Of a stretch of 37,624 nucleotides of DNA, positions 1 to 37,624 are shown one piece after another. The notes beneath the pieces were generated by a model, which was given only the letters and a program-made list of their open reading frames with translations, was not told the origin of the DNA and ran no database searches. Source of the DNA: a virus; IMG/VR virus record IMGVR_UViG_3300023440_000012, positions 1 through 37,624 of that record; one strand, given 5' to 3'. The translations under genes were made by a program, and so were the position numbers. Positions within the stretch are counted from its first letter, which is position 1. Every line of letters begins with the position of its first letter.

Positions 1-1
1 A

Positions 2-844
2 GATATATCTGATATTGGGGATCGTATTATAGTAGCAGTCCCCAATAATCATACTGAAGAAGCTATTACTATACCTCAACCTGGTAATATCTGCATATAC
101 TTACGTACTGGAACCACCTGGACGTTAGAGAGTAGTATGGGCACACCCCCATCAGTTTTACATTATGAGGATTTTGCACAGAAAGTCAGAATGTGTGGGA
201 GTGGGGATAGAGTTATAGTAGGCTCTCTATATGATGATCCTCAAGTAATAGATCATGAAGGGGCATATATTTATTCACGCACTGGTACAGTATGGACCTT
301 AGAGCAATCACTATTTCCTAACATGCTACCAAAAAATGATCTTATAACACTTACTTATGCTTTTGATCTAAATGCCACTAGAGTCGCTATTGCTTCTATT
401 GATGGTGGTAGTAACGGTGAGGTATATATCTACTTACGTACCGGTACTACATGGACGTTAGAGACTACACTTTCATATGGATCTTCCGTTAATATTAATT
501 TTGGCTCCTCTGTCGATATGACTGATGATGGTACTACTTTGATAGTTGGGGCTAGTAAAACCTCACCAACTAGTATAGCTTTTATATATACTAGAGTTGG
601 TATTGTATGGTCCCTAAGTGGGATTGTATATGCTAGCGTTCCAAAGGGGATTGCATTTGGTGAAACCGTTAGGATTGATAAGAATGCTACACTAGCATGT
701 ATTTCGGCACCCTTAGATAGTTTTGGTAACCCCAACTCTGGATCCGTATATGTTGGCACAATACAACCCCCTAGCATACTTAGAATAAGTAATAGTGGCT
801 ATAACCCAATTTCAGAATTACAGCAATTTCTTAGATTAAAATAA
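2..844 (+). CDS. FG-GAP-like repeat protein, C-terminal part (putative tail fibre/adhesin), truncated by window edge
   Basis: The reading frame is open to the first base of the window, so the gene starts upstream; the ATG at 137 is internal. The visible 280 residues hold four copies of a roughly 50-residue unit whose best-conserved strand is a Y-x-R-T-G-T-x-W-x-L-E motif, followed by segments of the type FGSSV...VG. This pattern is that of FG-GAP/beta-propeller-like repeats, which in large phages occur in fibre or adhesin proteins at the virion surface. The C-terminus (ILRIS...GY...LQQFLRL) recurs in the minus-strand gene at the other end of the window, so the two are paralogues. Role in host attachment is inferred from the repeat type; the N-terminal attachment domain is not in view. 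A strong hairpin follows the stop codon. Confidence 0.7.
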   Translation, partial: DISDIGDRIIVAVPNNHTEEAITIPQPGNICIYLRTGTTWTLESSMGTPPSVLHYEDFAQKVRMCGSGDRVIVGSLYDDPQVIDHEGAYIYSRTGTVWTLEQSLFPNMLPKNDLITLTYAFDLNATRVAIASIDGGSNGEVYIYLRTGTTWTLETTLSYGSSVNINFGSSVDMTDDGTTLIVGASKTSPTSIAFIYTRVGIVWSLSGIVYASVPKGIAFGETVRIDKNATLACISAPLDSFGNPNSGSVYVGTIQPPSILRISNSGYNPISELQQFLRLK

Positions 845-853
845 TGATATAGT

Positions 854-885
854 AGATAGTGTAGGGGAATACCCCTACACTATCT
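854..885 (+). terminator. Hairpin terminator after the fibre gene
   Basis: A perfect 14-bp stem (arms 854-867 and 872-885) with a four-base AATA loop follows the stop at 842-844 and is trailed by a short T-rich stretch. It would end transcription of the fibre gene before the next gene at 907. Confidence 0.75.
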
Positions 886-906
886 TTATTTAGGAGACAT
901 TCATTT

Positions 907-1224
907 ATGAGATTTAGACATTTTTACATGGGTATTGGTGGGTTATTAGTTACACTACTATGGTTTCTATCGGATCCCGACATCGGTATAGTACAAAACT
1001 TAACTATAGGGGCTAGCACTCTATCAACCCTACTTATACTACTTAAGACTATTCTTTATATTGGCATGTTACATATATCTAGACGTGCATTATTAGACTA
1101 TATAGATCTTAAGGTGTATTTCATTAGAGCCTTGGAAAGTTCTGAAGGTGCCGGATTAGCTACTATAGCTATATCCATTATCATGTTAGCTATAAGTGTT
1201 GTGATAATTGCAACATTAATTTAA
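907..1224 (+). CDS. Small three-helix membrane protein; holin is one possibility
   Basis: The 105-residue product has three strongly hydrophobic segments, roughly residues 8-22, 30-55 and 82-104, separated by a short charged stretch (LDYIDLKVYFIRALES). It should sit in the inner membrane. A good ribosome site (TAGGAG, 891-896) lies about 10 bases before the ATG. It is followed within 15 bases by the deoxyribosyltransferase-like gene and then by a secreted transglycosylase, so a lysis (holin) role is possible from size, topology and context. The sequence matches no holin family I can name, and membrane-embedded virion or host-takeover functions are equally open. Confidence 0.6.
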   Translation: MRFRHFYMGIGGLLVTLLWFLSDPDIGIVQNLTIGASTLSTLLILLKTILYIGMLHISRRALLDYIDLKVYFIRALESSEGAGLATIAISIIMLAISVVIIATLI

Positions 1225-1238
1225 AATTGAGGTGGGTT

Positions 1239-1646
1239 ATGAAAGTTTTTTTAGGGGGTACCTGTAATAATTCAAAATGGAGATCTGATCTGATTCCATT
1301 ATTAGAAATAGATTACTTCAATCCAATCGTAGAGGATTGGAGTGTTGGAGATATGGATAGGGAGATTTTAGAACGTAAGGTTTGTGACTATCTGTTATAC
1401 GTCATTACCCCTAGGATGTTAGGATCGTATTCTATAGCTGAAGTTGTTGACGATAGTAATAAAAGACCCGATCATACTATATTTTGCATCCTAGATTCAG
1501 ATTCAGATCCTAGATCTGGATTCGCTATGAGTTTCGATGTACCTATCAAGAAGTCATTAGATGCTGTAGCTAAATTAGTAGCTTCCAATGGAGCTAAAGT
1601 CTTTTCTAATTTAAAATCAGTTGCGGAATACTTAAATGCTACATAA
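1239..1646 (+). CDS. Nucleoside 2-deoxyribosyltransferase-like protein
   Basis: The product begins with the strand-loop FLGGTCNNSKWR and continues with YFNPIVEDW, a central acidic helix, LYVITPRMLGSYSIAEVVDDS and a conserved AT-rich-phage type C-terminus. This is the pattern of nucleoside 2-deoxyribosyltransferase-like proteins (Rossmann-like fold, short family of about 130-150 residues) that are common in phages. Family members cleave or exchange the N-glycosidic bond of deoxynucleosides or related nucleotides; the actual substrate here is not known. The ATG at 1239 is chosen over an in-frame TTG at 1227 because GAGGTG (1229-1234) is well placed in front of it. The last 11 bases overlap the next gene, suggesting translational coupling. 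Confidence 0.75.
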   Translation: MKVFLGGTCNNSKWRSDLIPLLEIDYFNPIVEDWSVGDMDREILERKVCDYLLYVITPRMLGSYSIAEVVDDSNKRPDHTIFCILDSDSDPRSGFAMSFDVPIKKSLDAVAKLVASNGAKVFSNLKSVAEYLNAT

Positions 1647-2352
1647 GTTAATAATACTAATACTTCTCTTAATAAGTGCAGATGAGCTACACTCTAGACC
1701 TAGAATAAATGTTAGAACTTATATACCTAGACTGGCATATAGAGTTCTACCAGTAGTTAAGTGTGAGCGGGAACGTATTCTACCAAGATTTCCGATGCCT
1801 GGGTATTTTGGTAGTCTCATAGAGCAGGAGTCCTGTATTTATCTTACTCATAGTAAATGCTGGAATCCTAAATCTAAATTGGATACTAAACGAGAGTTAG
1901 GTATAGGGTTAGGTCAGCTAACTAAAGCTTATAGATCCGATGGTAGTATACGTTTTGATAGTTTAAGTTCACTACGTAAGAAGTATATGAGTGAACTTAA
2001 AGATCTATCATGGGGTACTATCGAAACTAGACCTGATTTACAGATACTAGCTATAATGCTTATGTCTAGCGATAACTATAAAGCGTTATATAAGATAAAA
2101 GATATTCAAGCTAGAGTTGCTATGAGCGACGCTGCCTATAATGGTGGATTAAGGGGTGTGGGTAGGGATAGAAGAGTATGTGGGTTAGCTGCTAATTGTA
2201 ATCCAGATCTATGGTTTGATAACGTAGAGAAATACTGTTCTAAGAGTAAACGTGTTTTATATGGTGGTAAAAATGCCTGTGATATAAATAGGGAACATGT
2301 TTATAACGTATTGAGACTACGGTTGGATAAATATAAACCATTACTTAAATAA
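1636..2352 (+). CDS. Secreted lytic transglycosylase (SLT-type endolysin)
   Basis: The 238-residue protein starts with a signal-like stretch (MLHKLIILILLLISADE) and then an SLT-type muramidase fold: LIEQES with the probable catalytic Glu65, the ELGIGLGQLT motif at 87-96 and SDAAYNGG further on, which are the three hallmark blocks of soluble lytic transglycosylases. It would cleave the glycan strand between MurNAc and GlcNAc in the periplasm. Several cysteines (C43, C67, C75 and more near the C-terminus) may form disulphides after export. It could serve as the lysis enzyme, working with the spanins at 23646-24577, or be a virion-associated enzyme. It overlaps the preceding gene by 11 bases. 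There is no strong ribosome site, which fits coupled translation. Confidence 0.82.
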   Translation: MLHKLIILILLLISADELHSRPRINVRTYIPRLAYRVLPVVKCERERILPRFPMPGYFGSLIEQESCIYLTHSKCWNPKSKLDTKRELGIGLGQLTKAYRSDGSIRFDSLSSLRKKYMSELKDLSWGTIETRPDLQILAIMLMSSDNYKALYKIKDIQARVAMSDAAYNGGLRGVGRDRRVCGLAANCNPDLWFDNVEKYCSKSKRVLYGGKNACDINREHVYNVLRLRLDKYKPLLK

Positions 2353-2390
2353 ATTTATAGATTATTTTAACTTATCAACAATTTATACCT

Positions 2391-2424
2391 ATATATACTA
2401 TAAATGATAGCAATACTACTATCA
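2391..2424 (+). promoter_or_regulatory. Promoter-like motif followed by a 5' hairpin
   Basis: The 20-bp motif ATATATACTATAAATGATAG (2391-2410) recurs almost unchanged at 11452 and 33625, always in a gap upstream of a plus-strand unit. TATACT fits a -10 box. With the usual spacing the transcript would start at about the GATAG. TGATAG (2405-2410) then pairs with CTATCA (2419-2424) across an 8-base loop, so the mRNA would begin with a small hairpin. No convincing -35 box is seen. Whether host or phage polymerase uses it cannot be told. Confidence 0.6.
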
Positions 2425-2461
2425 ATAAAACCAAATGCTACTATGTAGCGAGGATATAATT

Positions 2462-2581
2462 ATGTATTTATTAACACATGCTGAATTAGATAGCAATATT
2501 TATGACGATCAGCAATTACGGGAAGATGAGAAAGAGATACAAGATGATGTGAGTGATCTTGAAGATGGTTATTATTATTAA
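2462..2581 (+). CDS. Small acidic protein, unknown function
   Basis: A 39-codon frame starts at an ATG seven bases after AGGA (2451-2454) and directly downstream of the promoter-like motif at 2391. The product is very acidic in its second half (REDEKEIQDDVSDLEDG) and ends in three tyrosines. I recognise no family. Very small acidic proteins made early or late in phage infection often bind host proteins, but that is only a possibility here. The good ribosome site and the position as first gene after the promoter are the reasons to call it real. Confidence 0.5.
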   Translation: MYLLTHAELDSNIYDDQQLREDEKEIQDDVSDLEDGYYY

Positions 2582-2594
2582 AACTTAATCGTAG

Positions 2595-2616
2595 ACTAAA
2601 ACGATATCGTTTTAGT
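2595..2616. promoter_or_regulatory. 22-bp perfect palindrome, operator or hairpin
   Basis: A loop-free perfect inverted repeat centred on CGATATCG lies between the small acidic gene and the gene at 2643. It has only a weak T-rich flank, so it could be a binding site for a dimeric regulator, an attenuating hairpin or a processing site rather than a classical terminator. Confidence 0.45.
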
Positions 2617-2642
2617 TACTATAACTCACATAGGGTGTTAAA

Positions 2643-2915
2643 ATGTCTAAACGTGAACTAACTGAAAAGATGCTATATAGTTTATCTAGGAAAGACAGGG
2701 ATAGACTTAGTAGTCTTGTTACTACAATCGTATTGCGTAGTGAGCTGGGTAATGAATGGAAATCTCTAGTCCGTATTGAGTTTAATAAAACAATACCTGG
2801 ACGATATAAACGGGTTTTAGATTTTATACTCAAGTTAAATAATGCAGATATGGATCTAATTGGTGGGATACTAGTAACTCCAATATTACCCTCCCCCCCA
2901 CTTGGAAATATATAA
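2643..2915 (+). CDS. Hypothetical small basic protein
   Basis: The 90-residue product is helical and basic for its first two thirds (RKDRDRLSSLV, GRYKRVLDFILKL) and ends in a proline-rich tail (PILPSPPLGNI). An AGGGTG ribosome site precedes the ATG. Its stop codon overlaps the ATG of the next gene by one base (TAATG), so the pair is translated together. I do not recognise a family. A frame on the opposite strand (2612-2833) is shorter and out of context. Confidence 0.6.
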   Translation: MSKRELTEKMLYSLSRKDRDRLSSLVTTIVLRSELGNEWKSLVRIEFNKTIPGRYKRVLDFILKLNNADMDLIGGILVTPILPSPPLGNI

Positions 2916-3271
2916 TGACACTAGAAAAACAGGTACATAACATTCATATTAAAAGCCATCCAAATTTAAACGATAGTCAGAAAGAGTATCTGAATCTGGC
3001 TATTGGGATAGCTGAATTTGAAGAGATTCAGATTGCAGAAAGTTTATTTGATGTAATCATTTTCAGACCATCATCAAGTGATGGTCTGAAGGCTAGCGTC
3101 ATCATAGGTATGAATTATCCAACTACATCTATACTTTATAGATATCTATTTTATAATAACGGTGAGGTAGATACTGCCTCATTGGAGGTTAGTGGATCTT
3201 TACTATCGGTAAACTTTACCCATAACAAGAATGATGTTTCATACATTCTTGTTAATACATTTAAATCATAA
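2915..3271 (+). CDS. Hypothetical protein
   Basis: A 118-residue soluble protein of mixed alpha/beta character with an N-terminal helix (DSQKEYLNLAIGIAEFEEI) followed by alternating beta strands. No family or motif is recognised and it has no signal peptide or membrane segment. It is coupled to the preceding gene by a TAATG overlap and lies 31 bases ahead of thymidylate synthase, so it is probably on the same transcript as the nucleotide-metabolism genes. Confidence 0.6.
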   Translation: MTLEKQVHNIHIKSHPNLNDSQKEYLNLAIGIAEFEEIQIAESLFDVIIFRPSSSDGLKASVIIGMNYPTTSILYRYLFYNNGEVDTASLEVSGSLLSVNFTHNKNDVSYILVNTFKS

Positions 3272-3302
3272 ACAAACATACTACTAAGAGAGGTTTCTAC
3301 TA

Positions 3303-4385
3303 ATGCGTAACTATTTACAATTATTAAAAGAGTGTTTTTATAATGGTAAAGACCATATTGATAGAACTGGTATCGGTCGTAGAAGCGTAATTGTTAGACA
3401 ATTACGCTTCAATATGGATGAGGGATTCCCACTAGTCACAACTAGAAAAATATATTATAACACTCTAATAAAAGAGATGTTATGGTTTATTTCGGGTTCA
3501 GAGACGACTAAAGCTTTAACTAGCGAAGGTATTAAGATATGGGACTTATGGACGGTTAAGGACTCCGATATAACGGAATATGCTAATAGCATTCCTATTA
3601 GCGAAAGTAATAAAACTCTAAAGATGGACTTAGAGGAACACCTTAAGGATAAGATTGGCACCATAGGTAATATTTATGGACCTAATTGGCGCGACGCACC
3701 ACAAGGACTACTTAACACATCGTGGCCTAGTGTTGACAAGTTAGATGACATTCCTAGTGCTAAACTAGCCATATTTAAGTCACTATATGATACACTATCT
3801 AAAGAAGAGCGGGATGAGGTAACATTATTAAACTTTTGTAGACTTCTGTATAATAGTACAGTAGACCAACTTAACAACTTAGTTATCGGTTTAAAGGAAA
3901 GACCGTTTAGTTCTAGACATGTGGTTACGGCATGGATACCATCGTTAATACCATTTGAGAAACTCTCACCTCAACGGAATGTTTTATTAGGTAGGGGTGC
4001 ACTAGCACCATGTCACATGATGTTTCAGTGTTTTGTTGAGGAGGGTTTAACTAAAGACACTCTGGAGCTATCGCTGCATCTAAATATTAGATCTAGTGAT
4101 ATACCAATAGGATTACCATATAACATATCGCAATATGCATTATTATTGCATATGTTAGCTTATAGCCTAGACTATAAACCTAAAGAGCTAATTATTACAG
4201 TAGGGGATGGTCATATCTATACTAACCAGTTATCTAACGTGGAGACGCAACTGTGTAGACAGCCAATGACCCGGCCAACCATTAAGATATCTGGACCTAA
4301 AGATATCTTTAAGCTACAATTCAGTGACATTAAAATAGCTGGATATGAAAACCATGGGGTTATAGACTACCCCGTAAATAAATAA
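3303..4385 (+). CDS. thyA: Thymidylate synthase (ThyA type), long form with insertions
   Basis: Converts dUMP to dTMP with methylene-tetrahydrofolate, giving dihydrofolate that the DHFR encoded at 4821 recycles. The hallmark residues are visible: RTGIG (R21), E58 in IKEMLWF, the catalytic cysteine C237 in APCHMMFQC, RSSD at 263-266, N274 in LPYNISQYALL and GDGHIYTNQ (H303, Y305). At 360 residues it is about 100 longer than the E. coli enzyme (264). The extra length is in two insertions, about residues 86-118 and 134-198, flanking NIYGPNWRDAPQG. Such enlarged ThyA proteins occur in giant phages. All catalytic residues being present, the enzyme should be active. It is preceded by GAGAGG (3289-3294) and followed by a palindrome. 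Confidence 0.93.
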   Translation: MRNYLQLLKECFYNGKDHIDRTGIGRRSVIVRQLRFNMDEGFPLVTTRKIYYNTLIKEMLWFISGSETTKALTSEGIKIWDLWTVKDSDITEYANSIPISESNKTLKMDLEEHLKDKIGTIGNIYGPNWRDAPQGLLNTSWPSVDKLDDIPSAKLAIFKSLYDTLSKEERDEVTLLNFCRLLYNSTVDQLNNLVIGLKERPFSSRHVVTAWIPSLIPFEKLSPQRNVLLGRGALAPCHMMFQCFVEEGLTKDTLELSLHLNIRSSDIPIGLPYNISQYALLLHMLAYSLDYKPKELIITVGDGHIYTNQLSNVETQLCRQPMTRPTIKISGPKDIFKLQFSDIKIAGYENHGVIDYPVNK

Positions 4386-4403
4386 ATAATCCCTTTTAAT
4401 TAT

Positions 4404-4429
4404 TGACCCTAACTTATAAGTTAGGGTCA
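4404..4429. terminator. Hairpin after thyA
   Basis: A perfect 26-bp inverted repeat (core GACCCTAACTT/AAGTTAGGGTC) sits between thyA and the gene at 4447. There is no run of T after it, so it may act as a processing or stabilising hairpin or a weak terminator. Confidence 0.55.
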
Positions 4430-4446
4430 TCCTTAGAGAGTATGTA

Positions 4447-4809
4447 ATGTATTATACACTAGAAACAGTAGAAGAAAGTTTGTTAGAAACTGACAGAATG
4501 ACCCATCATAAGTACGCTAACTTAATCGAAATAGTTCTAAATCGCGTTATCCATCAAACCCCCATAAGTTCTAAAGATGTATTAGTAATATTCGATAAAA
4601 TAGGAATATACAGAAATGATATAGATGAATGTACCACTATAGCCATACCATTTGATCTTGAATTACCTTATTCCATCAAGGTATTTACTGCAAAGGTATA
4701 TGATGATGGTAACGTTGTACTTTCAAAACCCCTCACATACCATGGTGTTAAGGACTTTAATTTCAATACCTTAAATGGGATGTCCATTGAAATTAAAGTA
4801 AAATTCTAA
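4447..4809 (+). CDS. Hypothetical protein upstream of folA
   Basis: A 120-residue soluble protein, helical in the N-terminal half and strand-rich in the C-terminal half (AIPFDLELPYSIKVFTAKVY). AGAG (4435-4440) precedes the ATG. It ends 11 bases before the DHFR gene and should share its transcript. I do not recognise a family, and nothing in the sequence points to a nucleotide-metabolism role other than its position between thyA and folA. Confidence 0.6.
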   Translation: MYYTLETVEESLLETDRMTHHKYANLIEIVLNRVIHQTPISSKDVLVIFDKIGIYRNDIDECTTIAIPFDLELPYSIKVFTAKVYDDGNVVLSKPLTYHGVKDFNFNTLNGMSIEIKVKF

Positions 4810-4820
4810 TAGGAGGAATA

Positions 4821-5312
4821 ATGATTAGATTAATATACTGCTGTAATATTCTTGGTTATATAGGTAAAGATGGTGGGTTATTAAGATCTGTACCATCGGA
4901 TCTTAAAAGATTTAAAGAACTTACTAAAGGCGATGTTGTTATAATGGGGAGGTCTACATGGGAGTCCTTACCCCAAGAATCTAGACCACTCCCTGATAGG
5001 GTTAATGTGGTACTAACTTCGAATACCAACTACGTAGCAAATGGAGCTGAAATACTTGGAAGTCTAAGAAAAGCCTTGGTTAAATATAAAAATCATAATA
5101 TATGGATAATTGGTGGAGAAAAAGTGTTAAAGTCTGGCATGTTATACGCTAATGAAGTATATGCTACAATAATAACTGATTTTCAAATAGGAGATGCCAT
5201 GGCTCCAACTATACCTAGGCATATTAAACCAGTATCTATAGATGTTAAAACAGATACTGATTTAACTATATATAACATCATCTATAGACAGCTAGATGGG
5301 TTGTACGGCTAG
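4821..5312 (+). CDS. folA: Dihydrofolate reductase
   Basis: Reduces dihydrofolate to tetrahydrofolate with NADPH, closing the cycle opened by thymidylate synthase. At 163 residues it is the normal family length. Visible motifs are the N-terminal strand (IYCCNILGYIGKDG), the substrate-binding SDLKRF with acidic D27 in the same position as the E. coli catalytic aspartate, VIMGRSTWESLP for NADPH and folate binding, NVVLTS and IWIIGGEKV with the conserved Gly-Gly. A strong AGGAGG lies four bases before the ATG. Position 22 carries Arg where the E. coli enzyme has Trp. Confidence 0.93.
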   Translation: MIRLIYCCNILGYIGKDGGLLRSVPSDLKRFKELTKGDVVIMGRSTWESLPQESRPLPDRVNVVLTSNTNYVANGAEILGSLRKALVKYKNHNIWIIGGEKVLKSGMLYANEVYATIITDFQIGDAMAPTIPRHIKPVSIDVKTDTDLTIYNIIYRQLDGLYG

Positions 5313-5368
5313 TACCATGGTATACGACATCATGATACTATTTGACACTTAACAAAAATAACTTCAAT

Positions 5369-5899
5369 ATGAAAAAAATTATCAATAAATGCTATAGTGG
5401 ACTAGCTAACCATATAAGTGACCACCGGATAATTACAGAATATATTAATAACTGTAATAGTAAAGAGGTTACAATTCCATTTCTCGAACTCTTAACATTT
5501 GGTGATTATGTATATCTTAATCCATCTCTGGTTCTAGTTAAAGGTCTGAGTAGTGTTAAGACTAATCTAAATATTCTTGGGTTTGTCAGAACTGATGAAA
5601 TCCTACCTATAGTGAAACTTTATAATAAGGGTATTAAGGGCGTTAAAAATAAACAAACATTTGTAAATAGAGGGTTTATAGACTATTTTTATAGTACCCT
5701 CTACCATATCGAGCTATGCGTTATTACCCCAGATAAGTGGGAAACTATACTGTTAGCTGAACGTATATTAAAAAATACTCCATTAATGTACACCGATGAA
5801 AGAGAAGCTAAACGGTTCTCATTAACATACCAAACGTTAATAGGACATGAAAAACCAAAACGGTCAACCGTATCGAACCTAAAGGTATTTAACGACTAG
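5369..5899 (+). CDS. Hypothetical protein
   Basis: The 176-residue product from ATG 5369 is basic and soluble, of mixed secondary structure, with no recognised family. A longer frame could start at TTG 5342, but that TTG is part of TTGACA, which together with CAATAT 17 bases later reads as a sigma70-like promoter overlapping the start. No ribosome site precedes either start, so translation may be leaderless or depend on the folA message. It is the last plus-strand gene before the convergent helicase and shares its terminator. Confidence 0.6.
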   Translation: MKKIINKCYSGLANHISDHRIITEYINNCNSKEVTIPFLELLTFGDYVYLNPSLVLVKGLSSVKTNLNILGFVRTDEILPIVKLYNKGIKGVKNKQTFVNRGFIDYFYSTLYHIELCVITPDKWETILLAERILKNTPLMYTDEREAKRFSLTYQTLIGHEKPKRSTVSNLKVFND

Positions 5900-5908
5900 T
5901 AGAATCCT

Positions 5909-5947
5909 CCATATATCCCCAGACTCTTGTAGTCTGGGGATATATGG
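5909..5947. terminator. Bidirectional terminator between convergent genes
   Basis: A perfect 17-bp stem (5909-5925 with 5931-5947, five-base loop CTTGT) with a GC-rich centre lies between the stop codons of a plus-strand and a minus-strand gene. A T-run follows on the plus side (5958-5965) and AT-rich sequence on the other. Confidence 0.85.
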
Positions 5948-5964
5948 TAAAGATATTATTTTTT

Positions 5965-7491
5965 TTAAAAATCGAACAATTCACTATCGGCATTAGATGA
6001 TACTGAACTTAAACGGCGGATGGAGTTATCTTCACCAGCATCTATATCGTCATCAGGTATAGGCATACCATTATTAGGAAATTGTAAAAAGAAATGTTGA
6101 TGACTATCTGGTATTATTGTAGGTATTCTATGCTTACCTCTACTAATAGAAAGAAATGAGTTACCATCTTGCTTACATATATGAATGTATAGCTCTAAGT
6201 CAACTATTTGAGATAGCTGTCTACTAAATTGGGTATGGGTTCCACCACATACTCGTTTAGTTAATTGATCATCAGCTAAACCATTCCGTAATAAACCACT
6301 AGCTTCTGTATTTAATTGATGGGGTGTTATAGCGGCAATTCCATGAGGTGCTGCGAAATTACGTATCTTGCTAAACATATCTAAATATTCAGTACCTGCT
6401 GGTCCTTGAGCACACCCTTCTAAGCTTATTTTACTTAAATAGTCTAACATCAGAACTTCAATATTATAACCTTGGGCCTCTAATTCTATAACCTTATTAC
6501 ATATAGATCTATAAGTCCACTGATCAGGATTAACCCTAAGTAACTTTATGTGGAATCCATTAACTTGAAGTTTTTCTTTAATATACTTGGCCATCACTGT
6601 AGAATCTATGTCCATATCCACCTTCTCCCTAGTTTCATCATACATAAGGGATTGATAGAGGAATTGTATATTAAGATCTAAATCATCCTCAAATGAAATA
6701 CGTAACAGTAAAGGTTTTTTATCTTTATCTGTAGTTAAAGGTTTATTATATAAGGCTATCTGTTTAAATAATGATAGTGAAAATCCAGTTTTATACTTAT
6801 GTTGTAATGCTCCTATCATGGTTAATCCTGGTCTAAATCCCCCTTGCAAAGCTCTATTCAAGGCAGTCCATCCTGTTTTATAAACGTTTTGACCATTATT
6901 AGCTTTTTTTATATCATCAAAAAGCTTATGTAGTGAATCATCATCACCTAGATCAACATCACCAGTTATGGCAGGATCTTTAGCAGTAGTGGATATTTGT
7001 AAGGGTTCTAATTGAGAGATGACCTCAGATATGAATCCTTTAATATCCTTTATTTTTTCACGTTTATATTTGAATTTGTAACTAGCTTGAGTTAATATCT
7101 CACCAACGTTCTGTTCTTTGAAATAATCAGTTAGGTTCTTCCGTAGGTTAACTATAGAACGTTTAATATAGTTAGGTTTAAGGTCATTGGTTATTAAGTC
7201 AGATATTATGCTAAAGAGTTTTTCGTCATCATTAGTATTTACTTTAATAGTTGATAGTAAATCATCTTTAAGATAGGTATGGTCAAGAGGGTTATTACAC
7301 ATACTTAGAACTGTTAGCTTAAGGGCATCAATGATCTCTTTTTCATCAGATAAACCTACCTCTATATCTGTAGTTTTAATATTCTCTAAAACAGTTCTGA
7401 CTAGCTCTGAACTGTTTTCAGTTATGTCATCACATAGACTTTCTCTGTATAGTAAAGCTATACTCTTGGTTAATAGTAGTTTATCATTCAT
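5965..7491 (-). CDS. DnaB-like replicative helicase with altered Walker A
   Basis: A 508-residue protein. The C-terminal RecA-like half resembles DnaB-family hexameric helicases: TGWTALNRALQGGFRPGLTMI, a P-loop at about 228-235, the SFEDD strand with E268, Walker B VLMLDYLSKIS with D350, and HQLNTEA plus a C-terminal SRGKHR segment. It would unwind DNA at the phage fork. The P-loop reads ALQHKYKT, keeping Lys-Thr but replacing both canonical glycines (Ala and Tyr). The N-terminal 200 residues are helical, as in the DnaB N-domain and linker, but not clearly alignable. The tail is acidic and serine-rich. There is no ribosome site: the ATG follows a run of ten A and one T. It is a single-gene minus-strand unit. 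Confidence 0.82.
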   Translation of the reverse strand: MNDKLLLTKSIALLYRESLCDDITENSSELVRTVLENIKTTDIEVGLSDEKEIIDALKLTVLSMCNNPLDHTYLKDDLLSTIKVNTNDDEKLFSIISDLITNDLKPNYIKRSIVNLRKNLTDYFKEQNVGEILTQASYKFKYKREKIKDIKGFISEVISQLEPLQISTTAKDPAITGDVDLGDDDSLHKLFDDIKKANNGQNVYKTGWTALNRALQGGFRPGLTMIGALQHKYKTGFSLSLFKQIALYNKPLTTDKDKKPLLLRISFEDDLDLNIQFLYQSLMYDETREKVDMDIDSTVMAKYIKEKLQVNGFHIKLLRVNPDQWTYRSICNKVIELEAQGYNIEVLMLDYLSKISLEGCAQGPAGTEYLDMFSKIRNFAAPHGIAAITPHQLNTEASGLLRNGLADDQLTKRVCGGTHTQFSRQLSQIVDLELYIHICKQDGNSFLSISRGKHRIPTIIPDSHQHFFLQFPNNGMPIPDDDIDAGEDNSIRRLSSVSSNADSELFDF

Positions 7492-7564
7492 ATTTTTTTT
7501 TTAAGTTATAGTTCCCGGTCTATTATATATACCGAGACATTTTTAAAACCCAGTTGGAGGGTTC

Positions 7565-8104
7565 ATGAAAGTATTAGTAGAACAACCTGGATATTTATTT
7601 ATCCCCAAATGGCAGTTTAATGCTATAAGTAAAAAGGTAATCATTAAAGATCGTATATTATATAAGGAACTAAGATCTATTTTATCTATATTAGATATAG
7701 CGGAGCTTATAGCCCTTAACAACCTACAAATAAATGGACTAACACTAGGTAGTAGTAATAATGGACTAAATGACTTCTTAATTCAACCTACCGAAACTGA
7801 ACTCATAGAATATGAGCACACCATTCTACCTATAGCGGATATGGCTAGTACCCTTAAGAATATCCAAGCTAGGTTACAACTACCTATAGACTCTAATGAA
7901 AAACCATTTTCATTTGTAGTATTACCATCCATGTTGATAATTATCATAGATGATGGGTTTCTAACTTATTTAAAAGATAGTCGTAAAGATCTCATTTTTG
8001 TACAGGATGTTCTTAAATCATTATATAAGATAGCATCTATAGCGGCTGTAGCTAAAACTGGGTTATTCTATAGGTATCTTAGATTACTATCCTTAAACAA
8101 ATAG
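7565..8104 (+). CDS. Hypothetical protein upstream of the capsid gene
   Basis: A 179-residue protein, mainly helical with hydrophobic stretches (FVVLPSMLIIIIDDG) that look like a buried strand rather than a membrane segment. A strong GGAGG is four bases before the ATG. The gene is separated from the capsid gene by a hairpin, so it is probably its own unit. I recognise no family; its place before the capsid gene makes a head role possible but unproven. Confidence 0.6.
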   Translation: MKVLVEQPGYLFIPKWQFNAISKKVIIKDRILYKELRSILSILDIAELIALNNLQINGLTLGSSNNGLNDFLIQPTETELIEYEHTILPIADMASTLKNIQARLQLPIDSNEKPFSFVVLPSMLIIIIDDGFLTYLKDSRKDLIFVQDVLKSLYKIASIAAVAKTGLFYRYLRLLSLNK

Positions 8105-8119
8105 CATTTAGTAGGTTAT

Positions 8120-8148
8120 AATATAGTAAACTAATATCTTACTATATT
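8120..8148. terminator. Hairpin(s) between the 179-aa gene and the capsid gene
   Basis: A perfect 10-bp AT-rich stem (arms 8120-8129 and 8139-8148, nine-base loop). A second element at 8193-8215 has CTATCGATAG between an A-run and a T-run and could be a compact terminator or an operator. The capsid promoter must lie in or after this stretch. TTGACT at about 8167 with TATGAT about 17 bases later is a possible one. Confidence 0.5.
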
Positions 8149-8246
8149 TATAGTCATTTGATCACATTGACTTTTAAATTAATTATGATCTTAAAAAACT
8201 ATCGATAGCTTTTTTATTTCCCCTTACTTCATAACGGAGCCCCTTA

Positions 8247-10418
8247 ATGAAGAATATTTTTACATCAAAAACCGTAACTGCGGTAACATCCTTAGATCGT
8301 ATTGTTGAATCTTTAGATAATACCATCAATAAATCGCAAACGGTTACACCTCAAATAACTACATCAGCATTATCACTAGAGTCTTTAAGAGATGATCAAT
8401 TACACTCTCTTAATTCAGCTACTAATGAATTATCTGTAAGTTTAGAATCTATTGCTGCAGACTTAGGGATCTCAGATCGACTTAACGATGCCCAGATTGC
8501 TGCTGGTACAGCTGCTGGTATTTTAGCGGGAGATTACAAACAATTCCTTTCGCATACTACAGAATTCCCAACAGTCTCTACCGAATCTATGGGTGTTGTG
8601 CAGTCAATGGGTTTAGCTGATTCAGTATCAGAGCGATCTTTTTCATTAGAAGCATATGATGAACGTGAAAACCGAAATGCTGTAATATACTCTATCGCAT
8701 ATAACATGCAAGCTTCACGACAAGACGAGTTTGGTGAAACTTTCTTCCCTACTATAGTTATCACTCCTGATAATGTTGGATTTGGAATCACAGTATCATT
8801 GATGATGGTGTATGATGGCGTTCAACGTGATATTTCTGGTGTTTTCTCAGACTTCAAGAAACGTAATATCATTCGTGCTATTGCTGATCCGTCTGTTTTA
8901 CGTAAAGAGCAAACTCGTATTATTCCAGTAGTACGTCCACAATCAGTAGCTAACTTTTCCGATCCCGTTTTAATCGTACCTTTTAATATTGATTTAGAAG
9001 GTACTTTAATTCAGACTGCACCACTGTTACCAGGGGTTAAGGTAGATTTACTAGGCATCTCTCAAACTACCGAGTTACTTAACTCTGGAGTTATGGATCA
9101 AACCGATTCTATTGATCCATATATCTCACTACAGAACCTGTATCTATCAGTAACAGACGCTTCTGGTGCAACTCCGGTAACAGACGTACTTAAGATCAAC
9201 ACTTCTAATCTACCATTAGCTAACTTTACTCATGGTGTTCAGAATAACTATCGAGTTATGACGTTGAACTTCCAAACAACGTCTATCCTTATCAACTTAA
9301 ATACATTACAAGCTGATGGTACACCATTAGTTGCATTAGCTCCAATTGTAACTACTAACTTGATTGTTAGATTAGAAGTTAATATCACTGGATCTGTAAA
9401 TATCGAAACTGGTGAAACGAATGTATTTGCTAACTATGTTGCAGTTTCTACAGTTCAAGATGCCACTGGTAATTTCTTAGATCAAACAGCATTACCAGCA
9501 TTACCTATAGTAACCTTATTAAATACAGGGACTATAGAAGGATATGAGTTACAAGCATATCGTACTAACATGAACCGTAGACAGCGTGGTCAGTTAATTG
9601 ATGTTACCAAATACACTCAAATGTATAACGTACCATTACGCTCACCGATTACTACTATCCACCCTATCAATACTGATGGTCAAACTGATACTTCTGATAT
9701 CCAAGCTCTTATCACTGCTACACGTATCCGTACCTCTAACGAAGCTGTAACTGCACTAATTAATGGCGCTGTTATGTTACGCGATTATATAGATGCTCGT
9801 GATGTAGTATCTGAAGGTCCTGATTTATTAGGGGTTGGTCGCTTCTATGTACGTCCTACGTACTACGAAGAAAATATTGATATGAATGCAGTTATCAATT
9901 CATTAACTTCATTTCAACGGGCTCAAGATATTCAAGCGGCAATTGTTAATAAAGTTCGTGACTATGCATACCGTATGTATCGTGATAGTGAATATAAAGC
10001 TGCTGCAGATGCTTTCGCTGGTGGTATCGGTCCAGTACCAACAGTAATCATTGGTACTGATCCAGTTCTAGCTAGATATTTAGAAGTGACTGGTGACTTA
10101 CGTACCTTAGGTGGTGAGTTTGATGTTCGTATTGTATCTACTTTAGATAATCGTGTAGCTGGTAAAATCTTTATTACTTTTGGAGTGTTTGACGAATCTC
10201 GTAATGTAACACCAAATCCTTTGAACTTTGGTAATATGGCCTTTGGTCCAGAGTTGGTATTAACTGCTAATATCTCTCGTGGTGGTCAAATGAGTAAAGA
10301 GACTGTTGTACAGCCTCGTTATTTATTTATCCAACATTTACCAGTCATGACTATGTTAACAGTTACTAACGTACCTAGCGTTATTAATAGTATTGCAATT
10401 AAAAATCATGTAGTATAA
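8247..10418 (+). CDS. Major capsid protein with N-terminal propeptide
   Basis: A 723-residue protein whose block SFSLEAYDERENRNAV, followed by YSIAYNMQASRQDEFGETFFPT, is characteristic of the major capsid proteins of giant phages such as phiKZ-like ones; it forms the head shell. In phiKZ the head protease cuts after S/A/G-x-E. Here such sites occur at SLE 43-45, SLE 65-67, STE 111-113 and, at the expected mature N-terminus, SLE 133-135, leaving about 588 residues. The first 130 residues are helical and acidic, as expected for a scaffold-like propeptide. Codon use is richer in CGT, GGT and GTA than in the neighbours, as for a highly expressed gene. CGGAG precedes the ATG and two strong hairpins follow the stop. 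Confidence 0.92.
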   Translation: MKNIFTSKTVTAVTSLDRIVESLDNTINKSQTVTPQITTSALSLESLRDDQLHSLNSATNELSVSLESIAADLGISDRLNDAQIAAGTAAGILAGDYKQFLSHTTEFPTVSTESMGVVQSMGLADSVSERSFSLEAYDERENRNAVIYSIAYNMQASRQDEFGETFFPTIVITPDNVGFGITVSLMMVYDGVQRDISGVFSDFKKRNIIRAIADPSVLRKEQTRIIPVVRPQSVANFSDPVLIVPFNIDLEGTLIQTAPLLPGVKVDLLGISQTTELLNSGVMDQTDSIDPYISLQNLYLSVTDASGATPVTDVLKINTSNLPLANFTHGVQNNYRVMTLNFQTTSILINLNTLQADGTPLVALAPIVTTNLIVRLEVNITGSVNIETGETNVFANYVAVSTVQDATGNFLDQTALPALPIVTLLNTGTIEGYELQAYRTNMNRRQRGQLIDVTKYTQMYNVPLRSPITTIHPINTDGQTDTSDIQALITATRIRTSNEAVTALINGAVMLRDYIDARDVVSEGPDLLGVGRFYVRPTYYEENIDMNAVINSLTSFQRAQDIQAAIVNKVRDYAYRMYRDSEYKAAADAFAGGIGPVPTVIIGTDPVLARYLEVTGDLRTLGGEFDVRIVSTLDNRVAGKIFITFGVFDESRNVTPNPLNFGNMAFGPELVLTANISRGGQMSKETVVQPRYLFIQHLPVMTMLTVTNVPSVINSIAIKNHVV

Positions 10419-10427
10419 GTAGTATCC

Positions 10428-10461
10428 TGTAACCTAGAGTCTTCAGAGACTCTAGGTTACA
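10428..10461 (+). terminator. First hairpin after the capsid gene
   Basis: A perfect 15-bp stem (10428-10442 with 10447-10461, four-base loop) starts ten bases after the capsid stop. It has no T-run, so it may protect the 3' end of the abundant capsid mRNA as well as slow the polymerase. Confidence 0.75.
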
Positions 10462-10499
10462 ACCTATCCCTTTATCATATTTATGTGTTATATTGTAAA

Positions 10500-10543
10500 T
10501 AAGACTATCTGACTGTGCATCTTAGCACAGTCAGATAGTCTTA
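10500..10543 (+). terminator. Second, longer hairpin after the capsid gene
   Basis: A perfect 19-bp stem (10500-10518 with 10525-10543, loop ATCTTA), the longest in the window, lies 38 bases after the first hairpin. The two in series should insulate the genes at 10618 onward from capsid transcription. Confidence 0.8.
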
Positions 10544-10617
10544 GTATTAAAAAAATAATTCTAGCTGTAATGTGATGTAGTACCCTTGTTACAAATACTC
10601 ACTAATAGGAGTTTAGA

Positions 10618-11136
10618 ATGAAGAAAAAAGCAATACCCATTGAAAGTAGACTACGTAGATTACGATTAACTACTAAGGGTCTATCCGAGTTATACACTAT
10701 AGCGACCCATCCTAATAACATAATCTTAGAAGATAATAGTTTAATAGATAGTAGTTATATATATAAAGTGTTAAGCTATAGTAAAAATAGAGTGGTAGCT
10801 ATGAAAGCTCTTAAATCTCTCAAAGCTAGTAATCTACATATTCTACGCATGACTGCTGGGGTTACTAGGATAGTTTGTATAGACTATTTCAAAGGAAGGG
10901 TTGTTAGAGAGATGGTAGATAGTGACTTTGCTACTAGAAAACTAATGCTAGTGACTGCATTAGAAGGTATAATTCCCGAATTACATAATGCACTAGACAG
11001 CTGGGAACTTGATAGGGTTAAAAAACTTCAATCTTCCAAAGATAAGTTAGCTAGTCAATTCCCCTGCCTAGACCATAACCTCGATACTATAATCGAAAAC
11101 ACTTCTGAATCCGAATTGGTAATTGAAAATGAATAA
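10618..11136 (+). CDS. Hypothetical basic protein
   Basis: A 172-residue helical protein with a very basic start (MKKKAIPIESRLRRLRL) and an acidic tail (ENTSESELVIENE). AGGAG lies six bases before the ATG. Its end overlaps the next gene by eight bases, so the two are probably made together. No family is recognised. The basic start could contact nucleic acid, but no motif supports that. Confidence 0.6.
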   Translation: MKKKAIPIESRLRRLRLTTKGLSELYTIATHPNNIILEDNSLIDSSYIYKVLSYSKNRVVAMKALKSLKASNLHILRMTAGVTRIVCIDYFKGRVVREMVDSDFATRKLMLVTALEGIIPELHNALDSWELDRVKKLQSSKDKLASQFPCLDHNLDTIIENTSESELVIENE

Positions 11137-11422
11137 AGTATTAAACGTAACATCACCAGAATCAGCTAAAGAGCTAATATCTGATATTCAAATTACTGGT
11201 GATCCACACATTTGGAAACTCATCAGTAAAGCTAGTAGTGAGAGTGGTGGTTGGATGAAGACCACTAAAGCTATGCAGGTCGGTGGTAGTGTAGTTCTCC
11301 AAACAGAAACCCAACAAAGATCAGAATCTGGACAATGGTCATTATCCCAAGGGTTAGTTGTAGTAGACCACGCTTGGGTTAAAAAGAATGCAGAAGGGCT
11401 ATGGGTTCTAAATTCACAGTAA
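11129..11422 (+). CDS. Hypothetical protein, small beta-rich
   Basis: From ATG 11129 the product is 97 residues; an in-frame TTG at 11123 is less likely because no ribosome site serves it. After a short helix, the sequence is strand-rich with repeated Thr/Gln/Ser (VVLQTETQQRSESGQWSLSQ). There is no signal peptide or membrane segment. It overlaps the preceding gene by eight bases and is followed by a promoter-like motif, so it ends a two-gene unit. No family recognised. Confidence 0.6.
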   Translation: MNKVLNVTSPESAKELISDIQITGDPHIWKLISKASSESGGWMKTTKAMQVGGSVVLQTETQQRSESGQWSLSQGLVVVDHAWVKKNAEGLWVLNSQ

Positions 11423-11451
11423 AAGATATATTCAATCATCTAGTTTGACTC

Positions 11452-11484
11452 ATATATACTATAATTGATAGTAATGTTGCTATC
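11452..11484 (+). promoter_or_regulatory. Promoter-like motif followed by a 5' hairpin (second copy)
   Basis: ATATATACTATAATTGATAG (11452-11471) differs from the copy at 2391 by one base. GATAG (11467-11471) pairs with CTATC (11480-11484) across an 8-base loop, the same geometry as at 2391. It lies 31 bases before the ATG of the 425-residue protein and probably drives the three-gene unit to 17497. Confidence 0.65.
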
Positions 11485-11502
11485 GTAGTATGGGAGGTAT
11501 TT

Positions 11503-12780
11503 ATGTTAGATGATTTAAATATGGGATTGGATACTGGAGATTTCTTCTATAATCCAATCCCATTTATTTCAAAACGGGATATGAGTAGTGAATCCTATGA
11601 TTATAAGCTAGTAGAGCCCAGTCAGTCTATACGAGTTATTAATAGAACCGCTATGACCTTGAACGTTATAGATATGGCTGGTATATCCAGCATTGAACCA
11701 GCCATGCATAGTAGATATGTTTCACATAATAGTCACGATATAGATACCGATACCGTATCAGTATTAGTAACCTATAGTTATCCTACGGTTCATAGTTTCA
11801 AACTATCATTACTTCATTTAAATGATAAGTTAGATAATCAAGGGGGGCTAAATCGAATTGAGTCATTAATGCTTAAAGAAGGTAATGCATATATTAATCG
11901 TAATTTAAATAGCTTACCAGTAGGTATTGTAAATATAACCTTAGAAAGAAAGATTACTATTAACGACTTCTTTACAGAGACTATAAATATTTCTAAAATG
12001 ACCTCTATATGTAGTACCAGTAGAAGTAAAGCTCTCATAATCAGTGATTATGGGATAATGCTATATTTAGGGGTCTATGACGTCACACTAAAAGTACCAG
12101 ATTACCACCTTAACTCTAATCTCTTTGTAACAGAGGAGTTTAGGGAAGCCGGAGTTATAGTTAAAATACTGGTAGTAGATAATGCTGACATCGTAGAGCC
12201 TCAATATATAAAGTTGGGGAAAGATACAGTTGAAATACCTATAATCAAATCAACTAATCTAAAAGATGGTATTCATTATGTTTCTAAGGTTGGTGGAAAA
12301 ATTAAGTATGAGCATATGACACTAGAAAAAGCTAAGTCACTAATGTTTATAGATTCTAATAGGACTTTGGTAGAAAAGAATTCATCGTTGGATGGACTTA
12401 AAGAACGTTTAGCCTTAGAAAAGCTTTTGAAACAAGAAGAAATAGATATGAATAAGAGGAAGCGAGATGATGAGTTGTATATAATTGAAAAAGAGCAGGC
12501 TGCAGTAAAACTAGAGGAAGATCGCGTTAAATTTGATAGATCTATCCATAAGTTAAATCTAGAAATGGAACAGTTAAGGATGAGGTTGAAAAGTGAAAAA
12601 GAGCAGGCTGAGATAAGGCTGAAAGAGGAACGTGCTAAGCATAAGCATAATGAAGAGAGAGCTACAGTATCTAATGCTAGACATAAGAGTGAATCTTATT
12701 TGAGTATTTTAAAAACAGTAGTAGCTACAGCAGGTACCTGTGCTGGAGCTTACACCATATATTCAAAAATGAAACAATAA
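11503..12780 (+). CDS. Unknown protein with long charged coiled coil and C-terminal hydrophobic segment
   Basis: A 425-residue protein. Residues 1-280 look like a mixed, strand-rich domain without recognised motif. Residues about 295-395 are a highly charged heptad-like coiled coil (runs of E/K/R with LERLAL, LNLEMEQLRMRL). The C-terminus (about 398-420) is moderately hydrophobic (LSILKTVVATAGTCAGAYTIY) and may be a tail anchor. GGGAGG lies five bases before the ATG and the promoter-like motif sits just upstream. The gene is first in a unit with the 540- and 1009-residue proteins. A virion or membrane-associated scaffold is compatible, but I do not recognise it. Confidence 0.65.
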   Translation: MLDDLNMGLDTGDFFYNPIPFISKRDMSSESYDYKLVEPSQSIRVINRTAMTLNVIDMAGISSIEPAMHSRYVSHNSHDIDTDTVSVLVTYSYPTVHSFKLSLLHLNDKLDNQGGLNRIESLMLKEGNAYINRNLNSLPVGIVNITLERKITINDFFTETINISKMTSICSTSRSKALIISDYGIMLYLGVYDVTLKVPDYHLNSNLFVTEEFREAGVIVKILVVDNADIVEPQYIKLGKDTVEIPIIKSTNLKDGIHYVSKVGGKIKYEHMTLEKAKSLMFIDSNRTLVEKNSSLDGLKERLALEKLLKQEEIDMNKRKRDDELYIIEKEQAAVKLEEDRVKFDRSIHKLNLEMEQLRMRLKSEKEQAEIRLKEERAKHKHNEERATVSNARHKSESYLSILKTVVATAGTCAGAYTIYSKMKQ

Positions 12781-12799
12781 AAAAAAAGGAGAGAGCTGT

Positions 12800-14422
12800 A
12801 TGGATGTTATTTTTTCAGAGTTTCTGGAGGAAACGGCGCCTAAGTTTAACAAACATGTAGTTGAGGGGTTACCTGGACTTTATCTAGATAGGTCATTAGA
12901 ATATATAGATCGGGTATTTAAGATCGCTATGCAACATGAAAACCTTACATATTTAAGATATGTAAGATGTACCCCTAAGGAGGAGTATGAAGAGATAACG
13001 AAGTTACGTAATAATAAACGACTGGTAGATATTTCCAGATCTGACATTTACCTAGTTCGGTTTGACTTTAGTTATACCGACTTTACTGGATTAACTAAAG
13101 AGTTTTCTAAATATATATTCTTGCCCTATGTACATGAATCATCCATTTTATATCTAAAGGGTGCTAAAATACATATAACGCCAGTACTTAATGATAAAGT
13201 TATAACCCCTAGTAATAACTCTATATTTGTAAGACTCTTAAGATATAAGATTAAGTTTTTTAGACTATATCATACAGTTATAGTTGACGGTAGAAAAGAA
13301 GTGCATAATGTTATATGGTCAAAGATGTATAATAATAATAGTGTCGATAAGTTACCTATAACAACTAAAGCTCGGAGTTGTATGTTACATTATATTCTGG
13401 GTAAAATGGGGTTTAGGGAAGGGTTTAATAAATACCTTAATATAGTGCCTATAGCTATAGATGAGACGACTGATCTGAACCAATACCCATTAAGTGAGTA
13501 TGTAGTATGTAAATCTACTGGAGTTAAACCCAAAACCTATATCACTGATAACTATACACCCTCCAAATTAGTAATACTTATACCTAGATCAGAATATAAT
13601 GAGTCGGTTAAGGTATTCATAGTTGAATTTTTCTATATAGTAGACCATTTTCCAGATCGTATTAATCTAGATATGTTGGATAACGTTAATACTTGGAGAA
13701 TTTTATTAGGGCATATATTATTTAGTGGTAACTATGGTGAGAATAAGCTACTAGGTGATCTTAATGAACATTACAACAGCTTAGACTGTTATGTTGACTC
13801 TATTGTAAGGGAGAAGCTTGTAGATAGTGGCTACATGGTAGATAATTTTTATGATCTTACAGCATTGATATCTATACGTTTTAATGAACTTATTTTAAGT
13901 CGTAGTAATAGTGGACTTAACATATTTGGTAAATCGCTAGAGGTGTTATATTACGTTCTATATAGTATCACCAGTGACATATTCAACGTATCATTTAAAT
14001 TATCACGACCTAACAGAAAGGTAGGTATAACATGTATGAATGTTATAGAGATATTTAACAAGACTTTAAAGATGAGGGGTATATCATCATTAACCTCTAA
14101 TAGGGTATGTGCTGAAATGGTATCCTATTCAGGGGATAATATGTATCCTAAATTAACTAGTAAGATATCCGAACAGGAGAATTCGCCTAATGGTAAAGGT
14201 TCTTCTAAGAGGAGACTTAGTTTAGGAGTGGATAAACATCTAGATCCCAGCATGTTAGAAACTGGTAGTTTGCTGTTTTTACCTAAATCAAACCCAACAC
14301 CGATTTGTAAAATAAATCCATATATTAACATTGATTTAAAATCGGGAGTTATTAAACCACAAGAGGAGTTCGATAAGATACGTTCTGAATTAGAGCGTAT
14401 GTTGAAAATGCCTATAATTTAA
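12800..14422 (+). CDS. Conserved hypothetical protein (540 aa)
   Basis: A soluble 540-residue protein. The segment from about residue 105 (IFLPYVHESSILYLKGAKIHITPVL) into VFVRLLRYK and HNVIWSKMY resembles a conserved hypothetical protein I have seen in other giant phages, whose function is not established. No catalytic motif is apparent. GGAG (12788-12791) precedes the ATG after an A-run. It lies 19 bases after the coiled-coil gene and 45 bases before the 1009-residue gene, so it is the middle gene of a three-gene unit. Confidence 0.65.
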   Translation: MDVIFSEFLEETAPKFNKHVVEGLPGLYLDRSLEYIDRVFKIAMQHENLTYLRYVRCTPKEEYEEITKLRNNKRLVDISRSDIYLVRFDFSYTDFTGLTKEFSKYIFLPYVHESSILYLKGAKIHITPVLNDKVITPSNNSIFVRLLRYKIKFFRLYHTVIVDGRKEVHNVIWSKMYNNNSVDKLPITTKARSCMLHYILGKMGFREGFNKYLNIVPIAIDETTDLNQYPLSEYVVCKSTGVKPKTYITDNYTPSKLVILIPRSEYNESVKVFIVEFFYIVDHFPDRINLDMLDNVNTWRILLGHILFSGNYGENKLLGDLNEHYNSLDCYVDSIVREKLVDSGYMVDNFYDLTALISIRFNELILSRSNSGLNIFGKSLEVLYYVLYSITSDIFNVSFKLSRPNRKVGITCMNVIEIFNKTLKMRGISSLTSNRVCAEMVSYSGDNMYPKLTSKISEQENSPNGKGSSKRRLSLGVDKHLDPSMLETGSLLFLPKSNPTPICKINPYINIDLKSGVIKPQEEFDKIRSELERMLKMPII

Positions 14423-14467
14423 ACCCATAGACTCCTGATTAGGTTAGGGTCTACTTTGGAGTCACGT

Positions 14468-17400
14468 ATGAACAATCCATGTTTTGATAATGAGGGTAAC
14501 TTCGTTCATATCCCAGTTGAGGATTTGAACCGAACTACTTTCCAGTTAGAAATATTACCGCAGAATGCTAAGAATATACCACCTAGTTATGAGTTTTATG
14601 ATAGCGTCCATCCTCACATACCCAATATCCTCGTGTCAAGCGACCTAGCTAACTTAGGGAAGCTTATGGCTATATCGATAGGTAATGAGTTAAATAGGGT
14701 CAGATATCACGGTTTTGATGGCACTAACCTATACTACATGGTAACCAGTAACAACTTTCATAACGATCATTATCTGTGGATATTTACTACAGCTTTTGAT
14801 GATCTATTCTTAAAAGTAGAGTCTGGTACGGTGCATGATGCAGCCTCAGATGTTAGGGTAGCTGCTAGAAAGGCTATTCAATATTATAAAGCATTTCTGG
14901 TTGTACATACCCCTAGCATTATTCGATATCTAGATCCAGATGTAGTTAGGTCTGCATTTGTTCTAGCTATCGAATATGCTAAAATAAGAGAGAGTATGTT
15001 CATTAAGCGACCTATGATGATATCTGGGGAGTATTCATTTACAGATAAAACATCCCATCGATTAGATTATACCAATAGTAGTATACCAGTTTCAGATAGA
15101 TGTGCTATGATTTACGAAAGGTATTATGAGGACCTTGGACTTACTGTACCCGAAGAAAAATATATTATAAATAATACAATCGATAAAACTGAAAAGGGAA
15201 TACGTCATTTTACTAGACTCTTAAATAAGTATAAAGACGCTTATAACGAGTTTCAGAGTATGAATGTATATATGCCTGATGAGCAGATACGGGATGGGTA
15301 TCCTGACATTTACTCACAAGCAGAATGGTATTTAGCAACATATGCCAAAATAGAAGAACTACAATCCAAGGCTGATGCCTCTAAACGTAAAAATAACATA
15401 AACAATCATAATAGGAGAAATAACATGGGAAATAAATCTTGGAATAACCCACCATCCAATTCTACAAACCCTGCTGATATAGCAGCTAAAAGATCAATGC
15501 AGAATCCAGCATACCAGAATAATGTAATGCAACAACCGTACCCCCAGGGACAATATCCACAACAACCGTACCCTCAAGGTCAATACCCGCAACCACCTCA
15601 AGGTCAATATCCACAACAACCTCAGGGACAATATCCACAACAACAGTACCCTCAAGGTCAATATCCGCAACCACCTCAAGGACAATATCCGTATAGACCT
15701 CAGGGACAATATCCACAACAACAGTACCCTCAAGGTCAATATCCGCAACCACCTCAAGGTCAATATCCACAACAACCTCAAGGACAATATCCGTATAGAC
15801 CTCAGGGTCAATATCCGCAACCACCTCAAGGACAGTATCCACAACAACCGTACCCTCAAGGACAATATCCGCAACCACCTCAAGGACAATATCCACAACA
15901 ACCGTACCCTCAAGGACAATACCCACAAAATGATCAGAGAGTTGGTGGTAACCCATTTAATCAACCTGGAGTAAACGATAGTCCAAATAAACCTAGAGCT
16001 GTTACGCGATACGATGCAATAAGACCGGGACCTTTTGAAGATAATATGGTACGTGAAAGAACTAACCGTGATAGTCATGTTAGTCCGCCGATTCAAAGGA
16101 TGCCTATAGTCGATAGGGTTAAAAATCGTGATGAAAATATAAGTATGTCAGATCCTGATATGCATAAACCTACACATTTAGATAACCCTGAAGATATCGC
16201 TGCTTATTGGGAAGGTATTAACGATGTTACTATGGAGTCTATTGTTAAGTTCACCATAGAGCATGATATAAAAGATTCAGGGATACCGCAATACCTCATC
16301 AATAAGTTCCACCCAGATGTGAGGGTCAGAAACTTAAATACCGTACAGAATGACTTCACCTTAAAGAATGGTAATAGTCAGACTGTAACTAAAGACGAAT
16401 CTTTAGATGAGCATGGCTTTCCAGTAAACAGTACTATATCTGATGATGGATTTCAAATAGAATTAGGAGATACAGATGATAATATTCGTGACAATAAAAG
16501 AACTCCTATTCCGGAAGAATCTAGAATAGAATATCCAATTCATAATAAACTATGGGAGAAACCAATGAATAGAGATCAACATAAAGTAACCACACTAGGG
16601 GGTAAGATAGTAGTGAATCCACCAACTATTAAAGAAGAAATAAGAGCCGATGTAGAAAGTATTAATAAAGCTAGTAGTAAGTGTGTTAATACTAAGGTAG
16701 GGTTAATCCCTATGGTTAAAACATCCTTACGTGATGCAGTTGTGGACGCTGAGATTTCTACAATATCTAAAAGCGCTGGTTTAGAAATAGAGCCTTTATA
16801 TAACATAGAGTTAGGGGTATTAAGTGAGCCTATAATAACACCCCATGATGTTAGTTCAGAAATGGCTAAGATTCGCACGGCTACCAACTTCAACCATTTA
16901 GGTGAGATTCTACAAGAGTTGGGTGAAACTACAGTAGAGCGGGATGGTGAAAAATCTAAATCAATACTTAAACTAGCAGTTACGGTTAATACCAGATTGA
17001 CTATTGCAGTTAATAACTTTATCAAGAAGAACTTAAGATGTAAGTTATCAATCGACGATTTCTGTGAAGACGCTACTGAATTATATTATTTCCTTAAACG
17101 AGAATGGGGTGTTATATCAGCTGAGGCTTATAAAATCTTTGAGAAAGAAGTGATGACTGGTATTAGAACTAAGTTATGTGATGCTACTATCAAAGCTCTT
17201 AAGTCTTCAATTTCGATGTGTAAATCCCACTTTGTTACATTCATATCAACTACTTTTGTAGTTACTACGACTAAGTTTAACGTACATGATTTAAACATGA
17301 GTATAAAGGATAATGAGTTCACAGTAACTAAGGACTCGTCACCTAGGTTGTTTAACATTCTAGAACATGCTGCTACAGTGGTGGAAGCTGAAGAATTTGC

Positions 17401-17497
17401 AGCAGCCTCTAATTACCTTGTAACGAATGATGGTGTTAAATATAGAGTTTTTGAGTCGTACTTTGAAATTCCAGAGTATGTGTTAGTATTAATTTAA
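14468..17497 (+). CDS. Large unknown protein with P/Q/Y/G low-complexity repeat tract
   Basis: From ATG 14468 (GGAG at 14458-14461) the product is 1009 residues; an in-frame TTG at 14456 lies within the ribosome site and is rejected. Residues 1-310 look like a folded domain. A basic Asn-rich linker follows (about 300-345), then a tract of 15 GQYP units (about 355-487) made only of P, Q, Y and G with two YRP interruptions. Residues 490-680 are hydrophilic and probably disordered, and 690-1009 form a second folded, helical region. The tract resembles prion-like or collagen-like flexible linkers. No family is recognised. It is the last gene of a three-gene unit, followed by two hairpins. Confidence 0.7.
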   Translation: MNNPCFDNEGNFVHIPVEDLNRTTFQLEILPQNAKNIPPSYEFYDSVHPHIPNILVSSDLANLGKLMAISIGNELNRVRYHGFDGTNLYYMVTSNNFHNDHYLWIFTTAFDDLFLKVESGTVHDAASDVRVAARKAIQYYKAFLVVHTPSIIRYLDPDVVRSAFVLAIEYAKIRESMFIKRPMMISGEYSFTDKTSHRLDYTNSSIPVSDRCAMIYERYYEDLGLTVPEEKYIINNTIDKTEKGIRHFTRLLNKYKDAYNEFQSMNVYMPDEQIRDGYPDIYSQAEWYLATYAKIEELQSKADASKRKNNINNHNRRNNMGNKSWNNPPSNSTNPADIAAKRSMQNPAYQNNVMQQPYPQGQYPQQPYPQGQYPQPPQGQYPQQPQGQYPQQQYPQGQYPQPPQGQYPYRPQGQYPQQQYPQGQYPQPPQGQYPQQPQGQYPYRPQGQYPQPPQGQYPQQPYPQGQYPQPPQGQYPQQPYPQGQYPQNDQRVGGNPFNQPGVNDSPNKPRAVTRYDAIRPGPFEDNMVRERTNRDSHVSPPIQRMPIVDRVKNRDENISMSDPDMHKPTHLDNPEDIAAYWEGINDVTMESIVKFTIEHDIKDSGIPQYLINKFHPDVRVRNLNTVQNDFTLKNGNSQTVTKDESLDEHGFPVNSTISDDGFQIELGDTDDNIRDNKRTPIPEESRIEYPIHNKLWEKPMNRDQHKVTTLGGKIVVNPPTIKEEIRADVESINKASSKCVNTKVGLIPMVKTSLRDAVVDAEISTISKSAGLEIEPLYNIELGVLSEPIITPHDVSSEMAKIRTATNFNHLGEILQELGETTVERDGEKSKSILKLAVTVNTRLTIAVNNFIKKNLRCKLSIDDFCEDATELYYFLKREWGVISAEAYKIFEKEVMTGIRTKLCDATIKALKSSISMCKSHFVTFISTTFVVTTTKFNVHDLNMSIKDNEFTVTKDSSPRLFNILEHAATVVEAEEFAAASNYLVTNDGVKYRVFESYFEIPEYVLVLI
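15532..15928 (+). repeat. In-frame tandem repeat, 24- and 30-bp units encoding GQYPQxxQ / GQYPQQxYPQ
   Basis: About 400 bp of direct repeats built on a CAAGGACAATATCC core, occurring 15 times in two unit lengths (8 or 10 codons) that alternate irregularly. Silent changes (GGT/GGA, CCG/CCA) form higher-order blocks, suggesting growth by unequal recombination. Absence of stops on the opposite strand within it is a by-product of the repeat. Confidence 0.9.
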
Positions 17498-17574
17498 TCA
17501 TATTTAACCTATTACATAGATATAGTTTATAACTATTAGATAGCCTTACCAATAGGGGGGTTTGCCAAGTCGGA

Positions 17575-17605
17575 TAGCCACGATGTCATTATGACATCGT
17601 GGCTA
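17575..17605. terminator. Hairpin between convergent genes (first)
   Basis: A perfect 15-bp stem (17575-17589 with 17591-17605, one unpaired base, so an effective four- to five-base loop) in the gap between the 1009-residue gene and the portal gene. The gap bases 17498-17574 show nothing else I can assign. Confidence 0.7.
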
Positions 17606-17635
17606 ACGCAGGTTATGACTTTGACATCTATGTAT

Positions 17636-17666
17636 CATACCCCAGACTATTACCGTCTGGGGTATG
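17636..17666. terminator. Terminator between convergent genes (second)
   Basis: A 12-bp GC-rich stem (17636-17647 with 17655-17666, seven-base loop) followed on the plus side by CTCTTTCTTATTTTTTTTT, a classical intrinsic terminator for the three-gene unit. It could also serve the portal transcript coming from the other side. Confidence 0.85.
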
Positions 17667-17688
17667 CTCTTTCTTATTTTTTTTTTAG

Positions 17689-20265
17689 TTATAATTCAAT
17701 TTCAGAAGATGTGTCAAAATCATTATCGTTATTATCAACCTCACTATCAGCATCATCATCAATAGTCTTATCTAGATTCTCTAAATCTTTATCAGCAGCT
17801 TTCTTGAGAGGGTCTACCTTACTTACTAGTTTTATAGTAGCTTTAATGATACTTTCTACATGATCTTTAGATATCTCAAATAGATCTATTGATGGTTTGC
17901 CATCTTCATCTACAGTTGTTATCTCACTTAACTCTGGTAGATAACCGTTATTACTCATCCACCTTCTTATATAGTAGTTCTTAACTATAGACTTAATAGT
18001 ATCTATGTTATTGGAAACATCTCCAGCCAACTCTGATGTTATTGAATCCGTAGAGATGATAGCATCGATAGCCTTTTCTAGATTATCTACATAGTTATCA
18101 AATGCCTCAGATAGATTCTCTAATGTAACAGTATCTGGCTGAGGTAAGTCTATCTCTAAAGACTCTATATGCTCTTCCAATATCGTTGCAATATATTCAT
18201 CAGGGTTATTATCGTAGATGGGTCTATCACCATCACTCATATTAGTTTCAATAGCATCCTTATTTGAACGTATCAAGTCAGTTAACTCGCCCATTAAGAT
18301 GGGATCCGCGAATGTAATTTTCTTATTTAAGTCAGCTATATATGTTGAGAATACAGTCTGAAGATGTCTTATGCGCTTAGCTAATAGTAAATTATTGGCT
18401 ACTACAGTAGTAGCAAAGTCACCGCTAAATGCATCATCAACTACTTCTGGAGATAGTCCGAATGCCATGTATGTTTGTTTACGTAGTAGTTCATCTAAAT
18501 CACTATCAGGTATATCGCGCTGTATATTCTTAGTTTCAAAATCAAATTTAGTATCTGGTAATCCAGGATGCCCTTCAAAGGTAAATTCAAAGCCAGCTTT
18601 CTGTATCCAATCTACCAAATCAACAGGTGAGTTAATCCCTAATGGAAAATATTGTTGTCTCGTTTTAGCTATTTCATGTATGGCTAACTCCATAGTTTTC
18701 TCTGGATCCGGATCTTTAGGATCTAACGTCATATTAACTCTAGTTAGGTTAATAGCATTTTTAGTCATAGCCATAACTTTAGAGAATAGGAGCATAGCCC
18801 TTAGTGAGGTTAATACTTTAACATCATCTAAATAAGATCGACCGGTGCCATTATTATTATATTTAAAAGCTAAATAGCCAACTAGTTCTACTGGTACATA
18901 TACTAATCTAGTATACTGTTCTGATAAAACTCTAGTAAGCATTACCCTATAGATTTCTTGAGAGTTAGATATTTTAAGGGTTGAGTTATAGATACCATTA
19001 CGTAACCTTGTAACTAAATTACGTTCAATTATATTTCCATAGACCGTGGTTATCTGGTCTAGTGTTGGAGCCCTACCACTACCTATCAAGTTATTCTTAG
19101 CTTTATCGATAAGCATAGAACTTACTGAATCATTATTATTACTTTTAGAGTTTGATAATAGTGATTGTAAATCTGAACTATGACCCCCATTACCATCTAT
19201 AGTAACGGGATTACCCTCATTATCTATGATGATAAAATAACCTATATGGTTAGCCTCATCTCCTGGTGTGTAAACTGGTATAACTGATTCAGAAGGCAAC
19301 TTCATTACTAGAGGTCTAGCTACGGATTTACGTTTAGCTAATGTTGGTTCTGGTATGATGACAAACTGTTCCGCTTTTTTACTAGCTCCTTTATATAATG
19401 CTGATGATACTTCTTTATTAGTTATCGTATTACTTTCAACTGCTACACTGTTGGATTTTATAATTTTTTTTATCTTAGAAGCCCTCACCTTCTCCATGAC
19501 TTTAGGAACTTTAAGTATCTTATAGTTATCAGTTATATCAACAAGATTACCAATGCAATTCTCAAGGCGTTCATTATCCTCTACTACCAACCCTCCTACA
19601 TATTTGCCAATATCATTAGATAGGGCTAATGACTCTAAAGAAAACTGATTAGATACGGCTTTTTTATAATTACCTAATATACCCAAACTACCATCAAAGT
19701 CTTTTTTAAATAGTTCAGATAGCGATTCGGTACTTACACTATTAAAATTAACGACCTCATCTACTATAGATTCCGGCATTACCATTTTGATATAACTACC
19801 TTTAGTAAACAGCGAATCCCTTAACATCTTAGGAAGCTCACCATCTAACTTATAATATTCCGACATATGTGATCTGATTACCTGATTAAGCTTAGTAGAT
19901 AATTCATTACCCATATTAGAGTAAGGGGTCTTATAAATAAGATCTGAATTAGTCATATCCTTTGGTGATAGTACTGAACTTATTAATATTTGTATGCTTA
20001 ATTCTATATCAGGAAACAGTTGTACTATACTTTCACTATCAACGATATTCTGCTGTATCCCACTACTAATCTTTTCTAACTGTCCCTGATTAAGGTAGTT
20101 AGAGGTCTTCTCCTTATCCATATCAAATTTGCCAGTATCTCTACTTTTAACTAACTTACTAATAACGGCTGCGAGTTCTGGATTATCCTTAACTAGACTA
20201 ATAGCTGGGTATTTTTTACCAGTATTAGTTTGTTGTATAACTTCACTTAACTTACTATCTTTCAT
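17689..20265 (-). CDS. Portal protein (phiKZ-like class), probably processed
   Basis: The product from ATG 20265 is 858 residues; a TTG at 20286 would overlap the divergent neighbour's start and has no ribosome site. The C-terminal core has the portal-type run YMAFGLSPEVVDD, then FATTVVANNLLLAKRI, preceded by a long helical stem and by LVYVPVELVGYLAF, as in giant-phage portals. A dodecamer would form the DNA channel at the head vertex and bind the terminase and neck. SLE at 209-211 and STE at 178-180 match the S-x-E cutting rule of phiKZ-type head proteases, so it may be trimmed in the prohead. The tail is very acidic. It is a single-gene minus-strand unit. Confidence 0.78.
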   Translation of the reverse strand: MKDSKLSEVIQQTNTGKKYPAISLVKDNPELAAVISKLVKSRDTGKFDMDKEKTSNYLNQGQLEKISSGIQQNIVDSESIVQLFPDIELSIQILISSVLSPKDMTNSDLIYKTPYSNMGNELSTKLNQVIRSHMSEYYKLDGELPKMLRDSLFTKGSYIKMVMPESIVDEVVNFNSVSTESLSELFKKDFDGSLGILGNYKKAVSNQFSLESLALSNDIGKYVGGLVVEDNERLENCIGNLVDITDNYKILKVPKVMEKVRASKIKKIIKSNSVAVESNTITNKEVSSALYKGASKKAEQFVIIPEPTLAKRKSVARPLVMKLPSESVIPVYTPGDEANHIGYFIIIDNEGNPVTIDGNGGHSSDLQSLLSNSKSNNNDSVSSMLIDKAKNNLIGSGRAPTLDQITTVYGNIIERNLVTRLRNGIYNSTLKISNSQEIYRVMLTRVLSEQYTRLVYVPVELVGYLAFKYNNNGTGRSYLDDVKVLTSLRAMLLFSKVMAMTKNAINLTRVNMTLDPKDPDPEKTMELAIHEIAKTRQQYFPLGINSPVDLVDWIQKAGFEFTFEGHPGLPDTKFDFETKNIQRDIPDSDLDELLRKQTYMAFGLSPEVVDDAFSGDFATTVVANNLLLAKRIRHLQTVFSTYIADLNKKITFADPILMGELTDLIRSNKDAIETNMSDGDRPIYDNNPDEYIATILEEHIESLEIDLPQPDTVTLENLSEAFDNYVDNLEKAIDAIISTDSITSELAGDVSNNIDTIKSIVKNYYIRRWMSNNGYLPELSEITTVDEDGKPSIDLFEISKDHVESIIKATIKLVSKVDPLKKAADKDLENLDKTIDDDADSEVDNNDNDFDTSSEIEL

Positions 20266-20276
20266 TTTTAGGTCCC

Positions 20277-22226
20277 ATGAATACAAATCTTCTTAAAAAC
20301 TACATAGACCTCAATGAATCTCTATGTAGAACTCTGACTATAAAATCTAATATGTCAGCTCAGCTTACTAACGATTATATAACGTTAGTTCATGGAGCTG
20401 GATCGGTTTTATTAAATACTCCCACAACATGGAAATATTATTTAAATTTATCTGGCGTTTATCATGATATAGATGTTAATATGCAGATATTATCATTAGA
20501 TGACCATACTACTATAGATTTTAATAAAGCTAATTTAAACACCCACCCCATTACTAAGAAAGGGTACGTGTATGGTTCTAGATACTATAGAAGTTTAGTT
20601 AATAGATATCCAGATCAAGAACCTTTAATACTAGGAATACTTAACCCCGTAGATATAAACTACGCAATAACAGCAAAAGATCACACCATCCTCTATTATG
20701 ATAAAGCTCTAGTTGAACCTCAAGAGATTAAACTCATACCATCACTACAATCTTTTATTGATAACTTTATGGCTAGATGGGACGTTAGAGCCTATGGGAT
20801 TAGTAACAATTTATATCCAGCAGCTCAGTTATCTATACTATACCTAAATATACTTACTGAAATTCATAACATTCGATTGGATAACTGTAAAAGTAACTAT
20901 ACACATAGCTTTCACATAGGTCAATATTTAGCTAGTCATAAAAAACTAGATAGGTTTATCCCATATCTGACCTTAGAACAGAAGTTATATTTATATAGAA
21001 ATATACTCAATATAGATAAGAATGTTGGCACATCTTCTACATTAACTACTTTAATAGATAAAATACTAACCCTTCGTAATATACCCATTAGTGAATATAG
21101 TATTAGGTTAAAGGATATATTTGATAAAGAGTTATATCCAGAATTAATAATCATGAGTAAGTCTATCAATGGTAGTAAATCGGTTAAGGATGTTACATTA
21201 CTACCATTCAGTAAACTGGTTACTAATGAGTATGCTTTAGCTATAGATAATACAGATGTTTATAAATATGATGAGGGTAAAATAGGGAGTTCTCTTAAAG
21301 TCTCAAATACCAATATTATACACACTAAAGATCTGGCATCAAATATGTTTGATTATACTGGATCCATACCTGATTTAATTTCAGATGTTTTTATGAGAGA
21401 ATGGGGGTATAGAGTTTTGAATAATACTTATATAGGTATTGTAGGAGTCATTAATCCTATCACTAGTGATATTGTCAACCTATCATTAAAAGACTCCTTT
21501 ATATACACACAATATCTAATACTGACTAGTACCGGTGCTGTGGTATCATCAATGCCTAATTACGTGTCTAATAAGCATAGACTAACTACCCCTCCTACCA
21601 AACAAGAGTTGTTAGATATAACCCTGGTAGAATTAAGTTGGCTAGCAGATCTTATATTAGAAGGTCAAACTACAAATCTTACAATAAACAATACTGGGGA
21701 CTTTCATAAATATGCTATTAACGTATTCAATAAAGCATATCAATACTGGTTGATATTAGCTAATATATCCGATCCATTCATATATGGATATGCTAAAATA
21801 ATGATAGATAGAATGTATGGTCATGAATCTATAGATCTTGGACTTGAAGTCTTAGATATGGGGAACTGGCTCTCAAGTAGAGGTCTACCTACTATTAGAT
21901 TACAAGATGATGTTGCTACCAATATCATAAATAATATACTAAAAGACACTACTGGCTATTTTATAGACCCATCCAAAAACATAGGTAACATTCAGAAAAA
22001 TCTAGTAGCTGTATTAGAAGAACTTAAAAGCTATACCACCCAAACTATAGTGAATTTAAATAATACACTTGACATATCTGTTGATACACCTTCTATGAAA
22101 ATTCATATACAGTCACTATATAAAGATAACGTAAATATAGTTACACCAGTAGGAGAATCCCTAATATTGTCTAAAATACAGAATCTCTACAATTCCAGTA
22201 ATAACCAACCCCTTACAGGTAATTAA
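20277..22226 (+). CDS. Probable virion structural protein next to portal
   Basis: A 649-residue soluble protein, mixed alpha/beta, without recognised domain. Its ATG is only 11 bases from the divergent portal ATG, with just AGG (20270-20272) as ribosome site, so its promoter must lie inside the portal gene. It runs directly into the 282-residue virion protein (two bases between stop and start). In giant phages, genes between portal and the resolvase are usually tail or baseplate proteins, and this placement is the main basis for the call. Confidence 0.6.
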   Translation: MNTNLLKNYIDLNESLCRTLTIKSNMSAQLTNDYITLVHGAGSVLLNTPTTWKYYLNLSGVYHDIDVNMQILSLDDHTTIDFNKANLNTHPITKKGYVYGSRYYRSLVNRYPDQEPLILGILNPVDINYAITAKDHTILYYDKALVEPQEIKLIPSLQSFIDNFMARWDVRAYGISNNLYPAAQLSILYLNILTEIHNIRLDNCKSNYTHSFHIGQYLASHKKLDRFIPYLTLEQKLYLYRNILNIDKNVGTSSTLTTLIDKILTLRNIPISEYSIRLKDIFDKELYPELIIMSKSINGSKSVKDVTLLPFSKLVTNEYALAIDNTDVYKYDEGKIGSSLKVSNTNIIHTKDLASNMFDYTGSIPDLISDVFMREWGYRVLNNTYIGIVGVINPITSDIVNLSLKDSFIYTQYLILTSTGAVVSSMPNYVSNKHRLTTPPTKQELLDITLVELSWLADLILEGQTTNLTINNTGDFHKYAINVFNKAYQYWLILANISDPFIYGYAKIMIDRMYGHESIDLGLEVLDMGNWLSSRGLPTIRLQDDVATNIINNILKDTTGYFIDPSKNIGNIQKNLVAVLEELKSYTTQTIVNLNNTLDISVDTPSMKIHIQSLYKDNVNIVTPVGESLILSKIQNLYNSSNNQPLTGN

Positions 22227-22228
22227 GA

Positions 22229-23077
22229 ATGATAACCGCAGTTACTAATCAACGTACTATAATAGGCGCCCATCTACAAACTACTAAGATGTTGGGCCTA
22301 CATGTAGATATAAAACAGAATACTACACTAAATGAGAAGTTAAGCATACATCAAGATAGGTTACTTAATCTGTCCGATATCCCTAATATTAAATATCTAG
22401 TTATTGGTAATGGAGGGCATACCCCTCTAACTGATGCCTCTGGTGTAGTTAGGAATGAAAGTATACCACATACACCAGCAGACGTATCGTTATATAATCA
22501 GATACCATTTGTGCTAAGATCCGTAAATAACGATCTATCAGATATAGAACGTAATAAGTATCGTTTACGTAAGAAGTTATCCATAGGAGGTGTAAACTAT
22601 ATAGGATATTATATGAAAGTTTTAACTAATGATGCTTTAAGACCTACTATAGAGCATAGGACTATCGCCAAAGGAGTTATAACTACGACGTTACAAGACT
22701 TCACAAGCGCCGATTTGAATCCCACAGTCCCTACGATTAATACCAATACAAATGTAGTAGCTGACGGTACATATTTAGTAGTTAGTGCTAAGATGTCTTT
22801 TCATATGGACCTGACCGATATTCAGGATCTTATTAGTGCAGTAACAATACTTACTGGGGATAGTAGTGGTGCAATTATATCAGAAATAGGTATATGTTCA
22901 GGTGTAGATATACTAATATCTGATATTGATATTACCAGCAATAGGTTTGAGTATAGTGAGAGCTTAGCTACTCAGATTAATAGTTTCATTGGTACATATA
23001 TCGATGTTAACACAGCCAATTCTGACATTAGTCTTACTATGGATATGGGTTCTAATGAGCCTATGATGGTGATATAA
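22229..23077 (+). CDS. Virion structural protein, giant-phage tail/baseplate type
   Basis: A 282-residue, strand-rich protein. The blocks KYLVIGNGGHTPLTD, PFVLRSVNNDLSDIERNKYRLRK and IISEIGICSGVD match a recurrent giant-phage virion protein in which a baseplate or tail-fibre-network role has been proposed (phiKZ gp131 is the kind of protein I have in mind; this is from memory). Its stop overlaps the resolvase ATG by one base (TAATG). It has no signal peptide or membrane segment. Confidence 0.65.
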   Translation: MITAVTNQRTIIGAHLQTTKMLGLHVDIKQNTTLNEKLSIHQDRLLNLSDIPNIKYLVIGNGGHTPLTDASGVVRNESIPHTPADVSLYNQIPFVLRSVNNDLSDIERNKYRLRKKLSIGGVNYIGYYMKVLTNDALRPTIEHRTIAKGVITTTLQDFTSADLNPTVPTINTNTNVVADGTYLVVSAKMSFHMDLTDIQDLISAVTILTGDSSGAIISEIGICSGVDILISDIDITSNRFEYSESLATQINSFIGTYIDVNTANSDISLTMDMGSNEPMMVI

Positions 23078-23655
23078 TGCCACTCTATATACCAGAGTCT
23101 TATAACAGATTTAATCTAGTAGGGTTAGATCCAGGTATCAATTTCACTGGAGTTTCAGTTTATACCCTCGATCATGGTGTAATAGAAAGTATACGAGCGT
23201 TTACCATACGTCCTAATCCTAAGGATGGCCGTGTAAGTGAAGCAATTGATATTGTAGGTGAAAGGTATATTAAACTCAAAAGTCTTAGTTTAACTATCGA
23301 GTCTATATGTAATTTTTATAACCCTAGTGTAGTGGTGTGTGAAGGTCCATTCTATAGTAGATTTAGACCCATGGCATACGCCTCACTTGTGGAGACCTTA
23401 TCTTTTATACGCAATGGCGTTTATAGTCACGATCCCTATATTGAAATACCCATCATACAACCGCTGCTTATAAAGAAGACAATAGGCGCTGGAATTATGA
23501 GTGGTAAAGTAGATGTAACTAGGGCTATAACTAATAAGCGTTGTATTATGGATAAACTAACCAACCCTTTAGATAGTTTGGATGAGCACAGTCAAGATGC
23601 CATAGCTATCATGTATACATATTTAAATCTCATAGGAGACCCTTCTTGTTCATAA
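23077..23655 (+). CDS. RuvC-like Holliday-junction resolvase / RNase H-fold nuclease
   Basis: A 192-residue protein with the RuvC acidic set: D18 in VGLDPG, E89 in VVVCEGPF and the C-terminal H171-x-x-D174 in HSQDAIAI, plus KKTIGAG ... SGKVDV in the DNA-contact region. It would resolve branched recombination or replication intermediates before packaging, using two metal ions. It sits among structural genes, as in other giant phages. Its last ten bases overlap the TTG start of the i-spanin, so lysis gene expression is coupled to it. Confidence 0.85.
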   Translation: MPLYIPESYNRFNLVGLDPGINFTGVSVYTLDHGVIESIRAFTIRPNPKDGRVSEAIDIVGERYIKLKSLSLTIESICNFYNPSVVVCEGPFYSRFRPMAYASLVETLSFIRNGVYSHDPYIEIPIIQPLLIKKTIGAGIMSGKVDVTRAITNKRCIMDKLTNPLDSLDEHSQDAIAIMYTYLNLIGDPSCS

Positions 23656-24239
23656 TAATACTAACCGCTATCCAATCGTTTATTAATCGTAAAATTATAC
23701 CTAATCTAACCCATATATTACTTATAGGAGTATTACTCATACTTATATCCATTCTTATTTATAATGGGAGTGAGAGACTTCGTACCATATTAGGTATGGA
23801 TACGATAAGTTCACTTAGAGTGACTGTTAAGAATCAAAAAATTAAAAGTGAGGTCCTACAAACTAATACTCAAGCTATGAAACAAGCCGTGGAAATTGGA
23901 AATAAATCTTGGAATGATAAATTAGATGCTGTTATAAAGGTAAACAATACTTCAAATAAGCTATCTAACAATCTCAGAGATATGCTTATTAAAAAGGATT
24001 TAGTTATACGTAAACTGCAATCCGAGATTGCTACACGAACATCACTTAAATCTGAGATTGGTAAAAGATCTACTATACCTACTGTAAAAATATTATCTTC
24101 TACTACAGAAGATATTCATATTGTAAAACCTAAAACCAATACCCGGACAGTTAAAGATAGACTTACTCAAAAAAAAATTTCAAGCGTTCAAATAGCTGCC
24201 GTTTGGACCAAATATTGTAAAATCACTCAAAGTTGTTAA
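23646..24239 (+). CDS. i-spanin (Rz-like inner-membrane subunit), TTG start
   Basis: A 197-residue protein with an N-terminal membrane helix (about residues 20-40, THILLIGVLLILISILIY), then a long polar helical, coiled-coil-like periplasmic part and a C-terminus VQIAAVWTKYCKI, typical of i-spanins. With the o-spanin encoded next it would bridge the periplasm and fuse inner and outer membranes at lysis. The start is TTG 23646: AGGAG (23634-23638) is seven bases upstream and the next ATG (residue 50) would delete the membrane helix. It overlaps the resolvase gene by ten bases. Confidence 0.75.
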   Translation: MFIIILTAIQSFINRKIIPNLTHILLIGVLLILISILIYNGSERLRTILGMDTISSLRVTVKNQKIKSEVLQTNTQAMKQAVEIGNKSWNDKLDAVIKVNNTSNKLSNNLRDMLIKKDLVIRKLQSEIATRTSLKSEIGKRSTIPTVKILSSTTEDIHIVKPKTNTRTVKDRLTQKKISSVQIAAVWTKYCKITQSC

Positions 24240-24253
24240 CTATGGAGAATACT

Positions 24254-24577
24254 ATGAAGAATGTCATAATGGTGGTGTTAGTTGGATTAACACTAAGTTC
24301 CTGTGCCTTTAATTCTAAACCTGAGGTAGTAGTGGAAACTAGAATAATTTATAAACCACTACTCTACCCTAGATATCTATTGAAACCTTGTAATATATCT
24401 AGACCTATAGATCAGCGAGTATATATTAATAGTACCTATATTGAAAAGGAGGATTTTCTAATAAATTATATTTTATCTCTATTAACTGATATCGATAAGT
24501 GTAATGTTAAGTTAAAGAGTTTAGCAAACCTACAAAAGAAATATAGTAAAGGTATTAAGAGTTCAAATGACAAATAA
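24254..24577 (+). CDS. o-spanin (Rz1-like outer-membrane lipoprotein)
   Basis: From ATG 24254 (GGAG at 24244-24247, six bases before) the product is a 107-residue lipoprotein: signal MKNVIMVVLVGLTLSSC with the lipobox LSSC and lipidated C17. The mature part has the Rz1-like pattern of phage o-spanins: YLLKPCNISRP, an ED..INYILSLLTD helix, and DKCNVKLKSLANL. Upstream in-frame starts (TTG 24233, ATG 24242) lack ribosome sites. It follows the i-spanin by 14 bases and overlaps the next gene by 11 bases. Confidence 0.82.
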   Translation: MKNVIMVVLVGLTLSSCAFNSKPEVVVETRIIYKPLLYPRYLLKPCNISRPIDQRVYINSTYIEKEDFLINYILSLLTDIDKCNVKLKSLANLQKKYSKGIKSSNDK

Positions 24578-25223
24578 AACTAATAAATCTTCTGAAAATG
24601 AGATAGTGGTTTATGCTAAACTATTATCTATGGCTGGTCTATCTACCCTCACCCCAATACGACAGGTTCAAATACAAGGTAGGTTTATAGATGGTACGCG
24701 ATGTAGAGTTCGGAAAACTACTAAAGTTATCGATGGAGGGTCAAAGGATGATTATGAATTCACATTCAAAGTTAAGGATATTAGTAAGAAATACGATTCT
24801 TGTATAGAGTATAATACAGTTGTAAACTCCGATTTCTTAGAGGGATTCATAGGAACCGCAGAATGTGTAGTTATTAAGGATAGATATATTATTAACTCTA
24901 CTAGTGTTACTTTGGCTATAGATGGTGAAAGTATTTTATTACCTAACCTAGCATATGAAATAGACATCTTCTTCAACGAAGAAGGTATTGCCTTAGACTG
25001 GTGTAAGATAGATATTGAAGTAGATGCTTTACTAGATCATATAGACCTTAATTATGCTGATATCTCTCAGATAAATCTAAGGCTGGCATTAACTAATCCA
25101 TCCATTGGTTTAGAATTGTCAGATATCATAGTAGGACCAAATGCCACTGACGATGAACTACTTATAATAGATAATATATGGGAGTCTTTTAACCTACCTA
25201 AGGAGAGTTATATTGAAATCTAA
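24567..25223 (+). CDS. CYTH-like domain protein
   Basis: The 218-residue product carries the residue spacing of CYTH (triphosphate tunnel) proteins: ENEIVVYAKL near the start, RCRVRKT, YEFTFKVKD, CIEYN, VVIKDRYI, TLAIDG and YEIDIFF, that is alternating basic and acidic strands lining a tunnel. CYTH enzymes hydrolyse tripolyphosphate or nucleoside/RNA 5'-triphosphates with a metal ion. The usual N-terminal ExExK is relaxed here (NEIVVYAKL), so activity is uncertain. Giant-phage relatives, as I recall, are often just called virion proteins. It lies between o-spanin and a membrane protein, overlapping both. Confidence 0.55.
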   Translation: MTNKTNKSSENEIVVYAKLLSMAGLSTLTPIRQVQIQGRFIDGTRCRVRKTTKVIDGGSKDDYEFTFKVKDISKKYDSCIEYNTVVNSDFLEGFIGTAECVVIKDRYIINSTSVTLAIDGESILLPNLAYEIDIFFNEEGIALDWCKIDIEVDALLDHIDLNYADISQINLRLALTNPSIGLELSDIIVGPNATDDELLIIDNIWESFNLPKESYIEI

Positions 25224-25695
25224 TGCACCATTATATTTAATAACGGTCATAGCTAAGATTAAAAATATATCAGAATCTGAGTACGATGGTAAAATATATG
25301 ATAACATACTAGCTATATTTAACAAACTATCTACTAAAGAAAAGAGGGTTCTTTTAAGAGGACTCATTAACCTATGTTTTTTAGTAGAAGATAAGGTATT
25401 GCTCAATAAAAGTGACATTAAACCAGTGGCCGATCAACTGTTAGTACATGGAAGTGGTCATAAAGACCATACTCCAGAGGTTAGCGAACCTGATAGTGTT
25501 ATTAATACTCAAATAAATGAGCATACCTTGAAAAAGATTCATTTTTTAGAAAAAAGTATGAATAAAACATTATTAATCATTTTACTTGGAGTAATATCAT
25601 TGGTAGTCATTACACTTTCATCCTTTGGTAGTGACGTTTATACGTCCATAACTAGAGAGTTAATGACTGTGTTAAAATACATCATATTACTTTAA
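25213..25695 (+). CDS. C-terminal membrane protein, TTG start
   Basis: A 160-residue protein. A soluble helical part of about 110 residues is followed by a hydrophobic helix (TLLIILLGVISLVVITLSS) and a shorter hydrophobic end (LKYIILL). The start is TTG 25213, served by AGGAG (25201-25205) seven bases upstream; no ATG fits the ribosome site. It overlaps the CYTH-like gene by 11 bases and is the last gene of the lysis-containing unit. A role in lysis is possible from context only. Confidence 0.6.
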   Translation: MKSNAPLYLITVIAKIKNISESEYDGKIYDNILAIFNKLSTKEKRVLLRGLINLCFLVEDKVLLNKSDIKPVADQLLVHGSGHKDHTPEVSEPDSVINTQINEHTLKKIHFLEKSMNKTLLIILLGVISLVVITLSSFGSDVYTSITRELMTVLKYIILL

Positions 25696-25726
25696 CCTAT
25701 CTTTAATATCAAACAATAACATAATC

Positions 25727-25758
25727 TATAACTAGGTGTTATATAACACCTAGTTATA
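25727..25758. terminator. Bidirectional hairpin between convergent genes
   Basis: A perfect 15-bp stem (25727-25741 with 25744-25758) with a GGTG/CACC core, located between the stops of a plus- and a minus-strand gene. Confidence 0.8.
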
Positions 25759-25785
25759 GTAATCATCTATTTAATACACGTATAC

Positions 25786-26922
25786 CTATTTAAAAGCTAT
25801 TATATCACTCATAATCATTTTTTTACCATTATTGATATCATTACGCAATAAATTATCTAGGATGGTTACACACCATAGTTCATTATCATAAGATTTCCAG
25901 TATTCTATTACCTTACCGAAATTACTTTTTAATAAAAAATCTGGGGTTTGATATATTTTTAACTCACCTAGATGTGAGGTATCCCTAAGATATAGTTGGC
26001 TATCTAGTAGCATGGGACTATCTATAATAACCAAAAAACTCTGTGAGAGGGTTAGGTAGTTTGTTATACTATTGTTAGAAGTTAAGAATGCTATTTCAGC
26101 ATTTGTTAAAGGTTGAGTTAATAAGTTGGTGTTTAGACTAGATAGGTCAATATAGTTACTAGATTCAGTTAGACGTTCTATGTATGATAGATTATTTAGA
26201 TTTAGGTTAAATGTATTATTACCACTCTTCCAAAATACTCCTGGTTCAGTCATTATTAAATAACCACCAAGTATTAATAAGACTGTTTTACCAGTAAGTG
26301 ATCCATTATATGTAAACTGTATCCCATCCATAAGGTTAGGGGTAGTTATTGGAGATATCATAGAAGGTATTATTTTAACCTTAGTTAATGCTCCGATATC
26401 CATAAAGCTAGTAATGCCTATGTTGCTAGTATTACTCAAACTAAGTGTAGTGTCAGCGTCTTTTATACTCACTGTATCTAGGTCTATCATATCTGTCATA
26501 TGGTAAAAGCCATTAACGGATATCAGAGTGTGGCTATGTATATAGTTTAAACCATCTCTTTTTATAAGCAAATCTTTAGCTATGGGGGCCTTACTAAAGT
26601 TATAATTAAGTTGTATAGCATTTCCATAATGTATATGATCTACTTTATTCGTAGGTATGGCGCTTGGGGTTATGTTAGCTGGACTTACCAGTTGTAACAT
26701 ATCTATGATATTACCTTCATAGGTATTATATAGCGATCTTAAATCATCTAAATCAAACTTAATAGTGGTGGCGGTATTAGTAACTGTTACCAATACCTTA
26801 AGAAAATCAGTATAGAGAATCTTTACAGGAATATTAGATACGTCTAAAGTTTCCCAAGATTTAACTAATCCTTTTTTAAGAACTAGGGCTTGTACATATG
26901 TATATGATGATGCTATTGGCAT
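25786..26922 (-). CDS. Probable virion structural protein
   Basis: A 378-residue protein, strand-rich with many Thr/Asn/Ser/Leu repeats (NNTFNLNLNNLSYIERL) and no membrane segment, as seen in tail or baseplate proteins. A weak AGGA lies in front of the ATG. It is on its own on the minus strand, with the beta-rich 107-residue gene divergent upstream and a bidirectional hairpin downstream. No family is recognised; the structural call rests on composition and location among virion genes. Confidence 0.5.
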   Translation of the reverse strand: MPIASSYTYVQALVLKKGLVKSWETLDVSNIPVKILYTDFLKVLVTVTNTATTIKFDLDDLRSLYNTYEGNIIDMLQLVSPANITPSAIPTNKVDHIHYGNAIQLNYNFSKAPIAKDLLIKRDGLNYIHSHTLISVNGFYHMTDMIDLDTVSIKDADTTLSLSNTSNIGITSFMDIGALTKVKIIPSMISPITTPNLMDGIQFTYNGSLTGKTVLLILGGYLIMTEPGVFWKSGNNTFNLNLNNLSYIERLTESSNYIDLSSLNTNLLTQPLTNAEIAFLTSNNSITNYLTLSQSFLVIIDSPMLLDSQLYLRDTSHLGELKIYQTPDFLLKSNFGKVIEYWKSYDNELWCVTILDNLLRNDINNGKKMIMSDIIAFK

Positions 26923-27027
26923 AAGGGTCTTTATCCTTTTTTATTTAAAATGATGTCTTAATAGTATAGCTAGAATGGGTACTTGAGTATCTATACATTT
27001 ATTAATAACTAACGATGAGGTAAATTC

Positions 27028-27351
27028 ATGGCAAATGGTGTATTGGGTAGAGTTATGTCTGTAGCTAATAGCGATGTGGTAGTTTATACAGTACCATCTA
27101 CAGTAGACTTCGCTACAGTTTCAATTAATCTAGTTAATCAGACAGGGAGTGCTGCTACTATACGAATAGCTATAGCGGCAAGTGCCACCCCAGGTTTAGC
27201 GGATTATATAGAGTATGATGCAATACTTGCAGGTAAAGGTGATGGTTTAGAAAGAACTTGTATGGTTTTAAGTGCAGGTGAAAGCATCATTGTAAGATCA
27301 AGTAATGCCAATGTAGCAGTTAGGGTATATGGGTTGGAGAAGCTTATTTAA
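27028..27351 (+). CDS. Small beta-rich virion protein
   Basis: A 107-residue protein of nearly all beta character: VVYTVPSTVDFATVSINLVNQTGSAATI, DYIEYDAIL, ERTCMVLSAGESIIVRSS and VAVRVYGLE. This pattern is typical of small phage decoration or tail-associated beta-sandwich proteins found across large myoviruses. GAGG precedes the ATG. Codon and amino-acid use (many GCA, GGT) suggest good expression. It stands alone between two minus-strand genes and is followed by a strong hairpin. Whether it decorates head or tail cannot be told. Confidence 0.65.
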   Translation: MANGVLGRVMSVANSDVVVYTVPSTVDFATVSINLVNQTGSAATIRIAIAASATPGLADYIEYDAILAGKGDGLERTCMVLSAGESIIVRSSNANVAVRVYGLEKLI

Positions 27352-27357
27352 ATTAAA

Positions 27358-27389
27358 TATACAGACCATCCATTTGGATGGTCTGTATA
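27358..27389. terminator. Bidirectional hairpin between convergent genes
   Basis: A perfect 15-bp stem with a two-base centre (ACAGACCATCCA TT TGGATGGTCTGT core) starting six bases after one stop codon and ending two bases before the other gene's stop. Confidence 0.82.
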
Positions 27390-27391
27390 GA

Positions 27392-27970
27392 CTATTTCTT
27401 AAATATAAGCTTATCTACTTTAATATAAGATAATGGTTCATTAACCACTACACCTAGATGTGGAATCATACTAGCATACTGTTCCTTCTTGCCTACCTTA
27501 ACATTATGTTTAAAGTATTTAGTCATATCAAAACTATGTGTCTTTGAATATTTTAAATATCCAACACCTGTAAAATTTACATTAGTTAAAAATCGATCTC
27601 TTTGCTCGATATATCTAGCCTTAGCTAATTTAAAGTTACCATGTTGCACCATTTCATTCTTAATAAATTTATCCCATAACTCATCATCGTATATCTCTTG
27701 CTCAGGAGTTGATTCTATATGTATCTTATCTACCTTACCAATCTCCTTTTGCAAATCAATTGTGTAAATATATAAGATATCTGATACCAACCACGGTTTA
27801 AATCCAGCATTCCTAAGTAGTAGAATATCATCCTTAGTAACTATTGAAGGGAATGCAAAAACGGTTCGGTCATAGTCAACTTCAACATCATCATTAACTT
27901 CATATTTTAAATTCTGAAATGCTAATGGTCTAATATCATTATAAAGTTTAGCTCCTATATGGTAGATCAT
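27392..27970 (-). CDS. Hypothetical protein, putative baseplate-region
   Basis: A 192-residue soluble protein, charged and rich in Tyr and Lys, with alternating strands (VDYDRTVFAFPSIV) and a helical middle. Its ATG overlaps the stop of the spike gene by one base (TAATG), so it is translated with it. Small genes after a central spike often encode baseplate components, but no family is recognised here. Confidence 0.5.
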   Translation of the reverse strand: MIYHIGAKLYNDIRPLAFQNLKYEVNDDVEVDYDRTVFAFPSIVTKDDILLLRNAGFKPWLVSDILYIYTIDLQKEIGKVDKIHIESTPEQEIYDDELWDKFIKNEMVQHGNFKLAKARYIEQRDRFLTNVNFTGVGYLKYSKTHSFDMTKYFKHNVKVGKKEQYASMIPHLGVVVNEPLSYIKVDKLIFKK

Positions 27971-28791
27971 TATAGCCTACCTATATTATCGCCGATAGTA
28001 CCACCTAAGAAAGTAGCAGTTCCACCAGTAGTGCTAGTACCACCTATAACTACATCACCATCAGTATGTGTAGACCCACCTATTATAACATCATTACTAA
28101 TTCTAACAATTGGTGTATTCATCTTGATCTCAGAACTAGCATTAATAGTAACTTTAGCACTATTAAGAATAACTTCTAGATTCGTAGTTATAGCAGCAGT
28201 ACTAGTCCTACTATCCAAACTAATATTATTACCAATATTATCATTAACATTAAGAGTTCCATTTGCAGTGTCTAGCATTATATCATACTCAAATGGTTCA
28301 CCATCAGACTTAGAAGTGTGTACTTTTACATATTTATCATGCGTACTAACTGCCATGTAGTATGTTGTGTTTTTATCTAGAGGTACGTTACCATCCTTAA
28401 GATCACCATATGCATATATCACGGTTTCTAATCTACGTATAGATGGTTCTCTAAAAATTGTAGTCCAGTAGTATTCATCAGTATCTTGATAGCGAAATAA
28501 AATGACGGTTTCCCCTTTAATAACATCTGGGGATGTTAGTCTATTACTATTACTATATGGTAACCACGATGCCTGTATGTAATTATCACTTTCAAGTGAT
28601 TCATTATTAACAACACCATCCTTATTAGGTTTGTTACTTTCCATAGTTACCGTTTTATTGTTTATTAAATCTCCATGTAGCAACGGCAATTCCTCAATGG
28701 GTATAACATTAATTATATCCGAGCTACGGAGTTTATCGGTTTTGACTATACCTATGCTATACATGACTAGCCCAGAGGTCATACTATTCAT
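27970..28791 (-). CDS. Central baseplate spike (gp5/gpV-like)
   Basis: A 273-residue protein. The N-terminal part (about 8-110) fits an OB-fold (IGIVKTDKLRSSDIINVIP, then NRLTSPDVIKGETVILFRY). The central block YYWTTIFREPSIRRLETVIYAYGD is one I recall in giant-phage baseplate spikes. The C-terminal third is a repetitive beta-prism region (VTINASSEIKMNTPIV, DVIIGGSTHTDGDVVIGG, TSTTGGTATFLGG) like the T4 gp5 needle. A trimer would form the tip that pierces the outer membrane. There is no lysozyme domain, so wall cleavage would come from elsewhere. It lies four bases after the membrane-protein gene and overlaps the next. Confidence 0.72.
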   Translation of the reverse strand: MNSMTSGLVMYSIGIVKTDKLRSSDIINVIPIEELPLLHGDLINNKTVTMESNKPNKDGVVNNESLESDNYIQASWLPYSNSNRLTSPDVIKGETVILFRYQDTDEYYWTTIFREPSIRRLETVIYAYGDLKDGNVPLDKNTTYYMAVSTHDKYVKVHTSKSDGEPFEYDIMLDTANGTLNVNDNIGNNISLDSRTSTAAITTNLEVILNSAKVTINASSEIKMNTPIVRISNDVIIGGSTHTDGDVVIGGTSTTGGTATFLGGTIGDNIGRL

Positions 28792-28795
28792 TATT

Positions 28796-29284
28796 TTACC
28801 TATTGTGTGTTAATTGTTTATCCAAATCCTTTAAGATATTGACGATCTTAAAGTATGGTGCATTATAGTATTCATTCAATTTGGGACATTCTGTATCCCG
28901 TAACTCTTTAAATTTACTAATATCGATAACCTCTAGTTCACTATTAAGATTTGCAGATTTAAGTTTACATTTAATGGCTGCTAGTCTCCTATAATGCTGC
29001 CCTACTTTAAGTTCGGCTACACGGTTGCCAGACACTGCATATATAGATAGTGCTAAATTAAGACGCTTACGTTCTATATTAAATCTTTGTATTAGAATTT
29101 TATGTTTAAGATTGATGTGTATTTTAGTAGGTAGGCTCAATTCATGATATAAACCATCTTCCAGATCTAATTTATTATAAATCTTATTGTACATTTGCTT
29201 ACTTTCATGTCTGAAATAGTAGTAAGCTATAAGGGCTGTTAGCACAATAGTGCCAAGGGCGGATAGTAAAATATTCTTTTCCAT
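28796..29284 (-). CDS. Hypothetical protein with N-terminal membrane anchor
   Basis: A 162-residue basic protein with one N-terminal membrane helix (residues 5-23, ILLSALGTIVLTALIAYYY) followed by a charged helical domain with many Arg/Lys. No family recognised. No ribosome site: the ATG is directly preceded by eight A, like the helicase gene. It is the first gene of the minus-strand spike unit and is divergent from the SbcC-like gene, 50 bases away. Confidence 0.55.
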   Translation of the reverse strand: MEKNILLSALGTIVLTALIAYYYFRHESKQMYNKIYNKLDLEDGLYHELSLPTKIHINLKHKILIQRFNIERKRLNLALSIYAVSGNRVAELKVGQHYRRLAAIKCKLKSANLNSELEVIDISKFKELRDTECPKLNEYYNAPYFKIVNILKDLDKQLTHNR

Positions 29285-29334
29285 TTTTTTTTATTTAATG
29301 TTAGATTATATACAATATAAATGAGGAGGGTATG

Positions 29335-31797
29335 ATGAAGATAATATCAATAGAATTAGTGGGGTATAAAAGACTAGCTCTTAATAACATTAACCGTATA
29401 AAACTGACACCCGAGAGTAAGATTCAGTTTATTCTAGGTACTAACGGTTCTGGTAAATCGTCGTTATTGAAAGAACTATCACCTTTACCAGCTATCGCAA
29501 ACGAATTTTCCAAAGGTGGGTATAAGGAGATTATTATAGAGCATAGATCCTCTACCTTTATCTTACTGAGTGATTTTAGATCTAATAAAAGCTATAGTTT
29601 CATTAAAGATGGTCGTGAGATTAACCCTAGTAGTACCATAACTGTATATAAAGAACTTGTAGAATCCGAGTTTAATATAACACAGGATATCCATAACCTA
29701 ATGATAGGATCTACCGGTTTTCATAGTATGTCTGTTATGGAAAGACGTAATTGGTTTACTAAAATATGTGATAGCGATTACACTTATGCCATACGTTTTT
29801 ATAACAAATTGAAAGAAAGACATCGGGATCTTTTAGGAGGTACTAAACTATCACGAGTACGACTAGTTCAAGAATCCGATAAGTTACTTTCTGAAGAAGA
29901 TACCGTAAAACTTAAGAGTAAGCTTGATGGTTTAAATTTACTACGTCAGGATTTACTATCTCTCAAAACTACAATTCCAGATAAGTCTTCTATATTATCA
30001 ACGATTTCTAGTAGTTATGATAGCATAATGTCTCTTGTAGATACGACTACCACATTAATGAATGATGTCAAATTGGGGGAGGTTGATAATCTAAAACTTA
30101 ACCTCTTAGTTGTGCAATTAGAAATTCAGAGGTTAAAGGGGGTATCAGAAATCATATATGAGGAACTTAAAGAGAATAGGATCATACAAGATATCTTATC
30201 TAAAGGCAATATTGATGGCTCTGGGGATTTAGATAAGAATATAGATGAGTTATCTAGTAGTATAAATACTCTAGAAAAAGGATTATATCTGAATCTACCA
30301 ATAACAGATTCTGAAGCCATTAATGTGATAGATACAATACGCCCAGATCTAATCAATATTTGCTCTATAATACCAGTTAATATAAATAGTGATTTTACTA
30401 GAGAGCGACAAATCGATCTGGATGAAAAGTTAACTCTATTAAAGATAGAATATAGGAAGTTAGATGGTGAGCAAAATAGAGATACAAAACTAAAAAGTGA
30501 ACTAGAACATCTTAAAATCCATAATCAAGTAGACTGTCCCAAATGTAAATTTAGATGGGCTATGGGGTATGATGACTCCAAGTATAACCATATAATATCT
30601 AGTATAACCACCCGTGAAAGTAGACTTGTTACGATATCCAAAGATATAACGGCTATAACAAATACCTTAAAAGAACTATCTGACTATTTTGATAATCTTA
30701 GGAGTCTTAAGCAGATAATGTCATTATATTCTATATTGAAACCCTACTGGAATTATGTTATTAATAAAGAGTATGTGTTTAAATCACCATCTAGGATAGT
30801 TGATGATTTAGTTATACTTAGGGATGATCTTCTTATAATGCTTAAAATGAATAAATTAACTGATGAATTAAAGAGTGTTAAGCAGCTTAAATGTAAACTA
30901 TTAGAAGATAATATTACCAGTGTTAGAAATATTAACCAGCAAGTAGATACCTTAGAGAGTTCGCTACATAGGAACAATAACGCTATCTCAGAATCACAAG
31001 TTAAATACAACGAGTTAGAAAACCAACTAGCCAACACTATATCACTAGAGGAAAGCATTTCAAGACTTACAAGATTAGCTAAATCTACATATCGTAATGA
31101 GCGTAAACTTAAAGTTATTAAAACTCAAGAAACCCTTAATGATCTTATAAATGAAGTAACCGTAGCCATATCCCAATTAGAACTGAAACTCTCTAAGGTT
31201 GATAGTCAGATAGCAATAGTAAAGAGTATGACTGATAATCTATTAGAATTAGAGAATGAGGAAAAATTAATAAAGCTAGCGGTTAGGGAATTATCACCAT
31301 CTGAAGGTCTGATAGCTAAAGGACTTAATGGGTTCATCAATTTCTTTATTTATGAACTTAATCAATTCATAAAATCCATATGGCTTTATCCTTTGGAACT
31401 CATACCGTCGGATGGTGATAGTGTAGATTTAGATTTTAAATTTAATGTAAAAATTAATGACGATCACATCATTAATGACGTTAAACTAGGTTCATCAGCC
31501 ATGAAAGAAATCATAGACTTAGCATTTAGAGTGGTGAGTGCAAAGTATTTAAATCTAGGTAACGCACCATTATTTCTAGATGAATTTGGAGTTAAACTAG
31601 ATAAGTCGCATAGAGATAGTGCCTTTTACGCTATTAACGAGATATTAACACATTCAGAGTTTACTCAAGTATTTATGATATCACACTATAGTTCTAACTA
31701 TGGTAGTTTTAAAAATGCTGATATAACTATATTAAGTGAATCTAATATAGAGATTCCTAGAGATCTATCGTTTAATAAAAAGGTGGAGATATCATGA
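29335..31797 (+). CDS. SbcC/Rad50-like recombination ATPase (T4 gp46 type)
   Basis: An 820-residue SMC-like protein: Walker A GTNGSGKSSLL near residues 35-45, a long coiled coil, a zinc-hook CPKC at about 401-404 in the middle, a second coiled coil, then FLDEFGVKLD (Walker B, about 745) and MISHYSS near the C-terminus. With an SbcD/gp47 partner nuclease, not in this window, it would process double-strand breaks and stalled forks or degrade host DNA. The ATG at 29335 is preferred to the adjacent ATG 29332 because AGGAGG (29324-29329) is five bases away. The upstream TATACAATATAAATGAG resembles the promoter motif loosely. Its stop overlaps the next start (ATGA). Confidence 0.85.
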   Translation: MKIISIELVGYKRLALNNINRIKLTPESKIQFILGTNGSGKSSLLKELSPLPAIANEFSKGGYKEIIIEHRSSTFILLSDFRSNKSYSFIKDGREINPSSTITVYKELVESEFNITQDIHNLMIGSTGFHSMSVMERRNWFTKICDSDYTYAIRFYNKLKERHRDLLGGTKLSRVRLVQESDKLLSEEDTVKLKSKLDGLNLLRQDLLSLKTTIPDKSSILSTISSSYDSIMSLVDTTTTLMNDVKLGEVDNLKLNLLVVQLEIQRLKGVSEIIYEELKENRIIQDILSKGNIDGSGDLDKNIDELSSSINTLEKGLYLNLPITDSEAINVIDTIRPDLINICSIIPVNINSDFTRERQIDLDEKLTLLKIEYRKLDGEQNRDTKLKSELEHLKIHNQVDCPKCKFRWAMGYDDSKYNHIISSITTRESRLVTISKDITAITNTLKELSDYFDNLRSLKQIMSLYSILKPYWNYVINKEYVFKSPSRIVDDLVILRDDLLIMLKMNKLTDELKSVKQLKCKLLEDNITSVRNINQQVDTLESSLHRNNNAISESQVKYNELENQLANTISLEESISRLTRLAKSTYRNERKLKVIKTQETLNDLINEVTVAISQLELKLSKVDSQIAIVKSMTDNLLELENEEKLIKLAVRELSPSEGLIAKGLNGFINFFIYELNQFIKSIWLYPLELIPSDGDSVDLDFKFNVKINDDHIINDVKLGSSAMKEIIDLAFRVVSAKYLNLGNAPLFLDEFGVKLDKSHRDSAFYAINEILTHSEFTQVFMISHYSSNYGSFKNADITILSESNIEIPRDLSFNKKVEIS

Positions 31798-32738
31798 TAA
31801 TACTTAACAAACACCATAAATCTACTGATAATGCGATTTACATAGGTAGGGGTTCTGTATTAGGAAACCCCTTTGTGATAGGGGTACATGGCTCTAGAAC
31901 CGAGGTTATAGCTATGTATGATAACTACATACATGACCAAATACTTTTGGGTAATAGTAGTATCGTTGAATACATAAAGACCCTAGAATCTAATAGTAGA
32001 CTACTTTGCTACTGCTGCCCCAATCAATGTCATGGTAAGGTTATTGAAAAGTATTGGAAAAAATTAAATAATAACACGTTTAATGGGAAGGTGCTTATAC
32101 CATCTAATGAAGGGGTAGACCATATCAACATATCATCAAAAGCTAATTCAGAATTAGGCACTCTATTATCAGGACATCTTAATAAGATCATATCAAACAA
32201 ATCAACTAAGAATCATAAGGATTATTTTAAAAATCTATACACTAATCTATTTAGAAGTATATCTAAAGATACTATTACTAGTGATTTGTTATGTAATAAT
32301 ATATTACCATTAGAGTTATACGGCGATTCTTATATAAAAGAAAGTAGGTGGTTTACATATACACTATATAGCATCAAGATGAAGTTGACTAATTCACTTA
32401 ATGTAGCAGTAGTTGGCTGTAGGACTATAGCCGATATTGATTTGATATCCCAGTCTATAAATGAAGCGCCCTTCAATGTTGGTAGGATATTATCAGGTGG
32501 TGCTAAAGGAGCTGATACGTTAGGTGAGAAATATGCCTTAGAGCATAACCTACCTATAATATACTTTTATCCATATTGGGAAGAATTAGGTAAGAGAGCT
32601 GGTATGCAGCGTAATAGTGAGATGATTAAATTCGCAGATGGTGTTATTGCGGTATGGGATGGGATATCTGTTGGGACTAGAAATGCTATAGAAACAACCA
32701 AAGCTAACCGTATACCACTTTACCTAAAGATGGTCTGA
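31794..32738 (+). CDS. DUF4326 - SLOG (DUF2493/YspA-like) fusion protein
   Basis: A 314-residue protein with two recognisable parts. Residues 1-90 carry the DUF4326 signature: YIGRGSVLGNPFVIG, SRTEVIAMYDNY and LLCYCCPNQCHG. Residues 203-314 are an SLOG-type Rossmann nucleotide-binding domain (DUF2493/YspA): VAVVGCRT, LSGGAKGADTLGEKYA, FYPYWEELGKRAGMQRN and VIAVWDGISVGTRNAI. The middle (about 108-198) begins INISSKANSELGTLLS, which recalls the opening of NADAR-like phage proteins, but the rest does not follow that family clearly. SLOG domains bind nucleotides or ADP-ribose-like ligands in nucleotide metabolism and immune signalling; the actual job here is unknown. It overlaps the SbcC-like gene by four bases. 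Confidence 0.78.
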   Translation: MIILNKHHKSTDNAIYIGRGSVLGNPFVIGVHGSRTEVIAMYDNYIHDQILLGNSSIVEYIKTLESNSRLLCYCCPNQCHGKVIEKYWKKLNNNTFNGKVLIPSNEGVDHINISSKANSELGTLLSGHLNKIISNKSTKNHKDYFKNLYTNLFRSISKDTITSDLLCNNILPLELYGDSYIKESRWFTYTLYSIKMKLTNSLNVAVVGCRTIADIDLISQSINEAPFNVGRILSGGAKGADTLGEKYALEHNLPIIYFYPYWEELGKRAGMQRNSEMIKFADGVIAVWDGISVGTRNAIETTKANRIPLYLKMV

Positions 32739-32806
32739 TGGTAAGAAAGGTATCACCCCTCTGAGTTTAATGGGGATGGTACAATAGAATCTACATAATA
32801 TCTGTT

Positions 32807-32841
32807 AAGACAGGACTGACCTATCATGTCAGTCCTGTCTT
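32807..32841 (+). terminator. Intrinsic terminator after the SbcC-SLOG unit
   Basis: A perfect 14-bp stem (32807-32820 with 32828-32841, seven-base loop) followed by TTTTATTCTTCTTTT; also placed to stop the minus-strand gene ending at 32874. Confidence 0.88.
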
Positions 32842-32873
32842 TTTTATTCTTCTTTTGACGTGTTATAGTTATT

Positions 32874-33488
32874 TTATATATGCTTAAGAAGTATGTATCC
32901 TTCCAATTCTGATATTTTAGCAAGTGCTTCGGTTAGCGTGTTTTGAAGCCTCATAACCCTAGAACTATCTGTAACATCACCACTGGTTAACTGTAAACGT
33001 GTTGCAGTATGCTGTGTATGCTTTGCTTCAGTTATTAATATGGGCTTGGAGGTCTCTATACTTTTTATAGCTGGAATAACCCCTAATCTACTAACTATAA
33101 GATCTTTTATAGCAGTATGAATATGTGTTAAATCTAGATCCGCTGGTAAGAGTGGTAAGCTAACCCCGATTACCCCTGTGCGATATATAACCCCATTAGG
33201 ATCCGGCAGTTTAGCGATATAAACCACTGGCACATAAATCCAATGACCCAAATCTGACTGTAGTGAAATGATCTCTATATCATTAACTACCTGCTGTTGA
33301 TATTCAGTAGGAGGTATTCCATTAGCATCATATATTGTACTCTTTATATCCTCATTGTTACTTATATAATCAGATATTGTACGGACAGCTTTACAGGTAT
33401 ACTGCTCTTCAGGATTAATCAGGTTATTGAATGGAGGTAATAAATCATAAAAGCCCGAGGCTCCTATATGTGGAACTATGTTATTCAT
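32874..33488 (-). CDS. Virion structural protein, giant-phage type
   Basis: A 204-residue protein. The run YTCKAVRTISDYI, then SLQSDLGHWIYVPVVYIAKLPDPNG, GVSLPLLPADLDL and a C-terminal heptad-like helix (LQNTLTEALAKISELEGYI) matches a recurrent giant-phage structural protein from memory; its place in the virion is not established. AGGA lies seven bases before the ATG. It is a single-gene minus-strand unit facing the gene-poor stretch 33489-34228. Confidence 0.6.
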   Translation of the reverse strand: MNNIVPHIGASGFYDLLPPFNNLINPEEQYTCKAVRTISDYISNNEDIKSTIYDANGIPPTEYQQQVVNDIEIISLQSDLGHWIYVPVVYIAKLPDPNGVIYRTGVIGVSLPLLPADLDLTHIHTAIKDLIVSRLGVIPAIKSIETSKPILITEAKHTQHTATRLQLTSGDVTDSSRVMRLQNTLTEALAKISELEGYILLKHI

Positions 33489-33624
33489 TTAACATTCCTA
33501 TATTTTTTTAACTATGGGTGAATATGTGATATAATATATACACGTCATATTATAAACCAGTGAATAATGTTTTAATATCAATAGTAATCAGTAGTTCATA
33601 CACTATGATCATTATTATACTATC

Positions 33625-33644
33625 ATATATACTTTATATGATAG
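33625..33644 (+). promoter_or_regulatory. Promoter-like motif (third copy), inside a hairpin
   Basis: ATATATACTTTATATGATAG matches the motif at 2391 and 11452 at 18 and 17 of 20 positions. Here its right half forms a perfect 10-bp stem with CTATCATATA at 33620-33629 (arms to 33644), instead of a downstream 8-base-loop hairpin. It lies 75 bases before the pseudogene at 33719, the same kind of distance as the other copies have to their genes, so it probably was that gene's promoter. Bases 33489-33619 show only AT-rich sequence with no assignable feature. Confidence 0.5.
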
Positions 33645-33669
33645 TACCAATTTTAGTTAGACATTACAC

Positions 33670-33691
33670 CTACATATCATGTGATATGTAG
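33670..33691. promoter_or_regulatory. Small palindrome in the leader of the pseudogene
   Basis: CTACATATCA and TGATATGTAG form a perfect 10-bp inverted repeat around a two-base TG centre. It would lie in the 5' leader of a transcript from the motif at 33625 and could be a hairpin or a binding site. No function can be assigned. Confidence 0.35.
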
Positions 33692-33718
33692 TTTACCTAT
33701 AATTGTTAGAAGAAATAT

Positions 33719-33967
33719 ATGATATACACCATTACTAGACATGCAGCTGTATCGTCTTATTAGTTAATCATGCAGATCAACAATTCTGTGATAGTCTGAA
33801 AGTTAAGGATGTATGTATAGGTACGTTACCCATGCATCTAGCATATAGAGTCTGTGAGCTATCAGGAGGAACTATTTGACATTTTCAGACTAATGGTTTC
33901 CTCCGATCTCAGGAGTGTTGAATTAACTGTTGATCAGATGGTTGAGTTAAATGCTCAAATTAACTAG
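33719..33967 (+). pseudogene. Frameshifted Csx16-like (VVA1548-family) gene remnant
   Basis: No single frame here exceeds about 60 codons, but three frames read in order give one family-like sequence. From ATG 33719 the first gives MIYTITRHAAVSSY, stopping at 33761-33763. The second, from about 33757, gives NHADQQFCDSLKVKD then VCIGTLPMHLAYRVCELSGG, stopping at 33877-33879. The third, from 33875, gives FDIFRLMVSSDLRSVEL then TVDQMVELNAQIN, stopping at 33965-33967. The order TRH at the start, IG-LPMHLA in the middle and DLRSVELTVDQM at the end is that of Csx16-like proteins (about 90-100 residues), which I recall also in giant phages. The part between TRHAAV and NHADQ is also about ten residues short. 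Two frame breaks and a deletion point to a decayed gene; sequencing error would have to strike twice. Confidence 0.6.
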
Positions 33968-34126
33968 TTTAAAGTTGATACAACTACATGTCATAGCTCA
34001 ACATGCTAATGGATTAGGTTAGGTGGTCTGAAAAATTATAATGAGTGAGTGGGTGTATAACCGGGTAAGGGAGGTAGGATATATAAGTCATATGTATATA
34101 CGAGAGTATCGTAAAGGTTGATAACA
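33968..34126 (+). other. Non-coding or decayed sequence after the Csx16-like remnant
   Basis: This stretch has stops in every frame except for a 26-codon frame at 34041-34121 (MSEWVYNRVREVGYISHMYI...), without a ribosome site, which may be the tail of another lost gene. No tRNA-like fold or protein match was seen. It runs directly into a strong terminator at 34127, implying the whole stretch from about 33640 is still transcribed. Confidence 0.4.
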
Positions 34127-34158
34127 TTATAGTACAACGGATATCCGTTGTACTATAA
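34127..34158 (+). terminator. Intrinsic terminator closing the gene-poor stretch
   Basis: A perfect 16-bp inverted repeat (core GTACAACGGAT/ATCCGTTGTAC) followed by CTATCTTTCTTTTTTT. It is 70 bases before the next gene, so it ends a transcript that comes from the gene-poor region. Confidence 0.85.
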
Positions 34159-34228
34159 CTATCTTTCTTTTTTTAATATGTAACGTTATGTAATGAAGTA
34201 TTAACCGCAACTAAAAGGATCAATTTAA

Positions 34229-34711
34229 ATGACTATAGAAAATAGTTTGATTATATCAATAAACACATCTTATATTAGTAATATAAGTCTAAATCCTAGA
34301 GTTCCATCGCATGATATTAGCTATAATAACAGCCTCGATATTGACGTTGAGTTAGTTAAAAAGTTCATATGTAATAGCTTATCAGAAACGGTAGTGCTTA
34401 GTCACTACGACTTTGAGACTCCGGGGTTCATTGAGATTTTAGACCAAGATAAAAATAGTTGTAGCTTTTTTTTCGTAGATGCTAATGGTGATATCCTAAT
34501 CTGTGAAGGATGGATCGACGACTCTGATGATATTGATATGTTTTATTATGAGTTTTATTATGTTGGGACGTTAAATGGTCTTACTACCATAGTAGAGTTA
34601 TTACAACTACCTATATATGATATTCTAGGGGGTAAAATATGTACCGTCATAGGACATCCAGATATCGTTAAACTATTTAAAGCTACATTCCAAGATATGG
34701 ACCCTTTATGA
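34229..34711 (+). CDS. Hypothetical acidic protein upstream of RNase H
   Basis: A 160-residue acidic protein with a strand-rich middle (FFFVDANGDILICEGWIDDSDDIDMFYYEFYYV) and a helical end. An AGGA ribosome site precedes the ATG. It overlaps the RNase H start by four bases (ATGA) and so is made with it. No family recognised; Asp-rich segments could bind metal or mimic DNA, but no motif backs this. Confidence 0.6.
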   Translation: MTIENSLIISINTSYISNISLNPRVPSHDISYNNSLDIDVELVKKFICNSLSETVVLSHYDFETPGFIEILDQDKNSCSFFFVDANGDILICEGWIDDSDDIDMFYYEFYYVGTLNGLTTIVELLQLPIYDILGGKICTVIGHPDIVKLFKATFQDMDPL

Positions 34712-36144
34712 GTACGCTAATATGCTATACCGATGGTGGTGCCAACCCTAATCCGGGCTACTATGGAGCTGGGGTGCATGGTTATATATTTGAGGAGGAT
34801 ATCGATAAACCTATTTATATAAAAGGTTGGGCTATTACTAATATCGGATATTATAATAAAAGAGAGGTGGTCATGGATGAAGCTACTATGACCTTAGTTA
34901 AACCTACTCAGTACATAGACGCCGTTATACCGTTAGGTAATAATGGAACTAATAACCAAGCTGAACTAGTAGGTGTTATAGAAGCTATTAAGCTAGCTAT
35001 ACAATATGATGTTAAATCACTATGTATATATACTGATAGTGATATTACCTGTAAAGGTGTTAATGAATGGCTACCCATGTGGAAAAAGACCAACTTTGTT
35101 AAGCGGGATGGTGTTGAAGTTAGTAATAAATTGCTGTGGTTAGAATTAGACTTGTTAATAACTAAAATAAAGGGTGTAGTGGAGTTTAAAATATCTTGGA
35201 TTAAAGCACATGACGGTCATCTAGGTAATGAAAAGGCTGATGAGCTAGCAACCATAGCTATTAACTACAGTATGGCTGGAACATTAGAGAGGGTTATCAA
35301 ACTTAGTGACATTACTAAGTACTGGAACCCCACTATTGTGCGTAATCCATTCTTCTCGCATAGGAGGTTATATTTTAATAGTAGGGGTGATAATGCATCT
35401 AAAGGCACCTATTATTTAGCTGACAATGATGCTGAAGATACTCTTATAGGTAAACGTAAACCGGAAGCTAGCTATAGCGTTATAAGACTTAGTGAGCCTG
35501 ATGCTACAATAGGGTTACTTTTAAATAAGCAGGCTATGGTGACTGATTCTAGTGGGTATAACGGCATCTTTATGGTTAAGCTAGAGAGTTTGTTCAATAA
35601 GAACGTCTGTAGACCTCTAGCTCTATATAAAGGTCTGATATTTAATACCTTTAGACAGAGTTATAATCTAATGTTTGCCAATAAATCCCCTATGACTATA
35701 GAGCTCAAACCGGTACTATTATCACTTAGGGCTATAGATAACTTTAACCTACTAGAAGAAAGATTAGATGCTTACTTAACTATAAGTAATAGTGATAGCG
35801 ATAGAGGTAATGTAGGTAGTGAGTATATGGAAATACAAGACATAACAGATACGTTCTACACTGATGCAAATAAACTTAAAGGATCTTTAGATAGTAGTGT
35901 TAAACATATTAAGATTGGAGTAAGGTTTAAAAGTGTTAGTTATAAAATTACGATTTGTCTAGGTATAGATCTACCCAATAGGAATGCTCTTAAAAAGCTA
36001 GAGGGTAAGGATACAACTTTAAAACTTGTAATGGTCTCATCATCTGATAGTAATTTTACATATTGTATTATTGTAAATAATGATACGGGTGTCGGTTTAT
36101 TTAGTAACTATTTTGCAGATAGGGTATTCATTAAAAGGGTGTGA
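34708..36144 (+). CDS. RNase HI with a long C-terminal extension
   Basis: The N-terminal 190 of 478 residues are a complete RNase HI: D9 in YTDGGANPNPG, E86 in NNQAELVG, D110 in IYTDSD, H168 and D178 in WIKAHDGHLGNEKADELA, the full D-E-D-D set plus the His loop. It would remove RNA from RNA:DNA hybrids such as Okazaki primers or R-loops. An insertion (about residues 31-78) enlarges the first beta hairpin. Residues 190-478 are a separate strand-rich region with no recognised fold that begins with IVRNPFFSHRRLYFNS; it might bind nucleic acid or a replication partner. Most RNase HI enzymes are about 155 residues. Confidence 0.85.
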   Translation: MSTLICYTDGGANPNPGYYGAGVHGYIFEEDIDKPIYIKGWAITNIGYYNKREVVMDEATMTLVKPTQYIDAVIPLGNNGTNNQAELVGVIEAIKLAIQYDVKSLCIYTDSDITCKGVNEWLPMWKKTNFVKRDGVEVSNKLLWLELDLLITKIKGVVEFKISWIKAHDGHLGNEKADELATIAINYSMAGTLERVIKLSDITKYWNPTIVRNPFFSHRRLYFNSRGDNASKGTYYLADNDAEDTLIGKRKPEASYSVIRLSEPDATIGLLLNKQAMVTDSSGYNGIFMVKLESLFNKNVCRPLALYKGLIFNTFRQSYNLMFANKSPMTIELKPVLLSLRAIDNFNLLEERLDAYLTISNSDSDRGNVGSEYMEIQDITDTFYTDANKLKGSLDSSVKHIKIGVRFKSVSYKITICLGIDLPNRNALKKLEGKDTTLKLVMVSSSDSNFTYCIIVNNDTGVGLFSNYFADRVFIKRV

Positions 36145-36151
36145 TAGTAAT

Positions 36152-36181
36152 CCTATACCAGCCACTAGTGGCTGGTATAGG
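36152..36181. terminator. Bidirectional hairpin after the RNase H gene
   Basis: A perfect 30-bp inverted repeat (core CCAGCCACT/AGTGGCTGG) between the RNase H stop and the convergent gene ending at 36254. Bases 36182-36253 hold nothing else I can assign. Confidence 0.8.
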
Positions 36182-36253
36182 TATAGGAAAGATCTATTTA
36201 GTATTTTAACTTGCTTACATAGGCGATAAACTAAACACCCCTAAGAATTACTT

Positions 36254-37102
36254 TTATTTTTTATTCAAAACTAACCCAGCTAGATCTATAGTGGATACTA
36301 TAACATTATCAGCTCTATATTTGATGATCGTTAGTAGCTCTATAACCTTAGCTATGATGTAAGATTCTTCTGCTAAATTCCTAACTATAGTAGATGATAG
36401 TTCAGATATACCATCATTACCATCTAATCTTTTAATAACTATATCCATTAAAGATATTGTTTTATCAACTTCATCTTTAATATTTTTTAGACTACCATTT
36501 TTAATCATTATTGATAAATCCGTAGCACTATCAATAATGAGTCTAACGTCACTTATCCGATCTACTACTTTATATACCGGTAGTTTATCCCTAGCTCCTT
36601 TAGTTGTTTGGAATAACTCTATAGTATTCAATATCTCTTTCCTAGCTTTATCTATATCAAGGTAAATAGACTTTCTATCCGATAGGGTTTTACGACTTTC
36701 TGAATCGCTGATAGCTTTAGATAGTGCAAAGTTAAAATCTATTAACGATTCTGTAGCCAGTATATTTACCATTTTTAACGAGTTGGTAATAGCCGGTATA
36801 TATTCAAGTAACGGGGTATTTAAACCATATGGTACGATGACTAATGTATGGGCTATAGGTTCTAAACTATCATACTTATATCCATTAATCGATAGTTTCT
36901 TTATTCTAAGTATGTCACGATACTCCCGTTCCTTAACATCGATAACTAGATACTTACCTAAATCATTAATTTTTTTATATATACCTGGTATATATTCTGC
37001 TAATAACCCGGTTACGTTATCTAATAGGTTAGATTCTAGGGTTATTCTATCTAATTGTTGCTCTAATGATAGGGTTGACTTTTTTGATATTAGTAGACTC
37101 AT
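36254..37102 (-). CDS. Probable head/inner-virion protein with N-terminal cleavage site
   Basis: A 282-residue, mostly helical protein with no recognised domain. Its start, MSLLISKKSTLSLEQQL, places an S-L-E at residues 12-14, and TLE follows at 22-24. An N-terminal S-x-E is where giant-phage head proteases cut capsid-interior proteins, so it may be a processed virion protein. Central segments (AHTLVIVPYG and LLEYIPAITNSLKMV) suggest a mixed domain. It starts two bases after the stop of the adhesin gene and is the second gene of that minus-strand unit. Confidence 0.5.
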   Translation of the reverse strand: MSLLISKKSTLSLEQQLDRITLESNLLDNVTGLLAEYIPGIYKKINDLGKYLVIDVKEREYRDILRIKKLSINGYKYDSLEPIAHTLVIVPYGLNTPLLEYIPAITNSLKMVNILATESLIDFNFALSKAISDSESRKTLSDRKSIYLDIDKARKEILNTIELFQTTKGARDKLPVYKVVDRISDVRLIIDSATDLSIMIKNGSLKNIKDEVDKTISLMDIVIKRLDGNDGISELSSTIVRNLAEESYIIAKVIELLTIIKYRADNVIVSTIDLAGLVLNKK

Positions 37103-37104
37103 AA

Positions 37105-37624
37105 TTAAATTACTCTTAAGAAAGGTTGGATGTTATTGGTGGATGTATAGCCTGTTTCATTTATATTGAGTATTTTACGCATAGTGGCATTATAAGTAAA
37201 TACAGATCCTGCACGCATATAATTGTAACTATCTCTTATACAACCTACTGCTATCATAAGTCCAGATGTGGAAATGGAAACTGAAGATCCAAAAAAATCA
37301 TTAACCATTGGGGATGGTTTATCTATAGTTGCATTTAATACCCAGGTGGTGCCAGTTCTTACATATAGGTAAATTCCACCAACGCCACCAATACCATCCT
37401 TGGACTTGTTTTGAACTCCTATCACCAGTTTACCACCAGTTGAATCAATAGCAATAGATGTGCCAAATTTATCACTCAATACTGGTGTAGGGTTATTGAT
37501 AGTAGTTTCTAGTGCCCATGTAACACCAGTCCGTAGATATACATAAACCGACCCAGCATCAACGGCATTAGTATCATCCATAGGGACTCCTACTACAAGT
37601 CTACCACTAGCTGAATCAATAGCA
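37105..37624 (-). CDS. FG-GAP-like repeat protein, C-terminal part (putative tail fibre/adhesin), truncated by window edge
   Basis: The frame is open to the last base of the window, so the gene starts beyond it; the ATG at 37581 is internal. The 172 visible residues hold three copies of the unit with Y-x-R-T-G-x-T-W-x-L-E/N and segments FGTSIAIDSTGGKLVIGV and FGSSVSISTSG, FG-GAP-like in pattern. Its end (KILNINETGY...IQPFLRVI) parallels the end of the plus-strand gene at 2-844. A role as a surface adhesin or fibre is inferred from the repeats. It is followed within two bases by the 282-residue gene. Confidence 0.7.
   Translation of the reverse strand, partial: AIDSASGRLVVGVPMDDTNAVDAGSVYVYLRTGVTWALETTINNPTPVLSDKFGTSIAIDSTGGKLVIGVQNKSKDGIGGVGGIYLYVRTGTTWVLNATIDKPSPMVNDFFGSSVSISTSGLMIAVGCIRDSYNYMRAGSVFTYNATMRKILNINETGYTSTNNIQPFLRVI

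Follow-up and report, generated by a model that had tools for sequence, protein, structure and literature searches.

Viral proteins in which DUF4326 is joined to SLOG, Macro and NADAR domains have been published, and in the accessible text of the surveys that describe them such fusions are predicted to process ADP-ribose (PMC9503650, PMC7824862). DUF4326 was proposed, in the accessible part of one of these sources, to adopt a rhodanese-phosphatase fold and to act on ADPR phosphates (PMC9503650); no assayed function for the domain was found in the accessible literature on the fusions. The T4 gp30.3 family comprises phage NADARs with histidine as the last catalytic position, and an assayed NADAR from an E. 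coli phage removed ADP-ribose from guanosine (PMC11125620). Jumbo phages meet NAD+-degrading immunity; with Avs5, ADPR rose and NAD+ fell during infection (PMC12931631). The kind of fusion reported here is known, and a gutted NADAR between intact partners is a variant of it; no description of the gutted form was found in the accessible text of the two fusion surveys (PMC9503650, PMC7824862).

The window, by which we mean the whole stretch of DNA analysed, was a single IMG/VR record of 37,624 bases. Its major capsid protein was 43.5% identical to a protein of Burkholderia phage FLC9 (322 kb), and it gave matches to phrog_3231 (major head protein), phrog_2943 (polymerase), phrog_3213 (helicase) and phrog_3004 (virion structural); the window therefore appears to be a piece of a phiKZ-like jumbo phage genome. 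At 37105-37581 it also encoded a phage protein that carried FG-GAP repeats (PF14312, E 3.6e-12) and had no significant PHROG match. The first-pass annotation had placed DUF4326 and SLOG in one 314-residue chain, and this was confirmed by an exact open reading frame and by PF14216 and PF10686 scores above their cut-offs (Table 1). Its remark that these domains are usually separate was only partly right, since such fusions recur in many phages and are described in the accessible text of two publications (PMC9503650, PMC7824862). The ATG of the fusion gene and the 3' end of the SbcC-like gene overlapped by 4 bases. On the other side, the hairpin listed in Table 1 is likely a terminator separating the fusion gene from the converging DUF7194 gene.

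Table 1. Coordinates of the fusion gene, its parts and neighbouring features in the window.
Feature	Position	Strand	Evidence or remark
SbcC-like gene, directly upstream of fusion gene	29332..31797	+	phrog_77, E 3.1e-65
DUF4326 / reduced NADAR / SLOG gene, 314 aa	31794..32738	+	ATG start; ORF coordinates exact
DUF4326 domain, aa 1-95	31794..32078	+	PF14216; conservation across homologues
N-terminal motif of gp30.3-type NADAR, aa 101-127, LIPSNEGVDHINISSKANSELGTLLSG	32094..32174	+	phrog_652, hhalign, local profile
Putative eroded NADAR remainder, aa 128-200	32175..32393	+	alignments, AlphaFold, shuffle control
YspA-type SLOG domain, aa 200-314	32391..32735	+	PF10686; phrog_289; fold; conservation
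Probable terminator: strong hairpin, then T run	32807..32841	+	-23.3 kcal/mol, z -7.0, 0 shuffles equally stable
Csx16-like (PF09652) ring-nuclease remnant, three pieces, two frameshifts	33719..33967	+	E 5.7e-9, pieces joined

Domain identity and the integrity of the two outer domains were established by computation. PF14216 matched aa 6-85 with 64.3 bits (E 1.7e-17), well over the Pfam cut-off of 25. When the window protein was compared with 20+ phage homologues, all 17 strongly conserved DUF4326 positions were kept (N5, Y16, G18-S21, G24-F27, R35, L70, C72, C74, P76, C79 and H80), and the motifs YIGRGS..GNPF and CxCxPxxCHG were both present. PF10686 (YAcAr, YspA-type SLOG) matched aa 204-263 with 29.1 bits against a Pfam cut-off of 28.2 (E 8.6e-7), and the SLOG domain matched phrog_289 at E 1e-21. 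Conserved SLOG positions were retained at 20 of 21, and the motifs G.R, GxAxGAD, W...GK.AG..RN and WDGxSxGT were found together with an SLOG fold. Structures of SLOG type matched this domain at Z 12.3 to 8, those of DprA, ShosA, YpsA and Moco-carrier proteins at Z 12.3 to 11. The ThsA SLOG with 3'cADPR (7uxs) matched at Z 8.3 over 113 aligned residues as one among many SLOG-type structures, with DprA, the Moco carrier and LOG proteins scoring equal or higher. The structure matches for the whole window model were filled by SLOG, and no NADAR was among the matches listed. A PDB sequence search returned nothing. The PADLOC matches to PsyrA and ShosA were rejected as weak SLOG similarity only.

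A middle segment lay between the outer domains, as the first-pass annotation had seen; it measured about 105 residues (aa 96-200) instead of the 90 then given, and had no Pfam match. The SKANSELGTLLS block at its start had been likened to NADAR-type phage proteins, and the likeness held. When the middle was searched in isolation, aa 101-126 matched phrog_652 at E 2.5e-4; hhalign aligned the middle with the start of this family over 31 columns (probability 96%, P 2e-9), and a local profile recovered the aa 101-127 motif at i-E 6e-9. T4 gp30.3 belongs to phrog_652 (E 9.2e-51), and another member, from Vibrio phage pVa-21, could be tied weakly but directly to Pfam NADAR (E 0.007). In its second half the middle kept weakly to the order of the family, with a helical stretch and then ILPLELYGDSYIKESRW at the place of the family's LPLxHYY...W. 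The score of this half was reached by 85 of 4813 scored shuffles (~1.8%), and its NADAR likeness, taken alone, is weak and suggestive only. Fusobacterium phage Fnu1 gp56 (BLAST 48.8% over 43 aa, E 0.8) was dropped as a homologue of the middle because it had no profile link to gp30.3. Small ORFs next to the SLOG genes of Cronobacter phage vB_CsaP_009 and of Serratia phage Moabite were likewise set aside as candidates for a separately encoded middle; by eye they did not resemble it.

The loss of catalytic residues was read from an alignment with 17 members whose NADARs are intact, numbered after the intact relative L129, in which three residues were invariant (17/17 each). The segment with the invariant Glu (E141; motif F.S.EG.WYW) was deleted in the window. 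The invariant Lys (K165; motif G..AK..G) was replaced by R and its motif was gone, and the invariant His (H210; last strand, LPLxHYY) was replaced by Leu, the window reading LPLELYG. The missing core was absent from all six window frames, leaving no hidden core in another frame. The catalytic residues of the E. coli C7 NADAR are E88 and K95 (PMC11543638), and the invariant Glu and Lys match these in kind, the position being compared by reading and not by superposition. Because the middle has none of the catalytic Glu, Lys and His, NADAR activity of the window protein is judged unlikely from its sequence; what had been called an unexplained domain is better described as a probable reduced NADAR.

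Given the window protein together with 55 homologues, AlphaFold returned a mean pLDDT of 87 and a pTM of 0.58. Helices were predicted at 120-133, 141-158, 160-168 and 185-199, and the 100-200 region had a block pLDDT of 63-84, showing that it was not predicted to be disordered. An unstructured middle together with a lost SLOG pocket had been named in advance as the outcome that would speak against the first reading; instead, the middle was predicted helical and the SLOG motifs were intact. The model of L129 (363 aa) had a mean pLDDT of 92, and its middle matched E. coli YbiA (2b3w; Z 12.0, rmsd 3.4, 140 aligned) and the Phytophthora NADAR with ADP-ribose (8bau; Z 11.4, rmsd 3.0, 137 aligned). 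Mapped by eye, the helices of the window middle fit L129 with a span of about residues 122-178 largely absent, which comprises the small sheet and the Glu and Lys helices. A consensus deletion made in assembly could have cost a normal gene its NADAR core, and the two frameshifts of the nearby Csx16 remnant could likewise be sequence errors. However, the middle differs throughout, with two separate gaps relative to L129 and substituted Lys and His in place of a single clean in-frame cut, and the neighbouring long ORFs are intact; we consider an artefact highly improbable.

When viral contigs were searched at the protein level with the window sequence alone, no relative emerged, and family alignments were required. 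In IMG/VR scans, DUF4326, a complete gp30.3-type NADAR and SLOG were joined in the window's order on at least four distinct uncultured-phage contigs, L110 (216,876 bases), L129 (244,725), L140 (167,687) and L272 (272,393). Among deposited phage records, none covered 80% of the intact three-domain query at one place. Other combinations were SLOG-DUF4326 in Vibrio phage SJSY21 (L002), L325, L326 and L328, the reverse order in L228 and L324, a pairing of DUF4326 with an SLOG resembling that of DprA in L098, and DUF4326-NADAR in L115 and L117. Jumbo phages, Agricanvirus-like ones among them, had NADAR-SLOG and Macro-NADAR-SLOG (L016, L018, L144). The same parts are thus joined repeatedly, in either order, and Macro joins them as well; this recurrence speaks for DUF4326, NADAR and SLOG acting on one pathway. 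In the DUF4326 tree the window paired with the DUF4326-NADAR fusion of L117 (95/85), the window branch being long; the SLOG tree did not resolve the window's place. Given the intact DUF4326-NADAR-SLOG relatives, the hhalign P value, the L129 fold and the pairing with L117, the middle is very probably a cut-down NADAR, derived from a NADAR by loss.

Several relatives showed arrangements of their own. In Pseudomonas phage CL (L003, an unannotated record), a YbiA-type NADAR and SLOG shared one ORF (L003:1401-2363), a DUF4326 gene followed directly (L003:2360-2686), and a macrodomain-like stretch was seen by eye farther on. Salmonella phage SA002 carried adjacent Macro-NADAR and partial Macro-NADAR-SLOG genes (L017:973-1845 and 1869-2849), which look like a duplication or splitting of what is one 429-aa Macro-NADAR-SLOG gene in Erwinia phage pEa_SNUABM_37. 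The DUF4326-NADAR protein at L117:2443-3453 had an interdomain insert of ~95 residues that resembled, by eye, a partial second DUF4326 core.

Between the fusion gene and RNase H, the window contained DUF7194, the dead Csx16 and one unmatched ORF. DUF7194 was a conserved neighbour in two relatives, L267 and L268, which retained the order SbcC, DUF7194, RNase H and phrog_4682-like gene without the fusion gene; their own fusion genes lay far off elsewhere in their genomes (fusion gene versus SbcC at ~36 versus 193 kb in G001, and 83 versus 145 kb in G002). In L267 (G002), a Macro gene (E 2.4e-19; L267:7185-7637) stood between RNase H and the phrog_4682-like gene, and its locus was syntenic with window 34.7-37.1 kb; in the other relative of the pair, SbcC and DUF7194 were separated by a DEAH-type helicase. 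These inserted genes indicate that the locus takes cargo, an ADP-ribose-related gene included. The idea of a counter-defence island was weak for the contents of the window itself, and drew partial support from the variable cargo and the Macro gene in relatives. The Csx16-like remnant reported 1 kb away was real, yet broken by two frameshifts, so it is unlikely, on its sequence, to act as an enzyme; active Csx16 degrades cA4 (PMC12409355).

These surroundings bear on two other explanations. The fusion gene could be cargo in decay, the NADAR loss being its first step of pseudogenisation beside the dead Csx16; the frameshifts 1 kb off and the lack of such a gene between SbcC and DUF7194 in the two relatives agree with this. 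We regard decay as unlikely, however, since the frame was open throughout, the conserved positions of both outer domains were kept (17/17 and 20/21) and the middle was predicted to be folded. The protein could also be a DprA-like recombination helper, its SLOG binding ssDNA or a nucleotide and working with SbcC, the partner encoded by the overlapping gene. The 4-base overlap, the DprA fold similarity (Z 11.8) and a PF02481 match (E 6.5e-4, under its cut-off) point that way, but NCBIfam dprA (TIGR00732) reached 14.5 bits against an equivalog cut-off of 191.15, Pfam assigned the YspA type, and the partners found in fusions were Macro, NADAR and DUF4326. With the fusion gene distant from SbcC in G001 and G002 as well, such a helper seems quite improbable.

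We infer ligand, chemistry and counter-defence role as follows. The ancestor would have been a three-domain phage protein, DUF4326-NADAR-SLOG, that processed or sensed the ADP-ribose derivatives made from NAD+ in antiviral immunity (cyclic ADPR, ADPR and ADPR phosphates). In the window phage, NADAR would have shrunk to a connecting helical segment devoid of an active site. The remaining DUF4326 may act enzymatically on phosphates linked to the ribose of ADPR products, as others have predicted, tethered to an SLOG that is predicted to be a sensor or an N-glycosidase for an ADPR-type ligand. Recurrent fusions in differing orders and including Macro, the ThsA-like SLOG fold, the published predictions and the Avs5 results incline us, by a little, to a counter-signalling protein that would handle ADP-ribose derivatives through DUF4326 and SLOG, its NADAR step lost. 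For an immune role of the window protein we put the chances at even. The general reading of the first-pass annotation, an ADP-ribose-type handler in phage-host conflict, was supported, and also appears as a prediction in the accessible text of PMC9503650.

The same domains could instead serve NAD or nucleotide housekeeping, that is, salvage of ADPR products or the chemistry of DNA precursors or DNA modification, with no part in immune evasion. In several phages, standalone gp30.3 or SLOG genes have nrdD/nrdG, PnuC and nucleoside deoxyribosyltransferase in their vicinity, and DUF4326 has been suggested as a bridge between NAD systems and DNA modification (PMC7824862). However, removal of a signal or toxin explains the Macro-NADAR-SLOG chains at least equally well, and no NAD synthesis gene was present among the subset of window ORFs scanned; housekeeping is thought a little less likely still than decay. 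The reduced NADAR could, instead of decaying, have been repurposed as a non-catalytic module that links ligand sensing by SLOG with the active site of DUF4326 or closes a cage around the ligand, an idea we hold as doubtful. If it were true, the protein would act on an ADP-ribose immune signal as a switch or sponge and not as a chain of hydrolases. Comparison of the intact L129 protein with the window protein, a natural deletion of the catalytic core, could separate the roles of NADAR, DUF4326 and SLOG towards ADP-ribose signals.

Compared with the published viral DUF4326 fusions, as given in the accessible text of PMC9503650 and PMC7824862, the window protein shares the domains of the chain, the phage setting and the predicted ADP-ribose processing, and differs in its probably reduced NADAR, which lacks the catalytic residues. 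Relative to T4 gp30.3 (phrog_652, PF08010), it has the HINxxSKxxxELGxxLS motif and then the LPL..Y and W motifs in order, but is short by ~40-60 residues, including the invariant Glu segment, and has lost the Lys and His. Proteins of phrog_11222 from Agricanvirus and related jumbo phages (e.g., Erwinia phage Ea35-70, L016) likewise carry a NADAR-type segment directly before SLOG; in these the NADAR is intact, the chain has no DUF4326, and Macro is found upstream as a gene or as a domain. The fold of E. coli YbiA and the Phytophthora NADAR is common to the middle of L129, but was not recovered for the window's own middle, where the match list was filled by SLOG. With ThsA of Thoeris the window protein has the SLOG fold in common, whereas no Pfam match to a ThsA-type Sir2 NADase effector was found in it.

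What the first reader, a model, noticed from the sequence alone, without database searches (positions are those of the whole stretch)
33719..33967. Decayed Csx16-like gene in the one large gap of the window
Reading three frames in succession yields TRHAAV, then IGTLPMHLA, then DLRSVELTVDQM, the ordered blocks of the Csx16/VVA1548 family, broken by two frameshifts and a short deletion. Csx16 belongs to type III CRISPR loci and has been linked to degrading the cyclic-oligoadenylate signal. A phage copy would therefore be a candidate counter-defence gene, here apparently lost. The flanking promoter motif and terminator look intact, so the remnant may still be transcribed, or the gene may be expressed by frameshifting.
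Basis: partly seen in the sequence, partly recalled or inferred. Interest (0 to 1): 0.85.

Follow-up and report, generated by a model that had tools for sequence, protein, structure and literature searches.

The report
Broken Csx16 gene in jumbo phage
A giant bacterial virus related to phiKZ carries the wreck of a gene for Csx16, an enzyme known to destroy the alarm molecule of type III CRISPR immunity, which suggests that its ancestors once had this counter-defence and lost it; the finding is real but modest, because the gene is dead.

Summary
In the window's only large non-coding gap (33489-34228, 740 bases; the next largest is 290), two same-strand open pieces in different frames match the Csx16 family (PF09652) and nothing else in Pfam, in family order; a third, short piece carries the N-terminal RH motif. 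Of 2490 six-frame open pieces in the window these three score highest against a profile I built from 76 Csx16 proteins. A frameshift-tolerant alignment of the gap scores 55 bits, against 17.9 at most in 300 shuffles and 18.5 in the best other stretch of the window.
The gene is broken: at least two frame changes, a net loss of about 31 bases, and perhaps a late nonsense codon. Nine of ten residues invariant in an intact reference set remain, so loss is probably recent. The other genes are intact under the standard code, which argues against sequencing error.
The contig is a phiKZ-like jumbo phage; several of its closest relatives encode the phage-nucleus shell protein. About 100 related phages and contigs contain no Csx16. 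Public phage records hold it only in two methanogen viruses.
Most likely this is a lost accessory gene that once degraded cA4 to blunt type III CRISPR. Expression by frameshifting is very unlikely.

The parts
33719..33967 (+). Csx16 relic as a whole; ATG to the TAG that ends the last piece
   Evidence: Frameshift-tolerant profile score 54.7 for 33719-33964, against max 17.9 in 300 shuffles of the gap
33719..33763 (+). N-terminal piece MIYTITRHAAVSSY then TAG; holds the RH motif
   Evidence: Profile 3-12, 4.5 bits, third best of 2490 pieces
33763..33864 (+). Core piece with IGTLPMHLAYRVC, in a second frame
   Evidence: PF09652 only, E 0.0053; PADLOC Csx16 9.1e-5; tblastn up to 70% identity over 20 aa, best E 1.6e-5
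33872..33964 (+). C-terminal piece with DLRSVELTVDQMVELNAQI, in the first frame again
   Evidence: PF09652 only, E 0.12; PADLOC Csx16 only, E 0.019; profile 59-88, 14.5 bits
33968..33986 (+). Possible remaining C-terminus beyond the TAG (inconclusive)
   Evidence: Best frameshift-tolerant alignment reaches profile position 97 here, but gains only 0.4 bit net of the stop penalty
34127..34158 (+). Intrinsic-terminator-like hairpin downstream of the relic, T-rich tail to about 34176
   Evidence: Perfect 16-base arms; terminator scan; similar perfect hairpins sit in most other large gaps of the window
32874..33488 (-). Conserved left neighbour, PHIKZ161-like protein (phrog_3241), divergent from the relic
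   Evidence: phrog_3241 E 2.5e-41; 42-43% identity in the closest relatives
34229..34711 (+). 160-aa orphan gene between relic and RNase H
   Evidence: No PHROG or Pfam match
34708..36144 (+). Conserved right neighbour, phiKZ-type RNase H
   Evidence: phrog_3265 E 3.4e-96

Best explanation
This is a probably recently dead pseudogene of a Csx16 ring nuclease, carried as a stand-alone accessory gene with its own terminator in a variable slot between two conserved genes of a phiKZ-like jumbo phage. When intact, the roughly 95-residue protein would have bound cyclic tetra-adenylate (cA4), the second messenger made by Cas10 of type III CRISPR when it detects phage RNA, and cut it to linear products. 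Host effectors such as Csx1 or Can1/2 would then have stayed off and the phage transcripts would have been tolerated. Shown here: family identity, position, the lesions, and the absence from the relatives searched. Inferred: cA4 cleavage (from a tested homologue), the anti-CRISPR role, and loss by relaxed selection, for example after a change to hosts without cA4-signalling type III systems.
For: Family identity far above chance with pieces kept apart and with frameshift-tolerant scoring. Nine of the ten residues invariant in a seven-member Csx16 alignment are kept: R and H of RH, H28, G/L/P of GTLP, and R, E, L of RGxEL, whose G is now S. Phage on both sides with conserved neighbours KZ161-like and RNase H. 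The slot is variable: relatives hold a ~440-aa gene and a small gene there, the window holds the relic and an orphan. Other genes intact, 93% coding, standard stops 29 TAA, 5 TAG, 4 TGA. Csx16 is a confirmed cA4-specific ring nuclease and viral ring nucleases serve as anti-CRISPRs (PMC12409355). Seven of 11 relatives tested encode the nuclear shell protein, and nucleus-forming phages evade DNA-targeting CRISPR but stay exposed to type III (review PMC13282480).
Against: No intact orthologue at this locus was found in any relative, so an intact ancestral phage gene is inferred. One contig, no reads: local assembly error cannot be fully excluded. The N-terminal block is weak on its own. The phage may have acquired an already broken copy. 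No type III host is known for this phage.
Confidence: 0.7

Rival explanations
1. The gene is intact in the real phage and the breaks are sequencing or assembly errors, or a mixture of strains.
For: Error-rich contigs exist in the same collection: in G026 the RNase H gene lies in four pieces. Nine of ten invariant residues are kept.
Against: The other genes of the window are full length against their families where tested, so two or more frame changes plus a loss of about 31 bases within 250 bases would be strongly clustered. A net loss of that size is not a typical base-calling error.
Confidence: 0.08
2. The gene is expressed through programmed frameshifting.
For: Conserved residues remain in all pieces.
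Against: At least two frame changes would be needed, in-frame stops lie between pieces, and about 10 residues are missing between blocks 1 and 2. No relative shows such an arrangement.
Confidence: 0.01
3. The relic is Csx16, but its ancestor in the phage was not an anti-CRISPR: it had another nucleotide-related role, or was an already dead passenger taken from a host type III locus.
For: In cells Csx16 normally sits in type III loci, e.g. Aeromonas and Allochromatium plasmids. No intact jumbo-phage orthologue was found.
Against: The relic has single-gene layout with its own terminator and no other CRISPR remnant or repeat beside it, and known viral ring nucleases act as anti-CRISPRs (PMC12409355).
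Confidence: 0.2
4. Chance resemblance in AT-rich non-coding DNA.
For: Single pieces fall below the curated Pfam cut-off.
Against: Scores lie far outside shuffles, other tiles of the window and 62,783 pieces of related phage DNA, whose best is 9.3 bits.
Confidence: 0.001

Closest known systems
Csx16 (PF09652, TIGR02620 cas_VVA1548), cA4-specific ring nuclease
   Same: Ordered blocks RH, H, IGTLPxxLA, RxxELT; 9 of 10 invariant residues; length of the region
   Different: Frame broken twice or more, about 10 residues lost, RG changed to RS; lies in a phage, not in a type III locus
Csx16 of Methanobacterium viruses Drs3 and PhiF3
   Same: Viral, stand-alone Csx16 gene
   Different: Those are single full-length coding sequences in small viruses of archaea; the relic is in a bacterial jumbo phage
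AcrIII-1 (viral Crn2 family)
   Same: Presumed job: a phage protein that destroys cA4
   Different: Different protein family; it is the common viral ring nuclease (36 genomes against 2 with Csx16, PMC12409355)

Membership tests
Csx16 / PF09652 | Match to the family profile | tested here: met
   Two pieces match only PF09652 in Pfam, in order; profile chain 42.5 against 9.8 in shuffles; frameshift-tolerant 55.1 against 17.9
Csx16 / PF09652 | Score over the curated cut-off (25 bits Pfam; 46.35 bits TIGR02620) | tested here: not met
   15.2-17.4 bits for the best single piece in Pfam, 13.3 in TIGR02620; the gene is in pieces, so it is filed as a relic, not as a working member
Csx16 / PF09652 | Residues invariant across intact members | tested here: met
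   9 of 10 kept; G of RGxEL is S
Csx16 / PF09652 | One open reading frame of about 90-105 residues | tested here: not met
   Three pieces in two frames, stops between them
Csx16 / PF09652 | Place in a type III CRISPR locus | tested here: not met
   Flanks are phiKZ-like phage genes; no direct repeats in the gap
Csx16 / PF09652 | cA4 cleavage | not testable with these tools
   Known for a tested homologue (PMC12409355); this copy is broken
phiKZ-like jumbo phages (Chimalliviridae) | phiKZ-type core genes and order | tested here: met
   Major head protein, virion structural protein, helicase, polymerase, RNase H and KZ161-like families; KZ161-like to RNase H order shared with relatives
phiKZ-like jumbo phages (Chimalliviridae) | Nuclear shell protein (chimallin) | tested here: inconclusive
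   Not tested in the window, which is a 37.6-kb fragment; found in 7 of 11 relatives, including near ones G007, G037 and G038

The most novel reading that the evidence does not exclude
Some nucleus-forming jumbo phages carry Csx16 as a real anti-type III weapon that covers the RNA-level gap left by the nucleus, and gain and lose it quickly with host type III content; this relic is a snapshot of such a loss and the first trace of Csx16 in a bacteriophage in the collections searched.
Probability: 0.45. Interest if true: 0.6.

Novelty: new member of a known kind. Interest (0 to 1): 0.42.

Why it matters
Nucleus-forming phages hide their DNA but export their RNA, which leaves RNA-targeting systems such as type III CRISPR effective against them (review PMC13282480). 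A ring nuclease would be a logical answer, yet no Csx16 over the cut-off was found in about 100 related phages and contigs. A dead copy shows that at least one lineage acquired the gene, points to a testable gap in known jumbo-phage counter-defence, and shows that such genes can be missed because annotation skips pseudogenes.

Tried and rejected
Exact-pattern searches for close sisters with the RNase H and KZ161-like proteins found none; alignments of the capsid and RNase H families then gave 60 and 80 loci. The DNA of the gap has no match in phage records. Two weak PF09652 hits in relatives (G042, E 0.0067; G074, E 0.044) cover only the N-terminal part of the profile or lie in frames without the IGTLP core, and are taken as chance. 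Rfam hits near the gap are all below gathering scores and sit mostly on the two terminator-like hairpins. No second relic was found in the rest of the gap. An alternative genetic code was rejected: genes end with standard stops and are full length where compared. Csx16 alignment A2 was too diverse for a collection scan; A4 worked. Drawing relatives of the window by taxonomy is not possible for a virus record.

Full report
WHERE IT LIES. The window is a 37,624-base record of the IMG/VR virus collection. Its genes are those of a phiKZ-like jumbo phage: major head protein phrog_3231, virion structural protein phrog_3004, polymerase phrog_2943, DnaB-like helicase phrog_3213, SbcC, RNase H phrog_3265 and a KZ161-like protein phrog_3241. 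By head protein the nearest named phage is Burkholderia phage FLC9 at 43.5% identity; the nearest contigs reach 65%. Coding density is 93%, and the 740-base gap 33489-34228 is far the largest; the next is 290 bases.

THE OBSERVATION. I tested the pieces apart, without joining or mending them. Pfam: the middle piece matches PF09652 only (E 0.0053), and the C-terminal piece matches PF09652 only (E 0.12), at profile 25-52 and 61-85. PADLOC: Csx16-bearing models only, E 9.1e-5 and 0.019. TIGR02620 sees only the middle piece, weakly, at 13.3 bits, level with an unrelated model.

STATISTICS. I collected Csx16 proteins from plasmids, viruses and 75 genome loci and built a profile from 76 of them. Among 2490 six-frame open pieces of the window, the three pieces of the relic rank first, second and third, on one strand, in profile order and within 255 bases. 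Their chain scores 42.5, against 9.8 at most in 100 dinucleotide shuffles. A frameshift-tolerant alignment of the gap scores 55.1 bits; 300 shuffles give 11.9 +/- 1.6 with a maximum of 17.9, and the best other 740-base tile of the window gives 18.5. With much harsher penalties it still scores 42.4. As a biological control, 62,783 open pieces from related phage loci reach 9.3 bits at most. tblastn of single Csx16 proteins against the raw window reaches E 1.6e-5, and the second-best hit has 70% identity over 20 residues of the IGTLP core.

HOW IT IS BROKEN. The N-terminal and C-terminal pieces share one frame and the core piece lies in another, so at least two frame changes exist, with stops between. 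Only about 11 bases stand where the profile needs 14 residues between blocks 1 and 2, a net loss of about 31 bases. A short stretch YLTFSD in the third frame, next to the second break, also resembles the family and may mean a third frame change (inference). Homology beyond the TAG at 33965 is suggestive but gains only 0.4 bit. Nine of the ten residues invariant in the seven-member alignment are kept, which suggests recent loss. The other genes are intact, which speaks against general sequencing error; contig G026 shows what an error-rich record looks like.

THE LOCUS IN RELATIVES. In the relatives examined, the KZ161-like gene and RNase H flank a gene of about 440 residues and a small gene, usually of about 90-170 residues. 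In the window these are absent from the slot, which holds the relic and an orphan of 160 residues. A perfect hairpin with a T-rich tail ends the relic's unit, like the hairpins in most other large gaps. This is the layout of a single accessory gene. A promoter could not be shown.

DISTRIBUTION. PF09652 was sought in 100 records of related contigs and phages (50 in each of two searches); none reaches the cut-off and two weak hits look like chance. Many of these records are fragments, so absence is not proof. In 50,697 phage records only the methanogen viruses Drs3 and PhiF3 hold Csx16. In IMG/VR two successful scans found one further contig, IMGVR_UViG_3300033149_003399, with an intact gene whose closest match among the records compared is on a plasmid of an uncultured archaeon, 59.6% identity. 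These scans use short motifs and miss divergent or broken copies.

FUNCTION. Csx16 is a cA4-specific ring nuclease, and of 28,114 phage genomes searched by others two encode it, against 36 with AcrIII-1 (PMC12409355). Nucleus-forming phages resist DNA-targeting CRISPR but remain open to type III (review PMC13282480). Relatives of the window's phage encode the nuclear shell protein. A Csx16 in this lineage would thus fit a counter-defence role, but that role is inferred, and the present copy cannot be expected to work.

VERDICT. Observation confirmed; interpretation supported in its core, not for frameshift expression or the promoter. My confidence that this is a Csx16 relic in a phage is about 0.97; the 0.7 given to the best explanation also covers pseudogene status and the inferred counter-defence role of the ancestor. 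A relic of a known family in a new kind of carrier.

Noticed in passing
window 31794-32738 (+): DUF4326 domain fused to a YspA-type SLOG domain, 1 kb from the relic; the other viral Csx16 contig (L089, 405-1265) also encodes a DUF4326 protein within 9 kb of its Csx16. Possibly coincidence.
   Followed up: partly
window 34229-34711 (+): 160-residue orphan gene without any PHROG or Pfam match, in the slot where relatives carry other genes.
   Followed up: partly
window 1227-1646 (+): Nucleoside 2-deoxyribosyltransferase-like protein (PF15891) in the phage.
   Followed up: no
window 14456-17497 (+): Large protein with a long run of PQGQYPQ-type repeats.
   Followed up: no
window 2-844 (+) and 37105-37623 (-): Both ends of the contig encode related repeat proteins (VYIYLRTGTTW motifs), so the assembly may have ended in repeated genes.
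   Followed up: no
G026 89000-95500 (L263): A jumbo-phage contig with the RNase H gene in four pieces and the neighbouring gene also split; looks like an error-rich record.
   Followed up: partly
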